From contig DAIDKV010000022.1 in NCBI GenBank assembly GCA_027449865.1, forward strand, positions 1 to 64,000: DNA of 64,000 nucleotides, written 5' to 3'. The translations under genes and the position numbers were made by a program. This document shows, piece by piece, positions 1-64,000 of the stretch (within the stretch, counting starts at the first letter, position 1; each line of letters starts with the position of its first letter). The notes beneath the pieces were generated by a model. The model was given only the letters and a program-made list of their open reading frames with translations. It had not been told where the DNA came from and made no database searches. The stretch comes from Planctomycetales bacterium. GTDB lineage: Bacteria; Planctomycetota; Planctomycetia; Isosphaerales; Isosphaeraceae.

Positions 1-102
1 ACAACGGCCCGACAGGTGGCTAGGAAATGCCAGGCGTCTTGCGTAACCTCTTGTCTTGATGTGTCTGTCTGAAGACTTCATCAGGCCCCAGAGGTCGGAG
101 TG

Positions 103-1793
103 ATGCCTTACCGATGGCCGGCGGATACCGATTTCGTGCCCTGGGAGCTCGATGTTCTCGATCGCCGTTGTGGGGCCTGTGGCCGCCGGATGCACATCTG
201 CGATCACCGCTTTCGCCACCTGCACACCCTCGAAGGGCCGGTGGAACTGATCTGCAAGCTCAATCATTGTCCGGATCCCCATTGTCCCGGGCATACCAGG
301 ACCAAGAGCCCCGAGGTCGAAGCGACCATCGCCCCGCCCCATTGGGCTATCGGCTGGGACGTCTTCTGCTGGATCGGCCATCGCCGGTTCTCTCGGCACT
401 GGGCCATCCCCCAGATCCGAGCCGAACTCCTCGACGCCCATCGGATCAAGCTGTCAGATGACGCCATTGGCCAGTACATCCATCGCTACCAGGCGATGCT
501 CGCGGCGCGGCAGCAAGACCCCGAGGCCCTGCTCCGGCTGTACCAGGCGGTCGATGAGATCATCCTCTCGATCGACGGCCTTCAGCCCGAGAAGGGGCAT
601 GAGACCCTTTATGTGGTCCGGGAGCTGACCTGCAAGCGGGTCTGGTTCGCCGAGGCGTTGATCTCCGCGACGGCCGACGAGGTGCGGCGCCTCATCGCGC
701 AGGCCAAGGGGTGGACCGAAGCCCTGGGCAAACCGGTGGCGCTGTGGTTGTCGGACCGGCAGGACGCGTTCGTGACCGGCATCGCGGCCGAATTCCCCGG
801 CGTGCCGCACCGCTACTGCCAGAACCATTTCCTCCGCGATGTGGCCAGGCCCGTGCTCGAGGCCGACAGCCACACCAAGGTCCAGATGCGCAAGAAGGTA
901 CGTGGCCTGCGGAAGATCGAGCAGGCCGTGCTGAAACGACGGGGCGTCGCGGGCCCCGAGCCGGCTGCCGGAGCGGATGCCGCGGCCACGACGGCGGTGA
1001 TCATCGAGCCGGTGGAGTCGGCGGCGTCGCCGGCCGATCCCGCGGGCGCCGTGGTGCTCGACTACTGCCCGTCGGTACGTGGCATCCTCAACGACGACCA
1101 GGGTGGGCCGCTCCAACCGCCTGGCCTGCGGATGGCCCGGGCCCTGGACGAGGTTCGCGAATCGATCCAGCACAACCTGGACGAGAAAAAAGGGGGTTCG
1201 CGGAACAGCAACTCGGTCGCCTGGCCGGTTGCATCGACCGGGGCCTCAACGAAGTAGAGGCCGAACAGGAGACGATTCGAGGCTACGTCGAGGACATCGA
1301 GGCGGTGGCCGCGACGCTCGATCCTGGAGGGGGGAGCAGTGCGGACCGTCGCCGGGAGTTCGAGGAGCTGATCGATCGGTTTGAGCGCGGCGAGGACGCG
1401 ATCCGTCCGAAGATGGCCCGGGTGATGATCAGCTTCCTCGCGGGGTTGTTTGTGGGCGAGGGGACGTTCGAGGAGATCCAGGACGATCTCGATCTGGAGC
1501 GATGGTTCCGCGTGCCCAAGAGTCACGAGCGGCGGATTCACGGTCACCGCCACGCAGGTGTGCGGATCGTTCAAGAAGGACCGACGCTGGTGCACGCGTT
1601 GGATGCCCACATCGCGCACCCGGGACCGTTCACCGCGACCGACCTGCTGCCGTATCGGACGGCCCGAGAGCCGCCGAGCCAGAGAGAGGCGATGGACCGC
1701 CGGAAGATTATGAGGAAGGCGCGATCCTCGAAGAAACGGCCGCTACTTCTGGCCGACCTGGAGAGGCGTTATCGAGAAGCGCCCGTGCTTTAG
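103..1793 (+). pseudogene. DDE transposase, split by a -1 frameshift
   Basis: The first frame gives about 380 residues. It starts with a cysteine-rich zinc-ribbon-like region (CGACG, then CPDPHC) and continues with a DDE/MULE-like core: SIDGLQPEKG carries the first Asp, WLSDRQDAF the second, and a CQNHF motif follows. The matching C-terminal part (FVGEGTFEEI, PKSHERRIHGHRHAG, ending at 1793) lies in the -1 frame. The two frames meet at an A6G5 run at 1186-1196, so one base has been lost there or the ribosome or polymerase slips. ATG at 103 follows GGAG closely. I could not find terminal inverted repeats, and the left end may lie outside the window. The IS family is not assigned. The transposase reading is secure from the motifs; activity is doubtful. 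Confidence 0.75.
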
Positions 1794-1827
1794 CCCTGTC
1801 GCGGGTCGTTGCTTATTGAGGGTATTG

Positions 1828-2150
1828 GCTCAAATCCCCGAGAATTCTGGTGCGTAAGCCCTGAGCAATCCCTGCTTTGAAATCTGGCTCCTGATGCACT
1901 TCGAGGATGTCCCATTCAACCGGAATCCCGAAGGCAGGAGCTTGCCGAGAACGCCGGCGGGCTCCTGAAAACCCTGGTTGGTCGCCAGCTCAGGCCGGGG
2001 ACGGATTACATCGACCACTTCCTCCCGAATACCGACGAGGCGATCGCCCGCGCCAGGGCCCTTGATACGCGCCCCGAGGATCGATGGCCTTTCGGCCTCG
2101 GAACGCGCGTTTATCGGCTCGTGGGGCAACTTCGGCCGCGATCGATCTGA
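1828..2150 (+). pseudogene. RloB-like protein, 3' remnant with stop and frameshift
   Basis: Reading the plus strand gives AQIPENSGA-stop-ALSNPCFEIWLLMHFED, then, after a frame change near 1930, QELAENAGGLLKTL and TDEAIARARALD through TRVYRLVGQLR to a TGA at 2148-2150. The SNPCFE(I/L)WLLxHFED signature and the AIARA...LD...RVYxLV tail are those of RloB-family proteins, which are found near restriction-modification and other defence loci. Only the C-terminal third is present. It carries an in-frame TAA at 1855 and a frame shift, and it begins about 35 bases after the transposase stop. The inference is that the element inserted into, or recombined with, an rloB gene whose 5' part is lost or upstream of the window. 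Confidence 0.6.
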
Positions 2151-2163
2151 AGGCGACCGGCGC

Positions 2164-3891
2164 TCAGGGCACCGACCGCCCGAGCTTCAGCAGCAGCCGC
2201 TCGGCTCGGTAGACGATCTCGACGTCCTTGTTCGAGAGCGCATCCTCCAGCACAGGGACGGCGGCGGGGCCCATCTCGAAGAGGCGTTCCTCCGCCTGGT
2301 CGCGGGCGCGCGACGATTTCTCTCCGAGGAGCTTCACCAGCCCCCGGGCGCGGTCCTGGAGCCTCGGGTCGATCCCGTGGACCACGATCGTCGCCGTTCG
2401 GGCGAGTTTCTTCGGCGGGGGGAAGACGTCGAGCGTGACGGCCTCGTCGAGCGCAGGACGCGAGAGATGGACCAGGACGACCAGCTCCTTCGGCTCGAAG
2501 AGCCGCGGACCATACTGGTCGAGGAGGAAGTTCGCCAGATCCTCACGCAGACCCTGGCCGACCAGCCGGCGGACCATCGTCACGCGGGTCATGTCGCGGT
2601 AGCTTGGGTCGGAGGGCGGCCTCGTGGTCGACATGACCAATTTCACCGGTGGACCTTCGATCACGCGATCCTTCCGGTCGGCCTCGGCGAGGCGGGCGGC
2701 GGTGGTGATGAAGAGGCGGCCGTCCTCGGTGACACGGTAGCTCAGCCCCGCGCCGCCGAGAACCTCCGCCATCGCGTCCCTTGCCGCGATGCTCGGCGCC
2801 CGGAGAGTTGTCGGCTGGTTCATGTCGATCTCGGCCCGCGCGATCGCCTTATCGTCCAGCTCGTACCGGACGCGGGCCTGGCCCGCGATCATCGCGATGG
2901 CCTCCTTGCGAGGGACGCCGTCGGCATTCACCTGGATCGATCGGTTCATTACCTGGTCGACCCGGGCTCGCATGGTCGCGTCGCCCTCGGCCGGAATTGG
3001 CGGCAGTTCGTCCTCTTCCGCCTTCTTCTTATCCTTCGCGGTGGCGTCGGCCTCGTCGAAGACGGCCTGCGCTTTCTGATCGGGTGACTTCTTCGTGTCG
3101 GCCTTCTTGATGGCCGCCTCTTTCTTTTCCTGCTCGGTCTTGCCGGCGTCCTTCGCGTCGGGCTCGTCGGTCGGTTCGGGGGCGGCGGTCGGCAGGGCAT
3201 CGAGCCAGCCGACCCGGTAGCCCGAATCCGCCGGCGCGATCACGGCGACGTCCAGCAGCTTCCGGTTCGTCAGATTTTGAAGCGTGTACTCGTCGGGACC
3301 ACCCCGGATCTTCACCGGTACCGGGATTCCCAGCTCGGCGTCGTAAGCGATGAATCGATCCGAATGCGATTCGTGCTTCAGGTAAAGGGCTTTCTCCTTC
3401 TCGCGGAGCCGGTGCATCCAGTGGTTCTCCGTCAGATAGTTCAATGGGAGGTCCAACGGCGGAGCCGTCGAGAGACTCGACTTGAACCACTGCAACCGGC
3501 CGGATCGCTCGGTACTCCGCGGCCAGTGCGCCAGGAACGTCCCCTTCTTGAGCCGGAGGTCGACGTCGACGTCCTTCGCGGGCTCGCCGAAAAACTGGAC
3601 CACCGAAATGGGGGCGATCGGAAATCGGAACGTCCGGTCCTTGTCGTCGATGTTCGGCCGGCTGGTGCCCACCGAGCCGGGCATCGCACTTCTGTAGATT
3701 CGGGTGGTGTTGATGGTTGCCTGTGCGGGATTGCCGACCCAGACCGACCATTCATAAACCTCGACCGGCGTTTCGGGACGGTCCCCATCGCGCTCGATAT
3801 CGTCGGGACGTGTGGCCCCGATCGCGATCGAGAGCAGGGTTGTCAGGCCGATGGAGAGGGCGGTGATCCTTTGGGCGAGGGGGCGTCGCAT
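2164..3891 (-). CDS. Exported protein with STN-like region, function unknown
   Basis: A 575-residue protein with an N-terminal signal peptide (hydrophobic stretch around residues 9-25 ending SIAIGA). Residues about 60-230 form a beta-rich region I do not recognise. Residues about 235-300 are a low-complexity Lys/Glu/Asp linker. Residues about 310-395 (RVDQVMNRSIQV, GQARVRYELDDKAI, GLSYRVTEDGRLFIT) resemble the secretin/TonB short N-terminal (STN) fold seen in many planctomycete exported proteins. The C-terminus (residues about 520-570) looks like a HEAT-type helical pair. It lies 52 bases downstream of the NPCBM gene on the same strand and is probably the last gene of a three-gene unit. No enzymatic motif is visible; a cell-envelope or periplasmic role is inferred. 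Confidence 0.6.
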   Translation of the reverse strand: MRRPLAQRITALSIGLTTLLSIAIGATRPDDIERDGDRPETPVEVYEWSVWVGNPAQATINTTRIYRSAMPGSVGTSRPNIDDKDRTFRFPIAPISVVQFFGEPAKDVDVDLRLKKGTFLAHWPRSTERSGRLQWFKSSLSTAPPLDLPLNYLTENHWMHRLREKEKALYLKHESHSDRFIAYDAELGIPVPVKIRGGPDEYTLQNLTNRKLLDVAVIAPADSGYRVGWLDALPTAAPEPTDEPDAKDAGKTEQEKKEAAIKKADTKKSPDQKAQAVFDEADATAKDKKKAEEDELPPIPAEGDATMRARVDQVMNRSIQVNADGVPRKEAIAMIAGQARVRYELDDKAIARAEIDMNQPTTLRAPSIAARDAMAEVLGGAGLSYRVTEDGRLFITTAARLAEADRKDRVIEGPPVKLVMSTTRPPSDPSYRDMTRVTMVRRLVGQGLREDLANFLLDQYGPRLFEPKELVVLVHLSRPALDEAVTLDVFPPPKKLARTATIVVHGIDPRLQDRARGLVKLLGEKSSRARDQAEERLFEMGPAAVPVLEDALSNKDVEIVYRAERLLLKLGRSVP

Positions 3892-3943
3892 CTTGGGCGT
3901 CCTGATCGGGTCGCGGGGCTTCTCTCGGCGGGCGATACCCGCC

Positions 3944-6694
3944 CTACTTCCCCTTCGGCGCGGGGCGGTAGAGGCGGGCGTTGGCCCAGATGACGCGGTC
4001 GCCAGTGTCCTGATCCTTGCCGAAATCGATCACCAGGCGGAGTTGTTCCACCCCGGCGACCGGGAGCGTGAGCTTCACCGGCGGGTCGGTGGCCTTCAGG
4101 TCGGGATTGGCGAAGAGTTCCCTGCCGTCGGCCAGGACCCGACAGTCAACCCGCCCCTGCCCTCGGGCCGATTCGTCGAAGCCAACCGTCGCCTCGAAGG
4201 TGGCATACTTGCCGTTCAGGTCGTAGGTCAGCGACGATTTTGAGTGGACGGCAACGCCGCGGGCGTACGTCCGGCCATCCATCTTCAGCGGATGGCCGAG
4301 CAGGTTGACGTCGCGACGCCAGGTGAGCTTGCGGCCGAAATAGGGTGACTCCTCGACCCGGCTCGGCGCGAGATCAGAGAGGTACGTCATCCGGCCGCCG
4401 CGGAACTGAACGTCGCTGACGTCGGCCGCCGGCAACTTCATCTCCTGTCCCCAGGGCGATTGGACCTTCCAGGTCACCGTGTCGAGGTCCTTCCATTGGC
4501 CCGAGACGGCGAGGCCATCGGGAAGCTGGAACCGCGCCCGAAGCTGGTCGGCGGGGTCGGATTCGTTTCGAGCGGCGAGGATCAGTCCCTCGACCAGGGC
4601 CATCGGCAGGGTCCGGCTCTTGCCCTGATACCGGAAATGCATTCGGTCTCCGCTGGCACCCTCGACGACGCCTGGAATCGCGATCACCTCGCCGCCTCGC
4701 GTCCGGGCGAGTAAGAGATCGTCCGTGCCCCGGGTCCTGAGCCGGCGCGCGAACGACTCGGGCGATTCCCTGCGGTCGATCGGCGCGAAGTGGGCGCCAA
4801 CGATCCGCGTGAGCGGGATTGTGAGTCTGTCGTTCCAGGTGGTCGTGAGGGTCATCGCGTCGTCGGCGATCGTCTCGAAGGTTCCGGCGATCACCTCGTC
4901 GCCGATCATCGAGACGCGGACGCCCAGCGGCGGGATCGAGGGTGCTTTTGGGTCGATCGCCAGGTCGGGTTTCGTGTGGATCTTCGCCTTCGCCGTTGCG
5001 TTGGCGTTCTGGTTGTCCTCGTAAACGAGGGTGATCGTGAAGTCCTTGTCGAAGCCGTCGCCGGCGGGCGGTTCGAGGAAGAGGTCGGCGGATGTGTCGG
5101 TCCCCGATCGGCGGACGATGATCGGCCAGTCCTCTGAGTCCGTGGTATCGAGCCGCCAACTTGCCGGGCCTCTGTCTGTCTGGCCGGTGATCGTGATTTG
5201 CCTGATCGGCGAGGGTCGAAGGTTGTGCAGCGCCAGGTGGATATCTCGGATGCCGTTCGGCTTCGGATTCAGCCTGGGAATCTTCTTCGGGGCGGTCGTC
5301 CCGGGGAGCGGCGCGTTGACGTCGTCCTCCGGCTCGTCCTTCTTCCTGTCGACCTTTGGGGGCCCCGACGGTTGGGCCTCGGGCTTCCGGGCGTCGAGAG
5401 TTTTGGGATCGTTTGGATCCGGGGCGAAGACATCATCGGGGAGGCCGGGCGGCTTCTTTTCGGGCTTGAAGTTGAGGCCGGGCATGGTGAAGTCGAGGTT
5501 GGGCTGATCGACGAAGCGGGCGACCATCGCCGGCGCGCGTTCGTAGTGGATGGTATCGATCTCGTCGAGGGGGATACGGGCCTTCGGCTCGGGCGGTTTC
5601 GCGGGCTGGGCCTTCGCGCCGGGGGCCTTCGCGTTGGCGGGCTGGGCGGCTGGCGTGGCGGGCCTTGCCGCGGGGGCCGACGCCGGTGCGGGTGCGGGCG
5701 CCGCCGGGGCCGCGGCCACGACCATCACCATGCCGCCCGCCGGGGCGACCATCACCGCGCCGGCCGGGAGTGAGGCGGTCGGGGCGACGGGCGCGGTCGT
5801 CGCGGGTTGCGGGGTCGGGTTTGGGGCGTTCGGCTGGCCGCCCGGCGGCGTTTTTGGCTGGCCGCCGATGATGAGGAGGTCCTTCTCGATCGCGGTTGGC
5901 TCGGCGTAGACGACGCGGTCGAAAACCGTTCGGACGATCGGACCCAGGCCGTTGATTCGCTGGGCCCGGATCGTCAGGCTTTTCAGGATCACATCGACCG
6001 GCTCGACGCCGTTGCGATTGGTGACAAACAGCTTCACCGAGGCCACGTCCATCGCCTGAGGGAAGGCCATCTGGCCGAGGTAACGCGACTTTCCCGATCG
6101 GGCGTCGAGAACCTGATATCGGATCGTGTTCCCCTCGCGGTGGAACTCCAGGCGGAACGTCGAACCCGAGGCAGGGAACGTGTGCCTTGGCGGCTTCGGC
6201 GGCTTGGCCGGAGGCCCGGCGCCCATCCCCATCATCTGCATTTGCATTTGCATTTGCATCTGCATTTGCATTTGCATCTGGTTGGGGTCGTTCGGCTCCT
6301 TCTCGATCGGGCGGTAGACGTCGGCGCCGTTGGGCTCGATCAGGCGGATGAGGGTCAGGTCGGGCTGGTCGATGTTCTGGAAGGCGATCGCCATCCCGAC
6401 CGCCGCACCGTCTTCCTGGGCGGGCTTCGGCAGCTTGCGGATGGCGAAGTCGGCGAGGAGGGTGAAGTCGCCGCCGAAGCGGACCTGCTGGGGCGTCTTC
6501 CATCCGGTCTCGGGGAGTCTTGGATCGAGAACGACGTGCAGGCCGCCATCTTCGCGCTTGAGTTTCGCCTTCTCGCCGAAGGTCTCGGCGTCGAACGTCG
6601 ACTGGTCGAGGGCCTTCGCGTCGAGCGCTCGCACGTATTCGGAGTCGCCGACGAGTCCCACCAGCCCGATCAAGATGGCCGCCAGACCGTGCAT
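3944..6694 (-). CDS. Large exported NPCBM/NEW2-domain protein
   Basis: A 916-residue protein. I chose the ATG at 6694 rather than the longer frame because GGGAGGAG sits five bases upstream and a signal-like MHGLAAILIGLVGLVG follows. The C-terminal ~140 residues match the NPCBM carbohydrate-associated beta-sandwich (RGVAVHSKSSLTYDL, then FEATVGFDESARGQGRVDCR and VIDFGKDQDTGDRVIWANARL). The middle is rich in Pro/Ala low-complexity segments (residues about 290-400). Near residues 140-157 there is a Gln-Met run encoded by hexamer repeats. The family usually binds glycans or glycosylated surfaces; here no catalytic domain is visible. It sits between the DUF4175-like and STN-like genes with gaps of about 50-100 bases, suggesting co-transcription. 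Confidence 0.7.
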   Translation of the reverse strand: MHGLAAILIGLVGLVGDSEYVRALDAKALDQSTFDAETFGEKAKLKREDGGLHVVLDPRLPETGWKTPQQVRFGGDFTLLADFAIRKLPKPAQEDGAAVGMAIAFQNIDQPDLTLIRLIEPNGADVYRPIEKEPNDPNQMQMQMQMQMQMQMQMMGMGAGPPAKPPKPPRHTFPASGSTFRLEFHREGNTIRYQVLDARSGKSRYLGQMAFPQAMDVASVKLFVTNRNGVEPVDVILKSLTIRAQRINGLGPIVRTVFDRVVYAEPTAIEKDLLIIGGQPKTPPGGQPNAPNPTPQPATTAPVAPTASLPAGAVMVAPAGGMVMVVAAAPAAPAPAPASAPAARPATPAAQPANAKAPGAKAQPAKPPEPKARIPLDEIDTIHYERAPAMVARFVDQPNLDFTMPGLNFKPEKKPPGLPDDVFAPDPNDPKTLDARKPEAQPSGPPKVDRKKDEPEDDVNAPLPGTTAPKKIPRLNPKPNGIRDIHLALHNLRPSPIRQITITGQTDRGPASWRLDTTDSEDWPIIVRRSGTDTSADLFLEPPAGDGFDKDFTITLVYEDNQNANATAKAKIHTKPDLAIDPKAPSIPPLGVRVSMIGDEVIAGTFETIADDAMTLTTTWNDRLTIPLTRIVGAHFAPIDRRESPESFARRLRTRGTDDLLLARTRGGEVIAIPGVVEGASGDRMHFRYQGKSRTLPMALVEGLILAARNESDPADQLRARFQLPDGLAVSGQWKDLDTVTWKVQSPWGQEMKLPAADVSDVQFRGGRMTYLSDLAPSRVEESPYFGRKLTWRRDVNLLGHPLKMDGRTYARGVAVHSKSSLTYDLNGKYATFEATVGFDESARGQGRVDCRVLADGRELFANPDLKATDPPVKLTLPVAGVEQLRLVIDFGKDQDTGDRVIWANARLYRPAPKGK
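6233..6280 (-). repeat. Hexamer microsatellite encoding (Gln-Met)8
   Basis: Eight contiguous copies of CATTTG or CATCTG on the plus strand encode alternating Gln and Met on the minus strand inside the NPCBM gene. The third-position T/C variation does not change the amino acids. The unit length keeps the reading frame whatever the copy number, so this tract can expand or contract without breaking the protein. Confidence 0.9.
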
Positions 6695-6797
6695 CCGCTC
6701 TCCTCCCGATCGCGAGACTCGATCTTCCGGAATCCCTGAGAAAATGGGGACAGGCACCTCGAAGACCTGGAGCCATTCCCCGTTTTCTCAGGGGACG

Positions 6798-9032
6798 CTA
6801 CGGCCGGTCCTCGAAGACTTCCTGTGTTCGCGTCTCGCGTGCCTTTTCGGTCGCCTTGAGGATCTGGTTTTGCATTCGGATCACCTCGGCGACCTGGTTG
6901 ACGACGTCGACGAAGCTCTCCCACTGCGACATCTGGTCGAGGATTTCTTTCATCCTGCCGACGACCTGGCCGTGGAGCTTCCGCGCGGTTTCCTCGCTGG
7001 CGTTGGCGCGGTTCCCCGCGCCTGAAAGCGCCTGCAAGGCTCCCCGGAGCTCGATCATCGGACCCGCGTTCAGGGCCTTGATCGGGTCGATGATCCCCTG
7101 CTGGAGCAGCCGGTGTGACTTCGGAGAGCCGACCTGGTTGAGCTTCATTTCCTGGAGTGCATCCCCGATCCGGTTACCGATCTGGTCGAGGTGGCGTGCG
7201 GTTGCCTGGACAACCTGGGTGATCCTCGCGTGGTCTTCGGGTGTCGGCTTGCCGTCGAGAATGGGGCCCTGCTTCTCGATCGATTCGAGAGCGGCGATGA
7301 ACTTCGTCCGCTCGGAACGCTGGCGGAGGAGGATCTCGTAGAAAAGCTCCTCGGGAGCGACAACCTGCAATTGCAACGGTGTCGATCGACCCGTTTGTGG
7401 GCCTCGGGCGCATTTGTCGTCGGCCTCGGCGAGGAACCGCAAGAGGGTTCCAGGTGTCGCGGGATCGGTCATCAGCGAGAACTCGTGTCGCGCCTGGTGG
7501 TCGAGCGGCGGGCGCCCGCTCTCGGAGGGGAGCGGGATCTTCACGGTCTCCTGTTTGGATTTCGTCGGAGTCGCCCTGTCTTTTTCGCTGGCGACGGTGG
7601 TGCGGTCGAACTGGAGCCGGAGCGCGGCGAGGCCGATGTCGTCGGTCGCGGCGATCGAGAGCGGGATCGTGGCGACGGGCGTGACGTGGACGCCCACTCC
7701 CACCGCGCGCAGGGTCACGCGGGGATCTCGGTCGCGCATCAGGCCGATGGAGAGGAAGGCCGGCTTCGATTCGAGTCCGGTTCCCTTCGAGGTCAGGCCG
7801 ACTTCCAGCGTGGTCGCTTCGCGGAGAGTCCACTGCGTCGCGAACGTTTTTTCATCGATCCTTCGGAGCGGCGGGGCATTTCCCGACTGGATCTTGAGCC
7901 TGGCCTCGGCGAGCGGCTCGGTCCCGATCAGGGTCATCTCGACCTGCGTATCGGGCAGGAAGACGAGGTGCTGGCGGGGGTCGTCGATCGATCGGAAGCC
8001 CTGGTCGCTCCCGCCCGGTTCGCGGACGCGGATCTTCGTGGCGGCCAGCGCGGGGCGGTCGACGCGGTCGAGGACGAGCGGTTCGAGCCAGTCGTCGCCG
8101 CCGGTCAGCTCGAAGGTCGAGGTCGAGGCCGAGGGCGGGAACTCGAAGCGGAAGTGGCCGGGCTCGGTCTCGACCATCACCGACTCGTGGGTCTCGCCCA
8201 TCTCCGTCTTCTCTCGGATGGTGACGGATTGGGGATTCACCGGATGCTCGGGTTTGTGACGGAGGGACAGTCGCTCGCCTCGGCCGCCGACGAACCAGCG
8301 CCCCCCCTGCTCTGTCAACATCGGGAGATCGGAGCGGACCTCCAGAACGGCTCGTTCTTCCCGAGGCGCGACGATCCGGCCCCGCTCGTCGAGGCCCACC
8401 ACGCTCAGATAGGTTTGCTGCGGCCATCGCTCGTTCGAGCCGCGGAGCCAGCGCGCCAGGCTCAGCCGGGCGGCGTCGGGCGCGATCGCCGCGAAGGCCG
8501 CGGGGACGATCAGCGCCAGCACCAGCGCCGAGGCGTGCGCGGCGGTTCGCTGGTGGTTCCAGAGGCGTCGCCAGTCGGAGGCCGCCAGCGCCTCGCAGGC
8601 CATCCGGACGGCCAGCCGAACCATCGCCGGAGAGACGGTCGAGCCGGGCTGATCGAGCAGCATGGGGAGCTGCAAAACATCGGCGATAAGCTGGCCGGTC
8701 CCCGGGCGGAACCGGTCGAGGGTCATCGCCAGGGCCAGCTCGTCGAGCCGGGCCGATCGCCAGCGTCGATACGCCCGGACGCCCAGGAACGCGACGAGGC
8801 CGGTCGCCGCGATTGCGAGCAGGACGGCCCGAGCCGGGCGGTCGAGCCGGAGCCACCAGTCGAGCAGGACCAGGACGCCAGCCGTCGCGACGACGGCCGA
8901 GGCGGCGTCGACGGCGAGTTCGAGCGCGAGCTGCCAGGTCAGCCGCCTCCGGATCCGCGCCAGTTCGGCACGCAGGGCCCGCTGCTCTTCCCGGAGCGAC
9001 TCGATCGTCGGCAGTTCCATCGCGGTGGACAC
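6798..9032 (-). CDS. DUF4175-like membrane protein with coiled-coil C-terminus
   Basis: A 744-residue protein. An N-terminal helix (residues about 9-30) is followed by two membrane helices (about 38-62 and 68-90) and a third near 165-190 (ASALVLALIVPAAFAAIA). A long beta-rich exported part follows (about 200-540). The C-terminal ~180 residues are helical and coiled-coil-like. This plan (TM pair, large ectodomain, helical tail) is that of DUF4175-type planctomycete proteins, which usually sit with MoxR/DUF58/VWA (Bat-type) genes. Here the partners are the NPCBM and STN-like genes instead, while Bat-type genes occur elsewhere in the window. The function is unknown; an envelope-stress or surface-assembly role is a guess from family context. 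The first gene of the minus-strand unit. Confidence 0.6.
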   Translation of the reverse strand: MSTAMELPTIESLREEQRALRAELARIRRRLTWQLALELAVDAASAVVATAGVLVLLDWWLRLDRPARAVLLAIAATGLVAFLGVRAYRRWRSARLDELALAMTLDRFRPGTGQLIADVLQLPMLLDQPGSTVSPAMVRLAVRMACEALAASDWRRLWNHQRTAAHASALVLALIVPAAFAAIAPDAARLSLARWLRGSNERWPQQTYLSVVGLDERGRIVAPREERAVLEVRSDLPMLTEQGGRWFVGGRGERLSLRHKPEHPVNPQSVTIREKTEMGETHESVMVETEPGHFRFEFPPSASTSTFELTGGDDWLEPLVLDRVDRPALAATKIRVREPGGSDQGFRSIDDPRQHLVFLPDTQVEMTLIGTEPLAEARLKIQSGNAPPLRRIDEKTFATQWTLREATTLEVGLTSKGTGLESKPAFLSIGLMRDRDPRVTLRAVGVGVHVTPVATIPLSIAATDDIGLAALRLQFDRTTVASEKDRATPTKSKQETVKIPLPSESGRPPLDHQARHEFSLMTDPATPGTLLRFLAEADDKCARGPQTGRSTPLQLQVVAPEELFYEILLRQRSERTKFIAALESIEKQGPILDGKPTPEDHARITQVVQATARHLDQIGNRIGDALQEMKLNQVGSPKSHRLLQQGIIDPIKALNAGPMIELRGALQALSGAGNRANASEETARKLHGQVVGRMKEILDQMSQWESFVDVVNQVAEVIRMQNQILKATEKARETRTQEVFEDRP

Positions 9033-9630
9033 GATTGTGGGCCTCGCGGATGCCTCGTCTCCGAACGAACGCGGGGATGATTCTAACCTCCGACGAACGT
9101 CGACGCGACCCCGTACATCCGTCGGAAGACAATTTCCGGACGATACGACTCTGTTGACCGGGTGACTGCGATTGGAAAGACTTGTTTCATGGGACGTAGC
9201 GGGTCACTGCCGTTCGGAGACCCTCGTTTGGGTGTCCCTGTCATGTCCAATCACCAAACCCTCCGCTGCCCGAACTTTCCGTCGGCCTCGACGCAAGGCC
9301 ACGCAGGATGACGGCCCGCCTTACTTTTCCCTGACGTCGTCTCCTCATCGGGCGAAGTAAAAAAAAGGTCAACCGGCGACCCCAGTTGCAGGACGGCGGG
9401 TTTAAGTCCCTAGGAGACCGGGTCCGAAGTGGCTCGGATGTGTGAGTGCGCGAAGTGGTGGTCGGCGGAGCGTGGTTGCTTCGTCGAGCATGGTTCCGTT
9501 CGCGTTACCCTCTCTCTTACCGTCGCGGTTGGCCCGTTCCCGAAAGGATCGGCCATTCGTCAATGGATTTTGCGATCGAGTCCGTGGTGACGGTTGGGGT
9601 CGTCCCTGATTCCCTGGAGTAGAAACCACC
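9033..9630. other. Intergenic region between divergent genes
   Basis: About 600 bases between the minus-strand DUF4175-like gene and the plus-strand sulfotransferase. Promoters for both directions are expected here. Short frames exist but show no recognisable protein or consistent codon bias. I see no clear repeat, RNA gene or terminator. Confidence 0.5.
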
Positions 9631-10662
9631 ATGATTTCCCTGGCGATGTCGCCTCGATCCTTTTGCTCTCCGACCTTGGCCACTCCAACGGCCGGCGAGA
9701 ACCAGAAAGATCGGGCTGGCGATCTGCTCGAACGGCCCGTGTTCCTGGTGGGGGCTGAGTGCTCGGGAACCACACTGCTGCGGTTGATGCTCGATCATCA
9801 CCCGCAGATCGCCTTTTTCTTCGAGTTTCAGTATTCTGTCGCGAAGCTGTCCGACGGAGCCGGCTGGCCCGATCTGCGTGAGTACCGCGACTATCTCGAC
9901 GGGGATCGGATCTTTCGGGCGGGGCAGTTGATCGTCGACCCCACTCTGGATTACCCCCACCTGATCGACAGCTTCCTTCGCCAGAAACGAGATCGCGACC
10001 ACAAGAAGGTGGTCGGCGCGGTCGTCCATTACGACTATGACCGTCTGCTCCGGATCTGGCCCGATGCCCGGTTCGTCCACATCATCCGTGATGGTCGCGA
10101 CGTCGCGCAGTCCGCGATCCTTCACGGTTGGGGGGGCAACCTCTACACGGCCGCGAGCAAGTGGCTCAATGCCGAGGAACTCTGGTCGCGATTCTCGACC
10201 GAGATTCCGCGCGATCGCTATCATGAGGTTCGATATGAGGACCTGGTCCGCTTACCTGAGGAAGTCCTCGACGGGATCTGCAAGTTCATCGGCGTTCCTT
10301 ATGATCGAGCCATGTTTGATTACATACACGACTCGACCTTTTCCGCGCCCTCGCCAGCGAGGCTCGACAAGTGGCGGACGGCCCTCTCGTCGTACGAGTT
10401 GCAGTTGGCCGAGGCCCGCATGGGGGATATGCTTGTGGCCCGCGGTTATCCGCTCAGCGGCTTGCCCCGACTGAAGATCACCCCCCAGCTCAGGCGAAAG
10501 CTCTGGCTCCAGGACCGGGTGGCGCGTAGCTCGTTCCGCCGGCGGAGATACGGGCTTCCTCTCTGGATGGCCAAGTTGATCACCAGCCGGTTGCCGCTCC
10601 GCTCGATCGACCGCGTCCTGCAACGCCGGATCGACAGGATCGACGAACGATTTCTCAAATGA
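9631..10662 (+). CDS. Sulfotransferase family protein
   Basis: A 343-residue soluble protein of the PAPS-dependent sulfotransferase superfamily (Sulfotransfer_3 type). The 5'-phosphosulfate loop is VFLVGAECSGTTLLRL (residues 37-52) and the 3'-phosphate site is IRDGRDVAQS (152-161); the usual spacing of about 110 residues is kept. In the canonical family these residues bind the donor PAPS; the acceptor cannot be told from the sequence. RYEDLV near residue 200 and an Arg-rich C-terminus are also typical. The start ATG at 9631 adds a short variable N-terminus before the core; a later start is possible. It stands alone, with the duplicated DUF3365 segment following it. Confidence 0.85.
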   Translation: MISLAMSPRSFCSPTLATPTAGENQKDRAGDLLERPVFLVGAECSGTTLLRLMLDHHPQIAFFFEFQYSVAKLSDGAGWPDLREYRDYLDGDRIFRAGQLIVDPTLDYPHLIDSFLRQKRDRDHKKVVGAVVHYDYDRLLRIWPDARFVHIIRDGRDVAQSAILHGWGGNLYTAASKWLNAEELWSRFSTEIPRDRYHEVRYEDLVRLPEEVLDGICKFIGVPYDRAMFDYIHDSTFSAPSPARLDKWRTALSSYELQLAEARMGDMLVARGYPLSGLPRLKITPQLRRKLWLQDRVARSSFRRRRYGLPLWMAKLITSRLPLRSIDRVLQRRIDRIDERFLK

Positions 10663-10767
10663 GGCCAGACGCGTCCGTCACCTCTCATGTCGACGGTCTC
10701 CGGTCCCGCGAAGTCGCGGGCCAATAGACGAGGAGAACCTCGAGTTCTTCCGAAACCTCGACCCCGG

Positions 10768-11370
10768 CCGGCGCGGGAGCTTGTGAATCCCTCGGGATTC
10801 CACTTGCCCCGCCGCCAGCCAGCATGATTGATTCTGTATCCTGAATACAGGATTTGGGCGGGGAGACATGCGGCTCTCGTTGCCGAACGATGACTCGCTG
10901 CGGACCTTGCCGTACCTGTCGAGGTGGATCAGGCGAGCGGCGGTGTCGGATGTCTCGGTTTTTCATGGGATCTCGGGTCGCTCGACCCCGTGACCCTGCA
11001 AAGCCTGCTTTCGGAACTTCTCGAACTCTCGATTCTTCAGAACGGATCCGGGGCATCGCATTGCGGGCAACCCGGAAGGTTCGTCGTGCGCGCCTTGGGG
11101 AGGTTCGCGCCTCCGGGCGCTGGTTTCTCCTCTCTCGCATGACCATCGGAGCAAGCTCTGAAGATAAAGATGCAGAAGCATATGGGGATGGTGTTCGCGG
11201 GGTCGATCGGCCTGGCTGTACTGGAGGCGGCTGTTGCCGGAGTTCGGCCGACCCAGGCGCAAGAGCCGACCGCGAAGGATCCGGCCCTGGAGCGGGCGCG
11301 CGAGCAGGTCAAGATGCTCGATGATCTGTACAAGAACGCGGTCGTCTCGATCACGAAGAACTACGTCACC
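10768..11370 (+). repeat. Segmental duplication, copy A (truncated)
   Basis: This stretch aligns with 13888-14383. Shared blocks include GGGATTCCACTTGCCCCGCC, a small inverted repeat (CTGTAT...ATACAG at 10834-10850), TCTCCTCTCTCGCATGACCA just before the gene, and the first ~67 codons of the DUF3365 gene. Copy A carries roughly 100 extra bases in the middle. Homology ends abruptly near 11370, where Doc toxin sequence begins. The copies are clearly diverged, so the duplication is not recent. Confidence 0.75.
11170..11370 (+). pseudogene. DUF3365 haem protein, N-terminal fragment
   Basis: The first ~67 codons match the intact gene at 14177 almost residue for residue: the signal peptide, then EPTAKDPALERAREQVKMLD and DLYKNAVVSITKNYV. 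The sequence then leaves homology at about 11370 and reads on into an unrelated frame of a toxin remnant. The haem motif and most of the sensor domain are missing. The upstream GGAG ribosome site of the intact copy has changed here (GGAGCAAG), and the fragment is very probably dead. Confidence 0.75.
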
Positions 11371-11650
11371 GAGCCTCGTGGAAAAGGCCGCCGCGCTGGC
11401 GTTCTCGCTGGTGAAGAATCATCCCTTCTTCGAAGGCAACAAGCGGACCGGTTACGGCGCGATGTTGATGTTCCTCAGCCGGAACGGCTACACGATCGAT
11501 GCCCCGATCGACGAGCACGAGGCCATTATCGTCCGGCTGGCCGCGGGCGAGATCGGTCGCGAGGAGTTCCTGGCCTGGCTCGAATCTGTTATTATCCGAA
11601 AGGAGACGCCGAGGTTGAGGTGGGGCCGGCGACCGGGCGATCCGGATTGA
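11368..11650 (+). pseudogene. Fic/Doc-family toxin, C-terminal remnant
   Basis: The frame reads SLVEKAAALAFSLVKNHPFF and then EGNKRTGYGAMLMFLSRNGY, ending at a stop at 11650. HPFFEGNKRTG is the Fic-type active-site loop of Doc (death-on-curing) toxins, which AMP-ylate or phosphorylate targets such as EF-Tu. Only about 90 of the usual ~130 residues remain, without a start or a partner antitoxin. The 5' side is replaced by the DUF3365 fragment in another frame. The motif itself looks intact, but expression as a working toxin is unlikely. Confidence 0.75.
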
Positions 11651-11746
11651 AAGCGCCGCGGAACGATCAATCGCGATCCTGACTTAGACTGTCCATCATT
11701 GTGCCTCGAACCTCGGCGGGATCCGTGCGTCCTGGAGGCGAGCGTC

Positions 11747-12532
11747 ATGGGCGTCCACCCGTTTCGTGTTTCGAATGAGCGAATCGCGGGGATACCTTTC
11801 TTCGTCTTCTTCGTCCTCGCCGCGGTCAATACGATCGTCGTTCTCCTCGGCGCGGCTCCGTGGTATCGGCCCTGGATTCACTCGCCGCTGTTCTTACTCA
11901 TCGCCCTCGTCCTCGGGCTCGCGATTTGGGTGCTCTTCCTCGTCGAGATTGTCGTCTGGCAACTCCTGCGGCGCCTGTTCGGTTCGGCTGGGGAGCCCGA
12001 GATGCTTTCGGAGGGGCTATCCGCTGTCGCGATCAGCGAGCCGGCCGCGCTTCTGATTGAGTGGATCCCACACGATCGCAGGTGCTCGCTCGCCGCGTTT
12101 GATGTCTACGTCGACGATCGATTCCTCTGCGGCCTCACCCTCGAACCGAGGACTCCTTCGCCTGTGCTCATCCCGGCGGGGCGTCATCGCGTCTTCCTCC
12201 GGATGGGATGGTCAAGGTCCGACGTGGTTGAGATCGACCTTCCCGAAACGGGGTGGGCCGAACTGGTCTGCGGGCACAGGCTTGTGGGCCAGGGACGGTT
12301 CTTTCGGTTTTTCCGGGCCAAGTGCCTGTACGTCGTGGTCCCCGCTGCGATTGTGTCCCAGTACGTTCCCGTGGTGGGGAAGTTCATCGCGCAGCATTTC
12401 GGGGTCGAGATTCTTGCGGTCGTCTTCCTGTGCTCGCTCGAAGTGTTCCTGGCCATATCCCGCACTCTCTCTTGCCGCCCTGGTGCCCTGGTTTACCTGC
12501 TGGAACGACCGGTCGTGCCGGATTCGAGCTGA
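11747..12532 (+). CDS. Membrane protein of unknown function
   Basis: A 261-residue protein. The ATG at 11747 is preferred over an upstream frame because GGAGG lies eight bases before it. Two membrane helices lie near the N-terminus (IPFFVFFVLAAVNTIVVLL and LFLLIALVLGLAIWVLFLV). A soluble domain of about 110 residues follows (VYVDDRFLCGLTLEPR, VLIPAGRHRVFLRMG), with the pattern of a PEGA-like or peptide-loading beta fold. Then come one or two C-terminal helices (YVVVPAAIVSQYVPVVG; ILAVVFLCSLEVFLAI). I do not recognise the family. It is the first of three genes that look co-directional and closely spaced (gap of 71 bases to the next). Confidence 0.55.
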   Translation: MGVHPFRVSNERIAGIPFFVFFVLAAVNTIVVLLGAAPWYRPWIHSPLFLLIALVLGLAIWVLFLVEIVVWQLLRRLFGSAGEPEMLSEGLSAVAISEPAALLIEWIPHDRRCSLAAFDVYVDDRFLCGLTLEPRTPSPVLIPAGRHRVFLRMGWSRSDVVEIDLPETGWAELVCGHRLVGQGRFFRFFRAKCLYVVVPAAIVSQYVPVVGKFIAQHFGVEILAVVFLCSLEVFLAISRTLSCRPGALVYLLERPVVPDSS

Positions 12533-12603
12533 TCGGGCTTCTGGCCGGGATTGCCCCAATCTCCGCAGGGAAACGTCAAGGGCCTCCGCCCTGGGAGTGG
12601 CGC

Positions 12604-13458
12604 ATGAAGGTCGATTATCAGATCCTGCTGTCGAGCCACGACCCGTCGCCGATGTTCGAACGCTGGCGGGGCGGAGAGGCGACCGTCTCGGGCTACACGA
12701 TCTCGCACGGAGTGTTTGAGATCTGGGTCCACCGTCCGGGCGTCGAACAAGGACTCCGCATTCTCTGCGGGGATGTCCAGTCCTTCCGCGGGCCGATGAA
12801 GTGGAAGGATGTCCGTCTCGAATACGAACGGATCGACAACGGGACGTCGATTCTTCGGGATCGGGGGGCCGACGTCGAGGTCGTGGCCGGATTGGTTGGA
12901 GCCAGCAAGGGTCCCACGCCCTGGGAACCATCGTTCCGCGGCGAGGATGAATCTCACGCCCCAGGGAAGCCCTACACGGAAGCTGACCTCCGCGTTCTCG
13001 ACCCGATCAAGGCGATCCGGGCGCGGCCCGAGATGTTCTTTCCGAATGGGTTGGTCTCAGGCGAGACACTCGCTGCGCGAGTCGTGACCGACGCGATGAT
13101 CGCGGGGGATTCGCCGGTCTCCGCCTGTCGCAAGGACGGCTGGTGGATTATCGCCGGCGACGACTGGTTCCCGGCCGCCTTCCGCGAGGAGCCGGCCGCC
13201 TTCTTCGCGCGAGTCGTCCCGTTCCCGGAAGCGGGCCCGAACGCGATGCACGCCGAGGTCTTGCTGAACGCCTTTGCCCGCGATGTTTTCACAATGCTTG
13301 GCCCTCGAATGACCACCATCCGAGGGAGAGCACCTGAGCCGCAGGTTCTGGCGGAACGGGTCGCTCCCCTCGCGAACCGCAGTCGGATCGTCGGGTTTCG
13401 GATCGGGCCGGACTTGCCCGCCGAAACCAGGCCCAACCCGACGGAGCCCCGGCCATGA
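12604..13458 (+). CDS. Uncharacterised two-domain protein, possible degenerate GHKL-like domain
   Basis: A 284-residue soluble protein. Residues 1-110 form an unrecognised beta-rich domain (GVFEIWVHRPGVEQGLRILC). Residues about 125-180 read DPIKAIRARPEMFFPNG, then LAARVVTDAMIAGDSPVS and KDGWWIIAGDDWF. This resembles the N-terminal ATP-binding segment of GyrB/Hsp90-type (GHKL) ATPases (xAIRxRPxMYIG ... VxDxxIDxA ... DGxxIxVxDxG), with the catalytic region altered. That resemblance is inference from short motifs only. The gene overlaps the next by four bases (ATGA), indicating translational coupling. Confidence 0.5.
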   Translation: MKVDYQILLSSHDPSPMFERWRGGEATVSGYTISHGVFEIWVHRPGVEQGLRILCGDVQSFRGPMKWKDVRLEYERIDNGTSILRDRGADVEVVAGLVGASKGPTPWEPSFRGEDESHAPGKPYTEADLRVLDPIKAIRARPEMFFPNGLVSGETLAARVVTDAMIAGDSPVSACRKDGWWIIAGDDWFPAAFREEPAAFFARVVPFPEAGPNAMHAEVLLNAFARDVFTMLGPRMTTIRGRAPEPQVLAERVAPLANRSRIVGFRIGPDLPAETRPNPTEPRP

Positions 13459-13886
13459 CCGATCCGATTGTCGCGTCCCAGGAACGCATCCGAAGCTGGG
13501 CGATCGACGAGCCCCGGGCTCTCGTCGAGGCCGCCGCGGCCCTCTGTCGCGAGACGCTCGATGCCGGCGGGCTCCCGCACGGCAGCCCGGCCTGGCAAAC
13601 TCTCCGCGACGCCTTCAATCCCGACTCAATCGACGCGGCCCCCGACGTCCGCGAGGCCGTTTGTCGATGGGATGATCTCGTCCGCTCGGAAGAACTCGAA
13701 GACACCCCGTCGCTCGACGACCGATCCGACATCATCAAGCTCGGGATCGTCACCTGGGTCGTGAAGTTCCTGGCGAAGCGGCTGGGGCTCCTGGCAGGTT
13801 CCGACCCCATCCCCGACTTTGCGGAATGGAAGGATCGCCTCGGCCAGGCCATCGAGAAATACGTCGGGTTCCTCCGCAGAAAATGA
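13455..13886 (+). CDS. Hypothetical protein coupled to the upstream gene
   Basis: A 143-residue, acidic, mostly helical soluble protein (PIVASQERIRSWAIDEPRAL, DDLVRSEELEDTPSLDDR). Its ATG overlaps the preceding stop codon (ATGA at 13455-13458), so the two are probably made together. I do not recognise a domain. The C-terminus IPDFAEWKDRLGQAIEKYVG is amphipathic. A small partner or regulator of the 12604 product is a guess from position only. Confidence 0.5.
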   Translation: MTDPIVASQERIRSWAIDEPRALVEAAAALCRETLDAGGLPHGSPAWQTLRDAFNPDSIDAAPDVREAVCRWDDLVRSEELEDTPSLDDRSDIIKLGIVTWVVKFLAKRLGLLAGSDPIPDFAEWKDRLGQAIEKYVGFLRRK

Positions 13887-13887
13887 C

Positions 13888-14383
13888 CGCGGCCGACGCG
13901 GGAACTCGTGACTCCATCGGGATTCCACTTGCCCCGCCGTCGGTCGCCTGCTAAATTCTGTATCGAAGATACAGATTTGGCTCGGGGGGAAGTGCAGGTC
14001 GCGTTGCCGAGCGTTGAGGCACGTCGGACTTCTCTCGAACTCCTGATTTTTAAGGGCTGATCCGGGGCGTCGCACCGCGCGCGACCCGGCGGGATCGTCG
14101 TGCGCGCGTCGGGGAGGTCTTCGACCCGGGGCGCCGTTTTCTCCTCTCTCGCATGACCATCGGAGGAAGCTCGAACATGAACAGGCAGCATGGGCGGATG
14201 GTGTTCGTGGGGGCGATTGGCCTGGCGTTTCTGGCGGCGGCTGTGGCCGGAGTTCGGCCGACCGAGGCGCAGGAGCCGACCGCGAAGGATCCGGCCCTGG
14301 AGCGGACGCGCGAGCAGGTCAAGATGCTCGATGATCTGTACAAGAATGCGGTTGTCTCCATTACGAAGAACTATGTCAACAAG
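13888..14383 (+). repeat. Segmental duplication, copy B (intact source)
   Basis: The partner of 10768-11370. It holds the same leader blocks, including a perfect small hairpin (CTGTATC-GAA-GATACAG at 13958-13974) and the TCTCCTCTCTCGCATGACCA block before the gene, and runs into the intact DUF3365 gene. The conserved leader, kept in both copies despite divergence, may contain the promoter or a regulatory RNA structure. Confidence 0.7.
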
Positions 14384-14710
14384 CAGGACGACCGCCCCGC
14401 GGCCCTGATCGCGAAGGACGTTTTCGCGGCGATGGAGAAGAAGGGGTGGCACTCGGTTCGGCTGATTGACGCGACGGGCGATCCGATGAACGAGGAGAAC
14501 GCGGCGAAGTCGGATTTTGAAAAGGAGGCATTTCGCCGTATCCGCGCTGGCGAGATGTACTTTGAGCGGGTGATCGGCGAGGGGAAGGACCGGCGTCTCG
14601 AGGTCGCCACGGCGGTTCCGGTCGTGATGAAGCAGTGTGGTGCCTGCCATGGCGGACGCAAGGTTGGCGACGTCCTGGGCTACCTCCGATATGACGTTCC
14701 TGTCCGCTGA
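14177..14710 (+). CDS. DUF3365 (Tll0287-like) exported haem-binding protein
   Basis: A 177-residue protein. The ATG at 14177 follows GGAGGAAGCTCGAAC; an earlier in-frame ATG (14153) overlaps the ribosome site and is less likely. Residues 1-32 form a signal peptide. The DUF3365 sensor-like domain follows (VSITKNYVNKQDDRPAALIA, DATGDPMNEENAA, AGEMYFERVIGEGKDRRLEV). A c-type haem motif CGACH sits at residues 154-158 near the C-terminus. Such proteins are periplasmic haem or redox sensors. A truncated copy of this gene lies 3 kb upstream. A palindromic repeat follows the stop immediately. Confidence 0.8.
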   Translation: MNRQHGRMVFVGAIGLAFLAAAVAGVRPTEAQEPTAKDPALERTREQVKMLDDLYKNAVVSITKNYVNKQDDRPAALIAKDVFAAMEKKGWHSVRLIDATGDPMNEENAAKSDFEKEAFRRIRAGEMYFERVIGEGKDRRLEVATAVPVVMKQCGACHGGRKVGDVLGYLRYDVPVR

Positions 14711-14724
14711 GCCGGAATCAGGTT

Positions 14725-14819
14725 CGGAGCCACCACGAAAATCACGAAGGGCACGAAAGGGGATTCCTCTCATAAGGTTTCCTGTTTCGTGCTCTTCGTG
14801 TTTTTCGTGGTGGCTCCGG
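14725..14819. repeat. Long imperfect palindrome, CACGAA family
   Basis: The left arm 14725-14760 (CGGAGCCACCACGAAAATCA followed by CGAAGGGCACGAAAGG) pairs with the right arm 14781-14819 (TTTCGTGCTC, TTCGTGTTTTTCGTGG, TGGCTCCGG), with about 20 bases between. Each arm is itself made of CACGAA-type units. It starts 15 bases after the DUF3365 stop. It could fold into a long RNA hairpin and act as a terminator or mRNA stabiliser, or be a mobile REP/MITE-like unit. Confidence 0.85.
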
Positions 14820-14938
14820 TATTCTCGCACGGAGGTTCGCGTGGATCTGGCAAGTTGGATCGTTTCGTCCGTCATTCTGGGGTAGAATACGGGATGTCGC
14901 GTCCCTGGTGGGGCGTGAACGACCCGCGAGGCCCGACG

Positions 14939-15583
14939 ATGTCGATCGCATCCGCGAGATCCTCGAAGACCGCCCGGCTTCTGCTCGGGCCCCGATCGGC
15001 GGGGCTGCTGCTTACCCCGGCCGAGTTCGACCGCGCGCAGTACGAAGAAGGCTGGCGCTACGAGCTGATTCATGGAGTTCTCGTCGTGTCGCCGACGCCC
15101 TCCCGTCAGGAACGCGATCCCAATGAGATGCTCGGATACTGGCTGCGTCAGTATCAGGCTGGCCATCCCCGGGGGCGGGTGCTCGACTCGACATTACCCG
15201 AGGAAGAAATCGAGACCCGGGGCGGCGAGGACCGTCGACGCCTCGATCGGGCGATCTGGGCCGGCCTTGGGCGACTCCCCGAACGGGGCGAAATCCCGAC
15301 GATCGCCGTCGAGTTCGTCTCGGAGGGGAAGGTGAACCAGGAGCGCGATTACGTCGCCAAGCGGGCCGAGTACCGCGAGGCCGGTATCCGCGCCTACTGG
15401 GTGATCGACCGGTTCCAGCGCACGCTGACCTCCTACGGTTTCTCCAGCGAGCCGGACGACGTGCAGGTCTTCGCCGAGGGGCAAACCTTCGAATCTCCTC
15501 TGCTGCCGGGCTTCGTGCTCGACCTGAAGGAACTGTTTTCGTATGCCGATCGATGGTCGGAGAAGAAGCGACGGGGCGACTGA
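14939..15583 (+). CDS. Uma2-family endonuclease-like protein
   Basis: A 214-residue protein of the Uma2 (DUF820) PD-(D/E)XK-fold family. LTPAEFDRAQYEEGWRYELI and HGVLVVSP are the N-terminal signature. IPTIAVEFVSEGKVNQERDY contains the usual catalytic Glu but reads VEFVSEGK where active members have xEVLSPS. KRAEYREAGIRAYWVIDRFQ is the conserved C-terminal block. Start uncertain: ATG 14939 or 14894. Uma2 proteins are multiplied in planctomycete and cyanobacterial genomes, and their physiological role is unclear. The stop lies three bases before purE, so it may be co-transcribed with it. Confidence 0.75.
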   Translation: MSIASARSSKTARLLLGPRSAGLLLTPAEFDRAQYEEGWRYELIHGVLVVSPTPSRQERDPNEMLGYWLRQYQAGHPRGRVLDSTLPEEEIETRGGEDRRRLDRAIWAGLGRLPERGEIPTIAVEFVSEGKVNQERDYVAKRAEYREAGIRAYWVIDRFQRTLTSYGFSSEPDDVQVFAEGQTFESPLLPGFVLDLKELFSYADRWSEKKRRGD

Positions 15584-15586
15584 AGC

Positions 15587-16090
15587 ATGACGAGCGAGAG
15601 CGAGACCGGACGGGCGCCGATCGTCGGCGTGGTGATGGGGAGCCAGTCGGACTGGGAGACGATGCGGCACGCCGTGGAGGTGCTGGGCGCGCTGGGCGTG
15701 CCGTGCGAGTCGCGCATCGTCTCGGCGCACCGGACACCCGATCGCCTCGTAAAATATGCACGCGAGGCCGAGGGGCGCGGTCTGCACGTCCTGATCGCCG
15801 GGGCCGGAGGCGCGGCCCATCTACCGGGGATGCTGGCGTCGATGACGATCCTGCCGGTCCTGGGGGTTCCGGTCGAGAGCAAGGTTTTGCGCGGGGTCGA
15901 CTCGCTGCTCTCGATCGTGCAGATGCCGAAGGGGATTCCGGTCGGGACGCTTGCCATCGGAGCCGCGGGCGCCGCGAATGCGGGGCTGCTGGCCGCGGCG
16001 ATCCTGGCGCGGCACGATCCCGCGATCCGAGAGGCCCTGTCGCGGTTCCGCCAGGCCCAGACCGACGCCGTGGGAGAGACGCCCGGATGA
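15587..16090 (+). CDS. purE: N5-carboxyaminoimidazole ribonucleotide mutase
   Basis: A 167-residue class I PurE, which converts N5-CAIR to CAIR in purine synthesis. [10 protein letters not shown] (residues 17-26), SAHRTPDRL (46-54) and [12 protein letters not shown] are the substrate- and catalysis-related motifs, with the active-site His present in SAHR. The length fits the family. The stop overlaps the purK start by four bases (ATGA), the classical purEK coupling. Confidence 0.95.
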
Positions 16091-17268
16091 GCCACCGACC
16101 CGATCCCGATCGCCCCGAAGCCCCGCCGCTGTTCCCCCCGGCCTCGCTCGGCGTCATCGGCGGCGGCCAGCTCGGCCGGATGTTCCTCCAGGCGGCGCAG
16201 CGGATGGGATACCGCGCCGGCGTCCTGGCCGAGCACGAAGACGCGCCAGGGGCGCAGGTGGCGCACTGGTCGGTCGTCGGCCGAGACACCGACGTCGCGA
16301 CCCTGCGAGCCTTCCGCGACCGGGCCGAGGCGGTGACGGTCGAGTTCGAGAACGTCTCAGCGCCGGCGCTTCGGTGGCTCTCTCGGTTCCGGCCGGTCCG
16401 GCCTGGCTGGAAGACGGTCTGGACGTCGCAAAATCGGTTGCGCGAGAAGGCGTTTTTAACCCGCCACGGGATTCCGCACGCCCCCTGGTGCCCGGTGCGG
16501 ACGCCCGACGAGTTGCAAGCCGCTGTCCGGGGTCTCGGCCTGCCGATGATTCTCAAGACGGCCGCCTCGGGCTACGACGGCAAGGGTCAGATCCGGGTCG
16601 AATCGGCCGATCGCGCGGCCGGCGCCTGGGAGGATCTCGGCCGCGCGGCCTGTGTCGCGGAGGGGTGGGTGGACTTCGTCGCCGAGGCGTCGGTCGTGGT
16701 CGCCCGAGGTCGCGACGGCCGCGCCGCCTGCTACCCGCTGGCGCTCAACCGCCACGATCGTCACATCCTCGACATCACGGTGATGCCGGCGCCGGTCGGG
16801 CCGGTGGTGGCGATGGAGGCCCGCGAGATGGCGCTGGGCGTCGCGCAGGCGATGGAGACGATCGGCGTGCTCTGCGTCGAGTTCTTCCTGGGTCGCGACG
16901 GCCGCCTGCTGGTCAACGAGATCGCGCCACGCCCGCACAACTCAGGGCATCTCACAATCGAGGCCGCGCCGGCGAGCCAGTTCGAGCAGCAGGTTCGCGC
17001 CGTCTGCGGGCTCCCGCTCGGTGGGACGGACCTGGCCCGTCCCGCGGCGATGGTCAACCTGCTGGGCGACCTCTGGATTGCGGCCGGTGGCGAGCCGAGA
17101 TGGGACCTCGCCCTCGCCCACGACCCGGGCGTCTCGCTTCACCTCTACGGCAAAAAAGACCCCGCGGCCGGTCGCAAGATGGGACATCTCACCGTCCTCG
17201 ACCCCGACCCCGATTCGGCCCTTCTTCGGGCACAGGCGGCGCGGGCTCTTGTTATTGGTAATTGGTAA
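16087..17268 (+). CDS. purK: N5-carboxyaminoimidazole ribonucleotide synthase
   Basis: A 393-residue ATP-grasp enzyme that makes N5-CAIR from AIR, bicarbonate and [19 protein letters not shown] (near residues 21-36), [29 protein letters not shown] and [12 protein letters not shown] are intact PurK signatures. It starts at ATG 16087 inside the purE stop. The last residues, VIGNW, and the TAA stop are encoded by the ATTGGTA heptamer array that begins at 17254. The natural C-terminus was therefore probably altered when the repeat arrived or expanded. The catalytic part is unaffected. Confidence 0.95.
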
Positions 17269-17480
17269 TTGGTAATTGGTAATTGGTAATTGGTAATTGG
17301 TAATTGGTAATTGGTAATTGGTAATTGGTCGGTTTTGCTTGTCGATATTGGCCTCGATCGCTCTATTTCACCGGTTGGCCATGCGCTCGCGGTGGCACCC
17401 CAGGCCAGGAACCAATTACCAATTACCAATTACCAATTACAAAGAACAAATTACAAAGAACCAATAACAAAGAACCAATG
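17254..17480. repeat. Heptamer array (ATTGGTA) with inverted partner array
   Basis: Ten perfect copies of ATTGGTA and one near-copy run from 17254 to 17330. After about 80 unique bases, roughly four inverted copies (TACCAAT) follow at 17411-17440, then decayed versions up to 17480. The arms can pair. The left array supplies the purK stop codon and the decayed right end supplies the ATG of the VWA gene (17478). Confidence 0.9.
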
Positions 17481-18485
17481 ACCAACTTTGCCCATCCTGG
17501 ATGGTTCTTGCTGCTGGTGCTGGTCCCGGTGCCGATCCTGCTGGAGCGGTATCGGCCGAGGATGGCGTGGCCGGGCTTTTCGGGGTTCGGCCCGAGGGGT
17601 CGTCCTGGGTGGACGTGGTTTCGGTGGTTACCGCCGCTCCTGCGTGCGCTGGCGATTGCGGCGGTCGCGGCGGGGCTGGCCCGGCCTCGGACGGTCGGCG
17701 GCGAGACGCGGATCGCCGGTAAGGGCGTTGCGATCGTGGTGGCGCTCGATCGCAGTTCGAGCATGAAGACCGTGGATTTCCCGGCCGAAGGCGGCCTGCG
17801 GACGATCTCTCGACTCGCGGCGGCCCGGTCGACGTTCACGCGGTTCGTCGTCGGGCGGCCCGACGATTTGATCGGCCTGGTCGCCTTCGCCAACTTCCCG
17901 GATTTGCTCTGCCCGCCGACGCCGGACCATGAGTTTCTCGTCGAGGCGACCGACTCGATCCGGACCGCCCGCGCCGGCGACGACGGGACGAACATCGGCG
18001 ATGCCATCGCCCTGGCGCTGGGGGCGGCGGTCGAGTCGCCGCCGAGGCGCAAGGTGCTGGTGCTGCTCACCGACGGTCGGAATCAGCCGTCGCGCGCGCG
18101 CTTTCCCAACCCCGAGGATGCGGCGGTGCTCGCGCGCGACCTGGGTGTGATCGTCCATACGGTTGGGATCGGGCGACTCGGCGAGGGGGTTGTTCACGGC
18201 CTCGACCCGCGCACCGGGCAGGCGACCATCTCCGAGGTCGTCGGCCCGAACCTGGAATTGCTCGAATCGATCGCGAGGACCACCGGCGGGATCTCGCGGC
18301 TGGCCGACGATGCCGACGCGCTCGACAACGTCTTCCGCGAGATCGACCGTCTGGAGAAGAGTGACGTGCGAGGGCGGATCCTCACGCGATATGATGAGCA
18401 TTACGCGGTCTGGGTTGCGATCGCCCTGGGCCTGATCCTCGCCGACCGCCTGCTGGCGCAGGGGCGGCTCCGCCGGCTCCCCTGA
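17478..18485 (+). CDS. BatA-like VWA-domain membrane protein
   Basis: A 335-residue protein. An N-terminal helix (FLLLVLVPVPILL, 10-22) and a second one (LLRALAIAAVAAGLA, 54-68) precede a von Willebrand A domain, whose MIDAS motif is DRSSS at 91-95 with GTNIGDAIA and VLLTDGRN further on. A C-terminal helix closes it (VAIALGLILADRLLA). This is the BatA architecture of Bacteroides-type aerotolerance/stress loci. I chose ATG 17478 because MTNFAHPGW is the usual BatA beginning; it falls within decayed repeat sequence and lacks a good ribosome site. Followed by the HEAT and BatB/C-like genes on the same strand. Confidence 0.8.
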   Translation: MTNFAHPGWFLLLVLVPVPILLERYRPRMAWPGFSGFGPRGRPGWTWFRWLPPLLRALAIAAVAAGLARPRTVGGETRIAGKGVAIVVALDRSSSMKTVDFPAEGGLRTISRLAAARSTFTRFVVGRPDDLIGLVAFANFPDLLCPPTPDHEFLVEATDSIRTARAGDDGTNIGDAIALALGAAVESPPRRKVLVLLTDGRNQPSRARFPNPEDAAVLARDLGVIVHTVGIGRLGEGVVHGLDPRTGQATISEVVGPNLELLESIARTTGGISRLADDADALDNVFREIDRLEKSDVRGRILTRYDEHYAVWVAIALGLILADRLLAQGRLRRLP

Positions 18486-18500
18486 CTCTCGGAGGCCGCG

Positions 18501-20765
18501 ATGTGGGATGACCTGCTCCGCATCGACTGGGACCGGCTACATCACGCCTACGGCCGGGCGCGGGACGTCCCGAGGATTCTCCGCGAGATCGTCTCACACG
18601 ATGAAGAAGTGCGTGAGAAGGGATGGGCCGATTTCTACAGTTTCCTTTATCACCAGGGCTCGGTCTACGATGCGACCGTGGCGGCCATTCCGTTCCTGAT
18701 CGAGGCCGCGGGCCGGGACGAAGTTCCGGGGCGGGGCGAGATCCTCGGTGTCCTCCAGGAGTTGTGGCATATGGCACCAATCCACAACGCCGACCCGATG
18801 CTCGACGACCCGCCGGGGGGCTTGGATGAGCCGACGCCATGGCTTGCCGATCAGGAAATCTCCGGCGAGGCGGTCGACGAAACCGACGAGTTCGACCTCT
18901 CACGCTATCGACGGATGGACCTCTGCGCCTGGCAGGTCGGCCGGGCGATTCGGGCCGGTCGACCGGTCTATGAGCGGTTGATGGACGACCCGGATCGGGC
19001 CGTCGCCACCGACGCCGCCGAGCTGCTGTGCCTCTGGCCGGAGACGAGCGATAAAGGCAAAGAGTTCCTCTTGCGGATGATCGAGCACGAGACCGACCCG
19101 GTCGAGCAGTCGAGGCGGATTCTCCGGCTTGGTAGTCAGGGCGAGGCGGACGACGCGGAGATTTATGCTCAATGGATCGATCCCGCCTTTCCGGGAGTCG
19201 TTCGGGCCGCGGCGGCGCTCGCCTGGGCGTGGTTGGTGGATCCCGATCCGCTCCCCAGACCGGCCGCCCGGACACTTCAGGAAACCTCGGCTCACGACTC
19301 CGACGCCTTCGCCAAACTCCCCTGGGATGGTTTCTGGGTCAGCGGTCCGTGGGTCCTTCCGTCGAACGCCGCTGCCCTGGTCCTCCGCCTCGCCTCGAAT
19401 CGGGACAATAAACTGCGATGGCGGTCCGTGGAGGGCCTCGACCAGAGGCGAGGCCGCGAGGTGGTCCGGCACCTGCCGGATGGTCGCGTCGTCCCCGTAC
19501 TGATCGAACGGCTGGCCGACGAGGACTCACGCGTTCGGGAGGCGGCGGCGACGGCCCTCTCGCAGCGCGGTGGATTGGTCTACACGATCGATCCGGGCGT
19601 CGTCCCGGCCTTGCTCCGGACCCTCGGCGACGCTGATCCGTCCACCTGCGGCCATTCGGCACGGCTCCTCGCTGCGTTCTCGGAGCGATTGACGCCGGTT
19701 CAGCGAGCCGGGGCGATCGCCGGAATCGACCAGGCGATCGGGCGATTTCTCGGGAAAAAGCGGGCCGTGGTTTCCTTCACGTACTCGGCAAGGGAGGCGA
19801 CAGTCTACCTGAAGGAACAGCGGGAACGGATTGTGAATCCGAGGGCGTGGGGCGTCCGCGAGTTGTTCGCCGCGATCGGAACCCGGCACCGGCACGAAGG
19901 GACGCTTCCGGTGCTCGAATGCGACCGTCGGCTCGCCGAAGCCTACGCAGAAGATCCCGCAGGCGTGATCAACGTCGCGATCGAGGTGGTGCGTGAGAGG
20001 CTCGACTGCGACGCGGCCCTCGGCGCCGCCGACTGGCTCGCAACACTCGGCCCCGCGGCGGCACCCGCACTGACGGCCCTGGAGTCCGACGCGTTTTTCC
20101 AGGAGTCGGCGTGGTCGTCGATCGCGTTCATCCGATGGTCGATGGAGGTCCAGCCCGAGCCTGTCGAGGTGGTCCCCGCGGATCCGGTCGGGGCGCTCAG
20201 CGATCCCGACCCGATCCTGCGCGCCCGCGCCGCCGCCCGGATCGGATCGATGCCGCTCGATGGACTGGAGATTGCCGCCGCGGTGCCTGAGCTGATCCGG
20301 ATGCTGGACGACGAGGCCAGCGCCGAGGTGGGACAATCCGGCGTGTTCGAGATCGACGGTCATGTCGACCACTGGCTGCTGGACGGCGCGGCCGGCGGTG
20401 AGGTGGCGCGCCATCGATGGTTCGAGCAGGGCTCGCGAATCCACCACTGGCAACGGAGGCGGTGGTCCCCGCGAGTCGAGGCGATCCGGGCGCTGACTCG
20501 TCTTGGTCGGGTGCCGGAGGGGCATCGGATGCTCCGGGCCTTGATCGCAGAATCGCGACACCTGGAGATCGTCAGCGCCCGGCACGCGAAGCGGCCGCAC
20601 CACTTCGTTATCGAGACCTGGCGCGCGGCGGTTGTCGCGGTGGGCGGGATCTCTGACGGCGGACCGGCGATCCGGGCGGCAAGGCTGTGGGCGGAGGCCG
20701 TCTGCAAGATCGAGCTCGACCGGGTGATCCGCCGCCTCGAAGCCCGACTCGGAGGCGGCCCATGA
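18501..20765 (+). CDS. HEAT-repeat protein within the Bat-like cluster
   Basis: A 754-residue protein with no signal peptide. MWDDLLRIDWDRLHHAYGRA and then the YHQGSVYDATVAAIPFLIEA block mark a family of HEAT-repeat proteins that score many helical pairs, for example VLIERLADEDSRVREAAATA and PALLRTLGDADPSTCGHSA. GGAGG lies before the ATG. Such proteins act as binding scaffolds. It is set 15 bases after the BatA-like gene and overlaps the BatB/C-like start by four bases (ATGA), so the three are expected to be co-translated. A HEAT protein in this place is unusual for Bat clusters. Confidence 0.7.
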   Translation: MWDDLLRIDWDRLHHAYGRARDVPRILREIVSHDEEVREKGWADFYSFLYHQGSVYDATVAAIPFLIEAAGRDEVPGRGEILGVLQELWHMAPIHNADPMLDDPPGGLDEPTPWLADQEISGEAVDETDEFDLSRYRRMDLCAWQVGRAIRAGRPVYERLMDDPDRAVATDAAELLCLWPETSDKGKEFLLRMIEHETDPVEQSRRILRLGSQGEADDAEIYAQWIDPAFPGVVRAAAALAWAWLVDPDPLPRPAARTLQETSAHDSDAFAKLPWDGFWVSGPWVLPSNAAALVLRLASNRDNKLRWRSVEGLDQRRGREVVRHLPDGRVVPVLIERLADEDSRVREAAATALSQRGGLVYTIDPGVVPALLRTLGDADPSTCGHSARLLAAFSERLTPVQRAGAIAGIDQAIGRFLGKKRAVVSFTYSAREATVYLKEQRERIVNPRAWGVRELFAAIGTRHRHEGTLPVLECDRRLAEAYAEDPAGVINVAIEVVRERLDCDAALGAADWLATLGPAAAPALTALESDAFFQESAWSSIAFIRWSMEVQPEPVEVVPADPVGALSDPDPILRARAAARIGSMPLDGLEIAAAVPELIRMLDDEASAEVGQSGVFEIDGHVDHWLLDGAAGGEVARHRWFEQGSRIHHWQRRRWSPRVEAIRALTRLGRVPEGHRMLRALIAESRHLEIVSARHAKRPHHFVIETWRAAVVAVGGISDGGPAIRAARLWAEAVCKIELDRVIRRLEARLGGGP

Positions 20766-22591
20766 TCTTCGTCCATCCCGATCGGCTCTGGCTGCTGGCC
20801 GGCTGGGGATTATTGATCGTCTGGGCCCTGCGTGCGCGATGGCGGCGCCGGCGTGCCTGGGAAGCCCTCGCCCAGCGCGGGCGGCCTCCGCGCGAGGGGG
20901 CGGTCTGGTGGCTGATCGCGGCCGGGTTGCTGATCGTCGCCGTTGCCCAGCCGAAATGGGGGCGATTCGGTCCTGCGCCGGCGCCGGGGCACGACGTCAT
21001 CCTGCTGGTCGACGTCAGCCGGAGCATGGCCGCCGAGGACGCCGTTCCCGATCGGCTCCATGTCGCGGTCGATTATGCCGCGAAATTGGTCGAGGCGCTC
21101 GCCGATAGTCCTTATAACCGCGCGGCGGTGGTCGCGTTCGCCGGGCGCGGGGCGCTTCGATGCCCGCTGACCGAGAACCTCGGCGCCGTGATCGATTCCC
21201 TGAAGCGGCTGGAGCCAGGATGTGTCCAGCCGGGCGGAACCGACCTGGGCGCCGGGCTCTCGAAGGCGCTGGAGGCGATCGGCGAGGAGGAACACGCCGG
21301 CGGGCAGAGTATCGTCGTACTGACCGACGGCGAGGACCTCGCCGGCCGATGGCGCGGTCCGCTCGATCGGCTGGTCCGCCGCGAGGTCGTCGTTCACGGC
21401 GTGACGATCGGCGATGCCGAACGCGGGCATCCGGTCCCGTCCGGTCGTCGCGACGGCAAGTCGATTACCCACGAGGGGAAGGCTGTCGAGTCGCGCCGGG
21501 TCGATCTGGCGCTCCGGGTGGTGGCCGAGCAGACGAAGGGGCTCGTCATCCCGCTGGGGCTTGCAACTGGCGATCCGGGCCCGCTCTACCGGCGGCAGAT
21601 CGAGCCGAACGCCCGACGACGGAGCCTCTCGCCCCGAGCCGCGGAGATGGAGGACCGGTTCCCGTTGATCCTTTTTGCCGCGATGTCGTGTCTGATCGCC
21701 GCCTGCTGGCCGCCAGGGCGGGGATGGTCGTGGTCGTGGCCGTTCGGGTGGCCGCGGAGGTGGTGGCGTCGGGCCTCGGTGGCGTCGGGTCGGGCCGGAT
21801 TGATCCTCGTCGGCTTCGCGATGACCTTCGGCGCCGGGACGCCGCCGCCCGATTCGCCGCGAACCTGGATCGAGCGCGGCCGGACGGCGTACCAGGCCGA
21901 TCGGCTCGACGAGGCGCTCGCCGCGTTTGAGTCGGCCATCCGATCGGCGCCCGGGGCGGCGATCCCACGCTACGACGCTGCCGCGACGCTCTTCCGGCTC
22001 GGCCGATTCGCGGAGGCCCAGGTCGGCTACATCGAGGCTCGCTCGTCGGCCGACGCCGCCCTGAAAACCAAGATCGATTACGCGATGGGAAACACAGCGA
22101 TGGCGGTCGGCGACGTCGCCAGCGCGATCGCCTCGTATGACCGCTGCCTCGCCTCAACGGCGAGCGGCGCCGACCTCGACGCCGTCCGCGAGGACGCCGC
22201 GATCAACCGGGCGTTCGCCGTCCGCCAGGCGAAGAACCCGACCGTCCCGCCCTCCGAGGGATCGGATGATCCGTCGAGGAAGGACGGCCGGCGCCGGCCC
22301 GGCCGATCGCCCGACGGCCGCGATCCGCAGCCTGGCGACGACGACCAGGCGACCGCCGAGGGGCCCGGTCAGGATCAGCCCTCCTCCGGCGACGGCCGCG
22401 ACCGCCGCCGCCGACGATTCCGGACCGGCGGCGCGGGCAGCAGCCGAAACACGCCGCCGGGCGAATCCAGCCAGTCGCCCGAGGACCGACTCGACGATGC
22501 CCTCGACGACATCCGAGACGCCCGCGACTCGCACCGACTCCCCGACGAACCACCCCCCGCGACCCCACCGCCGGATGGCCGCGATTGGTGA
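20762..22591 (+). CDS. BatB/BatC-like VWA-TPR fusion protein
   Basis: A 609-residue protein. Two N-terminal helices (LLAGWGLLIVWAL; AVWWLIAAGLLIVAVAQP) flank a cytoplasmic loop. A VWA domain follows, with MIDAS DVSRS at 84-88, then PGGTDLGAGLSKALEAI and VVLTDGED. Further helices are near 305-325 and 350-370. A TPR region comes next (about 380-480: AYQADRLDEALAAFESAIR, RLGRFAEAQVGYIEARSS). The ~130-residue tail is highly charged and disordered. This is BatB and BatC fused in one chain, a common planctomycete arrangement. No MoxR or DUF58 gene is near; a BatD-like gene is 13 kb away. Confidence 0.8.
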   Translation: MIFVHPDRLWLLAGWGLLIVWALRARWRRRRAWEALAQRGRPPREGAVWWLIAAGLLIVAVAQPKWGRFGPAPAPGHDVILLVDVSRSMAAEDAVPDRLHVAVDYAAKLVEALADSPYNRAAVVAFAGRGALRCPLTENLGAVIDSLKRLEPGCVQPGGTDLGAGLSKALEAIGEEEHAGGQSIVVLTDGEDLAGRWRGPLDRLVRREVVVHGVTIGDAERGHPVPSGRRDGKSITHEGKAVESRRVDLALRVVAEQTKGLVIPLGLATGDPGPLYRRQIEPNARRRSLSPRAAEMEDRFPLILFAAMSCLIAACWPPGRGWSWSWPFGWPRRWWRRASVASGRAGLILVGFAMTFGAGTPPPDSPRTWIERGRTAYQADRLDEALAAFESAIRSAPGAAIPRYDAAATLFRLGRFAEAQVGYIEARSSADAALKTKIDYAMGNTAMAVGDVASAIASYDRCLASTASGADLDAVREDAAINRAFAVRQAKNPTVPPSEGSDDPSRKDGRRRPGRSPDGRDPQPGDDDQATAEGPGQDQPSSGDGRDRRRRRFRTGGAGSSRNTPPGESSQSPEDRLDDALDDIRDARDSHRLPDEPPPATPPPDGRDW

Positions 22592-22649
22592 GAGGCTGTC
22601 GGCCCGAAGCGATTCTTGCTCCTACTGGCTTCCTGGAAAGGCGTTCCGC

Positions 22650-23006
22650 TTACGAGCAACGGATTCTAATGCGGTGGTCATCAATGATCCAGATGCACCC
22701 CGCCAGGGGCTCGACGTCGATCAACGGAATGGCCCGATTCATCAGCCGCAACAGGGAGGAGATGCTCTGAAGGGCCGGTCTCAGAACGATGATCCCAGGA
22801 TAGTCTGACGGCGGATAGGTCCGGATATCCGCGAAATCAAGGTCGCACGTCACGAGGGCTTGTCCCTCTGCCTGGCAGACCAGGGCGATCTGCGAATCGT
22901 TCTGTCCGGCCATCTGCTGATCCAGGACGCTCATGGCATCGTGCTGGTGCTGGCGAAGGAGGTCGGCCAGTTCGACCGGGATGTTCTCGTCCGTTTTGAA
23001 CAGCAT
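22650..23006 (-). CDS. DUF5615 PIN-like toxin
   Basis: A 118-residue protein. [17 protein letters not shown] and ALVTCDLDFADI carry the conserved Asp residues of the DUF5615 (Mut7-C/PIN-like) fold, expected to be a metal-dependent RNase. It is the downstream half of a toxin-antitoxin pair: the DUF433 stop and this ATG overlap (TGATG). It is convergent with the VWA-TPR gene. Confidence 0.8.
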   Translation of the reverse strand: MLFKTDENIPVELADLLRQHQHDAMSVLDQQMAGQNDSQIALVCQAEGQALVTCDLDFADIRTYPPSDYPGIIVLRPALQSISSLLRLMNRAIPLIDVEPLAGCIWIIDDHRIRIRCS

Positions 23007-23239
23007 CAGACCGCCCCGGGCAGGTCCACGAATCTCTCGCGAGCCAGCTCCGCTGCATATCTCAGGGCGGCCTGGATATCATCGGCCTTCAGGGTCGGAT
23101 AGCTTCGAAGGATCGCGTCGACTCCCTCGCCTGCGGCCACGTTGTCGAGGACGACGGAGACACTGATCCGCGTTCCCTTGATGCAGGGTTGACCGTGGCA
23201 GACGTGTGGGTCGACGCTGATGCGTTCGCGCCAGTCCAT
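23006..23239 (-). CDS. DUF433 antitoxin
   Basis: A 77-residue protein typical of DUF433 (winged-helix/Mnt-like). The conserved block is [20 protein letters not shown], with [19 protein letters not shown] after it. It binds DNA and neutralises the DUF5615 partner in this family. It is divergent from fdhD, with 73 bases between them. Confidence 0.85.
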
Positions 23240-23312
23240 TCGAGGCTCCTCTCGGGTAAGGATATCGGCCAGGATAGCACGGCCGCTGGTGCGACAGGGA
23301 GTTCAACGACTC

Positions 23313-24227
23313 ATGGAGATGTCGGCGATGGAATCTCAGCGACAGAGAGATCCGGAGATCGGCCCACCGCCTGACGCCGATTTCAAGGACCATCCCGCCG
23401 TGGCGCCGGTCTCGGTCTGGCGCGTCGAGGGTGATCGCGGCATCCTCCGCCCCGACGAGCTGGCGGTGGAGGAACCGCTGGAGATCCGCCTCGCCTTCGA
23501 TCAGGACGGCCGTCGTGTCCGCCGAGGGGTCTCCGTGACGATGCGCACCCCCGGCCACGATCGGGAGCTGGCGGTCGGGTTCCTTTTCACCGAGGGGATC
23601 ATCCGGGCGCCCGAGGAGGTCGCGAGCGTCGAGGACTGGGGGCCGGGAAACGTCGTCCGCGTCGAGCTGGCGCCAGGGATTGCAGTCGATCTGGATCGGC
23701 TGGAACGGCATTTTTACACGGCGTCGAGTTGCGGCGTCTGCGGCAAGTCGTCGCTCGAAGCGGTCCGCGTCGATCCCGGGCTGGGACCGATCGCCGGACG
23801 GCCGAGGGTCGAGGCCGCGACCATCCGGGCGCTGCCCAATCGCCTGCGTGCCTCGCAGGGTGGCTTCGATCGGACCGGCGGATTGCACGCCTCAGCGCTC
23901 TTCGACGTCGCCGGCCGGCTGCTCGACTTGCGCGAGGATGTCGGCCGGCATAATGCGCTCGACAAGCTCATCGGCGCAGCCCTTCTGGCTGGGAAGGTTC
24001 CGCTTCACGACGCCGTCGTTCTGGTGAGCGGACGGACGAGCTTCGAACTCGTGCAGAAGGCGGCTGTCGCTGGAATTCCAGTACTGGCCGCTGTCGGGGC
24101 GCCGTCGAGCCTGGCCGTCGAGCTGGCCCGCGAGGTCGGGATGACGCTCGCCGGGTTCGTTCGCGACGATCGATTCAACGTCTATGCGGGACTTGATCGG
24201 ATTGCCGGCCTCGAGGCGCCGGCTTGA
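23313..24227 (+). CDS. fdhD: Formate dehydrogenase accessory sulfurtransferase FdhD
   Basis: A 304-residue protein. [11 protein letters not shown] holds the two essential Cys (140 and 143) that pass sulfur from IscS to the Mo-bis-MGD cofactor. [10 protein letters not shown] and [16 protein letters not shown] are family signatures. The start is ambiguous among ATGs at 23313, 23319 and 23328; AGGGAG lies upstream of the first. It is the first gene of the formate dehydrogenase cluster, 85 bases before the catalytic gene, which is the place expected for its role. Confidence 0.9.
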
Positions 24228-24312
24228 GCCGCTGGGTCCATCGGTTAGAATGGCATGCAACGAAGTCGTCGAGTCGTGCCGTGTTCTACTCTCCAGCCGG
24301 CGGTCGCGAATC

Positions 24313-26235
24313 ATGAAAACCAGCGCTCGTGCCAGGAAGTATGCTCGTCTGAAGCAGCCCATGGTCCGCGATGGGGGCGAGCTGCGCCCGGCCGATTGGG
24401 ACGAGGCGCTCGACGCGGCCGCCCGGGGGCTGCGTCAGGTGGTTGACCACCACGGGCCCCGCGCGTTCGGGCTTTTCAGTTGCTCCAAGAGCACCAACGA
24501 GCTGAATTACACCGCGCAGAAGTTCGCCCGGGTCGTGATCGGTAGCCACAATATCGATAGCTGTAACCGTACCTGACACGCGCCGAGCGTCGCCGGTCTG
24601 GCGACTGTGTTTGGCGCTGGCGGCGGGACCAACTCCTACCGCGAGATTGAGGAAACCGACGTTATCCTGCTCTGGGGGTCGAACGCCCGAGAAACCCACC
24701 CGATTTTCTTTCACCATCTGCTCAAGGGAATTCATCACGGCGCTCGCCTGTTCGCGATCGACCCGAGGCGTACCAGTTCCGCGCGCTGGGCCGAGTCGTG
24801 GCTGGGGCTGGAGGTCGGCTCGGATATCGCGCTGGCGAACGCTGTCGGCCGCGAGATCATTGCGGCGGGGCTGGTAAATCGCGAGTTCGTCGAGAACGCG
24901 ACGACCGGTTTCGAGGAATACGCGCGGGCCGTTGAGCCCTGTACACTCGAATATGGCGAGCGAGAGACAGGCGTTCCGGCCGAGGCGATCCGGGGGATGG
25001 CGCACGCCTTCGCCCGCGCCGAGCGCGCGATGATCTGCTGGACGCTTGGGATCACCGAGCATCACAACGCCGTGGATAACGTTCTGGCGCTGATCAATCT
25101 CTCGCTGCTCACGGGGCACGTCGGACGGTATGGGTCGGGTCTGAACCCGCTCCGCGGTCAGAACAACGTGCAGGGCGGCGGCGACATGGGAGCCCTGCCC
25201 GACCGGTTCCCTGGGTTCCAGCACGTCGAGGTGCCCGAATTCCGCCGGAAGTTCGAGGAACGGTGGGGCGTGACCCTCCCACCCACGCGCGGCTGGAACA
25301 TTACCGAGATGTTCGAGGCGATGGGCGAGGGGGAGCTTCGGGCGCTTTACGTCCTGGGCGAGAACCCGCTGCAATCCGAGGCCGACCAGAATCTCGCCCG
25401 GCGCCGGCTCGAAAGCCTCGATTTCCTGGTCGCGCAGGACATCTTCCTGACAGCGACCGCCGCGATGGCCGACGTGGTCTTCCCGGCGGCGGCCGGATGG
25501 TGCGAGTCGGACGGAACAGTCACCAACAGCGAGCGGCGGGTGCAGCGAGTCCGCAAGGCCCTCGAACCGCCCGCCGGCGCCCGAGACGACGTCCGGATTC
25601 TCTTCGACCTCGCCCGGCGGATGGGCCACGACTGGGGCGAGCCACGGTCGGAGGCCATCTGGGACGAGGTCCGTTCACTCGCTCCCCCTTTTGCCGGGAT
25701 GAGCTACGCCCGGATCGAGGCCCTTCGCGGGCTGCAATGGCCCTGCTACGATGACGACCATCCGGGCGAGCTTTTCCTCCACGCCCGGCTCTGGGAGCGG
25801 CCAATTGTCGGGCCCCGCGTGGCGTTTCACCCGGTTGAGAACGATCCACCCGTCGAACGGCTGTCCGACGAATATCCGCTTCGTCTCACCACCGGGCGGC
25901 GTCTCGATGATTACAATACCGGCGTGCAAACATCCGGATATGCCTCGCCGTTGCGACGCGGTGAGAGTCTGGACATCTCGCCCGAGGATGCCCGCAGACT
26001 GGGTGTCCACGACGGCGAGGTCGTCCGTGTCTCATCCCCGCGAGGGCGGATCGAGGTCCCCATCCGGATCGACGACGGACTCAAGCCCGGCCTGACGTTC
26101 CTCACTCCCCACTTCCCCGACGAGGTCGCCACCAACCTGCTGACCATCGACGCCACCGATCCCCGCTCCGGCACCGCCGAGTTCAAGGCCGCCGCCATCC
26201 GGGTCGATCGGCTGGGTGGAACAGGTTTAACATAG
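24313..26235 (+). CDS. Selenocysteine formate dehydrogenase catalytic subunit (lacks N-terminal Fe4S4 domain)
   Basis: A 640-residue molybdopterin oxidoreductase when the in-frame TGA at 24574-24576 is read as selenocysteine (residue 88). The frame is the same on both sides: HNIDSCNRT-U-HAPSVAGL corresponds to the active-site VDCCARVUHGPSV of E. coli FdhF. A SECIS hairpin follows the TGA. Downstream come GAGGGTNSYREIEETDVILL, WGSNARETHP, LYVLGENPLQSEADQ and the MGD-binding C-terminal domain (RLTTGRRLDDYNTG). The usual N-terminal Cx2Cx3C Fe4S4 domain is absent; the chain begins at what is normally about residue 60 of FdhF. That domain sits on the 28106 gene. It oxidises formate to CO2, or the reverse. 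Selenocysteine machinery must exist elsewhere in the genome. Confidence 0.9.
24577..24612 (+). promoter_or_regulatory. Bacterial SECIS element
   Basis: Immediately 3' of the TGA, GTCGCC (24589-24594) and GGCGAC (24600-24605) form a perfect six-base stem around the loop GGTCT. The E. coli fdhF SECIS apical loop is GGUCU as well, at a comparable distance from the UGA. This is the SelB-binding hairpin that makes the ribosome insert selenocysteine. It is a strong reason not to treat the TGA as a nonsense mutation. Confidence 0.93.
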
Positions 26236-26236
26236 A

Positions 26237-26338
26237 GACAAAAAACACAGAGGGGGGATCAGAAGATGCAATTTGATGGGCTTTTTGTTGTTATGGGGCG
26301 GCTTTCCGATCGCTGTGTCTCTGTGTCTCCGTGGTGAA
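26237..26338. repeat. Imperfect inverted repeat, CACAGAG family
   Basis: AGAGACAAAAAACACAGAGG at the left faces CGCTGTGTCTCTGTGTCTCC followed by GTGGTGAAT at the right, with about 60 bases between. It begins one base after the catalytic-subunit stop and fills the gap to the NuoE-NuoF gene. The arms may fold in the mRNA and tune expression between the two cistrons. Confidence 0.65.
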
Positions 26339-26348
26339 TGAGAAATCG

Positions 26349-28109
26349 ATGGACCTTCACTTCCAGGGACCTGAAGCCAGCGCTGAGGAGCGGGCCGCCG
26401 TCGACGGCGTTCTGCGGGATCAACCTGCGCACCGCGATCTGCTGTTGCCGGCGTTGCACGCCGCACAGGACCGGTTCGGATGGGTCACGCCCGGTGCGCT
26501 GGATTACATTTGTCGGCGGCTCTCGGTCCCGCCAGCCGAGGCGCATGGGGTGGTCACGTTCTATCACCTGCTCTCACTCGAACCGATGCCGGCCGCGATG
26601 ACTCACGTCTGCGACGACATCGCCTGCCGGGTTCAGGGCGCTGAAAGGCTCTGCGACGAACTGGCCCGCCGGCTCGGACCCGAGGGCGAGGGCGGATGGA
26701 AGCGCAGCCCCTGCCTCGGTCTTTGCGAGCGGGCTCCCGCGGCCGTGGTGATCCGGGCCGGAGCGGCGCCCTCGGCGTTTGCCGTCGCGCCGGCCTCGGC
26801 CGAGGCGATCGCGACGGAACCCGAGGAAGACTTCACGGCCTTCCGGCGATCGGTCCCGCGTGAGGGCGGACGTCTGCTCCATCGGATCGGGCGGGTCGAT
26901 CCTTCAAGTTTGTCCGGGTACCTCGAATCGGGCGGATATGCTGGGCTCCGGCGGGCCATCGAGATCGGGCCGGCGGCCGTGATCGGCGAGGTCTCGGCGT
27001 CGAAACTGATGGGACGCGGTGGCGCAGCCTTCCCCACCGGCCGCAAGTGGGAGGCCGTCGCGAGAGCATCGGCTCGGCCGCATTACGTGATTTGCAATGC
27101 CGATGAATCAGAGCCTGGCACCTTCAAGGACCGCGTCCTGATGGAGGGCGACCCGTTCGCGGTGGTCGAGGGGATGACGATTGCCGGCCTCGCGACCGGG
27201 AGCGAGCGAGGATTTCTCTACATCCGCGGCGAGTATCCGCTGGCCCTCCGTCGGATGGCCGCGGCGATCGAGTCGGCGCGGGCCGGGGGCTGGCTCGGGC
27301 GTGATCTTCAGGGTTCGGGCCTCTCATTCGATATCGAGATCCGCCGGGGGGCCGGCGCCTATATCTGTGGCGAGGAGACAGCTCTTTTTAACTCGATCGA
27401 AGGGAAGCGCGGCGAGCCCCGCAACAAGCCGCCGTTCCCGTCGGAGGCTGGGGTGTTCGGCAAGCCGACCCTGGTCAACAACGTCGAGACCCTGGTCAAC
27501 ATCCCGCTGATTCTCCGGCTCGGCGGCGAGGCTTACGCGAAGATTGGGACGTCCGCCTCGACCGGCCCGAAGCTCTTCTGCGTCTCGGGGCACGTCGAGC
27601 GGCCGGGCGTCTATGAGGTCGACTTCGGCGCCACGCTCGGCGAACTGATCGCGATGGCCGGGGGTGTGACGGGCGGCCGGCGGCTCCGGGCCGTCCTGCT
27701 CGGAGGCGCGGCGGGGGTCTTCGTCGGGCCCGATCAACTCGCGATGCCGCTTACCTTCGAGGGAACACGCGCCGCCGCGGCGACTCTCGGCTCGGGCGTG
27801 ATTCTGGCCTTCGACGACTCGACCGATCTGGGCGACATTCTGCTCCGGATCGCGGCCTTCTTTCGCGACGAGTCGTGCGGCCAGTGCGTCCCCTGCCGGG
27901 TCGGAACCGTCCGCCAGGCGGAACTGCTCCACCGGCTTCGATCGGGATGTCTGATCGGCGACCTGGCGACTGAGTTGGCCCTCCTGCGCGAGATTGGTCA
28001 GGTGATGCGCGACGCCTCAATCTGCGGACTGGGGCAGACGGCCTCCTCCGCGGTGGAGTCGGCCCTGACGGCGCTCGAACTCCTCGCTGGTCCGGAGCCC
28101 CGATCATGA
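26349..28109 (+). CDS. Fused NuoE-NuoF-type subunit of formate dehydrogenase (FdsG-FdsB-like)
   Basis: A 586-residue fusion. Residues 1-150 are NuoE-like, with a [2Fe-2S] set at C88, C93, C122 and C126 (CDDIAC, CLGLC). Residues ~190-580 are NuoF-like: FMN/NADH site GRGGAAFPTGRKW at 222-234, NADESEPGTFKDR, and a [4Fe-4S] set ESCGQCVPC (C510, C513, C516) with C559. It should oxidise or reduce NAD(H). I prefer ATG 26349; a GTG at 26331 lies in the repeat. It overlaps the next gene by four bases. In FdsGBA-type enzymes these are two proteins, here one. Confidence 0.92.
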   Translation: MDLHFQGPEASAEERAAVDGVLRDQPAHRDLLLPALHAAQDRFGWVTPGALDYICRRLSVPPAEAHGVVTFYHLLSLEPMPAAMTHVCDDIACRVQGAERLCDELARRLGPEGEGGWKRSPCLGLCERAPAAVVIRAGAAPSAFAVAPASAEAIATEPEEDFTAFRRSVPREGGRLLHRIGRVDPSSLSGYLESGGYAGLRRAIEIGPAAVIGEVSASKLMGRGGAAFPTGRKWEAVARASARPHYVICNADESEPGTFKDRVLMEGDPFAVVEGMTIAGLATGSERGFLYIRGEYPLALRRMAAAIESARAGGWLGRDLQGSGLSFDIEIRRGAGAYICGEETALFNSIEGKRGEPRNKPPFPSEAGVFGKPTLVNNVETLVNIPLILRLGGEAYAKIGTSASTGPKLFCVSGHVERPGVYEVDFGATLGELIAMAGGVTGGRRLRAVLLGGAAGVFVGPDQLAMPLTFEGTRAAAATLGSGVILAFDDSTDLGDILLRIAAFFRDESCGQCVPCRVGTVRQAELLHRLRSGCLIGDLATELALLREIGQVMRDASICGLGQTASSAVESALTALELLAGPEPRS

Positions 28110-29038
28110 TCGACGATTCCCTCTGGTTCCGACCTCCGCCACGACCGAGCCAGACCCCGGTGGCACCGCCTCGGCCGTTGATCGGCATGGTGTCGCTCAC
28201 GATCGACGGTCAATCGGTCGAGGTCGCAGCTTCGTCGACCATACTTGAAGCCTGTCGCTCGATCGGCGTCGAGATCCCGACGCTCTGCTACCTCGAGAAC
28301 CTCACGCCGGTGAACGTCTGCCGGATCTGCGTGGTCGAGGTGACGGGGGCTCGGGTGCTGGTTCCGGCCTGTTCGCGGCGGGTCGAGCCGGGGATGGAGA
28401 TCCAGACCGATTCGCCGCGCGTGGCGCTGGCCAGGCGAATGGTGATGGAGTTCCTCGCCTCGTCGGTGGATCTCTCCACGGCGCCCCAGGCGCTGGAGTA
28501 CGCGAGGCGATACGGAGCCCGGCCCGAACGCCACGGCGCCGCGATCGAGACGGTCGAGCAGCCGGTCAAGATCGACAACGATCTTTATGTGCGTGATTAC
28601 GCCAAGTGTATCCTTTGCTACAAATGTGTCGAGGCGTGTGGGACCGACGCTCAAAATACCTTCGCGATCGCGGTGGCCGGGCGCGGCTTCGACGCCCGCA
28701 TCTCGACCGAGGCCGACGTCCCCCTGCCCGACTCGGCCTGCGTGTATTGCGGGAACTGCATCGGCGTCTGCCCGACCGGCGCTCTGATGTTCCGCAGTGA
28801 GTTCGAAATGCGGGAATCCGGAACCTGGGATGAGTCGCGGCAATCGAAGACCGACACGATCTGTTCGTATTGCGGCGTCGGCTGCACACTGACGCTCCAC
28901 GTGCAGGAGAACCGGATCGTCAAGGTGACGTCGCCGATGGATGTCGAGGTCACGCACGGCAACCTTTGCATCAAGGGGCGGTTCGGATTTGAGTTCGTCC
29001 ACGACGACCCGAAGGAGGAATCAAGCCCCGTCGGTTGA
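28106..29038 (+). CDS. NuoG-like iron-sulfur subunit carrying the detached FdhA Fe4S4 domain
   Basis: A 310-residue protein. [2Fe-2S] ferredoxin domain: C61, C72, C75, C89. Two [4Fe-4S] sites: C168/C171/C174/C178 (CILCYKC) and C212/C215/C218/C222 (CVYCGNC). The C-terminus is the molybdoenzyme Fe4S4 domain with C253/C256/C260 (CSYCGVGC) and C288, ending GNLCIKGRFGFEFV. In FdsA-type enzymes the chain continues from here directly into the catalytic part; here it stops after ten more residues, while the catalytic part is encoded upstream. The NuoG-type His-Cys cluster motif is not visible. Added to the 640-residue catalytic chain it gives a normal FdsA length. Confidence 0.9.
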   Translation: MIDDSLWFRPPPRPSQTPVAPPRPLIGMVSLTIDGQSVEVAASSTILEACRSIGVEIPTLCYLENLTPVNVCRICVVEVTGARVLVPACSRRVEPGMEIQTDSPRVALARRMVMEFLASSVDLSTAPQALEYARRYGARPERHGAAIETVEQPVKIDNDLYVRDYAKCILCYKCVEACGTDAQNTFAIAVAGRGFDARISTEADVPLPDSACVYCGNCIGVCPTGALMFRSEFEMRESGTWDESRQSKTDTICSYCGVGCTLTLHVQENRIVKVTSPMDVEVTHGNLCIKGRFGFEFVHDDPKEESSPVG

Positions 29039-29086
29039 GTCGGACCCCTCACTTCCGCGACAGTCCACCCATCGAGAGGCCTTTCC

Positions 29087-29665
29087 ATGAGAACCCGTCG
29101 TCTCGCGATGCTTGCGTTACTGGCCGGGGGGATCTGCGGGAATTTGGCGAACGTCCGGGAGAGTGCGGCGGCCCCGCCGACGCCGCCGGTGCCGGGCAAG
29201 TCGCGCCCGAACGAGGCCCGCGTGTCCCGGCGGTTCGAGGCGGAAGGGATCCGGACGGTCGTCCTGCGTGCCGAGGCGGCGGGGCAGGCGAGGGTGCGCG
29301 TCGTTCCGGGCCTCTCTGCGATCGCGGTGTCGGCCCGCCCGGTCGGCGATGCGCGGGGCTATCACCCGGCCGATCCCGGCTGGAGGGAGACGCCCGCCTC
29401 GGAATGGGGGCTCGACTTCTCGGCCGCCCGGTATGGCCCGACGCTCGTGGTCTCGTCGAGGTCCGAGGTCCGATATATTCACCACTACTATCATCTGGAG
29501 GAGATCGCCATCGAGGTGCCCCCGGGCGTCGCGGTGATCCGGCAGTATCGGGAGCTCTCGGGAAGAGGTGAGCCGGACCTCTCTCCGCCCGGCGAGCGAG
29601 GGACAGAACGTCCTGGGACGGGCGGCGCGGCCACTCCCTCATCCCGGGAGGGATCCCCGAGATGA
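29087..29665 (+). CDS. Exported protein of unknown function
   Basis: A 192-residue protein with a signal peptide (MRTRRLAMLALLAGGICG, cleavage probably near ESAAA). The mature part is beta-rich with an adhesin/auto-transporter-like run (IRTVVLRAEAAGQARVRVVP, EVRYIHHYYHLEEIAIEVPP), resembling DUF4097-type folds, but I do not assign it. The tail is Gly/Pro/Ser-rich. It overlaps the next gene by four bases (ATGA). Confidence 0.55.
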   Translation: MRTRRLAMLALLAGGICGNLANVRESAAAPPTPPVPGKSRPNEARVSRRFEAEGIRTVVLRAEAAGQARVRVVPGLSAIAVSARPVGDARGYHPADPGWRETPASEWGLDFSAARYGPTLVVSSRSEVRYIHHYYHLEEIAIEVPPGVAVIRQYRELSGRGEPDLSPPGERGTERPGTGGAATPSSREGSPR

Positions 29666-30045
29666 GGGGCGGCCTGCGGATCTGGCACATCATGGTGGTC
29701 GTGGCGGCCGTGGCGGTGCTGCTCGCCGGGGCCCGTTACGACCTTTCGGCCACGCCGGTTTCGCCGATCCTGGTGGTCGCGTATCTATGCGGCTTCCTGG
29801 GGATGCTGGGGGCGCAGCACCGCGGGCGACGGTGGCGGACCGGGCTCCTGCTCGGGCTCTTCCTCGGCCCGATCGGTGTCATCGGGGCGTGGTTGCGGCC
29901 GATTTCGGAAAAATGTACCCGGAGTTTCACGCAGAGACGCAGAGGTTCGCAGAGACGCAGAGAAGACCGGGAGATCAGGAATCCAAAAGGAAAATCTATC
30001 GTATGCCTAAAAAGATTTGATTGTTTTAAAGATATTTTTTTATAA
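29662..30045 (+). CDS. Small membrane protein with repeat-derived C-terminus
   Basis: A 127-residue frame. Three hydrophobic stretches occur (IMVVVAAVAVLLAGA, ILVVAYLCGFLGML, GLLLGLFLGPIGVIGAWL). The reading then enters the palindromic repeat at 29920, so the last ~40 residues (RSFTQRRRGSQRRR onward) are translated repeat DNA plus an AT-rich patch. The natural protein probably ended near residue 85. A decayed copy of its HRGRRWRTG segment lies at 30267-30320. Function unknown. Confidence 0.5.
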   Translation: MRGGLRIWHIMVVVAAVAVLLAGARYDLSATPVSPILVVAYLCGFLGMLGAQHRGRRWRTGLLLGLFLGPIGVIGAWLRPISEKCTRSFTQRRRGSQRRREDREIRNPKGKSIVCLKRFDCFKDIFL

Positions 30046-30254
30046 ATTTGAGAATATTGTGCGCCGCTCGCAATTTCGTTTGTGTATATGATACATCCAT
30101 TGTTCACGCAATCTACTACAAAATCATTCTTCTATGTGAAGTCTGTGCCCTCTGTGACTCTGTGGTGAATCTGTTCTGATGGATACGGCTCGGCGACGGT
30201 GGTGAATCCGTTCTGATGGATACGGCTCGGCCGCGCTGTGGCTCTGCGTGAAAC
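29920..30254. repeat. Degenerate GCAGAGAC-type palindrome with AT-rich insert and tandem duplication
   Basis: The left arm at 29920-29965 (GGAGTTTCACGCAGAGACGC and GCAGAGACGCAGAGAA) matches the left arm of the element at 42835. The mate CTCTGCGTGAAAC is at 30242-30254. In between lie an AT-rich stretch (about 30000-30130) unlike the rest of the window and a tandem direct repeat of about 33 bases with 37-base period (30162 and 30199, TGAATCYGTTCTGATGGATA). It looks like a repeat element invaded and rearranged. Confidence 0.65.
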
Positions 30255-30266
30255 GCTTCATCCTTG

Positions 30267-30320
30267 CGGATGCTAGGCGTTCAGTGTCGCGGTCGACGAT
30301 GGCGGACCGGGCCCCGCGCC
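30267..30320 (+). pseudogene. Decayed fragment of the 29662 membrane-protein gene
   Basis: CGGATGCTAGGCG followed by GTCGACGATGGCGGACCGG parallels the sequence that encodes GMLGAQHRGRRWRTG in the 29662 gene. It is only about 55 bases long, on the far side of the repeat. This suggests that the repeat region arose with, or caused, a partial duplication. About 200 further non-coding bases separate it from the next gene. Confidence 0.4.
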
Positions 30321-30530
30321 GATTCGCGGGCTAGTCCATACGAGGCCAGGATTCTACAATGGATCTTCACCCGGGCGGCTGACGGTGGCGCGATGATCGC
30401 CGGCTGGAGCCGGTTCCTACAAGTAGATAGGGCGGCGCGATGGCGTCTCCCCTGGCGGAGGTTCCTGGCCTCCGCTCCGCGCGCACGAATCCGTCACGCA
30501 TCCCGCTTGCAACGAAGAAGGAAGAGAGTC

Positions 30531-32333
30531 ATGGCAAAGCACCGCCCCAACGGTCCGAAGGGGAATTCCTCGGGCCGTCCGAAGTCGGGCCAGCGCACGC
30601 TGTCCGGCGCCCGGCCGGGCGGATCCGGGCCGCGCCCGAAGCACGGCGGCGGCCCGCACGGTCCGAAGAAACACGGCCATGGCCCGAAGCACGGCGGCCC
30701 GAAGCGCCATGATCGACCCGCCGCCGCCGTCGGTGGCGGCCCGAAGAGGCACGATCGACCCGCCGCCGCCGGAGGCGCCGGTCCGAAGCGTCACGATCGG
30801 CCGGCCGGCGAGCCTCGCCCCCGCGCCCGGGCCGAGGGGAGCAAGCCCGATCGGCTCCAGAAAGTCCTCGCCCAGGCCGGCTTCGGCTCGCGCAGGGGCT
30901 GCGAGGAGCTGATCGTCCAGGGACGCGTCACCATCAATGGCCAGGTCGCCCGAGAGCTGGGGACCCGGGTCGAGCCGGGCGCCAGGGTCGCCGTTGACGG
31001 CGAGCCGATCCGCCTCGAAACACTCGTGTATCTCGCCGTGAACAAGCCCGAGGGCTACGTCTCGACCAATTCCGATCCCTCCGGTCGACCCCGCGTCGTC
31101 GACCTGGTCGCCGAGATCCCGCAGCGGGTCTACACCGTCGGCCGGCTCGACGAGGACAGCACGGGGCTGATGCTGCTCACCAACGACGGCAACCTGGCGA
31201 ACCGCCTGGCCCATCCGAAGTACGGGGTTGAAAAACTCTATCAGGCGCTCGTCGCCGGGTCGCCCGAGCCCGAGACGCTCTCGAAGCTCACCGAGGGCGT
31301 CTGGCTCTCCGACGGCAAGGTCCGCGCGAAGCGGGTTCGGATCGCCGGACGCCGCGGTCAGGCGACCATGCTGGAACTGGTCCTCGCCGAGGGGAAGAAA
31401 CGCGAGATCCGCCGGATGCTCGCCAAGCTCGGGCACAAGGTGATGTCGCTGAACCGGATCGCCATCGGGCCGATCGCGCTCAAGGGACTGGCGCCCGGCG
31501 AGTCGCGACCGCTGACGAAGCACGAGGTCGAGCTGCTCCGCAAGGTGGCCGCGGGCGAGTCGCTATCCGTTCCCGGCTTCCCCGAGTCGGAGCATCCCCG
31601 TCCGCCCCGCGGGCCAAGGAAAGTCGGACAGGCCGGAGCCGAAGCCGGGGCCGGCCCGAAGGGCGACCGGCGCCGCCATCGCGACGAAGCCGAAGGCCCC
31701 CCTCACGGCCGACGCCCGGGCGGTCGACCCACCGGACCGGCCGGCGCGGGCGGTCGTCCGCAACGTCCACGCCCGAGGCCCGATCAGGAGGAGGCGCCGC
31801 CGCTGGTTCAGGGACCGAGGCACGGCACGCCACCACGCCCGACCGGCCCACGCCGACCGGCCCAGGCGGAAGGCGGACCGCCGCCACGTCCGACAGGTCC
31901 GAGGCGTCACGCGCAGGATGGCGGACCTCCGCCACGTCCGGCTGGGCCCAGGCGACCGGCCGAGGCGCAAGGCGGACCTCCGCCACGTCCGGCTGGGCCC
32001 AGGCGACCGGCCGAGGCGGAAGGTGGACCGCCGCCGCGTCCCGAGGGCCCGCGCGGAGCCCGGCCGCCGGCCGGTCCAGCCGCGACCCACGGCCCGCAGT
32101 CGCGCCGGCCACCGGCCCGGCCCGGCGCGCCAGCCTCGAAACCGCCGAAGGGAGATCAGCAGGAGGGGCCCCGTCGTCGGATCATCGGCCTGGAAGGCCC
32201 CGCGGCCGAGGCACTCGGGGGACGGAAGCGTCCTCCCTCGCGCAAGCCGAAGCCGCCGCGTTCCGCACTCGGGCAACGGCCCGGCCGGCTCCGCGCCCCA
32301 CGTCCGAAGGACGGGCAGGACGGCGAGTCATGA
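30531..32333 (+). CDS. RsuA/RluB-family pseudouridine synthase with long low-complexity tails
   Basis: A 600-residue protein. Residues ~1-105 are Lys/His/Pro/Gly-rich with three GPKRHDRPA units. An S4 RNA-binding domain (about 107-155: RLQKVLAQAGFGSRRGCEEL) precedes the catalytic core; GRLDEDSTGLMLLTNDG holds the catalytic Asp207. KKREIRRMLAKLGHKV is the usual C-terminal signature, ending near residue 345. The remaining ~250 residues are Pro/Arg/Gly repeats. It modifies uridine in rRNA, most likely the 23S site of RluB. GGAAGAG precedes ATG 30531. It overlaps the PyrK-like gene by four bases. Confidence 0.88.
   Translation: MAKHRPNGPKGNSSGRPKSGQRTLSGARPGGSGPRPKHGGGPHGPKKHGHGPKHGGPKRHDRPAAAVGGGPKRHDRPAAAGGAGPKRHDRPAGEPRPRARAEGSKPDRLQKVLAQAGFGSRRGCEELIVQGRVTINGQVARELGTRVEPGARVAVDGEPIRLETLVYLAVNKPEGYVSTNSDPSGRPRVVDLVAEIPQRVYTVGRLDEDSTGLMLLTNDGNLANRLAHPKYGVEKLYQALVAGSPEPETLSKLTEGVWLSDGKVRAKRVRIAGRRGQATMLELVLAEGKKREIRRMLAKLGHKVMSLNRIAIGPIALKGLAPGESRPLTKHEVELLRKVAAGESLSVPGFPESEHPRPPRGPRKVGQAGAEAGAGPKGDRRRHRDEAEGPPHGRRPGGRPTGPAGAGGRPQRPRPRPDQEEAPPLVQGPRHGTPPRPTGPRRPAQAEGGPPPRPTGPRRHAQDGGPPPRPAGPRRPAEAQGGPPPRPAGPRRPAEAEGGPPPRPEGPRGARPPAGPAATHGPQSRRPPARPGAPASKPPKGDQQEGPRRRIIGLEGPAAEALGGRKRPPSRKPKPPRSALGQRPGRLRAPRPKDGQDGES
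31830..32045 (+). repeat. Tandem ~54-base repeats encoding GGPPPRPxGPRRPAxA
   Basis: Four to five direct copies in the 3' part of the pseudouridine synthase gene encode GGPPPRPTGPRRPAQAE-like units of about 17 residues. Two neighbouring copies are almost identical in DNA, a sign of recent slippage or recombination. The repeats are in frame, so copy number can vary without loss of the protein. Confidence 0.85.
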
Positions 32334-33169
32334 GCGGGACCGACTTCCAGGGACCGTTCCATCGATGCGCAACGATTGTCGAAAACGTGCCCGTCGCCCG
32401 AGAGACCTATCGCATCCGGCTGGCCGATCCGGCCATCGCCGGGTCGATCCGGCCGGGGCAGTTCGTCATGATCCGACCCGGTGGCGACGGGTCGGATGAC
32501 CCCCTGCTCGGCCGACCGCTGGCGCTCTACGACGTCGTCCGCGACGCATCGGGCGCTCCGGTCGCCTTCGACGTGGTCTATCTTGTCATCGGCCGGGGAA
32601 CCTCGGCGCTCTCGCGACGTCGGGCGGGTGAATCGCTCTCGATCTGGGGACCGCTCGGCAATGGGTTCGGTCGCGCACCCGAGGGACCGGCCGTCTTCGT
32701 CGCCGGTGGGATCGGCCAGACCCCGTTCCTCGCCCTCGGCCGCGACTGGCTCCAACCCGGCGGACCGTGCCCCTCCGCCACCCTGCTCTACGGGGTTCGT
32801 TCCGCTGATCTGCTGGCGGGCGTCGACGACTTCCACGCCGCCGGAGTCCACGTCGAGATCGCCACCGACGACGGCTCCGCCGGACATCACGGATTTGTCA
32901 CCGACCTGCTCGCCCGTCGCCTCGACCGCGGCGAGCGGCCGGCGAAGGTCGTCGGATGCGGCCCGCCCGCCATGCTCGCCGCCCTCGCCCGACTCACCGA
33001 GCGCCATGGGCTCGACTGCGATGTCTCGCTCGAGAACCACATGGCCTGCGGCTTCGGCGCCTGCTTCAGTTGCGTCGCCCCGATTCGGCAGCCCGATGGC
33101 TCGGCCGACCTCCGGCGCGTTTGCGTTGAGGGGCCCGTCTTTCCGGCGAGAGGGGTTGTTTGGAGCTGA
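32330..33169 (+). CDS. pyrK: PyrK-like dihydroorotate dehydrogenase electron-transfer subunit
   Basis: A 279-residue ferredoxin-reductase-type flavoprotein. An FAD-binding barrel (RPGQFVMIRPGG, GRPLALYDVV) is followed by an NAD-binding fold (VFVAGGIGQTPFLALG, KVVGCGPPAMLAAL). The PyrK-type [2Fe-2S] ligands at the C-terminus are C240, C245, C248 and C265 (MACGFGACFSC). In the family it passes electrons from PyrD to NAD+. No pyrD is in this window, so the partner is elsewhere or the protein serves another reductase. Coupled to the pseudouridine synthase gene by an ATGA overlap. Confidence 0.82.
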   Translation: MSGTDFQGPFHRCATIVENVPVARETYRIRLADPAIAGSIRPGQFVMIRPGGDGSDDPLLGRPLALYDVVRDASGAPVAFDVVYLVIGRGTSALSRRRAGESLSIWGPLGNGFGRAPEGPAVFVAGGIGQTPFLALGRDWLQPGGPCPSATLLYGVRSADLLAGVDDFHAAGVHVEIATDDGSAGHHGFVTDLLARRLDRGERPAKVVGCGPPAMLAALARLTERHGLDCDVSLENHMACGFGACFSCVAPIRQPDGSADLRRVCVEGPVFPARGVVWS

Positions 33170-33307
33170 TTCGAGTTTCCACTTTCCAGATAAGATTCAG
33201 GATTTCAGGTGTCGGACCTTCACCCTTTCCTCTTTCTGTGAGCCGGCTGAGGCGGGTTGTGGTTTCGATTTCGATTCGATCCGATCAGAACGGGTGCGAC
33301 GGGGCGG

Positions 33308-34087
33308 TTAGCGGCTGGCGCGGCCCTGGGTTTTGATCCGGTCGCGGAGCCGGGCCGCCTGCTCGTAGTCCTCACGAGCGATAGCCTCGTCGAGCTGCTC
33401 ACGTAGCGTTTTCTCGACGTGGTAGTTGCTCCGAATCTCCTGCTCGAAATGGCGGAGCTGATCCGCCAGCGCGGGGTTGGGCGAGCCGTCGATCCCCCGA
33501 TCTTCCCACCACGCCAACTGGTGGGCGTCAATCCGGTCGATCCCTTCGCGAAGGGCGTCGATGGCTTCCTCATAACGGCGACGCTCAAGAGCGAGAATCG
33601 TGACCGCCTGCGCCCGGTGAAACAGGACCGGACCCCGGAGTTGCTCGTGCGAGGCAATAAATGCCTCTTCATGTCCGTGTTGATGGATGAAGTCGATCAG
33701 GTCGAGGGTATGGTCGGCGTCCTGGATCGCCCGGTCGTATCGGCGGAGGGTCAACCAGGCAACGCGGCGATGGTTGAACTGGATGAATTCCCGATCGGCC
33801 TCGTTCGATTGCGCCGGCGACATCGTCCACGAGGCGGGCCTCGTTTTGGCGCCGGACGAGCCGCGGACGGCCGCGCAATGGCGGAGGTAGTCGAGATAGG
33901 TGTTGAAACCGTGAGGCCGGAGGCCATCGGGGCGTCCGGTGACCTCAAGCTGCAAGAGACCCAGCTCGATCCGGACCTGAAGGACCGTCCGCCCGTCACG
34001 GGCCCGGACCTCCCTGGCAAGCACTTCACCGGGCTCAGGGTCGAAAGGCCAGCCCTGGATCACGTCATCCAAGTCGCGTCGCATCAC
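33308..34087 (-). CDS. UVR-motif protein of unknown function
   Basis: A 259-residue protein. The C-terminus (about 228-252, LREQLDEAIAREDYEQAARL) is a UVR motif, as found in UvrB, UvrC and McsA and used for protein pairing. The N-terminal ~90 residues form a beta-rich domain (VLQVRIELGLLQLEVTGRPD GL onward) and the middle is helical, with TPR-like spacing (FNHRRVAWLTLRRYDRAIQ). A nuclease domain is not visible. The family is conserved in planctomycetes without a known role. Start ATG at 34087 or 34084. Confidence 0.7.
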   Translation of the reverse strand: MMRRDLDDVIQGWPFDPEPGEVLAREVRARDGRTVLQVRIELGLLQLEVTGRPDGLRPHGFNTYLDYLRHCAAVRGSSGAKTRPASWTMSPAQSNEADREFIQFNHRRVAWLTLRRYDRAIQDADHTLDLIDFIHQHGHEEAFIASHEQLRGPVLFHRAQAVTILALERRRYEEAIDALREGIDRIDAHQLAWWEDRGIDGSPNPALADQLRHFEQEIRSNYHVEKTLREQLDEAIAREDYEQAARLRDRIKTQGRASR

Positions 34088-34242
34088 TGGACCCCGCCCA
34101 GCCGGATCTTGACGAAGGGGAGAAGGGCCGAGGGCCCACGCCCGACACCTCTCTCGTCTTCAAGTATAGACCGGGATTGCGGTCCGTGACCATTGGCCTG
34201 GAGAAGATCGCGGCGAGAGCGGCCTTGTCCGCTTCGCGTGGA

Positions 34243-34536
34243 TCAGGAATGGCGGGGATGGACCGTCCGGGCGAGAGCGGCGAGAGCGGCCTCGGCATCG
34301 GGCCCCTGCGCTTCCAGTTCGAGTTGCTCGCCGTGCTCGGCGATCATGGTGAGCAGCTCGCGCATGCTCTTGCCGTTGTAGCGGCGGCCGTCGTGAATCA
34401 CCCAGACGTCCGACCGGAACTGCCCCGCCGTGCAGATGAACTGTGCGGCCGTCCTCATCCCGAGGCCGCAGGCTTCCTGGATTTTCACCTGGCAGCGCGC
34501 AATCGGGGTGTTCAGGGGCATGATGCCGTCCTCCAT
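34243..34536 (-). CDS. HPr-family protein lacking the active-site His (Crh-like)
   Basis: A 97-residue protein with the whole HPr outline: V-K-I-x-x-x-x-GL at 17-25, AAQFICTAGQF, NGKSMRELLTM (54-64) and LEAQGPDAEAALAAL. The phosphohistidine site GLHARPA reads GLGMRTA (24-30), so the His that receives phosphate from enzyme I is replaced by Gly, while the regulatory-site Ser in KS (S57) is kept. Bacillus Crh shows the same pattern and serves only in regulation. It probably does not carry phosphate for sugar uptake; a HprK-linked regulatory role is inferred. The start could be 34521. Confidence 0.78.
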   Translation of the reverse strand: MEDGIMPLNTPIARCQVKIQEACGLGMRTAAQFICTAGQFRSDVWVIHDGRRYNGKSMRELLTMIAEHGEQLELEAQGPDAEAALAALARTVHPRHS

Positions 34537-35125
34537 TTCCGAGCGGTTTCGATTCCTGACCCACGCGTGCGGAAGGACCGTGGGAAGGTCAGAAACCTGT
34601 TTAATCTCATGTCATTTTGTGATGAAAGCGGCCTTCCGAGGCGGGATCGACCAACGGATTCCGGCGCGAGACGGCGATTGGCCCCGGGGCCGTGCCCGCG
34701 GTCACCGCCGGCCGGCCCGCGCGCCCTGGGGTGGGGATCGGGCGCGAGGGAGCACGGCGATGACCGCGGACACGGCATCGGAGAATCATGGGCCCGAAGT
34801 TCGAGGGGCCGCCCACGTCGCCAGGAGGCGGCTTTCGGGAGCCGGTCGCGCCGGTGCTATTGAGACCGGCCCGATGGCATCGGGCCGAAGGGCCGGCGAT
34901 GGAGGCCGGCACGGAAAGCTTTCGAATGGATCAAGATGGAGCCCCTTCTCGAGATGCCGATCCACAAGCGGCCCGTTCCGGGGGCACGCCGGGATGATCC
35001 GATTCATCTCGCTCCCCAAACCGCCTGTTCCGGGGCCGTCTGGGGAGGAACATCATGATTATCCGAATTTACCACGAGATGTCTAGACCCCGCCGTCCCT
35101 TGCTCCTTGTTTCCCTCGTATCCGA
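34537..35125. other. Intergenic region, no gene seen
   Basis: About 590 bases upstream of the HPr-like gene and downstream of the hydrolase, both on the minus strand. Several frames are open because of high GC but none shows a motif or a convincing ribosome site. The part next to the HPr-like gene is expected to hold its promoter. I see no clear repeat or RNA structure. Confidence 0.45.
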
Positions 35126-35758
35126 TCAGAGGGAGGCTACGAAGGACTGGAACGCCGGGTAGTCGGCGTAGATCGTCACGCCGTGGTTGCCGTCGTACAG
35201 GAAGGACTGGCCGCCGGGGAAATCGGTCTGGAACGAGGCCAGGCTGACGTCGGATCGGACGTTGGCGTCCTGGCGGCCGAAGGCGGCGAAGAAGTGGGCC
35301 GAGGAGTGGGTCGGCCCGCTCAGCAGATCGACCACCGCCGGGGTAACATGGACGTGGGAGGTCACGTACTGATAATAATGGTCGTGACCGTGGCTGGCGA
35401 ACCAGGCGCGGAGGTCGGGCGGCCCGTAGTAGTCGAGGACCGAGCGAACGTCGAGCCCGGGCTGGCCGGCCAGGTGGAGCGCCAGCGCTCCGCCGGCGCT
35501 GAAGCCAATCAGGCCGATCGGCTGGCCCCGGCTCACCTCGCGGACGTAATTGACCACCGCCTCGAAGGCTCGGGGCGAGTCCATCGGCGGCGTGCTGACC
35601 TGGATCGGCTGGTCGCCGAGCTGGAGGAGGCGGTCGGCGGCCGTCTGGGTGGGGATGTCGGGTGTCGCCGCCGCCAGCGCATTGCCGGGGAAGATAAACA
35701 CCATCGTGGGGCAGGCACGCGACTCGCACGCCTGGACCGCGGGTCGGAAGCGTTTCAT
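35126..35758 (-). CDS. Alpha/beta hydrolase with planctomycete surface-type N-terminus
   Basis: A 210-residue protein. MKRFRPAVQACESRACPT matches the RFRPxVExLExR leader that planctomycetes place on exported or wall proteins. The rest is a compact alpha/beta hydrolase of the dienelactone hydrolase type: nucleophile elbow GFSAGG (Ser87), with D164 (FGRQDANV) and H192 (DGNHG) at the right places for the triad. The substrate is unknown; an ester bond is likely. The start codon shares the palindrome CATG with the opposite strand, where the BatD-like frame opens. Confidence 0.75.
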   Translation of the reverse strand: MKRFRPAVQACESRACPTMVFIFPGNALAAATPDIPTQTAADRLLQLGDQPIQVSTPPMDSPRAFEAVVNYVREVSRGQPIGLIGFSAGGALALHLAGQPGLDVRSVLDYYGPPDLRAWFASHGHDHYYQYVTSHVHVTPAVVDLLSGPTHSSAHFFAAFGRQDANVRSDVSLASFQTDFPGGQSFLYDGNHGVTIYADYPAFQSFVASL

Positions 35759-35795
35759 GTGGTCCTTGCTCGATCGGCGTATCAGTGAGCGTGGA

Positions 35796-37133
35796 GTGGG
35801 CGCGGCATCGGCCCCTTCTAATCTATGGCGCCGCCTGGCCGTGAACAACGGCCTGGTTGTGGCCGCGCTGTTCGGGTGCCGGTTGGCAATGGCCGCCGAG
35901 GACGAGACGATTCGGGTCGAGGCCCGGGCGAACAGCGGAGTGCATCGCGTCGGACAGGGTTTCGAGGTCATCCTCGCGGTGACCGGCGCGGACCAGCGGC
36001 CGGAGCTGGAGACCCCGGCGATCCAGGGGGCCGATGCCTGGATTTCGAGGAACAATGAGCTGCGGCCGATCCGTGTCACGGGGATCGGCGGTGTGATGAG
36101 AGGCTCGAACGTCTTTGTCGGCCGGCTTCGAGTCGTCCCGAGGCGGGCCGGAACGCTGCGCATTCCGTCGATCCGCGCGAGAGTGGGGCCGGTGACGGGT
36201 CGGTGCCAACCGATCGAGGTTGAGGTTCGGCCGCTGCCGTCGGAGGGGCGGCCGTCGGAGTTCCTCGGCGGGGTTGGGTCGTTCACGCTGAAGGCCGAGA
36301 CCGATTCGCGTTCGGTTCGTGTCGGGCAGGAGCTTCGATTCCGGATACGGGTTGAGGGTCCGGCGGCGTGGGGGATGACCGGCCGACCCGACCTGAAACG
36401 GTTCGACCGGCCGGAGCTGGGCCTCCGCGTCACGCCCGGGCCCGTCGAGCTGGTCCGCGAGCCGCCCGCGCGGACGTTCTCGTACACTCTCCGGCCGACC
36501 CGCGCCGGCGAGCTGGTCCTTCCGACGGTCGCGGTCGCCGCTTACGATCCCACCTCCGGGCATTACCTGACCCGCGTCACCCCGGCGGTGCCGGTTCGGG
36601 TGGTGGATGTCCCTTCGTTCGATCCCACGACCATACCCGACCTCTCCCGATCGGTGGAGGCCGAGGGACGGACCCCATCGCGTTACGCCGCAGTCGCGGT
36701 CGGCCTGATTCTGCTGCTGGCCGCGGCGATCGGGATACTCTGGGTGCGTCGGCGGGCCCGAATCGCCGGCGGACTGGCAGGCCCGGCCGAGGCGCGCCGG
36801 CTGGCGAGGCGCCTGGCGCGCAAGCTTGCGAGGCCGGAAGCTCGGGATGGCCCGGCGGTCGCGATGGAGATTGTCGAGGGACTGGTCGAGTACCTGAGAG
36901 TGGCCGAGGGCCGACCCCCCGGCGCGATCACGCCGGAGGAGGCGCGCGCGGGCGTGGAACGCGCAAGAAGCTTGCCCGCGCTGGGCGACGAGGCCGCCCG
37001 GATCGTCAGGCGATGCGAGGGGATGCTCTATCGCGACGAGCCCGATCCGCACAAGGATTCGAACCGGCTCCGCGAGGAAGGACGGTCGTTCTTCGTTCGC
37101 CTCGGACGTCGAGGGTTGGGGCCGCTCGCCTGA
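35796..37133 (+). CDS. BatD-like (oxygen tolerance) membrane protein
   Basis: About 445 residues from a GTG at 35796. Possible starts range from ATG 35757 to GTG 35841. A signal-like stretch (NNGLVVAALFGCRLAMAAED) precedes two BatD-type beta-sandwich domains: VHRVGQGFEVILAVTGADQR and VFVGRLRVVPRRAGTLRIP, then RSVRVGQELRFRIRVEGPAA and FSYTLRPTRAGELVLPTVAV. A membrane helix (YAAVAVGLILLLAAAIGILW) is followed by a cytoplasmic helical tail. BatD works with BatA, BatB and MoxR in envelope stress or aerotolerance; the possible partners lie 13-18 kb upstream. Confidence 0.75.
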   Translation: MGAASAPSNLWRRLAVNNGLVVAALFGCRLAMAAEDETIRVEARANSGVHRVGQGFEVILAVTGADQRPELETPAIQGADAWISRNNELRPIRVTGIGGVMRGSNVFVGRLRVVPRRAGTLRIPSIRARVGPVTGRCQPIEVEVRPLPSEGRPSEFLGGVGSFTLKAETDSRSVRVGQELRFRIRVEGPAAWGMTGRPDLKRFDRPELGLRVTPGPVELVREPPARTFSYTLRPTRAGELVLPTVAVAAYDPTSGHYLTRVTPAVPVRVVDVPSFDPTTIPDLSRSVEAEGRTPSRYAAVAVGLILLLAAAIGILWVRRRARIAGGLAGPAEARRLARRLARKLARPEARDGPAVAMEIVEGLVEYLRVAEGRPPGAITPEEARAGVERARSLPALGDEAARIVRRCEGMLYRDEPDPHKDSNRLREEGRSFFVRLGRRGLGPLA

Positions 37134-37168
37134 GACCTGATCCAGGCGAGCCCCCACATCTTTCGCCG

Positions 37169-38386
37169 TTACCGAGCGCTCAGGGCCACGGAACGTCTTG
37201 CGTCGGTATTGTTGTAAAGTTCGCGAGCCGAGGGTAATGTCGAATCCCGACGAACCTCGAAGCCATCGACCCGGATCGGGGTGATCAGCTTGTTGGTGAG
37301 GTTTTCGATGGAGGTCAGCGGGTCGCCCTGATCGGGGCAGACGAACAGGTAGGCGATCCCGTCCTTGCCCATTCGGCCGGTCCGGCCGATCCGGTGAACG
37401 TAGTTTTCGGGGTCGTCGGGGATGTCGTAATTGATGACGTGGCTGAGGCCCTCGACATCGATGCCGCGGCCGACCACGTCGGTGGCGACGAGGATGCTGA
37501 CTTCTCCGGAGCGGAAGCCGCGCATCACGCGGTCGCGAGTGGACTGCGGGAGGTCGCCGTGGATCGCGGCCACGCCTGGGATCGTCCGTCGGAGTCGATC
37601 GGCCAGGCGGTCGGCGCCTCGCTTGGTCCGGGTGAAGACGATGCACTGCCGGGGACGGTCGCGCTTCAGCAGGTGGATCAGGAGGTCCATCTTGCGGTCG
37701 GGCTGGACCGTGACGCAGAACTGTTTGATCGTCTCAACCGAGGGTTCGTCGCGGGAGAGATTCACCTCGACGGGCTGGTACATGTAGCGATGGGCCAGCT
37801 TTCGGACGTCGGCACTGATGGTGGCCGAGAGCAGGAGGGTCTGGCGCGGCTCGGGGAGCTTGCGAAGGATGCGCTCGATGTCGGGTCGGAAACCGATGTC
37901 GAGCATCCGGTCGGCCTCGTCGAGGACGACATGAACGATCTCGCCGAGGTAGAGGGTGCGTCGCTCGATGTGGTCGATGACGCGTCCGGGAGTGCCGACG
38001 ACGATGTCAACACCGCGCTGGAGCGCGCGGATCTGACGTTCGATCGGCTCGCCGCCGAAGGTGCCACAAACAACGACATCGCGGCCGACGGCGAGTTTTT
38101 GAACCTCGACGACGATCTGCTGGGTCAATTCGCGGGTCGGGGCCAGGATGATGGCCTGAGGCCCGCGGCCGCGAGGTTCGAGCATCTCGAGGATCGGGAT
38201 GCCGAAGGCGGCGGTCTTGCCCGTGCCCGTCTTGGCCTGGCCGATGACGTCAAGTCCGTCGAGGGCCTTTGGAATGAATTCGGCCTGGATGGGGGAGGGC
38301 TGGAAATATCGAGCTTGCTTCAGAGCCCGCAGCATCGTGGGGCTCAGGTCCATCGATCGGAAGCCCGTCGGGACTTCCTCTTCCAT
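37169..38386 (-). CDS. DEAD-box RNA helicase
   Basis: A 405-residue helicase. The Q motif region (GFRSMDLSP, FQPSPIQAEFIP) is followed by motif I AKTGTGKT (51-58), Ia PTRELTQQ, Ib TPGRVID, II DEAD, III SAT, motif V ATDVVGRGIDVE and VI HRIGRTGR, all intact. It unwinds short RNA duplexes using ATP. The C-terminal extension is only ~45 residues, without an RNA-binding basic tail, so it is close to the minimal core. ATG 38386 is chosen; 38398 gives four more residues. Confidence 0.93.
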   Translation of the reverse strand: MEEEVPTGFRSMDLSPTMLRALKQARYFQPSPIQAEFIPKALDGLDVIGQAKTGTGKTAAFGIPILEMLEPRGRGPQAIILAPTRELTQQIVVEVQKLAVGRDVVVCGTFGGEPIERQIRALQRGVDIVVGTPGRVIDHIERRTLYLGEIVHVVLDEADRMLDIGFRPDIERILRKLPEPRQTLLLSATISADVRKLAHRYMYQPVEVNLSRDEPSVETIKQFCVTVQPDRKMDLLIHLLKRDRPRQCIVFTRTKRGADRLADRLRRTIPGVAAIHGDLPQSTRDRVMRGFRSGEVSILVATDVVGRGIDVEGLSHVINYDIPDDPENYVHRIGRTGRMGKDGIAYLFVCPDQGDPLTSIENLTNKLITPIRVDGFEVRRDSTLPSARELYNNTDARRSVALSAR

Positions 38387-38398
38387 GCGTCGGATCAA

Positions 38399-38943
38399 TC
38401 AATCCTCCGAAGTGCAAACGAGTAGGGATCGTCCTGGCCGAACGCAGGGACTCGCCCGCGGGATGCGGACCGGGCCGACAGGGTATGGGCCGGGCGAAGG
38501 AGGGGGTGATCCGAGCCCCCGACCCTCCCGCTTTGCAGGAGAGTTCAGGATCGATCGCGGCTGGGGCCATGATTACCCCGTGGGAGAACCGCCGTGTCGG
38601 GCGATTCGATCCACCTGGCCGGGATCGGGGAAGGGAGGCGGGACTCCAGGAACCCCGTCCTGGTGCGAGTCTCGTGCCGCCGGATGATCTTCACTCGTTT
38701 CGGCGGCAGCGGCTTGACTGGGATCACTATATCCGTTCCATCCGTCCGCGTCAAAGGGAAAGCCCTCAAAATCCTCTCCGTAATCGGCGCGGGGATGCGG
38801 TTTCGCTACGGCCTTGCCCGTGGACGGCCGGCGCGCTACCTTCGATGGAGACGGGACCTCCGGAATTCGCGACGTTCGCGATCGGGATTTCCCGTGGACA
38901 ACCCCGCGCCTTAGACCCCAATCAGGACCGAGGAGCCCGGGCC
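38399..38943. other. Intergenic region between divergent genes
   Basis: About 545 bases between the helicase and the small GTG-start gene. It must hold promoters for both directions. Open frames exist but lack recognisable content. Several GC-rich potential stems are present (for example GGAACCCCGTCCTGG-type sequence near 38650), none of which I can assign. Confidence 0.4.
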
Positions 38944-39150
38944 GTGGCCGATCAAGCGAACCCCAACGACCTGCAGCAGAAGTACCGACAATTCCTAGAC
39001 TTGCTGCCGTTGACCGTCACGCTCGCCGGCCTGCCGACGAGCGAGGGGCGGCTCTTCAGCGAGGAGCAGATCGAGGCCCGAGGCATGACGATCCGCGCTG
39101 CTTATCGAGTGGCCCGGAATGTCGCCCGGGAGTGCCTGGGCGGATCGTAA
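38944..39150 (+). CDS. Small conserved planctomycete-type protein
   Basis: A 68-residue soluble protein. GTG start at 38944 is preceded by GAGGAG. It reads ADQANPNDLQQKYRQFLDLL, then VTLAGLPTSEGRLFSEEQIE and a helical end. The compact helical layout and strong ribosome site argue for a real gene. I believe that related small proteins occur in other planctomycetes, but the function is unknown. Confidence 0.6.
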   Translation: MADQANPNDLQQKYRQFLDLLPLTVTLAGLPTSEGRLFSEEQIEARGMTIRAAYRVARNVARECLGGS

Positions 39151-39329
39151 GACCGTTGCCGGTCGCCCACGCCCGGTCTGGGGGAAACCCGGGGCCGGCG
39201 CTGTTTGCCGTCCGGGAAGAAACCGATAAGACAATCGCAAGACGTTCCGGCGGTGCCGATGACCTGGCACTCGCCGGACCGCCTTGCCAGTCGAACCCGG
39301 CAACTCCCTTGAGAAAGGCCCTCCGCGCG

Positions 39330-39716
39330 ATGATGCTGACGCAGCCATCCAGCCCTCGGCCCCGACGCCTCCGAGCCGCCCTCATCGGCATTGGCCTGGA
39401 TAACGTCGACGACCTGAACCGCTTGACTCGCGGCGACCAGAGCCTGATCTTCGGCGGTTCCGCCGAGACCCACGCCGAGCTCTGGGAGACCGCCTTGCGG
39501 ATGGAGCTCGAACTCGACCAACAGGGGGTACTCCTTGGCGATCTCGATCCCGCGCAACTCGCCGAGCTCGCCGCCGTGATCGACTCGCCCGAACTCCGCG
39601 AGATCGCTCAGCGCCTCCAGGAGGGACTCGAGCGCGACGGACGCGCCTTCGAAGACCTCACCCCCGAGGAGCTGACCGAGCTGTCGGCTCCGTCCGGCGT
39701 CGAGCCGGTACACTGA
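39330..39716 (+). CDS. Hypothetical helical acidic protein
   Basis: A 128-residue protein. Two consecutive ATGs (39330, 39333) compete as start. It is acidic and helical with repeated short segments (LRMELELDQQGVLLGDLDPA, QRLQEGLERDGRAFEDLTPE). The two D-L-(D/T)-P motifs suggest an internal duplication. I do not recognise it. It follows the 68-residue gene by 179 bases on the same strand. Confidence 0.5.
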   Translation: MMLTQPSSPRPRRLRAALIGIGLDNVDDLNRLTRGDQSLIFGGSAETHAELWETALRMELELDQQGVLLGDLDPAQLAELAAVIDSPELREIAQRLQEGLERDGRAFEDLTPEELTELSAPSGVEPVH

Positions 39717-39881
39717 ACCGACCATCCGGAGCCGAGACGAGCTGATCCAGCTTGATCCGAGTCGAGTCGAGCCGAGCCGAGCCAGATCGCCGGCCGGCCG
39801 AGGCGAACAGCGCCCTTGTTCCGAATGGCGACACGGGGGCCCTCGATCGAGGGCCCACCCGCACCCGTGCCGCCGGTCGGT

Positions 39882-40412
39882 TCAACGGAGCGCATGCCGC
39901 CCGGCCTGCCGGCGTCTTTCGTTGACAAGCGACAGGGCTCGGGGCTCTTCCTTCAGCAGCTTCACCAGTTGCGTGGCCGAGCAGCCGAGCCGCTCGGAGG
40001 CTGGTCTCGGGTCGTCCTCCAGCGCGGAGAGGACATCGAGCGCCTCGGCGAGGATCGCCGGGAAGTCCTCGTGGTCGGGGCTGACCACGACCCGCCCGCC
40101 CCGGCATCGCGACCGCCAGAGCACGCTGGGGACGATCGACGATCCGTCCTCTCGCTCAATCGGCCGGCGGATCGAGAGAGCCAGTTGAATCCGGAGCCGC
40201 GACAGCGCCTCGCGCCGGTTTTCTCCCTGGGTCCTGCGCTCCGAGGCCTCGGCGCGAAGGCCGGTGGGCCGGTGCGTCAGCACGACGGCCGTCTCGACCT
40301 TGTTCCGGTTCTGACCGCCAGGCCCCGAGCGCCGGGTCGCGCGAAACTCGCACTCGGCGGCCAGCGCGTCGGGATCCATTGCGGCGGGGTGGATCGGGTC
40401 CGAATCGGGCAT
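39882..40412 (-). CDS. Release-factor-like GGQ-domain protein
   Basis: A 176-residue protein. The RF-1 domain begins near residue 15; RRSGPGGQNRNKVETAV has the GGQ (32-34) that triggers peptidyl-tRNA hydrolysis in class I factors and ArfB. It lacks stop-codon-recognition domains. A ~60-residue helical C-terminal region (AILAEALDVLSALEDDPRPA) ends in Arg-rich sequence (NERRRQAGRHALR), which may serve as the ribosome-entry tail of ArfB-like rescue factors. Whether it rescues stalled ribosomes is inference. Confidence 0.8.
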   Translation of the reverse strand: MPDSDPIHPAAMDPDALAAECEFRATRRSGPGGQNRNKVETAVVLTHRPTGLRAEASERRTQGENRREALSRLRIQLALSIRRPIEREDGSSIVPSVLWRSRCRGGRVVVSPDHEDFPAILAEALDVLSALEDDPRPASERLGCSATQLVKLLKEEPRALSLVNERRRQAGRHALR

Positions 40413-40452
40413 CGTGAGACCTTCGCCGGAATCATCCGGCCTCGGGGCCGGA

Positions 40453-41688
40453 TCAGGGAGCGTGGCAAACCGGCGGCGTGCCGGAAGCGAGGTTGCTTTC
40501 GAACCATCGGATCAGATCGGGGAGGGTGACCTCGAGCGCATACCGGCGCTGGACCAGGGCGGCGGCCTCGCGCCCGAGGTGGCGAGCGGCCTCGGGATCG
40601 CGGAGCACGCCGACCGCTCGATCGGCGAGAGCGTCGGCATCGAAAAAGTCGGAGAGCAGGCCGTTTTGCCCGTGCTGGATCATCTCGCGAACGGGCGGCG
40701 TGTCGGAGGCGAGAATCGTGCAGCCGCAGGCCATCGCGTCGACCAGCGACCACGAGAGAACGAACGGAACGGTCAGGTAAATGTGCAGGTCGCTGAGGCT
40801 CAGAAGCTCGACCAGGGCCTGTGTGGGCACCAGGCCGGTGAACAGGAACCGGGAGAGTTCGTAATCGTCCTGTGCGAGGACGTGCTCTCGGAACGTTCGG
40901 TGCTGGATGTGTTTCTCGTCACCGCCGTAGCAGATCCGGTCGCTGCCGACCACGACGAAGACGACATCGGGGAACCGCTGGTAGATCCGCTTTGCCGCTT
41001 TCATGAAAATGTCGAATCCGCGCATCGATTCAAATCCGCGGCTGACGTAGGTGACGATCCGCGTCGAGGGCCCGATCTCTCGCCCGGCGATCCGGCGCGG
41101 GAGGCCATCCAGCCGGCGGAAGATGTCGGTCTCGATCCCGTCGAAGATGACGGCGATCTTGTGTCGGAGTTCGACCGGGAAGAGCGAGCGCTGGTAGATG
41201 GTCGGGCTGTATCCGGATCGGCAATGGGTCAGGTCGAGGAGGATCATGGCGTTCCGGGCCCGGGCGCGGAGGAAGTCGATCTCGGCCGGGGGGAACTCCG
41301 GGCGGAAGTCCATGTCGGACTGGTGGGAGTGGTAGAAATATTCGAAGTAGTTGACGACCGGCACGCCAGGATAGAGCTCGGGGAGGAAGAGCGTCGAGCC
41401 GAACCCGCTGTGGCCGACGATGAGGTCGGGTCGAAGTCCGGGCTGGGCCTTGCACGCCTCGAAGACGCCGTGGGCGTGGGCGATCGCGTTCTCGAACGTC
41501 CGGCTGCAATAGTGGGTCTCGGCCCTCGCGCCGCCGACCGGTGCGTATCGAATTTTGCGGAAGCCGTTCGACTCGCCCGGCTCGGTCTGAGAGACGAACG
41601 AGCAGGACCAGCCGGGCCGGCGCGCCAGGTGCCGCGCGACATGGCCGAACTGGGCGGGGAAATTCTGGTGGACGAACAGGAGATGCAT
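40453..41688 (-). CDS. Glycosyltransferase family 4
   Basis: A 411-residue GT-B fold enzyme. N-terminal half: MHLLFVHQNFPAQFGHVARH, with GHSGFGSTLFLPEL. C-terminal donor-binding half: TYVSRGFESMRGFDIFMKAA, VFVVVGSDRICYGG, LHIYLTVPFVLSWSLVDAMA and the EX7E-like stretch in the last part. It is predicted to transfer a nucleotide-sugar residue to a cell-envelope or exopolysaccharide acceptor; the sugar cannot be told. It is followed on the same strand by the GGQ-protein gene after 40 bases. Confidence 0.85.
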   Translation of the reverse strand: MHLLFVHQNFPAQFGHVARHLARRPGWSCSFVSQTEPGESNGFRKIRYAPVGGARAETHYCSRTFENAIAHAHGVFEACKAQPGLRPDLIVGHSGFGSTLFLPELYPGVPVVNYFEYFYHSHQSDMDFRPEFPPAEIDFLRARARNAMILLDLTHCRSGYSPTIYQRSLFPVELRHKIAVIFDGIETDIFRRLDGLPRRIAGREIGPSTRIVTYVSRGFESMRGFDIFMKAAKRIYQRFPDVVFVVVGSDRICYGGDEKHIQHRTFREHVLAQDDYELSRFLFTGLVPTQALVELLSLSDLHIYLTVPFVLSWSLVDAMACGCTILASDTPPVREMIQHGQNGLLSDFFDADALADRAVGVLRDPEAARHLGREAAALVQRRYALEVTLPDLIRWFESNLASGTPPVCHAP

Positions 41689-41767
41689 GGGCCGGGTCCG
41701 CCGCGGGGAACGATCGACGCCTGCGCCGGCGCCGCATCGAAAGTATAAACCCCCCGGGGCGGCCTCG

Positions 41768-42802
41768 TCACTCTCTCGAAACGGTCCTCGGGGTCCGGTC
41801 GCCGGTCAGCCAGGCGGCGTAGACGAGGCCCGCCAGTCCCGCCGCGGCGACCGCGAGCAGCCCGCGATGGGTATCGGCCCAGAATTGCAGGCTGTGCCCG
41901 TGGGCCTCGGAGCGAAAGGGCCCGCGTGCGCCGAAATCGGAGTCGGTGTCGACGGGCCCCCACAGGTTACTGGGACGATGGGGGTCATCGGGTTGATCGG
42001 TCATCTGGCCCTCGTAGGCGGTTTTCGCGGCGAGCCAGTCGCCGAGTCCGGGCGCGACCTTCTGGGCAAGGATCGCCTTTATGGTCGAGGGCGCGACCCA
42101 CAGTTCACGGCGGCGATGGTGGGCCGACCAGACGACCGCCTCTGCGGCGACCTCGGGCTGATAGACGGGCGGGACCGGTCGGGCGCGTCGGGGCATCTTG
42201 CTCTTGCCCCAGAGGAACTGCGGCGTGTTCAGGCCAGGCATCTGAACCATCGTGATATGCACGCGGCTGCGGTCGTGGATCAACTCAGAACGGAGCGAGT
42301 CGGTGAAGCCGCGCACCGCGGCCTTGGCAGCACAGTAGGCCGATTGAAGCGGGATGCTCCGGTAGGCGAGTGCCGAGCCAACCTGAACGATGGTCCCGCG
42401 GTCGCGTGGGCGCATCCGACGCAGGGCGGAAAGCGTTCCGTGGACGAAGCCCAGATAGGTGACCTCGGTGACGCGGCGGTACTCCTGGGCGTTCATCAGG
42501 TGGACGGGCGCGAAGACGGTCGCCATCGCGACGTTCGCCCAGACGTCGATCGGCCCGAGCTGGCGTTCCACGGCCTCGGCGGCGGCCTCGACCTGGTCGG
42601 GATCGGTGACGTCGGTCGGCACGATGAGCCCCTGCCCGCCGGCCGCCTCGACGTCGCGAAGCGCCGCCTCCAGACCGGCCCGGCCGCGGGCGAGTAGCCC
42701 GACCCGCGCCCCACGCCGGGCGAACGCGATCGCCGACGCACGCCCGACTCCTCCCGAGGCCCCGGTGATCACGACGACTTCGGGCGTCCCCGATCGACTC
42801 AT
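41768..42802 (-). CDS. Short-chain dehydrogenase/reductase with C-terminal membrane helix
   Basis: A 344-residue SDR. The NAD(P) motif is TGASGGVG (13-20). The catalytic set is S143, Y156 and K160 (YCAAK). The usual NNAG reads NVAMA. Residues ~250-344 are an extension ending in a hydrophobic stretch (GLLAVAAAGLAGLVYAAWL), which suggests membrane attachment. It reduces or oxidises a hydroxyl/keto group in an unknown substrate. Confidence 0.85.
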   Translation of the reverse strand: MSRSGTPEVVVITGASGGVGRASAIAFARRGARVGLLARGRAGLEAALRDVEAAGGQGLIVPTDVTDPDQVEAAAEAVERQLGPIDVWANVAMATVFAPVHLMNAQEYRRVTEVTYLGFVHGTLSALRRMRPRDRGTIVQVGSALAYRSIPLQSAYCAAKAAVRGFTDSLRSELIHDRSRVHITMVQMPGLNTPQFLWGKSKMPRRARPVPPVYQPEVAAEAVVWSAHHRRRELWVAPSTIKAILAQKVAPGLGDWLAAKTAYEGQMTDQPDDPHRPSNLWGPVDTDSDFGARGPFRSEAHGHSLQFWADTHRGLLAVAAAGLAGLVYAAWLTGDRTPRTVSRE

Positions 42803-42834
42803 GGCACGCTCGGCTCCCGTGGTCCATGGTGTGG

Positions 42835-42999
42835 ATTCGGAGTTTCACGCAGAGACGCAAAGGGCCGCAGAGACGCAGAGAAAACAAAGACCAGGAAAAT
42901 GAAGTCGTGTCATTGGATTGGAGTTTTTGCCATGTCCATGATCTCTCGGACTTCTCTGCGACTCTGCGCACCTCTGCGTCTCTGCGTGAAACTCCGAAT
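42835..42999. repeat. Complete palindromic element, GCAGAGAC family
   Basis: Left arm 42835-42880 (ATTCGGAGTTTCACGCAGAG, ACGCAAAGGGCCGCAGAGAC, GCAGAG) and right arm ~42954-42999 (CTTCTCTGCGACTCTGCGCA, CCTCTGCGTCTCTGCGTGAA, ACTCCGAAT) are inverted copies around a ~75-base centre. The outer ends ATTCGGAGTTTCACGC / GCGTGAAACTCCGAAT match perfectly. It carries no gene and lies between the divergent SDR and ECF genes. Confidence 0.9.
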
Positions 43000-43161
43000 C
43001 CCCTCGCCGCGTCTCTGCAGGACTCCGCCGCAAAAGGCATGCCTGGCCGGATTCTGGTGGCCTTGCCGGTCCCGATCGGGAAAAGATGGAACAGCCACCG
43101 CGTCGGCGCCCATATTTCTCCCGGAGGATCGAGGGGCCGATTTTTGAGGAGGGTCGTCGTC

Positions 43162-46095
43162 ATGAAGAGGGCGCCGGAGGAACTGGGTCGGCTGTTTCGC
43201 GAGGGGACTCTTGCCAGCCTCACGGACGGCCAGCTTCTGGAGCGTTACGCCGAGCAGGGCGATGGCGAGGCGTTCGCCGCGATCGTGGCCCGGCACGGGG
43301 CGATGGTCCTCTCGGTCTGCCGGTCGTCGCTCGGCCCGCTCGACGCCTCCGACGCCGAGGACGTCTTCCAGGCGACGTTCCTTGTTCTGGCCCGTCGGGC
43401 GGGTTCGATCGCGGTGCAGGGCTCGCTGGCCGGGTGGTTGTACCGGGTGGCGCGTCGGACGGCCCGGCAGGCGCGGATCGAGGCGACGCGTCGTCGGAAT
43501 CGCGAACGCGCCGTGGCCGGTCGCGAGGAGATCCCGCCGCACGACCCCTCCCGCTCCGAACTGGCCGGGATCGTCCATCAGGAGCTGGCGCGGCTTCCTG
43601 AGCATTATCGGATGGCGGTCCTGCTCTGCGACCTGCACGGCCTGACCCGCGATCAGGCGGCCGAGGCGATCGGATGCCCGTCGGGGACGGTCGCCGGCCG
43701 GCTTGCCCGGGGACGCGAGCGGCTCCGCGACCGTCTGATCCGGCGCGGGGTCGATCCGGCGGTGGCCTGGCCCGCGGCGACGCTCTCGGTCGTCGACCGG
43801 GCGGGATGGATTCGTCGGGCGACGGTTGCGATTCTCTCGGCCGACCGGGGCCCGGCGGTCGCCCGGACGGCCGCGATCGCCTGGGGTCGCGTGGTGGCGT
43901 CGGTGGCTTTCTTGATCGCGATCGGGGCGGCGGGCGCGGCGGGGCTCCGGTCGGCCGACGATCCGCCGCCGGTTCCTCATGCGGTCGCTCCGAGTCCGCC
44001 CGCGCCGATCGATCCGGAAGACCCGGCCACCGCGGGCGTCTTCGCGGGGAAGGTCGTGGACACCGAGGGCCGGCCAATCCCCGGCGCCCGGATCCACATC
44101 GCGCCTCGAATTCTGCGCCCTCGCGAGGCCGATCCGACCGAGCCGGGTCCGGTTCGTGCGATCACCGGGGCGGATGGCCGGTTCCGGTTCACGGCAAAGG
44201 ACATGACCTTCACGGCGATCGACGGACTTCCCGCGCGTCGGCCGGGCTTCCTGATTGCGACCGCCGAGGGCTATGGGCCGGACTGGCTCCGGACCTGGGG
44301 CCGGGACGGCTTGTCGTCCTCGCCCCCCGGCCCGGCCAAACCCTCCGAGATGATGCTGACCCTGCCGCGCGACGACGTACCGATCCGGGGCCGGCTGCTC
44401 CGCCCCGACGGCCGTCCTCTCGCTGGTGCCACCGTCCGAGTGACCGCCCTTTATGTGCCGTGGAAGCGGGATCTCGACGCCCATCTCGAGACATGGAGAC
44501 CGAGACCCGCGGGTATCCTCGTGGCGCCCGAGAATTATGAGAAGACGCTCGAATCGCCCGGCGTCCTTTCTGAAGCGAGTACGCAGGCCGTCTCGGACGA
44601 CGACGGTCGGTTCCGCCTGGATGGCCTCGGACGCGAGCGTCTCGTCTCTCTGGCGATCCGAGCGCCTGGGCTCGCCAGAATGCCTCTCATCGTGATGACC
44701 CGGGCGGCGCCCGACTTCCGCACTCGGCCATTCGGACGCCCCTACGAAGCCGTCGTCCGAGGCGCCCGCTTCACGCTCGCGATGAAGGCGGAGCGGACCA
44801 TCACCGGGGTCGTGCGCGACAAAGCGACCGGCGAGCCGATCGCGCAAGCCTGGGTCGGCCCCTGGGCGGACGCGATCTCCGCGCTGGAGACCGGCCGATC
44901 TCTGACTTTCACCGACGCGAGCGGGCGATTTATCCTCGATGGCCTCTCGGCGAATCTCACCGAGGCGGAATGCACCCAGGAGACGGGGCCTCGTTCCAGT
45001 CCCTCGGATCGATTCGTCGTGGCCGTGCCGAGCCCGGGCCAGCCCTATTTCCCGACGAAGGGAAAGGTGAGCGATGCGGGCGAGGTCGCCGTGGAATGTC
45101 CGCGGGGGATCCCGTTTCGGCTGACGGTCTGCGACCCATCGGGCCGCCCGGTCGAGGCTGAGGTCTGCTATACGCCGGTTTTGCCGAGCGTGTCGTTCCG
45201 GGAAGCGACCGACCGGTTCCAGGTGCAGACCGCCTTCCCCCTCTCGCGGGCGGCGAGGCAGGCCGACGGCTCGTATCGGGGCGTTGTTCTCCCGGGTCCG
45301 GGCGCTGTCCTGGTCCAGACGCTCCGTGAGGCCCGCTATCGACCGGCTCACGTCGACCCGAAGGGGTTCTTCGCCCCGGGCAAGACCGACTGGACCTTCC
45401 TGGAGAAGATCACCGACTACGGCAGCGACGAGACGCTCAGCGTCGCGCCGTCTTTCGGCAACATTACGCTCGTGCAGCGGGATTACGCGGCGATCGTCCT
45501 GATCGACCCGGCGGAGGGCAACGGGCCGATGGAGCTCTCGGCGACCGTCTTCCCGGATCGTCCTCGCCGCGTCACGCTGGTCGACGACGAGGGTCGGCCC
45601 GTCGTCGGGGCGAAGATGAGCGAGGGGCCGTATCCCCGTTGGCGCAGTGAGCCCGCCCTTCGCTCATCGACTTTCGCGATCGACGGGCTCCACCTTGATT
45701 GGCCCCGGTGGTTCACCTTCTTGCAGGAGGATCGGAAGCTGATCGGCCTGCTTGCGATCCAGGGCGACGATGGGGCCCCCTGCACCGTCCGGATGCGGCC
45801 CTGGGGCACCGTCACGGGCCGGGTCGTGGACCATCGCGGCGAGCCGATTTCGCGTGGCGTCGGATTATTCGCCCCGCTCGGCCGGGGGATCACCGCCTCG
45901 GCCTCGTCCGACTTCGCGGGCCGCTTCCGCCTGGAGCGGCTGGTGCCCGGTCGAGCTTACGAGGTCCACATCGACCAGGGCTTCGGGGGGGTGTTCATCA
46001 GCCGGACCCTCTTCCAGGTGAAGGTCGCCCCCGGGAAGGTCCGCGACCTTGGCGACATCCAGCTCCCGGAGTCGAAACCCGGGACGGTCCGCTGA
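43162..46095 (+). CDS. ECF sigma factor fused through a membrane helix to a carboxypeptidase-regulatory-like ectodomain
   Basis: A 977-residue protein. I use ATG 43162, preceded by GAGGAGG; the longer frame runs into the repeat. Residues 1-195 are an ECF sigma factor: region 2 (FAAIVARHGAMVLSVCRSSL, DAEDVFQATFLVLARRAG) and region 4 (LPEHYRMAVLLCDLHGLTRD, SGTVAGRLARGRERLR). A single membrane helix lies at ~243-262 ([19 protein letters not shown]). About 700 extracytoplasmic residues follow, with carboxypeptidase-regulatory-like modules (GKVVDTEGRPIPGARIHIAP, GRLLRPDGRPLAGATVRVTA, GRVVDHRGEPISRGVGL). The layout suggests a sigma factor tethered to its own sensor. No separate anti-sigma gene is adjacent. 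Confidence 0.88.
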   Translation: MKRAPEELGRLFREGTLASLTDGQLLERYAEQGDGEAFAAIVARHGAMVLSVCRSSLGPLDASDAEDVFQATFLVLARRAGSIAVQGSLAGWLYRVARRTARQARIEATRRRNRERAVAGREEIPPHDPSRSELAGIVHQELARLPEHYRMAVLLCDLHGLTRDQAAEAIGCPSGTVAGRLARGRERLRDRLIRRGVDPAVAWPAATLSVVDRAGWIRRATVAILSADRGPAVARTAAIAWGRVVASVAFLIAIGAAGAAGLRSADDPPPVPHAVAPSPPAPIDPEDPATAGVFAGKVVDTEGRPIPGARIHIAPRILRPREADPTEPGPVRAITGADGRFRFTAKDMTFTAIDGLPARRPGFLIATAEGYGPDWLRTWGRDGLSSSPPGPAKPSEMMLTLPRDDVPIRGRLLRPDGRPLAGATVRVTALYVPWKRDLDAHLETWRPRPAGILVAPENYEKTLESPGVLSEASTQAVSDDDGRFRLDGLGRERLVSLAIRAPGLARMPLIVMTRAAPDFRTRPFGRPYEAVVRGARFTLAMKAERTITGVVRDKATGEPIAQAWVGPWADAISALETGRSLTFTDASGRFILDGLSANLTEAECTQETGPRSSPSDRFVVAVPSPGQPYFPTKGKVSDAGEVAVECPRGIPFRLTVCDPSGRPVEAEVCYTPVLPSVSFREATDRFQVQTAFPLSRAARQADGSYRGVVLPGPGAVLVQTLREARYRPAHVDPKGFFAPGKTDWTFLEKITDYGSDETLSVAPSFGNITLVQRDYAAIVLIDPAEGNGPMELSATVFPDRPRRVTLVDDEGRPVVGAKMSEGPYPRWRSEPALRSSTFAIDGLHLDWPRWFTFLQEDRKLIGLLAIQGDDGAPCTVRMRPWGTVTGRVVDHRGEPISRGVGLFAPLGRGITASASSDFAGRFRLERLVPGRAYEVHIDQGFGGVFISRTLFQVKVAPGKVRDLGDIQLPESKPGTVR

Positions 46096-46110
46096 ACTTG
46101 GGACGCCCGA

Positions 46111-47706
46111 TCAATCGCTCCCCTTGGCGATCGCGGCGAACTCGTCGTGCATTTTCTGCCAGCGATCGGAGAGCTCGCGGACCCGCTCCGGCTCGCGCGC
46201 CGAGAGGTCGTTCGTCTCGGTCCGGTCGGTCGAGAGGTTGAATAGTTCCCACGGTTTCCCCTTCGCCGCGACGAGTTTCCAGTCGCCCAGCCGGATCGCT
46301 CGGTTCCCCTCGTGCTCCCACCAGAGCGATTCGTGCGTCACCGAGCCATCCCGCGTGAACGTCGGGAGCAGGCTCTTGCCCGGCATCGGCGGGACCCCGG
46401 CCTTCGACTCCTCGGGTTGGGCGCCGGCGAGCGCCAGGAGCGTCGGAACCAGGTCGATCACGTGCCCGGGGTCGTGCCGCAACTCACCCCGCGAGGCGAT
46501 TCCCTTCGGCCAGTGGGCGATCAGCGGCGTGGAGATCCCGCCCTCGTGAACCCACGTCTTGTGCCGTCGGAACGGCGTGTTCGAGACGGTTGACCACCCC
46601 GGCCCCAGGCAGAGATGCGTCTTCGCCGAGCCCGCCGGCGCCTTCGGGTCGTGGCCGTCGCTACGGACCATGATCTCGGCGCTGGCACCGTTGTCCGAGA
46701 GGAAGAGGATCAGCGTGTTGTCCCAGGCGCCCATTGATCGGATTCGGTCGAGCACCCGGCCGAGTTCGCGGTCCATCCGGTCGACCATCGCCGCGTGGAT
46801 CTCCATCTTCGACGCCTGGAAGGCCCGCTGCTCGGCGGTCAGGCTCGACCAGGGGAGCGGTCGGTTGACCTCGCCGGGTCCAAGCGTTTTCAGAGCCTCG
46901 GGGAAGTGGTACGGCGGGCCGACCTCGCGCTCGACGTCCGAAAGACGGCCGTTGACCAGGCCCATTTTCCGGATCTGATTCCAGCGCTCGGCGCGGACGG
47001 CTTCCCAGCCCTTATCGTACCGCCCCTTGTAGCGTGCGATGTCCTCGGCCGGGGCCTGCAATGGAAAATGCGGGGCATTGAAGGCGACATAGAGGAAGAA
47101 CGGATCGTCGCCGTGGTGGGCGGCGTGGTCGTCGAGGTAGCCGATGGCGTGGTCGGCGATCGCCGCGGTGGTGTAGTAGCCGCTCCCAGGCCGGACCGGC
47201 GGTAGCTTCTGGTCGTCCTCGAAGAGCACCTTCGGGCTAAAGTATCGGCCGAGGTCCTCGATGTAATACGAGTGATCGAAGCCGTTGGAGAGCGGTTTTC
47301 CGTCGACGTGCCACTTCCCCGAATGATACGAGCGATAGCCGAGCGGTCGGAGCCGCTCCGGGAGCAGCTTCGCCCAGCCCGGTCGTCGGCCTCGCGCGCC
47401 GCTGGGGACGCCCTTCACGATGTCCCGGCGGACCTCCTGCGCGTAATAGCCGGTCAGGATTGCGGCGCGGCTCGGCCAGCATCGAGCCGTGTTGTAGAAT
47501 GACGTGAACCGAACTCCGCCCGCCGCCAGGGCGTCGAGCCTCGGCGTCTGGATCTCGCTGCCGTAGCAGCCGAGGTCCGAGAAGCCCAGGTCATCCGCCA
47601 GAACGATCACCACGTTCGGCCTCGCCGGTGCCGCGGCGGCGACGACCGGGGCCAGCAGGGACAGGACCATCGCGATCAGGAGGGAGCGGGCTCGATCGGG
47701 CCTCAT
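46111..47706 (-). CDS. Exported Cys-type sulfatase
   Basis: A 531-residue arylsulfatase-family enzyme. It begins with a signal peptide (LLIAMVLSLLAPVVAAAAPA); ATG 47706 is chosen because the signal follows it. Metal-binding D38-D39 (VLADDLGFSD) and CWPSR (76-80) form the formylglycine site: C76 must be converted by a formylglycine-generating enzyme encoded elsewhere. SGKWHVDGKP and FLSDNGASAE hold further conserved active-site residues. It hydrolyses sulfate esters, probably on polysaccharides. Convergent with the ECF fusion gene. Confidence 0.92.
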   Translation of the reverse strand: MRPDRARSLLIAMVLSLLAPVVAAAAPARPNVVIVLADDLGFSDLGCYGSEIQTPRLDALAAGGVRFTSFYNTARCWPSRAAILTGYYAQEVRRDIVKGVPSGARGRRPGWAKLLPERLRPLGYRSYHSGKWHVDGKPLSNGFDHSYYIEDLGRYFSPKVLFEDDQKLPPVRPGSGYYTTAAIADHAIGYLDDHAAHHGDDPFFLYVAFNAPHFPLQAPAEDIARYKGRYDKGWEAVRAERWNQIRKMGLVNGRLSDVEREVGPPYHFPEALKTLGPGEVNRPLPWSSLTAEQRAFQASKMEIHAAMVDRMDRELGRVLDRIRSMGAWDNTLILFLSDNGASAEIMVRSDGHDPKAPAGSAKTHLCLGPGWSTVSNTPFRRHKTWVHEGGISTPLIAHWPKGIASRGELRHDPGHVIDLVPTLLALAGAQPEESKAGVPPMPGKSLLPTFTRDGSVTHESLWWEHEGNRAIRLGDWKLVAAKGKPWELFNLSTDRTETNDLSAREPERVRELSDRWQKMHDEFAAIAKGSD

Positions 47707-47811
47707 GCGGTGGGCTCCTTGGGTCGGGGGACGCGGTGGAGTGGAGGGCGCCGGATTTGCCCGGTTGCCTCGTCGAGAACGATCGTATCGCGATCCATCG
47801 AGAGGTGCGAC

Positions 47812-48138
47812 ATGCCGGAACCCGACGACATCGAGATCGGCCGCGAGCCAACCCCCGAGGAGATCCGGGCGACCGAGGGACCCGTCCTCCTCGAATTCGG
47901 CGCAAGCTGGTGCCCGTACTGCCAGGCCATGGCCCCGGAGATCGCCCGATTGCTCCACGAGTACACTCAGGTCCGCCACATTCGGATTGAGGACGGGCCT
48001 GGGCGCAGGCTCGGCCGAGCCTATCGTGTGAAGCTCTGGCCGAACCTGGTGTTCCTTCGCAATGGCGAGGTTGTGCGCCAGCTCGCACGGCCGTCGGCCT
48101 CGGAGGTCCGTGAGGGCTTCGAGGCGATCGCGACCTGA
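47812..48138 (+). CDS. Thioredoxin-like protein
   Basis: A 108-residue thioredoxin-fold protein without a signal peptide. LLEFGASWCPYCQAMAPEI holds the active site CPYC (34-37); the cis-Pro is in LWPNLVFLRNG. The central dipeptide PY differs from the GP of classical thioredoxin, which usually shifts the redox potential upward. A cytosolic disulfide reductase role is expected. GAGAGG-like sequence precedes ATG 47812. Confidence 0.85.
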   Translation: MPEPDDIEIGREPTPEEIRATEGPVLLEFGASWCPYCQAMAPEIARLLHEYTQVRHIRIEDGPGRRLGRAYRVKLWPNLVFLRNGEVVRQLARPSASEVREGFEAIAT

Positions 48139-48157
48139 GCGAGCCGGTTTGTGTTCA

Positions 48158-50104
48158 TCAATGCCGGAGGTGATAGACGCCCAGTTGCTCCATCGCGTCG
48201 AGAATCCAGGGATGGCTCCAGGGGTTGCGCATCGCGTAGCCGACCGAGAGTGCGGAGATGGCCAGCGCGAACATCGCCAGGCGACGGAGCCGGATTCGGG
48301 CGCGGCCGTCCTCGATACCGCGGGGAAGAAGCAGGAGCCAGAGCGGGATGAGCCACATCACCCAGCGCAGGCCCTGGGCCGATCCGCCATAGTTTCTTGC
48401 CTTGGGTGTCCAGGCGTAGAAGGCGATGACCACGATCGAGATCAGCGAGGTCATCCAGGCCATGGCCTCCATCGGGCGGTCGATGCCGCGGAGCCAGGGA
48501 ATCGCCGAGAGCAGGGCGAGCACGGCGAAGAGGATCGGGATCGAGATCAGTAGCCAGGCGTACTCAAATTTGTCGCCACCAGGGGACCAGGCGTCGGGAT
48601 CGTGGAGGTAATAGGCGCCCAGGCCGACGATTGTGACCAGCGTCAAAACGATGCAGAGCGTGAGCAGTCGACGCCCACCGAGCAGCCTTGCGGCGCCCCA
48701 GGTCGAGAACAGGAAGAGCGGCGTGAGCGAGAAGATCCCATGGTGGCCGAAAAGCATGTGGAACAGGTAGACGCGTACATGCTCGGGCTCCTTGTTGAAA
48801 TAGTCGAGCTCCAGCGGCGTCTCCCAGAAGCTTCCGGCGTAGAGGTAAGTCGGGGTGCCGAACGACTCGTAGGGCAGGTACATCGTGCCGAACTCGGCAT
48901 ACTGCGCCCCGACCATTGCCGCCACCGGCAGGATGGAGGCCGGGACAAAGTACAGGAATGTGCTGAGCGGATATCTCGTCAGCAAGACCAGCGACATCAG
49001 GGCCGCTAGCGAGAGCGCCGGCAGTTCGGTCGCCGCCGCGAGACCGGCGAAGAAGCCGGCCGCCGCGAACCGGGCCGGCGACAACCGCCGCTCGTCCCAG
49101 ATCCATAAAAAGTGATACGCGGCGAAGAAGGTTGCGAAAGCCCCGAGTGTGTGGTTGTTGAGTGTCTGGGTGTAGGGTAAGAGGTAGGTTCCGAACGTCG
49201 CCGCGATCATGCAGAAGAACCAGGTCCAGTCGTTCACGGCGTATCGGTCGAGCATCCGTGCGAAGAAGGCCAGAAAAATCGCGAACGGAATCACATTAAA
49301 CAGAAGCAGGATCGGTTTGAAGTAGAATCCGTAGACCGGCCACTTCATCGGTTCGGCCGGCCGTTCGAGGACGCCGATAAACTGGCCCGGATGCGCCGGG
49401 TCGGGCTTCTGGACGTTCCGTTCGTACCTCAGCGTTTCGAAGACCTTATCCAGCGGGATCTTGCTGATCCGGCGCGCCGGGTAGATCAGCCCGGCGATCA
49501 CGGTGGAGATCAAGGCCGGCTTGCTGGAGTGAAAATGCCGTTCGGATTCCGGAATCCGCTCGCCCGAGAGATCGTTCGGGACGCTGGGCGGCCAGAGGAT
49601 CTTGTCCTGGGTTTGCAACTGCCAGGGGCACTCGTCGATCACATACGTTCCCTTTTCGACCAGGCTCCAGACGGTACACCACCGCGAGATGTCGTTGGCC
49701 GTCATGAAGGCGGGCTGGCGGAGGGTGTGTCCGGCTGCCAGGAACGTCGCCGAGATGATGAGGACGATGGCCGTGTACCGGCGCACTTCACTGCGCATTC
49801 CGGCCGGCTCGCCGACAACCAGAGGCGTTGGGCCTTGATCGGCGTCGATGTCGGTGTAGAGATCGGAGTCGGAGTCGGAGTCGGAGTCGGAGTCGGCATC
49901 GGCATTGAGATCGGGCTCGCCTTTCGAGGCGAGGTTCAGGTGGAGATCGAGTTTGGACGAGAGGTCGTTGAACGCCTCGTCGTCGATCGGTGGCATCCAG
50001 CTCTCGATGTCGTCGATCGGCGGGGTCGATGGGTCGCTAGGGACTGGCTTTGGCGACGAGGGATGGTCATCGCGGGTTTCCGTCAGGTCGTCCTCGTGGC
50101 TCAT
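48158..50104 (-). CDS. Multi-spanning membrane protein, probable GT39-like family
   Basis: A 648-residue protein. Residues ~1-105 are acidic and disordered, including an (Asp-Ser)n tract. About 11-12 membrane helices follow (first at YTAIVLIISATFLAAGHTL; later ILLLFNVIPFAIFLAFFARM, LLTLCIVLTLVTIVGLGAYY). A large loop after the first helix, with DISRWCTVWSLVEKGTYVID, resembles the polyprenyl-sugar-using transferases of the PMT/ArnT type, but I cannot confirm the catalytic Asp pair. The gene's start overlaps the stop of the GT2 gene (ATGA). Confidence 0.6.
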   Translation of the reverse strand: MSHEDDLTETRDDHPSSPKPVPSDPSTPPIDDIESWMPPIDDEAFNDLSSKLDLHLNLASKGEPDLNADADSDSDSDSDSDLYTDIDADQGPTPLVVGEPAGMRSEVRRYTAIVLIISATFLAAGHTLRQPAFMTANDISRWCTVWSLVEKGTYVIDECPWQLQTQDKILWPPSVPNDLSGERIPESERHFHSSKPALISTVIAGLIYPARRISKIPLDKVFETLRYERNVQKPDPAHPGQFIGVLERPAEPMKWPVYGFYFKPILLLFNVIPFAIFLAFFARMLDRYAVNDWTWFFCMIAATFGTYLLPYTQTLNNHTLGAFATFFAAYHFLWIWDERRLSPARFAAAGFFAGLAAATELPALSLAALMSLVLLTRYPLSTFLYFVPASILPVAAMVGAQYAEFGTMYLPYESFGTPTYLYAGSFWETPLELDYFNKEPEHVRVYLFHMLFGHHGIFSLTPLFLFSTWGAARLLGGRRLLTLCIVLTLVTIVGLGAYYLHDPDAWSPGGDKFEYAWLLISIPILFAVLALLSAIPWLRGIDRPMEAMAWMTSLISIVVIAFYAWTPKARNYGGSAQGLRWVMWLIPLWLLLLPRGIEDGRARIRLRRLAMFALAISALSVGYAMRNPWSHPWILDAMEQLGVYHLRH

Positions 50105-51105
50105 GGCTGCACCTCGCGGGGGCCGGTCGGCTCGCCGACGCCGAGCGTGGGCCGGTCCTCGGCCCGGGTCGCGATCCGATCCACGACGCTGTAAGTGTCT
50201 TCGGGACGAATATTGTAAGCCGTCACCAGCTCGGCGAGGATGCCGAGGCTCAAGAGCTGGATGCCGACGCTGAGAAAGGCGCCGGAGTAGAACATCAGCG
50301 GGCGCTGGCCGATCGGTTCGTGGTTCGGGTCGAGCCAGACGATCGCCAGGTAGAGTAGTCCCATGCCGCCGATCGCCGTCAGCGTGAGCCCGAACCCGCC
50401 CAGCACGTGGAGCGGGCGCTGACTGAACCGGGTGAGGAACCGGACGGTGAGCAGGTCGAGGAAGCCCTTGACCATCCGCATCACGCCGTACTTCGACTGC
50501 CCGAACTGCCGGGCCCGGTGCTGGACCACGACCTCGCCGACGCGAAATCCCCGGGCATGAGCCAGAACCGGGATGAACCGGTGCAGTTCGCCATAGATTC
50601 CGACCTCGTCGAGGACCTCGCGGCGGTAGAGCTTGAAGCCGCAGTTGTGGTCGTGGAGCCGGCATCCGGTCATCGAGCTGACCATCGCGTTGAAGATCCG
50701 GCTGGGGTAGACCTTGTGCCAGGGATCGTGCCGGACCTTCTTCCAGCCGCTGACGACGTCGCGACCGGTCTCCATCTCCTGAAGGAAGCGGGGGATCTCG
50801 GCGGGATCGTCCTGAAGGTCGCCGTCCATTGTGAAGACAAACGCGCCGCGCGCCGCCTGGAAGCCGGCCATGAGCGCGGCGGCCTTGCCGAAATTCCGGC
50901 GGAACCGGATCGCGCCGACCCTCGGATCCGATCGGGCGAGTTCCTGGATCACCCGCCAGGATCCGTCTCGGCTGCCGTCGTCGATGAAGAGGAACTCGGC
51001 CGGTCCGATCGCGGGATCATCGCAGACGGCCGCCAGCTCGCCGAGCAGTGCGGGGAGGCTCTCTTCCTCGTTGTGGACCGGTATGACAACGCTGATCCGG
51101 ATCAT
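50101..51105 (-). CDS. Polyprenyl-phosphate glycosyltransferase, GT2 (DPM1/GtrB-like)
   Basis: A 334-residue enzyme. The GT-A fold starts SVVIPVHNEEESLPALL; FIDDGSRDGS binds the nucleotide, TMDGDLQDDP is the DxD-type metal site, and RRNFGKAAALMAGF is typical of dolichol/undecaprenyl-phosphate sugar synthases. Two C-terminal membrane helices (GGFGLTLTAIGGMGLLYLAI and YSGAFLSVGIQLLSLGILAE) follow, as in GtrB. It loads a sugar onto polyprenyl phosphate. Coupled on both sides by 4-base overlaps. Confidence 0.88.
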   Translation of the reverse strand: MIRISVVIPVHNEEESLPALLGELAAVCDDPAIGPAEFLFIDDGSRDGSWRVIQELARSDPRVGAIRFRRNFGKAAALMAGFQAARGAFVFTMDGDLQDDPAEIPRFLQEMETGRDVVSGWKKVRHDPWHKVYPSRIFNAMVSSMTGCRLHDHNCGFKLYRREVLDEVGIYGELHRFIPVLAHARGFRVGEVVVQHRARQFGQSKYGVMRMVKGFLDLLTVRFLTRFSQRPLHVLGGFGLTLTAIGGMGLLYLAIVWLDPNHEPIGQRPLMFYSGAFLSVGIQLLSLGILAELVTAYNIRPEDTYSVVDRIATRAEDRPTLGVGEPTGPREVQP

Positions 51106-52160
51106 GGATTCGGTCTGACCTCGGCGGGCAGGGAAGGATTTGTCCCGGTGTGCGCATCTGGGGTCACCCGCCCGGGACGGAGGATCGGGACCAGCACGGC
51201 CGCGGCGAGGACCTCGGCCGCGACCCAGACCAGCCGCAGCACCAGGGCCGCGACCACCGCGCGATCGGCCCCCAGTGTGGGGGCGAGGGCCGACATCAGG
51301 ACGCCCTCGCGGACGCCGAGGCCGCCCGGCATCACCGCGACGACAAAGCCCGCGACGGTCGCCAGCGCCACCGAGGCGATCACCACCGGGGCCGCCACCA
51401 TCAGGGCCGAGGACACTCCGTGGCGCTCCATGGCACAAATCACCGCGAGCTGGCTGGCTCCAAGAAGAGCCCATCCAATCGATGTTGCAAGCACTCCTGT
51501 GCCGAGAAGGCCGCTGGAGAGGCCGGGCATGGCGTCGGGCCCGACGCCGGGGATGGGCAGACTGATGAACCGGGCCAGGCGGCCGAAGATTGGGGGTGCC
51601 ACCACCGCGAGGAACGCCAGGCCCAGCGCCAGGCCGGCGAGTGAGGCCAGGCGGTACATCGGCAGGTCGACCGGTCCCCAGCCCGGAATGTCGAGCGTGA
51701 CCTGTCCCGATCCGGTGACGGCACCGAATCCGGCCGCGGCGACCAGTCCGCCGGAGGCCATCATCACGAGGGTTTCGTAGAACGTCGCGATGGCGGCGGT
51801 CGCGCCTCGGGCTCCGAAGGGCATCGAGAGCCCGGCACGTATCACCACGACCATGGCCTTCCCCGGTACGTACTTTCCCAGGTGGCTAACGAGGTACGCC
51901 CGGAGCGCCGGGATCATTCCAATGGGAGTTGGGCCGGCCCGGAGGATCCACCCGTAGAAGAATCCGCAGGCCGAGAGTCCGGCCAGGTAAAGCGCCCCCG
52001 AGATCGCCAGCCAGCTCGGGTCGAAGTGCAGGTCGACGCCGCGTGCGGCGAGGTCGTTCCAGGTTCGATAGACGTGCCGCCCGACCGCCCAGAGGACCAG
52101 CGCCGCGACCGCCGCCTTGACGATCGCGATCGTCGGGCGTTTCCATCGCGGACCGGTCAT
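51102..52160 (-). CDS. Lysylphosphatidylglycerol synthase TM-family (UPF0104) membrane protein
   Basis: A 352-residue protein with about eight membrane helices. It belongs to the LPG-synthase/AglD transmembrane family: LRAYLVSHLGKYVPGKAMVV is the signature, and FVVAVMPGGLGVREGVLMSA is the second conserved block. It has no aminoacyl-transferase domain. Such stand-alone members often lie with GT2 genes and may flip or elongate lipid-linked sugars. GGAGATCC precedes ATG 52160; a longer frame starts at 52214. First gene of a three-gene coupled unit. Confidence 0.8.
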   Translation of the reverse strand: MTGPRWKRPTIAIVKAAVAALVLWAVGRHVYRTWNDLAARGVDLHFDPSWLAISGALYLAGLSACGFFYGWILRAGPTPIGMIPALRAYLVSHLGKYVPGKAMVVVIRAGLSMPFGARGATAAIATFYETLVMMASGGLVAAAGFGAVTGSGQVTLDIPGWGPVDLPMYRLASLAGLALGLAFLAVVAPPIFGRLARFISLPIPGVGPDAMPGLSSGLLGTGVLATSIGWALLGASQLAVICAMERHGVSSALMVAAPVVIASVALATVAGFVVAVMPGGLGVREGVLMSALAPTLGADRAVVAALVLRLVWVAAEVLAAAVLVPILRPGRVTPDAHTGTNPSLPAEVRPNP

Positions 52161-52380
52161 GCAGCGGATCTCCGGGGCGGCCAAAGAGATTGGGCATTCG
52201 GGACCGGCCTTCACGGGACGGCCCGATTCTAAGCTTCATCCTTCATTCGGGATGCGACCCAAGGTAACGCCCCCGCCGGGGCCGGGCAAGACAGTAGCCT
52301 CGGCCGGTTATTCTGGTTTGACGTATGTCGTTGACCACGCTCGCCCGCGCGACTACCCTGGAACGCGGAGGACCCATCCG

Positions 52381-53796
52381 ATGCCGACGCCATCCGCGAC
52401 CAGCCGGAATTTCCCGACGCTCCGCCACGTCGTCACGCCGTTCCGGTGGCTGTTCGGGAGCCGTCGGCGGTTGATGACGATGGCGGCCGTCGTCTTCTCG
52501 ATGATCGCGGCGCCGGTCTTCTGGTGGTTCATTCAGTTGGCCGGACTGCCCGACATCGGCGACCCGTTCGATCTGGCCGAGTCTCGCGCCCGGTCGATTC
52601 CCGACGAACAAAATGCGTTTGTGCTCTACGAGCAGGCCTGGGCGAAGCTGGGATGGAAGGACGAGACCCGGACCGGCATGCCGAGGCAGGATCCATGGGC
52701 CGTTGAGAATGTCCGGTGGTCGAAGGTCTCGCCGGACGCCCGCAAGTGGGCCGAGGCGAACCGAGAGGCGATGGAGCTTTTCCGTCGCGGTTCGGAGCGG
52801 CCCAAGGCCCTGCCGACGGCGTCGCTGGCCGACGATGGTCCCCATTACCAGGCCTTCCGCGCGTTCCTCTGGCTGGCGGTGCTGGAGACGTCTCGGCGTG
52901 AGGATCAGGGCGACATGGCCGGCGCCTGGGGCTGGTATCGGGCGGCCCTGCGGGCCTCCTATCACTTCGGCCGGCGGGGACACCCGTTCCATCGGATTCT
53001 CGCCAACCAGATGCAGACCGGACTTCGTACCCGGATCGATCAGTGGGCGAACGACCCACGGACGAAGCGGGAGATGTTGCGGCGGGCGCTTGATGACGTC
53101 GTCGCCTGCGGCCCGTTCGCGACGTCTGGGCCCGAGGGGCTTCAGCAAGACTACGTCCGCCTGATGAAAGAACTCGACGGCCCGAGGAACCCGGGCAATT
53201 ACCTCGCCCTGGAGGGGCTCCAGCAAAGGCTGTGGCGGGCGGGGGTGATCCTTCCCCCGGACCAATGGCGTTCCCTGGGCGCCGCCTGGCGCTTCTGGCG
53301 TGCCGAGCCGGAGCGGAGCCGTCGGGTGCTCCGGCTCGCGTTCGCGAACTGGATGGCGTACTACGCCCTGCCGCCGGATAGCCGGCCCGACCCGGATCCG
53401 ACCTTGCCCGGCCCGGTCCGCTTCTACGATTTCGGCCCCGATGCTCCTGCAAACGCCCGCGCCCTCTCCCCAGGCGAGCTGCACCGATGGTTTGATTCGA
53501 CGAGTGACGCCCGCGCCCTGCTCATGAACTTCAGCCCGCCCGTTCTTTACTCGCAGGAGGCGCGCGCCTATCGGGAGCTGGTCATCCTGCTCGCCTGCGA
53601 GCTCTACCGGCGCGACCGCGGCAAGATCCCGATCCAGGACGAGGAACTCGTCGGTACTTATTTGAAAAAGCTCCCGGATGACGGTCTCGGCGGGCCGGGC
53701 GTGGTGCGGGGCCGCGGCGTGACTCCGCCCGGTCCGATGCGGATCCGAATGCGACCACCCCGCCGGGTTCCGCAGGTCAGAAAGGCCGCCCCATGA
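52381..53796 (+). CDS. Membrane-anchored protein of unknown function, tandem paralogue 1
   Basis: A 471-residue protein. A single N-terminal membrane helix (MTMAAVVFSMIAAPVFWWFI, about 32-51) is followed by a soluble, largely helical domain (DEQNAFVLYEQAWAKLGWKD; WLAVLETSRREDQGDMAGAW; RRVLRLAFANWMAYY). I do not recognise the family; it looks lineage-specific. It overlaps the next gene's ATG (ATGA at 53793). The next gene is a broken paralogue with the same order of blocks. Confidence 0.65.
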   Translation: MPTPSATSRNFPTLRHVVTPFRWLFGSRRRLMTMAAVVFSMIAAPVFWWFIQLAGLPDIGDPFDLAESRARSIPDEQNAFVLYEQAWAKLGWKDETRTGMPRQDPWAVENVRWSKVSPDARKWAEANREAMELFRRGSERPKALPTASLADDGPHYQAFRAFLWLAVLETSRREDQGDMAGAWGWYRAALRASYHFGRRGHPFHRILANQMQTGLRTRIDQWANDPRTKREMLRRALDDVVACGPFATSGPEGLQQDYVRLMKELDGPRNPGNYLALEGLQQRLWRAGVILPPDQWRSLGAAWRFWRAEPERSRRVLRLAFANWMAYYALPPDSRPDPDPTLPGPVRFYDFGPDAPANARALSPGELHRWFDSTSDARALLMNFSPPVLYSQEARAYRELVILLACELYRRDRGKIPIQDEELVGTYLKKLPDDGLGGPGVVRGRGVTPPGPMRIRMRPPRRVPQVRKAAP

Positions 53797-55061
53797 CGAC
53801 CGCATCGACGCTCGCCCGCAGCTTCCCGACGGTGAAGTACCTGGTCGCGCCATTCCGAATGGGTCTTCGCGACCCGCCGACGACGTCGAACGGCCGCCCT
53901 GGTCGTGCTGGCGATGGCCGCCCTGCCCTACGCGTGGTGGCAGACCCAAGTGCTCGGCCTGCCCGACATCGGCGACCATTTCCTGCCGGGCCCCTCGCGA
54001 TCGCTCGAGGTTTCCGACGACCGCAACGCGATGGTCCTCTACCGGCTCGCCCAGGAGCGTTACCGGTCGTCGGGGCAGCACATCCAGGGCCCGCTCGATA
54101 GGTACGCGCCCTGGTCGCAGACTCCGGAGGCGCTCCGTCGCGAGGTCGAGATCAACGGCGAGTCGCTTGACCTCTACCGACAGGCCGCCGACCGACCCGA
54201 ATGCGGGCCCGTCCCGGACGGGATGCCGCTGCGGAGCAGCATGCTCCACTGGCTGGCGCTGCTGGAGGCGTCTCGGCGGGGGAGCAGGGCGACATGGCCG
54301 GCGCCTGGGTCTGGTATCGAGCCCTGCTGCGAACGATCCACCACCAGATCGCGTTCGCCTCGTACAACGGCTGGCTCCACGCGCAGGAACGTCACGCCCG
54401 GATTCGTGCCCTCCTGGAAAAATGGGCGTCCGACCCGCGCACAACGCCGGAACTCCTTCGCCAGGCTTTCGACGACGCGAAGGCATTCAGCGCGATCCCG
54501 CCGCCGTCGGATAACTATAAGATCGCAGCGGAATGCCGGCCATCGGAGGCCGTCGAAGGACGCGTGAACCCTGCGAAATGGTCGGCGGTGTTCGGCCTAC
54601 TGGACCCGTATTTTACCCCCGAGCAGCAGCAATCGATCTACAACGCCTGGCGAGTCTGGCACCGTGAGCCGGAGCGTAGCCGTCGGATCATCCGGCTGGC
54701 GATCGCGAACTGGCTGGCCTACGAGCGGACCCCGCCGGCCCGGCGCCCGATGGCCGATCTGAGGGTCACCGGCCCTCACGATTTCTACGCGTTCGACGAG
54801 AACGCGCCGCCCGAGGCCCGCGTTCTCTCGCCGGTGCAGCTTGACCGATGGCTGGCGACCAGCCCCGAGGCCCGGCAATTCCTCGATTCCTGGCGAGCGA
54901 AATGGCAGCGAGGTCAGACGAACCTGCTCGGGCCCCAGCACTTCGAAGTCCTGCACGACCGCGAGCGCGAGAACAACCTCGCGGTGCTGGACGTGCTGGA
55001 GAGGACGGTGCTCAATAGTAGCCCCAAGAACTCTCCCCGTAAGGCGCCGGTCCGCCCGTAA
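53793..55061 (+). pseudogene. Tandem paralogue 2, interrupted by two opposite frameshifts
   Basis: The frame starts TTASTLARSFPTVKYLVAPF like its neighbour. It shifts at about 53858, where one A looks inserted: without it the frame reads W-V-F-A-T-R-R-R and then MAALPYAWWQTQVLGLPDIG. It shifts back at the G5 run 54278-54282 (one G missing before GEQGDMAGAWVWYRALL). From there it reads to the end (PEQQQSIYNAWRVWHREPER, RRIIRLAIANWLAYERTPPA). Start and end are in the same frame. Either this is a decaying gene or two homopolymer-type sequencing errors; if repaired it would encode about 420 residues. Confidence 0.75.
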
Positions 55062-55422
55062 CATCCGCTCGTGCTCGTCGAACACGACACGGAGCGATGC
55101 CCGGTTCCGATCGAACTACGACACGGTGGACGGTATACCAGGTCGGGCGGCCGCGCCAACCCGCACAGCCTCCTCGGCCACCACAAATATACTCGCCAGG
55201 CCTGCCAGCCCTTCCGTTACGACCTACCGCTCGACCTCCGTCCCGCGGCCCCGCCCCTTGGCGACGCGGGAGGGGCCTCTTCTCGTGCGTCGTCCCACAG
55301 CTACGCGACCCTTTCATGCTCCGGCAAGAGGATCGCGTCTGAGCCGGGCCTATCCCCCGCAATACCCCAACCACAGGCGAGGAGACCGGGCACCTGGACA
55401 GTGGATGAGGAATCCGCCTGTT
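55062..55422. other. Intergenic region between convergent genes
   Basis: About 360 bases between the broken paralogue and the end of the WD40 kinase gene. Several frames cross it without recognisable sequence. Terminators for both converging units are expected, but I cannot point to a clear hairpin with a T run. Confidence 0.4.
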
Positions 55423-58400
55423 CTATCGTCGAGTGTTCGGATCGTTTTGCTGCGACCGGTCGCCGTTTCCAAACTCGTGGTGGAGGATGCCCAGCCGGCG
55501 TCGGGAGGCCATCCAGGCGTGGGAATTCAGGAGCCGGAGAGTACCATCCTTGGCCAGTTCCATGCCGGTGGCAACCTGGGTTTCCAGCTCGATCTCCTCG
55601 ACGGGTCGGTCCGATGGCGTTGGAATTTTCCAGAGGTGAGCAGCATCCTGCTGGCCGCCGGAGAGGGCTTTGCGGCCGTCGGGGCTGTAGGCGACGAACC
55701 AGACCTGCCGCTGGTGGGCGAAGGGTGGGCCAATCGGCCGGCCGGTGGTCTTGTCCCAGAGCTGGGCCATGCGGTCGTAGCTGCCAGTGAGGACCGAGCA
55801 GCCATCGGGGCTGAACGCCAGGGCGCGAACGCGGCCGTCGTGGCGGAGCGGCGGCGCGGCCGGATGGCCCGTCTTCCGATCCCAGAGCCGGGCGAGGCGA
55901 TCCCAGCCGCCGGTGATCACGGTGACGCCGTCGGGGCTGAAGGCGACGAGCGAGACCGGCCCGTCGTGGCGGAGCGGGGTGAGCAGGGGCAGGCCGGTGG
56001 CGGTGTCCCAGAGTCGCGCCGTCCGATCGCTGCTGCCCGTCAGAGCGGTCTTGCCGTCGCCGCTGATTGCCACCGCCAGGACCGACCCCTCATGCCGGAG
56101 GGGGGTGAACAGGGGCCGGCCGGTGGCGGCGTCCCACAATCGCGCCGTCCTGTCGCTGCTGCCTGTCAGGGCGAACCGGCCGTCAGGGCTGAAGGCCACC
56201 GCGAGGACCGCCCCGTCGTGCCTCAGAGGCAGGCCGACCGGCTCGGCGGTGGCGGCCCGCCAGAGCCGCGCCGTCCCGTCGTCGCTGCCGGTCAGGGCGG
56301 CCGTCCCATCGGGGCTGAAGGCAACCTGGCGGACGGCCCCCTGATGCCGAAGCGGGCTCGCGATCGGCCGCCCGCTGGGGATACGCCAGAGCCGCGCCGT
56401 CCCGTCATCGCTGCCAGTCAGGGCCGTGGCGCCGTCCGGGCTAATCGCCAGCGCCCGGACGACATCGTCGTGCCGCAACGGTGGCCCGATGGGGCGGGCG
56501 GTCGCGGCATCCCAGACCCTCGCTGTGTGGTCCATGCTGGCGGAGAGGACACGCCTCCCGTCGGCGCTGAAGAGGACCTTGCAGATGAATCCGTCGTGCC
56601 GAATCGCGAGTCCCTCGAGGCTCGCAACCTCCCAGACCTGCACGGCGGGGTCGTTGCCGGCGGTCAGAATGGTCCGACCGTCGCGGCTGAAGGCCACCGA
56701 GGAGACCGAATTCTGGTGCCGCAGGGCCGCCCCTAAGGGCTCCCCAGAGTCGGCCTCCCAGAGCCGCGCTGTCCCGTCGAGGCAGCCGGTGAGGACCCTG
56801 GTTCCGTCGGGGCTGAAGGCCACGGCCTCGACGCAGTGCTGATGGATCATGGGCTTGCCCCGCGGTCGTCCCGAAGCCCGGTCCCAGAGCCGGGCAACCC
56901 CGTCGTAGCACCCAGTGAGCAGGGTGCGGCCGTCGGGGCTGAACGCGACTGAGGAAACGTAGTCATCGTGGGCGAGGGGTATCCCGATTGGCTCGCCGTG
57001 GCGCACATCCCAGAGCCGCGCTGTCCGGTCGAAACTGCCGGTCAGCAAGGTGCGGCCGTCGGGGCTGAACGCGATGGCCCGCACGACGTGATCGTGTCGA
57101 AGTGGGCCGCCGATCGGCCGACCGGTGGCGACGTCCCAGATACGGGCCTCGCGGAGAATCCCGGTGGCAATTTGGGTTCCGTCGGGGCTGAAGGCCGTGC
57201 CGAAGATCGCGTCATCGTGCCGGATCGAGGCCCCGATTCGGCGGCCGGTGGCGACATCCCAAAGTCGCGTCGTCTGGTCGCTCCCGATCGTCAGCAGGGC
57301 CCGGCCGTCGGGCCGGAAGGTCAGAGAGAGAATGGCCGCGGGATGCTCGATGGCTGGGCCGACCTCGCCTCCGGTGGCCACATCCCAGAATCGGATGTGG
57401 CCGCCTTCCTCCGCGGTCGCGACAATCTCCCCCGAGGGGCTCATGGCCGCGGCCAGGAGGGGCCGTTTTTGCTGGAGGCGCAGCCGCAACGGGTGCAACC
57501 GGGGCCGCCAGCCCGCCAGGTTGAGCCGGAAGGCATGCTCGAGAGGGCGATTCCCCGCCTGCGCGGTGATCTTCAGGCCATGGACCAGCCAGAGCATGCC
57601 CGGCCCGACGTCCCCCTGCTCACAGAGCCCCTGGCCGTAATCGTAGGCCAACTCGGCGGTCAGCCGGTCGATCTGCCGCTGGCGGGCCTCGCTTCTGCGG
57701 ACGTGGGCTCGCAACTCGTTCGCCACCCGGTAGTGGTAGAGCGCGAAGCTCACCGAGACGCCCAGGGCGATCACCATTGCCAGGGCGGCCGTCACCATCG
57801 CCAGGGCCAGCGACGGCCGTCTCCGGCTCCATCTCCAGACCCGTTCGGCGGGGGTGGCAGGGCGGGCCCGGACTGGCTCGTCATTGAGGAAACGGTTGAG
57901 GTCTTCGGCCAGCTCTCGCGCCGAGGCATATCGCCGACCTTCCTCCTTCTCCAGGCACTTCAGCACGATCGTTTCCAGGTCACGCGAGATGCCCGGCCGG
58001 CGCCGCGATGGGCGGATCGGCTCCTCAGTGGTCGCCCTCCGGAGGGTCTCCAGGGGCGTTGCGGCGCAGAACGGGGGCGAGCCGACGAGCAGCTCGTAGA
58101 GGATCGCCCCCAGGGCGTAGACATCCGTCGCGGGCCCGACCCGCCGAACGTTGCCGTCGGCCTGCTCGGGCGACATGTAACCCGGCGAGCCCAGAACGGT
58201 GCCGCTGCAGGTTTGCACGTCGCGACGGGCAAGGATCTTCGCCAGCCCGAAGTCGGCGATCTTGGGCATGCCGTCCGGCGTCAAGAGGATGTTGGCAGGT
58301 TTCAGGTCGCGGTGGACGACCCCGCGCTCGTGTGCGTAGTGCATGGCGAGGGCGATCGCCTCGATGAGCTGACCGGCCTCCCGCGGCGACATCGGCGCAT

Positions 58401-59097
58401 CGACGATCCGACGGGAGAGGTCGCCTCCCTCGACCAGCTCAAACGACAGGTAGGGGCAGCCGGCCAGCTCGCCGATCTCGTAAATCTCCACGATGTTCGG
58501 GTGGTGCAGCCCGGCGGCAGCCCTGGCCTCGACCTTGAAGCGAGATAGCTCCTCGGGGCCAGTGTGCCCGCCGCGACGGGCCAGCTTCAGCGCCACCGTG
58601 CGCTGCAAGCCGAGGTGTAGCGCCCGATAGACGATCCCCATGCCGCCGGCGCCCAGTTCCTCCAGTATCCGATATCCGGGCACCGTCGGCAGGCCCGCCG
58701 GTGCCGGGGTTTCATCGTTCCACCCGCTCGCGAGGGCCCCATCGGAATCCCGGTGTTCCTCGCCGCCGGCCGGGCCCGGCCTCTCTTCGCTTCGACTCTC
58801 GTGGTCCTTGCGGAAATCGTCCCGTTCGAGGGCGTGATGAAAGTTGACCTGGAGCGCCAGTGCGTCGGCGAGCGACGGAAACCGCGACGCGAATTCCTCG
58901 AGCGAGGGGGATTCGCCGCAGTCCTCGCGGAGTAGGAACTCGCTATAGACCAGATCCAGGATGAGTTCGGCATCGTCGGCGAGCTCCGGGCAGGCACGGA
59001 GGTACGACTCGACCGGGGCCCTGTCGCCGGCCGCCCACCGCTCGGCCTGGTCAACCCTCAAGACGGTGACGACCTGCGAGAGCGTCAGTTCAGCCAT
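55423..59097 (-). CDS. Membrane Ser/Thr protein kinase with about 15 WD40 repeats
   Basis: A 1224-residue protein. Residues 1-90 are the planctomycete kinase leader (SYLRACPELADDAELILDLV, RFPSLADAL). The kinase domain, ~142-405, has the glycine loop LGAGGMGIVY (148-157), VALK, catalytic HRDLKPANI (262-270), DFGLA (282-286) and SPGYMSPEQ. A membrane helix (LALAMVTAALAMVIALGVSV) separates it from a WD40 region with 15 units ending in LWD, LWR or IWD (RFWDVATGGEVG, RLWDVATGRRIG and so on), two seven-bladed propellers or more. It phosphorylates Ser/Thr; the ligand of the propellers is unknown. It overlaps the sigma gene by eight bases. Confidence 0.93.
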   Translation of the reverse strand: MAELTLSQVVTVLRVDQAERWAAGDRAPVESYLRACPELADDAELILDLVYSEFLLREDCGESPSLEEFASRFPSLADALALQVNFHHALERDDFRKDHESRSEERPGPAGGEEHRDSDGALASGWNDETPAPAGLPTVPGYRILEELGAGGMGIVYRALHLGLQRTVALKLARRGGHTGPEELSRFKVEARAAAGLHHPNIVEIYEIGELAGCPYLSFELVEGGDLSRRIVDAPMSPREAGQLIEAIALAMHYAHERGVVHRDLKPANILLTPDGMPKIADFGLAKILARRDVQTCSGTVLGSPGYMSPEQADGNVRRVGPATDVYALGAILYELLVGSPPFCAATPLETLRRATTEEPIRPSRRRPGISRDLETIVLKCLEKEEGRRYASARELAEDLNRFLNDEPVRARPATPAERVWRWSRRRPSLALAMVTAALAMVIALGVSVSFALYHYRVANELRAHVRRSEARQRQIDRLTAELAYDYGQGLCEQGDVGPGMLWLVHGLKITAQAGNRPLEHAFRLNLAGWRPRLHPLRLRLQQKRPLLAAAMSPSGEIVATAEEGGHIRFWDVATGGEVGPAIEHPAAILSLTFRPDGRALLTIGSDQTTRLWDVATGRRIGASIRHDDAIFGTAFSPDGTQIATGILREARIWDVATGRPIGGPLRHDHVVRAIAFSPDGRTLLTGSFDRTARLWDVRHGEPIGIPLAHDDYVSSVAFSPDGRTLLTGCYDGVARLWDRASGRPRGKPMIHQHCVEAVAFSPDGTRVLTGCLDGTARLWEADSGEPLGAALRHQNSVSSVAFSRDGRTILTAGNDPAVQVWEVASLEGLAIRHDGFICKVLFSADGRRVLSASMDHTARVWDAATARPIGPPLRHDDVVRALAISPDGATALTGSDDGTARLWRIPSGRPIASPLRHQGAVRQVAFSPDGTAALTGSDDGTARLWRAATAEPVGLPLRHDGAVLAVAFSPDGRFALTGSSDRTARLWDAATGRPLFTPLRHEGSVLAVAISGDGKTALTGSSDRTARLWDTATGLPLLTPLRHDGPVSLVAFSPDGVTVITGGWDRLARLWDRKTGHPAAPPLRHDGRVRALAFSPDGCSVLTGSYDRMAQLWDKTTGRPIGPPFAHQRQVWFVAYSPDGRKALSGGQQDAAHLWKIPTPSDRPVEEIELETQVATGMELAKDGTLRLLNSHAWMASRRRLGILHHEFGNGDRSQQNDPNTRR

Positions 59098-59677
59098 CGG
59101 GGTCGCCACAGAGGTGGAGGGACCGGGCGATCCGCCGGATCGCCCGCGCCAGTTGCATCCGACGGGCCGGCACCGATCCCCCGACCCGGTTTGCGATCTC
59201 GGACCACTCCCAGCCATCGGCGCGAAGGTCGGCGAGTCGCCGCTCCTCGTCCCGCAACCGTGAGCGGACGGCATCGATCAGGTCGCGGTCGGAGACGACC
59301 TTGCCGGGGTCCGGCACCCGCCCCTCAATGTCGAACCGCTCGATCGGCTCCGCCTCGTTCAGCCGGTTGTCGCGGCGACGGGCACGCTGCCGACGCACCT
59401 GGAAGGCCAGCTTGTTCCGCGTCATGCCAACCAGCAGCCGGACGAGTTGGTCGGGGGTCTCGATCTCGAATTCGCCTGAGGACGCCCGTGCGAAGAAGCT
59501 GGCCAGCACCGACTGCGAGATGTCCATCGAGTCGAAGACGCGGAGCATGGCGCGGTCGCTCAGCCGCATCCGCACCTCGCGACGGATCAGGCCCTCGAAG
59601 CGCCGGACCAGCTCACGGGCTGCGTCCTGGTCCCCGTCGCGGATCCGCTGAACGAAGGAGCCGAACTCATCACGCAT
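59090..59677 (-). CDS. ECF sigma factor paired with the kinase
   Basis: A 195-residue ECF sigma factor. Region 2: FGSFVQRIRDGDQDAARELV and RVFDSMDISQSVLASFFARA; region 4 is replaced or shortened (DEERRLADLRADGWEWSEIA followed by VPARRMQLARAIRRIA). The motif DSMDISQSV is typical of the planctomycete group whose genes are coupled to STK-WD40 kinases. I take ATG 59677 as start; 59761 would add 28 residues without homology signal. No anti-sigma gene is near; the kinase may control it by phosphorylation (inference). Confidence 0.85.
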   Translation of the reverse strand: MRDEFGSFVQRIRDGDQDAARELVRRFEGLIRREVRMRLSDRAMLRVFDSMDISQSVLASFFARASSGEFEIETPDQLVRLLVGMTRNKLAFQVRRQRARRRDNRLNEAEPIERFDIEGRVPDPGKVVSDRDLIDAVRSRLRDEERRLADLRADGWEWSEIANRVGGSVPARRMQLARAIRRIARSLHLCGDPDG

Positions 59678-59859
59678 CACGTTGACCCAATCGAGAGCAC
59701 TCCAGGGCAGACGATGAGGCGATCGGCATTTATATCCACGAGAGCGGACCTGATCAAGCACCCAGCCATCGATTCCGGGGGGATTCGCCGTATCAATGTG
59801 AGCGGGTAGGAGAAGATCGTACCGGTTGGAGACCTTGCATCACGCGAACTCCCCCGCAT

Positions 59860-60936
59860 GGAAGTATCACATGCACACCCAGGCCGCCGCTCGTCTCCTC
59901 ACCTCTCCTGGCCGCCATCCCCGACCTTCGCAGCCGGTACGGCCGACGACATTCCCTGCCGGCTCTCCTCGCCGCGGTCTGCCTGGCCCTCCTGTCCGGG
60001 GCCAGGAGTGCGCGACGATCGCCCAATCGGCGGTCAATCAGGATCTCCCGCTGATGCATCGCCTCGGCCCTTGGCCGGCCCGTCTCCATCAGGGCTACGC
60101 CACAGAATGCCTTCGCCCTGAATGACAAATCAGTTCGGGGCTGCTTGGACGGCAAGGAGAAGATTGTGCAACTGCTCTCGCTGGTGGTCTCCGAATCGGG
60201 CCTGACGCTCGTCCAGGCGGCCGTCCCCAACGGCGATGGCGAAGAACAATGAGCACAAGGCGGCCCTCCGGCTGCTGGATGGGCTGGTCTTGCCAGGGCG
60301 ACTGATTGCGAATGATGCGATGTTCTGTCAGCGCGACTTCTGCCAGAGAGGGGCTCGTTGTCGGGGGCGATTCCCTTGTGTTCGTCGAGGAGAACCAGCC
60401 AACGCTCCTGCGCGACATCGAGGCGGCCTTCGCCCCAGAGGCGACGGGCGCCTTTTCCCCTTCGGCATCGGAGGATCCGGGATGAGGCCCTGGATACGGC
60501 ATCGACAATCGACAAGGGGTACGGCCGACTTGCGCGGCGGGCACTGAGGGAGATCACGGCCCTGAACGACGACCTGGATTGGCCGGGCGTAGCCCAGGTC
60601 AGGCGTATTGAGAGCGAGGTGGCGCGGGACGGGAAGACCTCGGGCGAGTCGCGCTGCATCATCACTAGCGTCCCGAGATCCCGACCGGTTGCTGACCAGG
60701 GCACTCGGGCATTGGTCGATCGAGAACCGATTGTAGGACGTGCAGGACGTGACGCTGGGCGAGGATGCGAGCCGAATCCGCGAGGGATCCGACCCCCGCA
60801 GGTGATGGCGTCGCTGCACAAAGCGGCAATCGGCTCCTGGCGAGCGGCGGGGGCCACGAATATCGCGGAGTTGCTTGAACGGAACGCATCACGAGTCGCC
60901 AACCTCTTCGCCAGGCTGGGCATCTGGAAACAGTGA
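59860..60936 (+). pseudogene. ISAs1-type transposase relic
   Basis: Pieces in different frames recall the ISAs1/H-repeat transposase: LAAIPDLRSRYGRRHSLPAL near 59915, NDKSVRGCLDGKEKIVQLLS near 60125-60180, and QDVTLGEDASRIREGSDPPQ with MASLHKAAIGSWRAAG near the end (60740-60900). Stops and frame changes interrupt it throughout (for example at 60049 and 60254). No part can make a working transposase. The terminal repeats were not identified. Confidence 0.75.
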
Positions 60937-61418
60937 AAGACCTACCGCCGTGAGCATGCAGAGGGCTAAATTCGGGACGTAAAATATTTCAGCATGTTGC
61001 AAGACAAGAGTTTGCATCGAACGCGTAGATTCCGTGGGGTTGGGCAATAAAGAGAAATACACTTCATCCTAAGAATGGTTCGTCGCTGATCTGTCCGCAA
61101 CCGGTTGTCCCGTCATTGGATGGGTTGCATTTTCGTTCCACGGAATCTGCATCACTCCATACCCAAGCGAAAGCCACTGCCATCACTCCGGCCCGCGCCC
61201 AGGGCAGGTCGGCGAAGTCACGAAGAAATCCGGGGGAAATTGTGTTCGGCAGAAGTCGCGATCGCAATCGTAGTGATGGGGGAGCCACTCGAGGAACCCC
61301 CACTCGACGAACAGCGAGTCCTTGCTAGGTGACATCGACGTTGACGGTCCGATCGAGAAGGCGCCTACCCACGGGGAGGCCGGCGACTCGGTCCGCGCGC
61401 CGCGATAGGAGCGATCCC
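60937..61418. other. Non-coding region after the IS relic
   Basis: About 480 bases, the first ~130 relatively AT-rich (AAAATATTTCAGCATGTTGC). No gene is recognised. The last part should hold the promoter for the lipoprotein-DUF1559-TPR group. Confidence 0.4.
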
Positions 61419-61673
61419 ATGAGACCAAAGGAACGATTTTCCGCGGATGCTGTCCCCGGGATGCCTCCCCGTCGGCGGGCCGTGCCGGCGATCGCGGTGG
61501 TGATGGCAATGGCTCTCATCGCTGGCTGTGGCGAATCGACGGAGCCGACCATCGTGAACGTCCCGGCCGAGAAGGTCCCGCCGAAGGTGGAGAACCCCGT
61601 GCCGGCGGCCAGAAAGTTCGGCCCGAAGTATGGAGTGTCGCCGCAGATCGACCCCGGCGCCCAGAAGGGCTGA
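61419..61673 (+). CDS. Small lipoprotein
   Basis: An 84-residue protein. ATG 61419 follows AGGAG at a good distance. The signal peptide (VPAIAVVMAMALIAGC) ends in a lipobox with Cys37, so a mature lipoprotein of ~48 residues is expected. The mature part is Pro/Lys-rich (EKVPPKVENPVPAARKFGPK) and probably unstructured. Such small lipoproteins often accompany DUF1559 genes in planctomycetes. Confidence 0.7.
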   Translation: MRPKERFSADAVPGMPPRRRAVPAIAVVMAMALIAGCGESTEPTIVNVPAEKVPPKVENPVPAARKFGPKYGVSPQIDPGAQKG

Positions 61674-61835
61674 ATGGACACTCGCCCTGGCTGGGTGTGG
61701 ATTCTCCTGCTCCTCGATTTCGACTCGATCGTCCCGGTCCCGGCTCGCGTCCGTCCCGCATGGGTGGGCGTCCCGGAGATCCCGGGCGACGTCCGCCCTT
61801 CCCTCTGCCTCCTTCTCTCCCGAAAGGATCGTGCC

Positions 61836-62996
61836 ATGAGGAAGCGTCCTGCGCGGCGACCCGGCCGCGGCTTCACGCTGATCGAATTGCTCGTCGTCAT
61901 CGCCATCATCGCCGTCCTGATCGCCCTGCTTCTCCCCGCCGTTCAGGCGGCCCGCGAGGCGGCCCGACGGGCCCAGTGCACCAACAACCTCAAGCAGCTC
62001 GGCCTCGGATTTCAGAATTACATCTCCACAAATGATTGTGTTCCGCCGTCGATGCCGGTTGCCACGTACAGCGGCGGTACGGTGTCGTACCAGGGGGTCT
62101 GGGAGTCGTGGAGTCCCCATTCGATGATGCTGCCCTTCCTCGAGCAGCAGCCACTCTATAACTCCCTGAATTTCTCACTGGCGCCTGACGGCTCGGTCTC
62201 CAGCGCCGGCTTCTATGGCGGCGAGGCGCAGTGGACAGGCGTTACGACGCGCGTCAAGGCCTTCCTGTGCCCTTCCTCCGTCCCACCCTCCGTGCAGGAT
62301 TACTTCGGCAAGGGCGGCGTCAACAACAACCAGTATGCTGGGAATAATTACTTCGCTTGCGCGGGCTCGGGCCTCGATCCGGATGCCGCGAACGACCCGG
62401 CCGACAATAATGGCCTGATGTTCTGGATCGGCACCGCCGTGAAACCCGTCACCCTGGCTGGGATCACGGACGGAACCAGCAACACGATCGCCTTCGGCGA
62501 ATGGAAGATGGGCGATTTCAATACGGCGAAAGCCTCGCCCCAGGACATCATGCACTACCAGCAATTGCCGCCGGGGTCCAACTGGGGCTCGCCGCTACTG
62601 AACATGCCCTTCGGCGCCCAGGGCTTTCGGCAATGGCTGCAGGGCTGCGCTGCCATGTATCTGACGAGCGCCGACGGCAAGTCGGAGATGAATACCCTAA
62701 ACCACAGCCAGATCGGCCGCGACTGGCACCAGGGCGAGATGAGTACAACCCTGGGCAATGCCCTGCTCCCCCCGAATTCCCCGTATCCCAATTGCAGCGG
62801 GGCCAGTTACGTCGGGGCTGGCCTCGATGGCGACGCGCCGGGGATGTTCACGTTCAGCAGCTATCACCCCGGCGGGGCCAACGCCGCCTTCGCGGACGGG
62901 TCGGTCCACTTCCTGAAGAACAGCACGTCCATGCTGGTCATCTGGCAACTCGGCTCGCGGGCCCAGGGCGAGGTGATCTCGGCGGACTCGTACTGA
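61836..62996 (+). CDS. DUF1559 pseudopilin-like protein
   Basis: A 386-residue protein. The type IV pilin/pseudopilin N-terminus GFTLIELLVV (12-21) is followed by AIIAVLIALLLPAVQAAREA, the DUF1559 signature. The C-terminus ends with the H-X9-DG type block (SYHPGGANAAFADGSVHFL). ATG 61836 has GAAAGGA upstream. These proteins are the largest family in many planctomycetes; they are processed by prepilin peptidase and their role is unknown. Confidence 0.95.
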   Translation: MRKRPARRPGRGFTLIELLVVIAIIAVLIALLLPAVQAAREAARRAQCTNNLKQLGLGFQNYISTNDCVPPSMPVATYSGGTVSYQGVWESWSPHSMMLPFLEQQPLYNSLNFSLAPDGSVSSAGFYGGEAQWTGVTTRVKAFLCPSSVPPSVQDYFGKGGVNNNQYAGNNYFACAGSGLDPDAANDPADNNGLMFWIGTAVKPVTLAGITDGTSNTIAFGEWKMGDFNTAKASPQDIMHYQQLPPGSNWGSPLLNMPFGAQGFRQWLQGCAAMYLTSADGKSEMNTLNHSQIGRDWHQGEMSTTLGNALLPPNSPYPNCSGASYVGAGLDGDAPGMFTFSSYHPGGANAAFADGSVHFLKNSTSMLVIWQLGSRAQGEVISADSY

Positions 62997-63006
62997 TCGG
63001 AACCAG

Positions 63007-63050
63007 GCGGGTTTGGCGAGAGGGCCGGGTGGGCCCCGCGCCAAACCCGC
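63007..63050 (+). terminator. Strong GC-rich hairpin after DUF1559
   Basis: GCGGGTTTGGCG (63007-63018) and CGCCAAACCCGC (63039-63050) form a perfect 12-base stem; the 20-base loop can itself pair (GGGCC with GGCCC). It starts ten bases after the DUF1559 stop. No T run follows, so it may be an attenuator or a Rho-independent-like terminator of the type without U tract. Confidence 0.65.
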
Positions 63051-63070
63051 TCGACAAGATCGCTCCCAGG

Positions 63071-64000
63071 ATGCCAATGTCCATCGATTCGGAATGTCAG
63101 GGCGTCCCCGCGGCCCTTCCCTCGACGCCCCGGAGGCGACGCCTCACGACGATCGCGCTGGCGGTCGCCACGTTCGCGGCCCTGATGACGGCCGCCGTCC
63201 TGGGATGGACGGCCCTGGCCGGTCGGGGCCGGTTATCCCGTCGGGAGGCGCTCGCCCGGGCGACGGAGTATCTCCGGAGGGGCCAGCCATCGATGGCGCT
63301 CCGTGCCGTTCGGCCGATCCTGGACGCCGACCCCAACGCGGGGGAGGCTCTGGGACTGGCCGGGATGGCCCTGGCCATACTCGATCACCGCTCGGAGGCC
63401 CGGGACGCCCTGGAGCGGGCGCTGAAACGCCAGCCGAAGCAGCCGATGGCTCTGAAGGTCCTGGCGGCGATCCACCTGAGCACCGGCGATTATGAGCGGG
63501 GACTGGCGCGGCTCCGGGCGGCGGCCGAACTCGATCCCGGCGACCCGCGCCCCTGGCTCGCGATGGGGCGAGCCTACCAGGATCTTGGGCGGGACCCGGA
63601 GTCGGCCGACTGCTACCAGGCCGCCTACCATCGCGACCGCCACTGCCGGGAGGCACGCCTCGGACTGGTCGCCGCCGCCCTCCGAATGCATCGGACCGAT
63701 CGGGCCGCCCCCCACCTCATCGAGATGCTCCGGGACGCACCGGAGGACCCCGAGGCACTTGGACTCGCCGCGTGCCACGCAAACGAACTGGGCCATCCCG
63801 AGCAGGCCGCCGCCTTCGCGGCACGCGCCCTGGGCCGTGATCCCGATAACTTCGACGCCCTCCTCGCCCGGGCGACTTCCGCCTCACTCAAGGGCGATCC
63901 CCGGGGGGCCCTGCGGGATCTGGAGCGGGCGGTGGAAGTCAAGCCGATCAGCATTGCTGCTCTCCGACTGCTTGCTCAGGTCCAGTCCCGCCTGGGCCAG
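63071..64000 (+). CDS. TPR-repeat membrane protein (runs off the window end)
   Basis: At least 310 residues with no stop before the window end. A membrane helix lies at ~38-58 (TIALAVATFAALMTAAVLGW). TPR-like units follow: REALARATEYLRRGQPSMAL, EALGLAGMALAILDHRSEAR, KVLAAIHLSTGDYERGLARL, PWLAMGRAYQDLGRDPESAD. ATG 63071 or 63077 is the start. TPR proteins of this kind act as assembly scaffolds, and it probably belongs with the DUF1559 gene. Confidence 0.8.
   Translation, partial: MPMSIDSECQGVPAALPSTPRRRRLTTIALAVATFAALMTAAVLGWTALAGRGRLSRREALARATEYLRRGQPSMALRAVRPILDADPNAGEALGLAGMALAILDHRSEARDALERALKRQPKQPMALKVLAAIHLSTGDYERGLARLRAAAELDPGDPRPWLAMGRAYQDLGRDPESADCYQAAYHRDRHCREARLGLVAAALRMHRTDRAAPHLIEMLRDAPEDPEALGLAACHANELGHPEQAAAFAARALGRDPDNFDALLARATSASLKGDPRGALRDLERAVEVKPISIAALRLLAQVQSRLGQ

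Follow-up and report, generated by a model that had tools for sequence, protein, structure and literature searches.

A decayed AbiL-type operon with three nested mobile elements in a planctomycete genome, and a serine-recombinase element family that appears to prefer active-site codons of other mobile elements' genes

The AbiL-type operon and its neighborhood

The window—that is, the whole 64-kb stretch of DNA analyzed—is the first part of contig C22 in a planctomycete genome of 8.48 Mb assembled into 278 contigs. It opens with a transposase reading frame beginning at 100/103, as a first-pass annotation had recorded, and farther to the right carries the 3′ half of an rloB gene (1865–2150, plus strand), which is identified by PF13707, PADLOC, a target duplication, and alignment with congeners, and which contains a frameshift in its first part. 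Positions 1858–1965 match PF13707 with 33.3 bits (cut-off 31.5; E = 6.9e-8; profile positions 103–121), bearing out the RloB assignment previously made for 1828–2150, and the hallmark SNPCFEIWLLMHFED is indeed read at 1864–1908 in frame +1. A further piece in frame +3 (1881–2147) reaches 17.2 bits, below the cut-off, at profile positions 156–195, and gives no PADLOC match.

Both the rloB 5′ half and a partner gene, for which an upstream extension had been proposed, were found on contig C243, the last 141 bp of which are identical to the first 141 bp of the window. The 5′ half (L005 8574–8921, where L005 numbers the C243 locus) covers PF13707 positions 1–108 with 58.0 bits, and is preceded by an intact ATPase gene (L005 7229–8590; AAA_21, 107.5 bits), the end of which, at 8590, overlaps the rloB start at 8574. 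PADLOC assigned the ATPase gene to AbiLi (E = 3.5e-82), and both the rloB 5′ half (E = 2.4e-7) and window positions 1858–1965 (E = 2.1e-7) to AbiLii. Given the AbiLi ATPase gene overlapping AbiLii/rloB, the locus is an AbiL-type operon, with the RloB profile and the upstream AbiLi gene both present and the effector gene interrupted. A PF13707 search of the same genome gave four places, namely an intact gene on C184, a weaker match on C181, the window piece, and the C243 piece (1–108). The C184 frame (G000, 55107–55655) encodes 221 residues, and the ATPase match adjoining it contains a TGA codon.

The orthologous locus in the congeners G001 (contig C21) and G003 (C48) holds one intact 208-aa abiLii gene, in the order class II tRNA synthetase gene (probably lysS), abiLi, abiLii, and a conserved host gene that in the window occupies 2164–3891 (minus strand; 91% identical) and gave no Pfam match at E 0.001. 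The decayed operon has the same two genes on either side. The arrangement in the congeners suggests the ancestral state. At the short spacer between the rloB stop and that host gene (2151–2163), blastn showed about 1.19 kb more in both congeners, including a 383-aa open reading frame on the other strand. Because the missing 5′ half lies on C243 and the gene is intact in G001 and G003, the RloB match in the window is not due to chance; comparison with the two congeners also confirmed that the frameshift is real. With abiLii both split and frameshifted, the system is presumably dead. What remains here is an AbiL-type anti-phage operon (abiLi ATPase plus abiLii/rloB) in a state of ordinary decay.

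The first-pass annotation had further linked the gene with restriction loci and placed it in a defence island. PADLOC was run on ten neighboring proteins, seven of which gave no match. Of the other three, an ABC transporter ATPase matched mad3 best (E = 1.2e-32), a 210-aa protein matched PDC-S07 (E = 2.2e-5), and a protein with a Fic fold, encoded about 9 kb away, matched PDC-S23 (E = 1.3e-10); all three matches are read as cross-hits through shared domains. Neither restriction genes nor a second defence system were found among these ten proteins, and a defence island is unsupported by what was scanned. Elsewhere in the neighborhood, positions 3944–6757 (minus strand) encode a 937-aa protein with an NPCBM domain and a run of Met-Gln repeats, and positions 11234–11650 encode a Fic/DOC-fold protein (42 bits on PF02661) that overlaps another reading frame and is possibly a degraded toxin–antitoxin gene.

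Three nested elements between the rloB halves

Between the two halves of rloB lie three nested elements—an ISAs1-family insertion sequence (IS), a large-serine-recombinase (LSR) element, and the window IS. In rloB, the 5′ half runs to L005 8921 and the 3′ half from window position 1865, with the 8-bp duplication GCAATCCC on both sides, its right copy (1865–1872) opening the 3′ half. Directly inside this duplication stand the inverted ends of the ISAs1-family IS, TCAGGGCATACGCACCAG (left, L005 8922 on C243) and TCAGGGCTTACGCACCAG. Its transposase on C243 is interrupted, and the parts to the left and right of the break reach 307 and 44 bits, respectively, against the NCBIfam family profile NF033564 (cut-off 70); family membership is indicated by the 307-bit match, by the TCAGGGCNTACGCACCAG repeats, and by the target duplication. 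According to the start point chosen for the repeat, the duplication is 8 bp (GCAATCCC) or 10 bp (AGCAATCCCT) long; ISAs1-family target duplications measure 8–10 bp.

The 3′ end of this IS occupies window positions 1812–1864 (plus strand), and comprises the last transposase codons, a TAA at 1855–1857, and the right repeat GGTGCGTAAGCCCTGA, which pairs with the left end on C243. The TAA lies inside the terminal repeat and ends the frame of that transposase, before rloB resumes at 1865. Accordingly, of the two lesions that had been ascribed to rloB, the frameshift stands, but the nonsense codon is rejected as being the ISAs1 stop.

Within the ISAs1 transposase gene, between L005 10049 and 12588, is the 2.54-kb LSR element. 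The window IS splits the 3′ end of the ISAs1-family IS, with another 8-bp duplication, CTTATTGA, on both sides, the left copy on C243 ending at L005 12781 and the right copy being window 1812–1819. The nesting of the three elements is close to certain. In the order of events that it implies, the ISAs1-family IS was the first to enter abiLii, and the two other elements then landed in that IS, with the LSR element entering its transposase gene at the codon for the catalytic glutamate.

Two other accounts of this picture were weighed. The 141 bp shared by C243 and the window are also identical to the end of contig C241 (G000:C241:19835–19975; L024 11836–11976), and, being common to C243 and C241, mark a branch in the assembly; the C241 end may belong to another copy of the window IS, the right side of which is unassembled, and it adjoins, by eye, a gene resembling an alpha-amylase. 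Although this branch would leave room for an artefact in which C243 and C22 were never neighbors and unrelated contigs were joined, such an artefact is extremely improbable, since continuity across the join is seen in the rloB profile (1–108, then from 103–121 onward), in the terminal repeats of the ISAs1-family IS, and in both 8-bp duplications with their matching copies. The identical gene order in the two congeners also supports the join. We likewise give almost no credence to the original proposal that the window transposase entered rloB directly and damaged a defence island, with a nonsense codon and frameshift arising later. The transposase element and the RloB piece do lie within 55 bp of each other, a TAA does stand just ahead of SNPCFEIW, and the frameshift is genuine. 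However, the window IS has its own duplication, CTTATTGA, inside ISAs1 sequence, the duplication in rloB, GCAATCCC, differs from it and stands at the ISAs1 ends, the TAA belongs to the ISAs1 terminal repeat, and the ten neighbors contain no second defence system. Direct insertion is rejected on the two separate duplications, and the transposase does not abut rloB, with 53 bp of ISAs1 (1812–1864) in between. What had been rightly recognized is a truncated RloB-family defence gene damaged by transposition; the culprit is the ISAs1-family IS, and not the window transposase.

The window IS and its two-frame transposase

The innermost IS spans 2–1811 (plus strand), as delimited by its imperfect terminal repeats, CAACG(G/A)CCC…, and its 8-bp duplication. 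No family profile was matched above a curated cut-off, the weak matches to MULE/Mutator and to IS66/IS256/ISL3/ISKra4 all being below theirs. The transposase (100–1793, plus strand) is read in two frames, 100–1257 and then frame +3 from about 1188 to 1793, which are joined at GAGAAAAAAGGGGG (from 1183), containing an A6G5 tract (window 1183–1196). All four orthologues examined (L242–L245; 68–78% identity) have the A6G5 tract in the same frame and then the −1 frame for the second part, with the second part of L242 matched over only 35 residues. Decay of the transposase by frameshift was rejected because the tract is the same in all four, and programmed −1 frameshifting is probable.

The LSR element and its ends

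Resolvase, recombinase, and zinc-ribbon domains all score over their cut-offs in the two LSRs scanned (L125 and L111), neither of which matches DUF4368. Intact LSRs of the G065 and G001 types are 705–714 aa long. The element on C243 is 95.1% identical over 2,544 bp to an element in G001 that lies in another ISAs1 gene (RGHWSVE/NRLHW versus RGHWGIE/NALHW, with the slash marking the junction). In the same genome as the window, contig C133 carries a 75% identical LSR element in a different ISAs1 gene (29% protein identity), yet at the same codons, RGHWGIE/N. The C243 LSR contains an in-frame TAG and the C133 LSR a frame change, and both copies in this genome look dead, as judged from their reading frames. 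XisF (NF041201) is the best NCBIfam match of the first part of the C243 LSR, and membership was rejected, this part (L005 10355–11476, before the TAG) scoring 76.2 bits against a cut-off of 375. LSR relatives (E ≤ 1e-60) were found in 21 of the family's 45 genomes, and are multi-copy.

Identical copies define the ends of the element. Genome G065 contains 13 copies of 2,516 bp each, identical to the base, the flanks of which diverge at GAG, with GAG at both ends in 13/13; four identical 2,632-bp copies occur in Singulisphaera acidiphila. The element thus has att-like ends on both sides, and identical copies of it as well as empty sites were observed. When the ends of three elements were rejoined, a dyad with its axis between the G and A of GAG was seen in each (15/25 in G065, 14/25 in C243, and 13/25 in C133), in every case the best axis among those scanned and picked as such. 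This position of the axis fits a GA crossover core.

The target codon

In G065, the GAG at 10 of the 13 copies is the Glu codon of an R-W-x-x-E motif in transposase open reading frames. These 10 copies represent seven left contexts if L114 is grouped with L113, and the left fragment of one copy per context was scanned (L112, L113, L117, L119, L120, L122, and L123). A Pfam transposase match was obtained in six of the seven, that of L120 being to PF01609 with 21.2 bits, below the cut-off of 23; the left piece of L117 (130 aa) had no Pfam match, and neither did that of L153. L117 joins pieces of two different IS, and is perhaps a chimaera formed by recombination between element copies. The other three G065 copies (L111, L115, and L118) lie in no recognized mobile gene and gave no Pfam match. 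In Singulisphaera acidiphila, three of the four copies are at IS5-like R-x-x-[IV]-[IV]-E sites, the fourth, L133, being in no recognized mobile gene.

The position of the junction recurs across different targets. The left piece of L112 aligns to the Tn5 transposase up to residue 326 and the right piece from residue 327, with E326 of Tn5 being the third catalytic residue, the catalytic Glu. Of the 13 target fragments with any PF01609 match, 10 end at position 161–166 of 200—at 164 in L005, L025, L126, L173, L174, and L131, at 162 in L119, at 161 in L120, and, in antisense, at 166 in L165 and 165 in L166. The matches of L132 (110), L113 (116), and L123 (140) end elsewhere, short of the fragment end, and the right fragment of L160 starts at PF01609 position 164. 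A probability of 1.2e-12, which counts 10/11 PF01609 matches without L113 and L123 and ignores relatedness, is not relied on. All three PF13358 matches end at positions 123, 123, and 125 of 146 (L171, L127, and L159, respectively), with L127, at 17.6 bits, below the cut-off, and all eight IstB left fragments tested (PF01695) end at 203–204 of 238. Furthermore, five ISAs1 targets are only 26–46% identical to one another and have the site in common, a site also found in the G065 and Singulisphaera targets, with which the ISAs1 genes showed no blastp match at 1e-3.

Uninterrupted copies of the site are also present. In G065, 25 such sites match the pattern spanning the L113/L123 junctions with at most three mismatches, compared with 0 for the control. 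The looser motif CGNTGGN6GAGN18AAG occurs 59 times versus 16 times for its reversed control, many of the 59 occurrences being repeats of a few identical sequences.

Breadth of targets across the LSR family

With one genome taken per species, 194 LSR relatives were found, the best 80 of which were taken as loci and 75 examined, after dropping two partial loci (L176 and L179), a masked one (L200), and two copies of L223 (L224 and L225). In 39 of the 75, a tblastn match to Pfam-confirmed target fragments was found near the element end, where nearness was judged by the printed distances, 238–591 bases from the LSR gene for left matches and 13–158 for right matches; matches farther off or to an uninterrupted gene (L159 left, L166, L167, and L172) were not counted. 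Among the remaining 36 loci and L162, fragments were listed for 25 in all, and one fragment each from 20 loci was submitted to Pfam, which confirmed 10 more (L159, L164, L165, L166, L169, L190, L192, L202, L206, and L213). A mobile-gene flank was thus confirmed in 49 of the 75 loci drawn from the best 80 of 194, leaving 26 without a confirmed one. Many loci are non-independent, being identical copies within one genome or lying on rhizobial contigs that break within the element. The hosts of the 49 include planctomycetes, Streptomyces, Azospirillum, rhizobia, and others. Seven loci with a mobile-gene flank recognized by eye only (L157, L161, L188, L194, L197, L204, and L205) were left out of the count, as was L167, at an IstA-type fragment (PF22483). 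L163 had been a candidate for interrupting a tyrosine integrase; it was dropped and not counted, because the integrase fragment, cut off by the end of the contig, adjoins the element.

The IS21 helper gene istB is the target in Mesorhizobium, Rhizobium altiplani, and a Hoeflea MAG, the source of the eight left fragments that end at PF01695 203–204. In Bradyrhizobium, Azospirillum, and some others, the insertion lies at a similar point of istB, with the orientation of the LSR reversed. The Mesorhizobium and Rhizobium insertions in istB are in the sense orientation, and the opposite direction at an istB end was noted in L181, L183, L198, L203, L210, L212, L216, and L218. Further targets are rve integrases (L164 and L213) and group II intron reverse transcriptases (L202 and L206), the reverse-transcriptase/maturase fragment in the latter two starting at the element end, with PF00078 matched from positions 14 and 16. 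As separate observations, L170 adjoins an RHS repeat gene and L211 an AHH nuclease gene, and the right flank of L186 (Bradyrhizobium) opens with sequence resembling the first part of another related element, which may be a tandem insertion.

Interpretation

A preference of the LSR family for active-site codons of other mobile elements' genes is well supported by these sequence comparisons. In the proposed mechanism, the family would integrate by site-specific recombination, the strands crossing over at the GA of a Glu codon (GAG) or, in istB, at that of an Asp codon. The target would be a short DNA stretch coding for a conserved motif, such as W-x-[IV]-E and similar ones, in the enzymes of other mobile elements. 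The LSR itself would perform the recombination, guided by the DNA sequence alone. The explanation as a whole—a decayed AbiL operon, three nested elements, and an LSR site-specific for codons of mobile-element enzymes—commands high confidence.

A broader proposal, that this widespread bacterial serine-recombinase element family consists of specialized parasites of other mobile elements, with branches differing in their targets, is rather probable. The branches would respectively use the active-site codon of DDE transposases (ISAs1, IS4, IS5, IS701, and IS630 types), a fixed point in istB, and the genes for rve integrases and group II intron reverse transcriptases. By inserting there, LSR elements would disarm the host element while using it as a harmless landing site in nearly every new host, and the preference may have arisen from the abundance and dispensability of transposase genes and from their presence in new hosts.

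Two readings would dispense with such specialization. That insertions simply pile up in dispensable DNA, with no real target preference, is very unlikely: hosts such as G065 are indeed rich in IS, with 25 copies of one kind of site, and some LSR copies lie elsewhere, but the matches end at one codon instead of being spread (PF01609 10/13, IstB 8/8, and PF13358 3/3), and the divergent ISAs1 targets share their site with each other and with unrelated targets. Greater weight, while still on the doubtful side, is given to a plain multi-targeting LSR, the short DNA motif of which happens to match multi-copy transposase genes, without any evolved specialization. The excess of CGNTGGN6GAGN18AAG over its control in G065 suits this reading, given that a motif and many IS together could yield much of the bias. 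However, related branches use other conserved motifs of different genes (istB, the NPIE of IS630-type transposases, rve integrases, and group II intron reverse transcriptases), and so one fixed motif cannot account for the targets.

LSRs in general, and multi-targeting ones among them, are already known. The target preference looks new, and a search of the open-licence PMC literature found no paper describing insertion of LSR elements at the active-site codons of transposases, which is weak evidence of absence. If upheld, it would be a clear case of mobile elements parasitizing and switching off other mobile elements. In addition, related site-specific integrases with different targets would form a natural set from which to learn how LSRs choose their sites, a matter of importance for genome engineering.

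Comparison with known systems

Mobile introns and inteins home into conserved active-site codons, and the LSR elements resemble them in that they enter a highly conserved coding motif and thus find a site in new hosts; they differ in showing no sign of splicing, the interrupted transposase frame closing soon past the catalytic Glu, and in that their enzyme is a serine recombinase. With the XisF-excised fdxN-type elements they have in common a serine recombinase inside a gene-interrupting element, but the XisF score is below the cut-off and the LSR relatives are multi-copy.

The host operon resembles AbiL in its two overlapping genes, an AbiLi-like ATPase gene followed by that for an RloB protein, and departs from it in that the effector gene abiLii is split and frameshifted. 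AbiLii is described as a TOPRIM_OLD toxic effector, with RloB related to OLD_TOPRIM (PMC10440598), and AbiL is counted among the ABC-ATPase/Toprim systems (PMC12409363).

As for the LSRs, Durrant et al. (2022; PMC10083194) describe multi-targeting enzymes in a clade that includes TndX-like ones and mostly carries DUF4368; among the targets named there are competence genes, a magnesium chelatase/protease, and a prolyl isomerase. In G065, one identical LSR is found in more than three unrelated target genes, as in the definition given there, and the resolvase, recombinase, and zinc-ribbon domains are likewise shared with the LSRs of that account. Unlike the clade as there described, L125 and L111 have no DUF4368, and the targets are concentrated on the active-site codon of mobile genes.

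Follow-up and report, generated by a model that had tools for sequence, protein, structure and literature searches.

What may an HPr-like protein do once the residue that accepts phosphate has gone? The question is raised by an open reading frame (ORF) on the minus strand of the window, as the analysed 64,000-nucleotide stretch of planctomycete DNA is called here, whose predicted product carries the active-site segment GLGMRTA, with Gly15 and Thr18, where HPr has GLHxRPA. The familiar case of an HPr without its His is Crh, which depends on HPr kinase, and the initial annotation proposed that the planctomycete protein may be its counterpart, a Ser-P switch working independently of the PTS.

Identification of a His-less HPr

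The ORF at 34243-34536 is present on the minus strand and is listed with 97 amino acids from a start at 34536. In the closest orthologue (genome G018), an in-frame stop lies just upstream of the matching ATG, together with an AGGAG motif, indicating that the protein is approximately 92 rather than 97 amino acids in length. The features of the gene are as follows:

34243..34521, minus strand: His-less HPr-fold protein of ~92 amino acids, supported by a PF00381 match (68.8 bits), predicted HPr topology, PDB matches to HPr and Crh, and purifying selection
34530..34534, minus strand: Shine-Dalgarno-like GGAGG, assigned from sequence, with AGGAG at the matching place in the G018 orthologue
34519-34521, minus strand: likely start ATG, after GGAGG with a spacer of 8 nt
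34459..34461, minus strand: Gly codon (GGG, codon 26) at HPr position 15, the phosphorylatable His in HPr
34450..34452, minus strand: Thr codon at HPr position 18; Thr in 4/4 orthologues, Pro in 61/80 other family HPrs
34366..34368, minus strand: Ser codon at HPr position 46, in NGKSM; Ser in 4/4 orthologues and 80/80 others; the HprK target in Firmicutes
34360..34362, minus strand: Arg codon at HPr position 48, a hydrophobic docking residue; Arg in 4/4 orthologues, Leu in 74, Met in 5 and Ile in 1 of 80 others
34342..34344, minus strand: Ile codon at HPr position 54; Ile/Val in 4/4 orthologues, Ala in 75, Gly in 4 and Thr in 1 of 80 others

The profile search of the window protein against PF00381 (Pfam PTS-HPr; cut-off: 23 bits) covered profile positions 3-79 of 81. 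In an AlphaFold2 model built from four sequences (mean pLDDT 74; pTM 0.66), the secondary-structure elements follow one another as beta-alpha-beta-beta-alpha-beta-alpha, and the PDB entries that match the model significantly are those of HPr and Crh (TM-scores: 0.63-0.80). By profile match and predicted structure, the protein is classed as a member of the HPr fold family (PF00381). A PTS phosphocarrier HPr has His at position 15, where the window protein has Gly. GLGMRTA, Ser46 within NGKSM and the PF00381 score bear out the initial description of a protein that has lost this His and kept the fold and the regulatory-site Ser.

Fixation of the His loss and selection

Orthologues were sought among 45 genomes of the family, among 397 of the class, where the weaker matches outside the family were assessed by score, and among 84,980 species genomes (GTDB r220). 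An orthologue is present in three of the four other genomes of the genus examined, namely G018 (90% identical; GLGMRTA), G019 (66%; GLRMRTA) and G016 (60%; ELKMRTA), and no copy of the His-less HPr was detected in the fourth, G017. The GTDB scan returned the same three orthologues and two distant matches. These two, from an Akkermansia MAG (L110) and a Burkholderiaceae MAG (L111), were rejected as His-less HPrs, as both keep the His. In the HPr tree, which has few columns and deeper joins that are unsupported, the four orthologues group as one clade (SH-aLRT 99) within the family HPrs, and the stem of this clade is long (0.49). The loss of the His is fixed in this orthologous group (Gly, Gly, Arg and Lys at position 15). 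The group consists of four sequences of a single genus, and for three of these the source is a fragmented draft. Sequence error was rejected as the cause, since orthologues in independent assemblies also lack the His, and a mutation private to one strain, the outcome that would have counted against the initial annotation, is contradicted by the alignment, with the His absent and Ser46 kept in 4/4. A literature search, which was short on subscription papers, returned no described His-less planctomycete HPr.

By the NG86 method, dN/dS is lowest in the closest pair (0.07), reaches 0.14 in the G019/G016 pair and amounts to 0.22-0.25 in comparisons across the pairs, these last values being approximate with synonymous distances near or above 1. 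The canonical HPr paralogues gave values of 0.00-0.17. Differences within the closest pair are distributed over codon positions 1/2/3 as 2/2/21. The His-less HPr is a maintained protein under purifying selection and not a pseudogene. Were the His loss instead the start of pseudogenisation in a decaying duplicate, the lost active site, the freedom of position 15 to vary and the lack of a detected copy in G017 would be explained. We consider this quite improbable, given a frame that is open in 4/4, dN/dS values of 0.07-0.25, the third-position excess, a conserved ribosome-binding site and long invariant blocks (positions 16-19, MRTA, and 27-35, GQFRSDVWV).

Residues specific to the His-less clade

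The four orthologues were compared with the remaining HPrs of the family, 80 in number. All 80 of the latter have His at position 15, where the orthologues have G/G/R/K, and position 47 is Met in the four and Ile, Leu or Val in 80/80 others. Position 23 is Ile in the orthologues and never Ile among the 80, so that at positions 23, 47, 48 and 54 the orthologues carry residues found in 0/80 relatives. Arg17 and Ser46 are retained. Across accessory HPr paralogues of the family, Ala, Thr, Val or Leu often takes the place of Pro18, with His15 kept.

The invariance of Thr18 in the four orthologues could suggest that the protein is still a phosphoprotein, with phosphate on another loop residue such as this one. 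Thr18 also occurs, however, in two His-bearing family HPrs and is thus not a replacement for the His, and Enzyme I (EI) chemistry proceeds from His to His, making such a phosphoprotein extremely unlikely.

Positions 47, 48 and 54 sit on the HPr docking face (cf. PMC6763467). EI, Rsd, LsrK and MtlR all grip E. coli HPr at the same docking residue, Phe48, together with Leu47 (PMC6763467). Set against this Phe48 docking, Arg48, Met47 and the changed residue 54 suggest that the docking patch has been lost along with the phosphate acceptor.

PTS genes and HPr paralogues in the window genome

The genome to which the window belongs is a draft of 8.48 Mb in 278 contigs, 99.4% complete. It encodes four HPr paralogues (contigs C99, C136, C63 and C22), and the three other than the His-less copy keep the His. 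The copy on C99 lies in an hpf/raiA-ptsN-HPr-ptsI cluster encoding complete Enzyme I domains and EIIA-Ntr. The gene ptsI, the presence of which the initial annotation had left to be established, thus accompanies ptsN and a His-bearing HPr, and the cluster has the layout of a regulatory PTS. Planctomycetes are among the lineages with a regulatory PTS and without PTS transporters (PMC2405797). A second Enzyme I-like gene (L006; G000:C258:18546-19406) is unlinked to all four HPr genes. Some genera of the family show an expansion of accessory HPr paralogues, up to six matches per genome being recorded in G016 and G040.

The His-less HPr shares 44-47% identity with its same-genome paralogues and is not linked to ptsN or ptsI. 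With the canonical HPr/NPr of a regulatory PTS, encoded in an HPr-ptsN-ptsI operon, it has in common the fold, Arg17 and Ser46; it differs in the absence of His15, the altered hydrophobic 47/48 patch and the lack of ptsN/ptsI linkage. As complete EI, EIIA-Ntr and a canonical HPr are encoded in one operon of the same genome, and fold and Arg17 are retained, the protein might act as a decoy that mimics dephospho-HPr, competes for Enzyme I or EIIA-Ntr and thereby lowers PTS phosphorylation. Residue 48, which EI holds in a hydrophobic pocket (PMC6763467), is however Arg in 4/4, which should weaken docking, as should the enlarged residue 54, and we regard a decoy as unlikely.

HPr kinase and the comparison with Crh

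A gene for HPr kinase, the other partner that the initial annotation called for, was not found in the genome or the genus with the profiles tried, and such an absence is what the annotation itself had named as evidence against it. Hpr_kinase_C (PF07475) had no match in the window genome itself, Hpr_kinase_N (PF02603) gave nothing significant in the genome or the genus, and TIGR00679 returned only P-loop fragments in the genus (model positions ~131-166) of less than 16 bits. Across 199 genomes of the phylum, the HPr kinase matches are all partial P-loop matches, one of which lies just above the cut-off. This negative result is strong, although not absolute, as the genome of B. subtilis, used as a control and expected to encode hprK, scored below the cut-off. 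The NF010354/PRK13782 equivalog model, which we take to be the model for Crh-type proteins, scored 53.4 bits, below its cut-off of 123.

In a Crh-like switch, HPr kinase would phosphorylate Ser46 and the Ser-P form would co-regulate a transcription factor. The loss of the His with retention of Ser46 is as in Crh, which furthermore ranks with the best matches by sequence in the PDB (2.3e-10), but this similarity is one of overall sequence and not of the docking face. Position 48, which is Met in both Crh and B. subtilis HPr, is occupied by Arg in the four orthologues. Moreover, Ser46 is universal in the family, and its presence in 80/80 His-bearing relatives renders its retention uninformative on a Ser switch. 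A Crh-type switch was rejected as the leading reading, with the kinase not found, Ser46 universal and residue 48 changed, and it appears very doubtful. The initial proposal of a PTS-independent Ser-P switch therefore survives in its first half, in that the absence of the His from 4/4 orthologues makes use of the HPr fold without PTS phosphotransfer plausible, and falls in its Ser-P half.

The protein shares with Bacillus Crh the HPr fold, a replaced His15 (Gln in Crh), a kept Ser46 and its standing as a paralogue beside a normal HPr. It differs in the kinase on which Crh depends, not found here, and in positions 47/48, which are Met/Arg in 4/4 versus Ile47 and Met48, the residues for HprK and CcpA docking, in Crh. 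Residue 54 is Ile/Val here and Ala in Crh, position 15 is not fixed to one residue, and the origin is a separate one within the planctomycete HPrs. The parallel with Crh extends to the single His change but breaks down at the kinase and the docking face.

Neighbouring genes

The downstream neighbour of the His-less HPr gene, 155 bp away, is:

33308..34087, minus strand: UVR-motif protein of 259 amino acids with a C-terminal motif (PF02151)

Homologues of this gene are present in 41/45 genomes of the family, and it adjoins the His-less HPr only in the window genome and G018. A second, more distant paralogue is found in most of those genomes. As a family-wide gene linked only in the two closest genomes, it was rejected as a functional partner and is probably an incidental neighbour.

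Directly upstream of the HPr-like gene in G016 and G019 is a BON-domain gene (PF04972), the stop of which overlaps the first in-frame ATG of the HPr-like frame (ATGA). A same-strand BON-like gene also precedes three more HPr paralogues (G019, G016 and G009), at 88-157 nt from the HPr match; at a fourth (G014), the BON-like frame in this place is broken. Of the 33 BON matches in the search of the family, five are positioned no more than ~400 bp upstream of an HPr, a number for which we estimate a chance expectation of well below one. BON genes occur immediately upstream, on the same strand, of several accessory HPr genes, both His-bearing and His-less (L040 in G019, L041 in G016, L066, L081, L092 and L065). 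In the window genome, the His-less HPr has no BON neighbour, and just one weak, unrelated BON match was found.

A proposed role for the His-less HPr

We suggest, with a probability of roughly 0.5, that the protein is an HPr neofunctionalised as an adaptor that acts independently of phosphorylation and has a new partner, possibly linked to BON. An accessory HPr paralogue would have lost its phosphocarrier chemistry in an ancestor of the genus and been kept as a phosphorylation-independent binding protein. With the acceptor His gone, the protein would take up no phosphate from Enzyme I, and the remodelled face (Arg48, Met47 and a bulky residue 54) would lack the hydrophobic patch on which EI, Rsd, MtlR, CcpA and HprK rely. 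Together, these two changes would most likely leave constitutive binding of a new partner, in the manner of dephospho-HPr, controlled by expression level and not by phosphorylation. For two of the orthologous genomes, the best candidate for this partner is the BON-domain protein or a target of the latter. A new role is supported by the full His-bearing HPr that the window genome keeps with ptsN and ptsI, as well as by the single clade on its long stem, the invariant blocks next to a freely varying position 15, the clade-specific residues, the low dN/dS and the BON-HPr overlap. Against it stand the small number of sequences, the missing copy in G017 and the lack of a BON neighbour in the window genome. 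The sequence data demonstrate the His loss in 4/4, the clade-specific residues, the purifying selection, the HPr fold and the BON-HPr overlap; the binding function, its partner and its mode of control are what we infer.

Dephospho-HPr is established as an allosteric partner in enterics and vibrios (PMC6763467, PMC5320558, PMC5987630), and its action on Rsd, MtlR, PykA and glycogen phosphorylase provides a precedent for an HPr that acts by binding without phosphate transfer. There, however, binding is switched by phosphorylation of His15 and uses Phe48, and the His-less HPr has neither. A narrower form of the adaptor reading, in which a phosphorylation-free HPr has been co-opted as a dedicated BON partner, giving planctomycetes an HPr-BON signalling or structural pair without PTS or HPr kinase input, is somewhat improbable.

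For the family, retention of Ser46 with loss of His15 is insufficient to call a protein Crh, as Ser46 is universal in a family without a detectable kinase. The His-less clade would represent a second, independent loss of the His, with HPr kinase not found and the docking patch lost, and, if this is true, would show the HPr fold to be reusable as a plain binding module.
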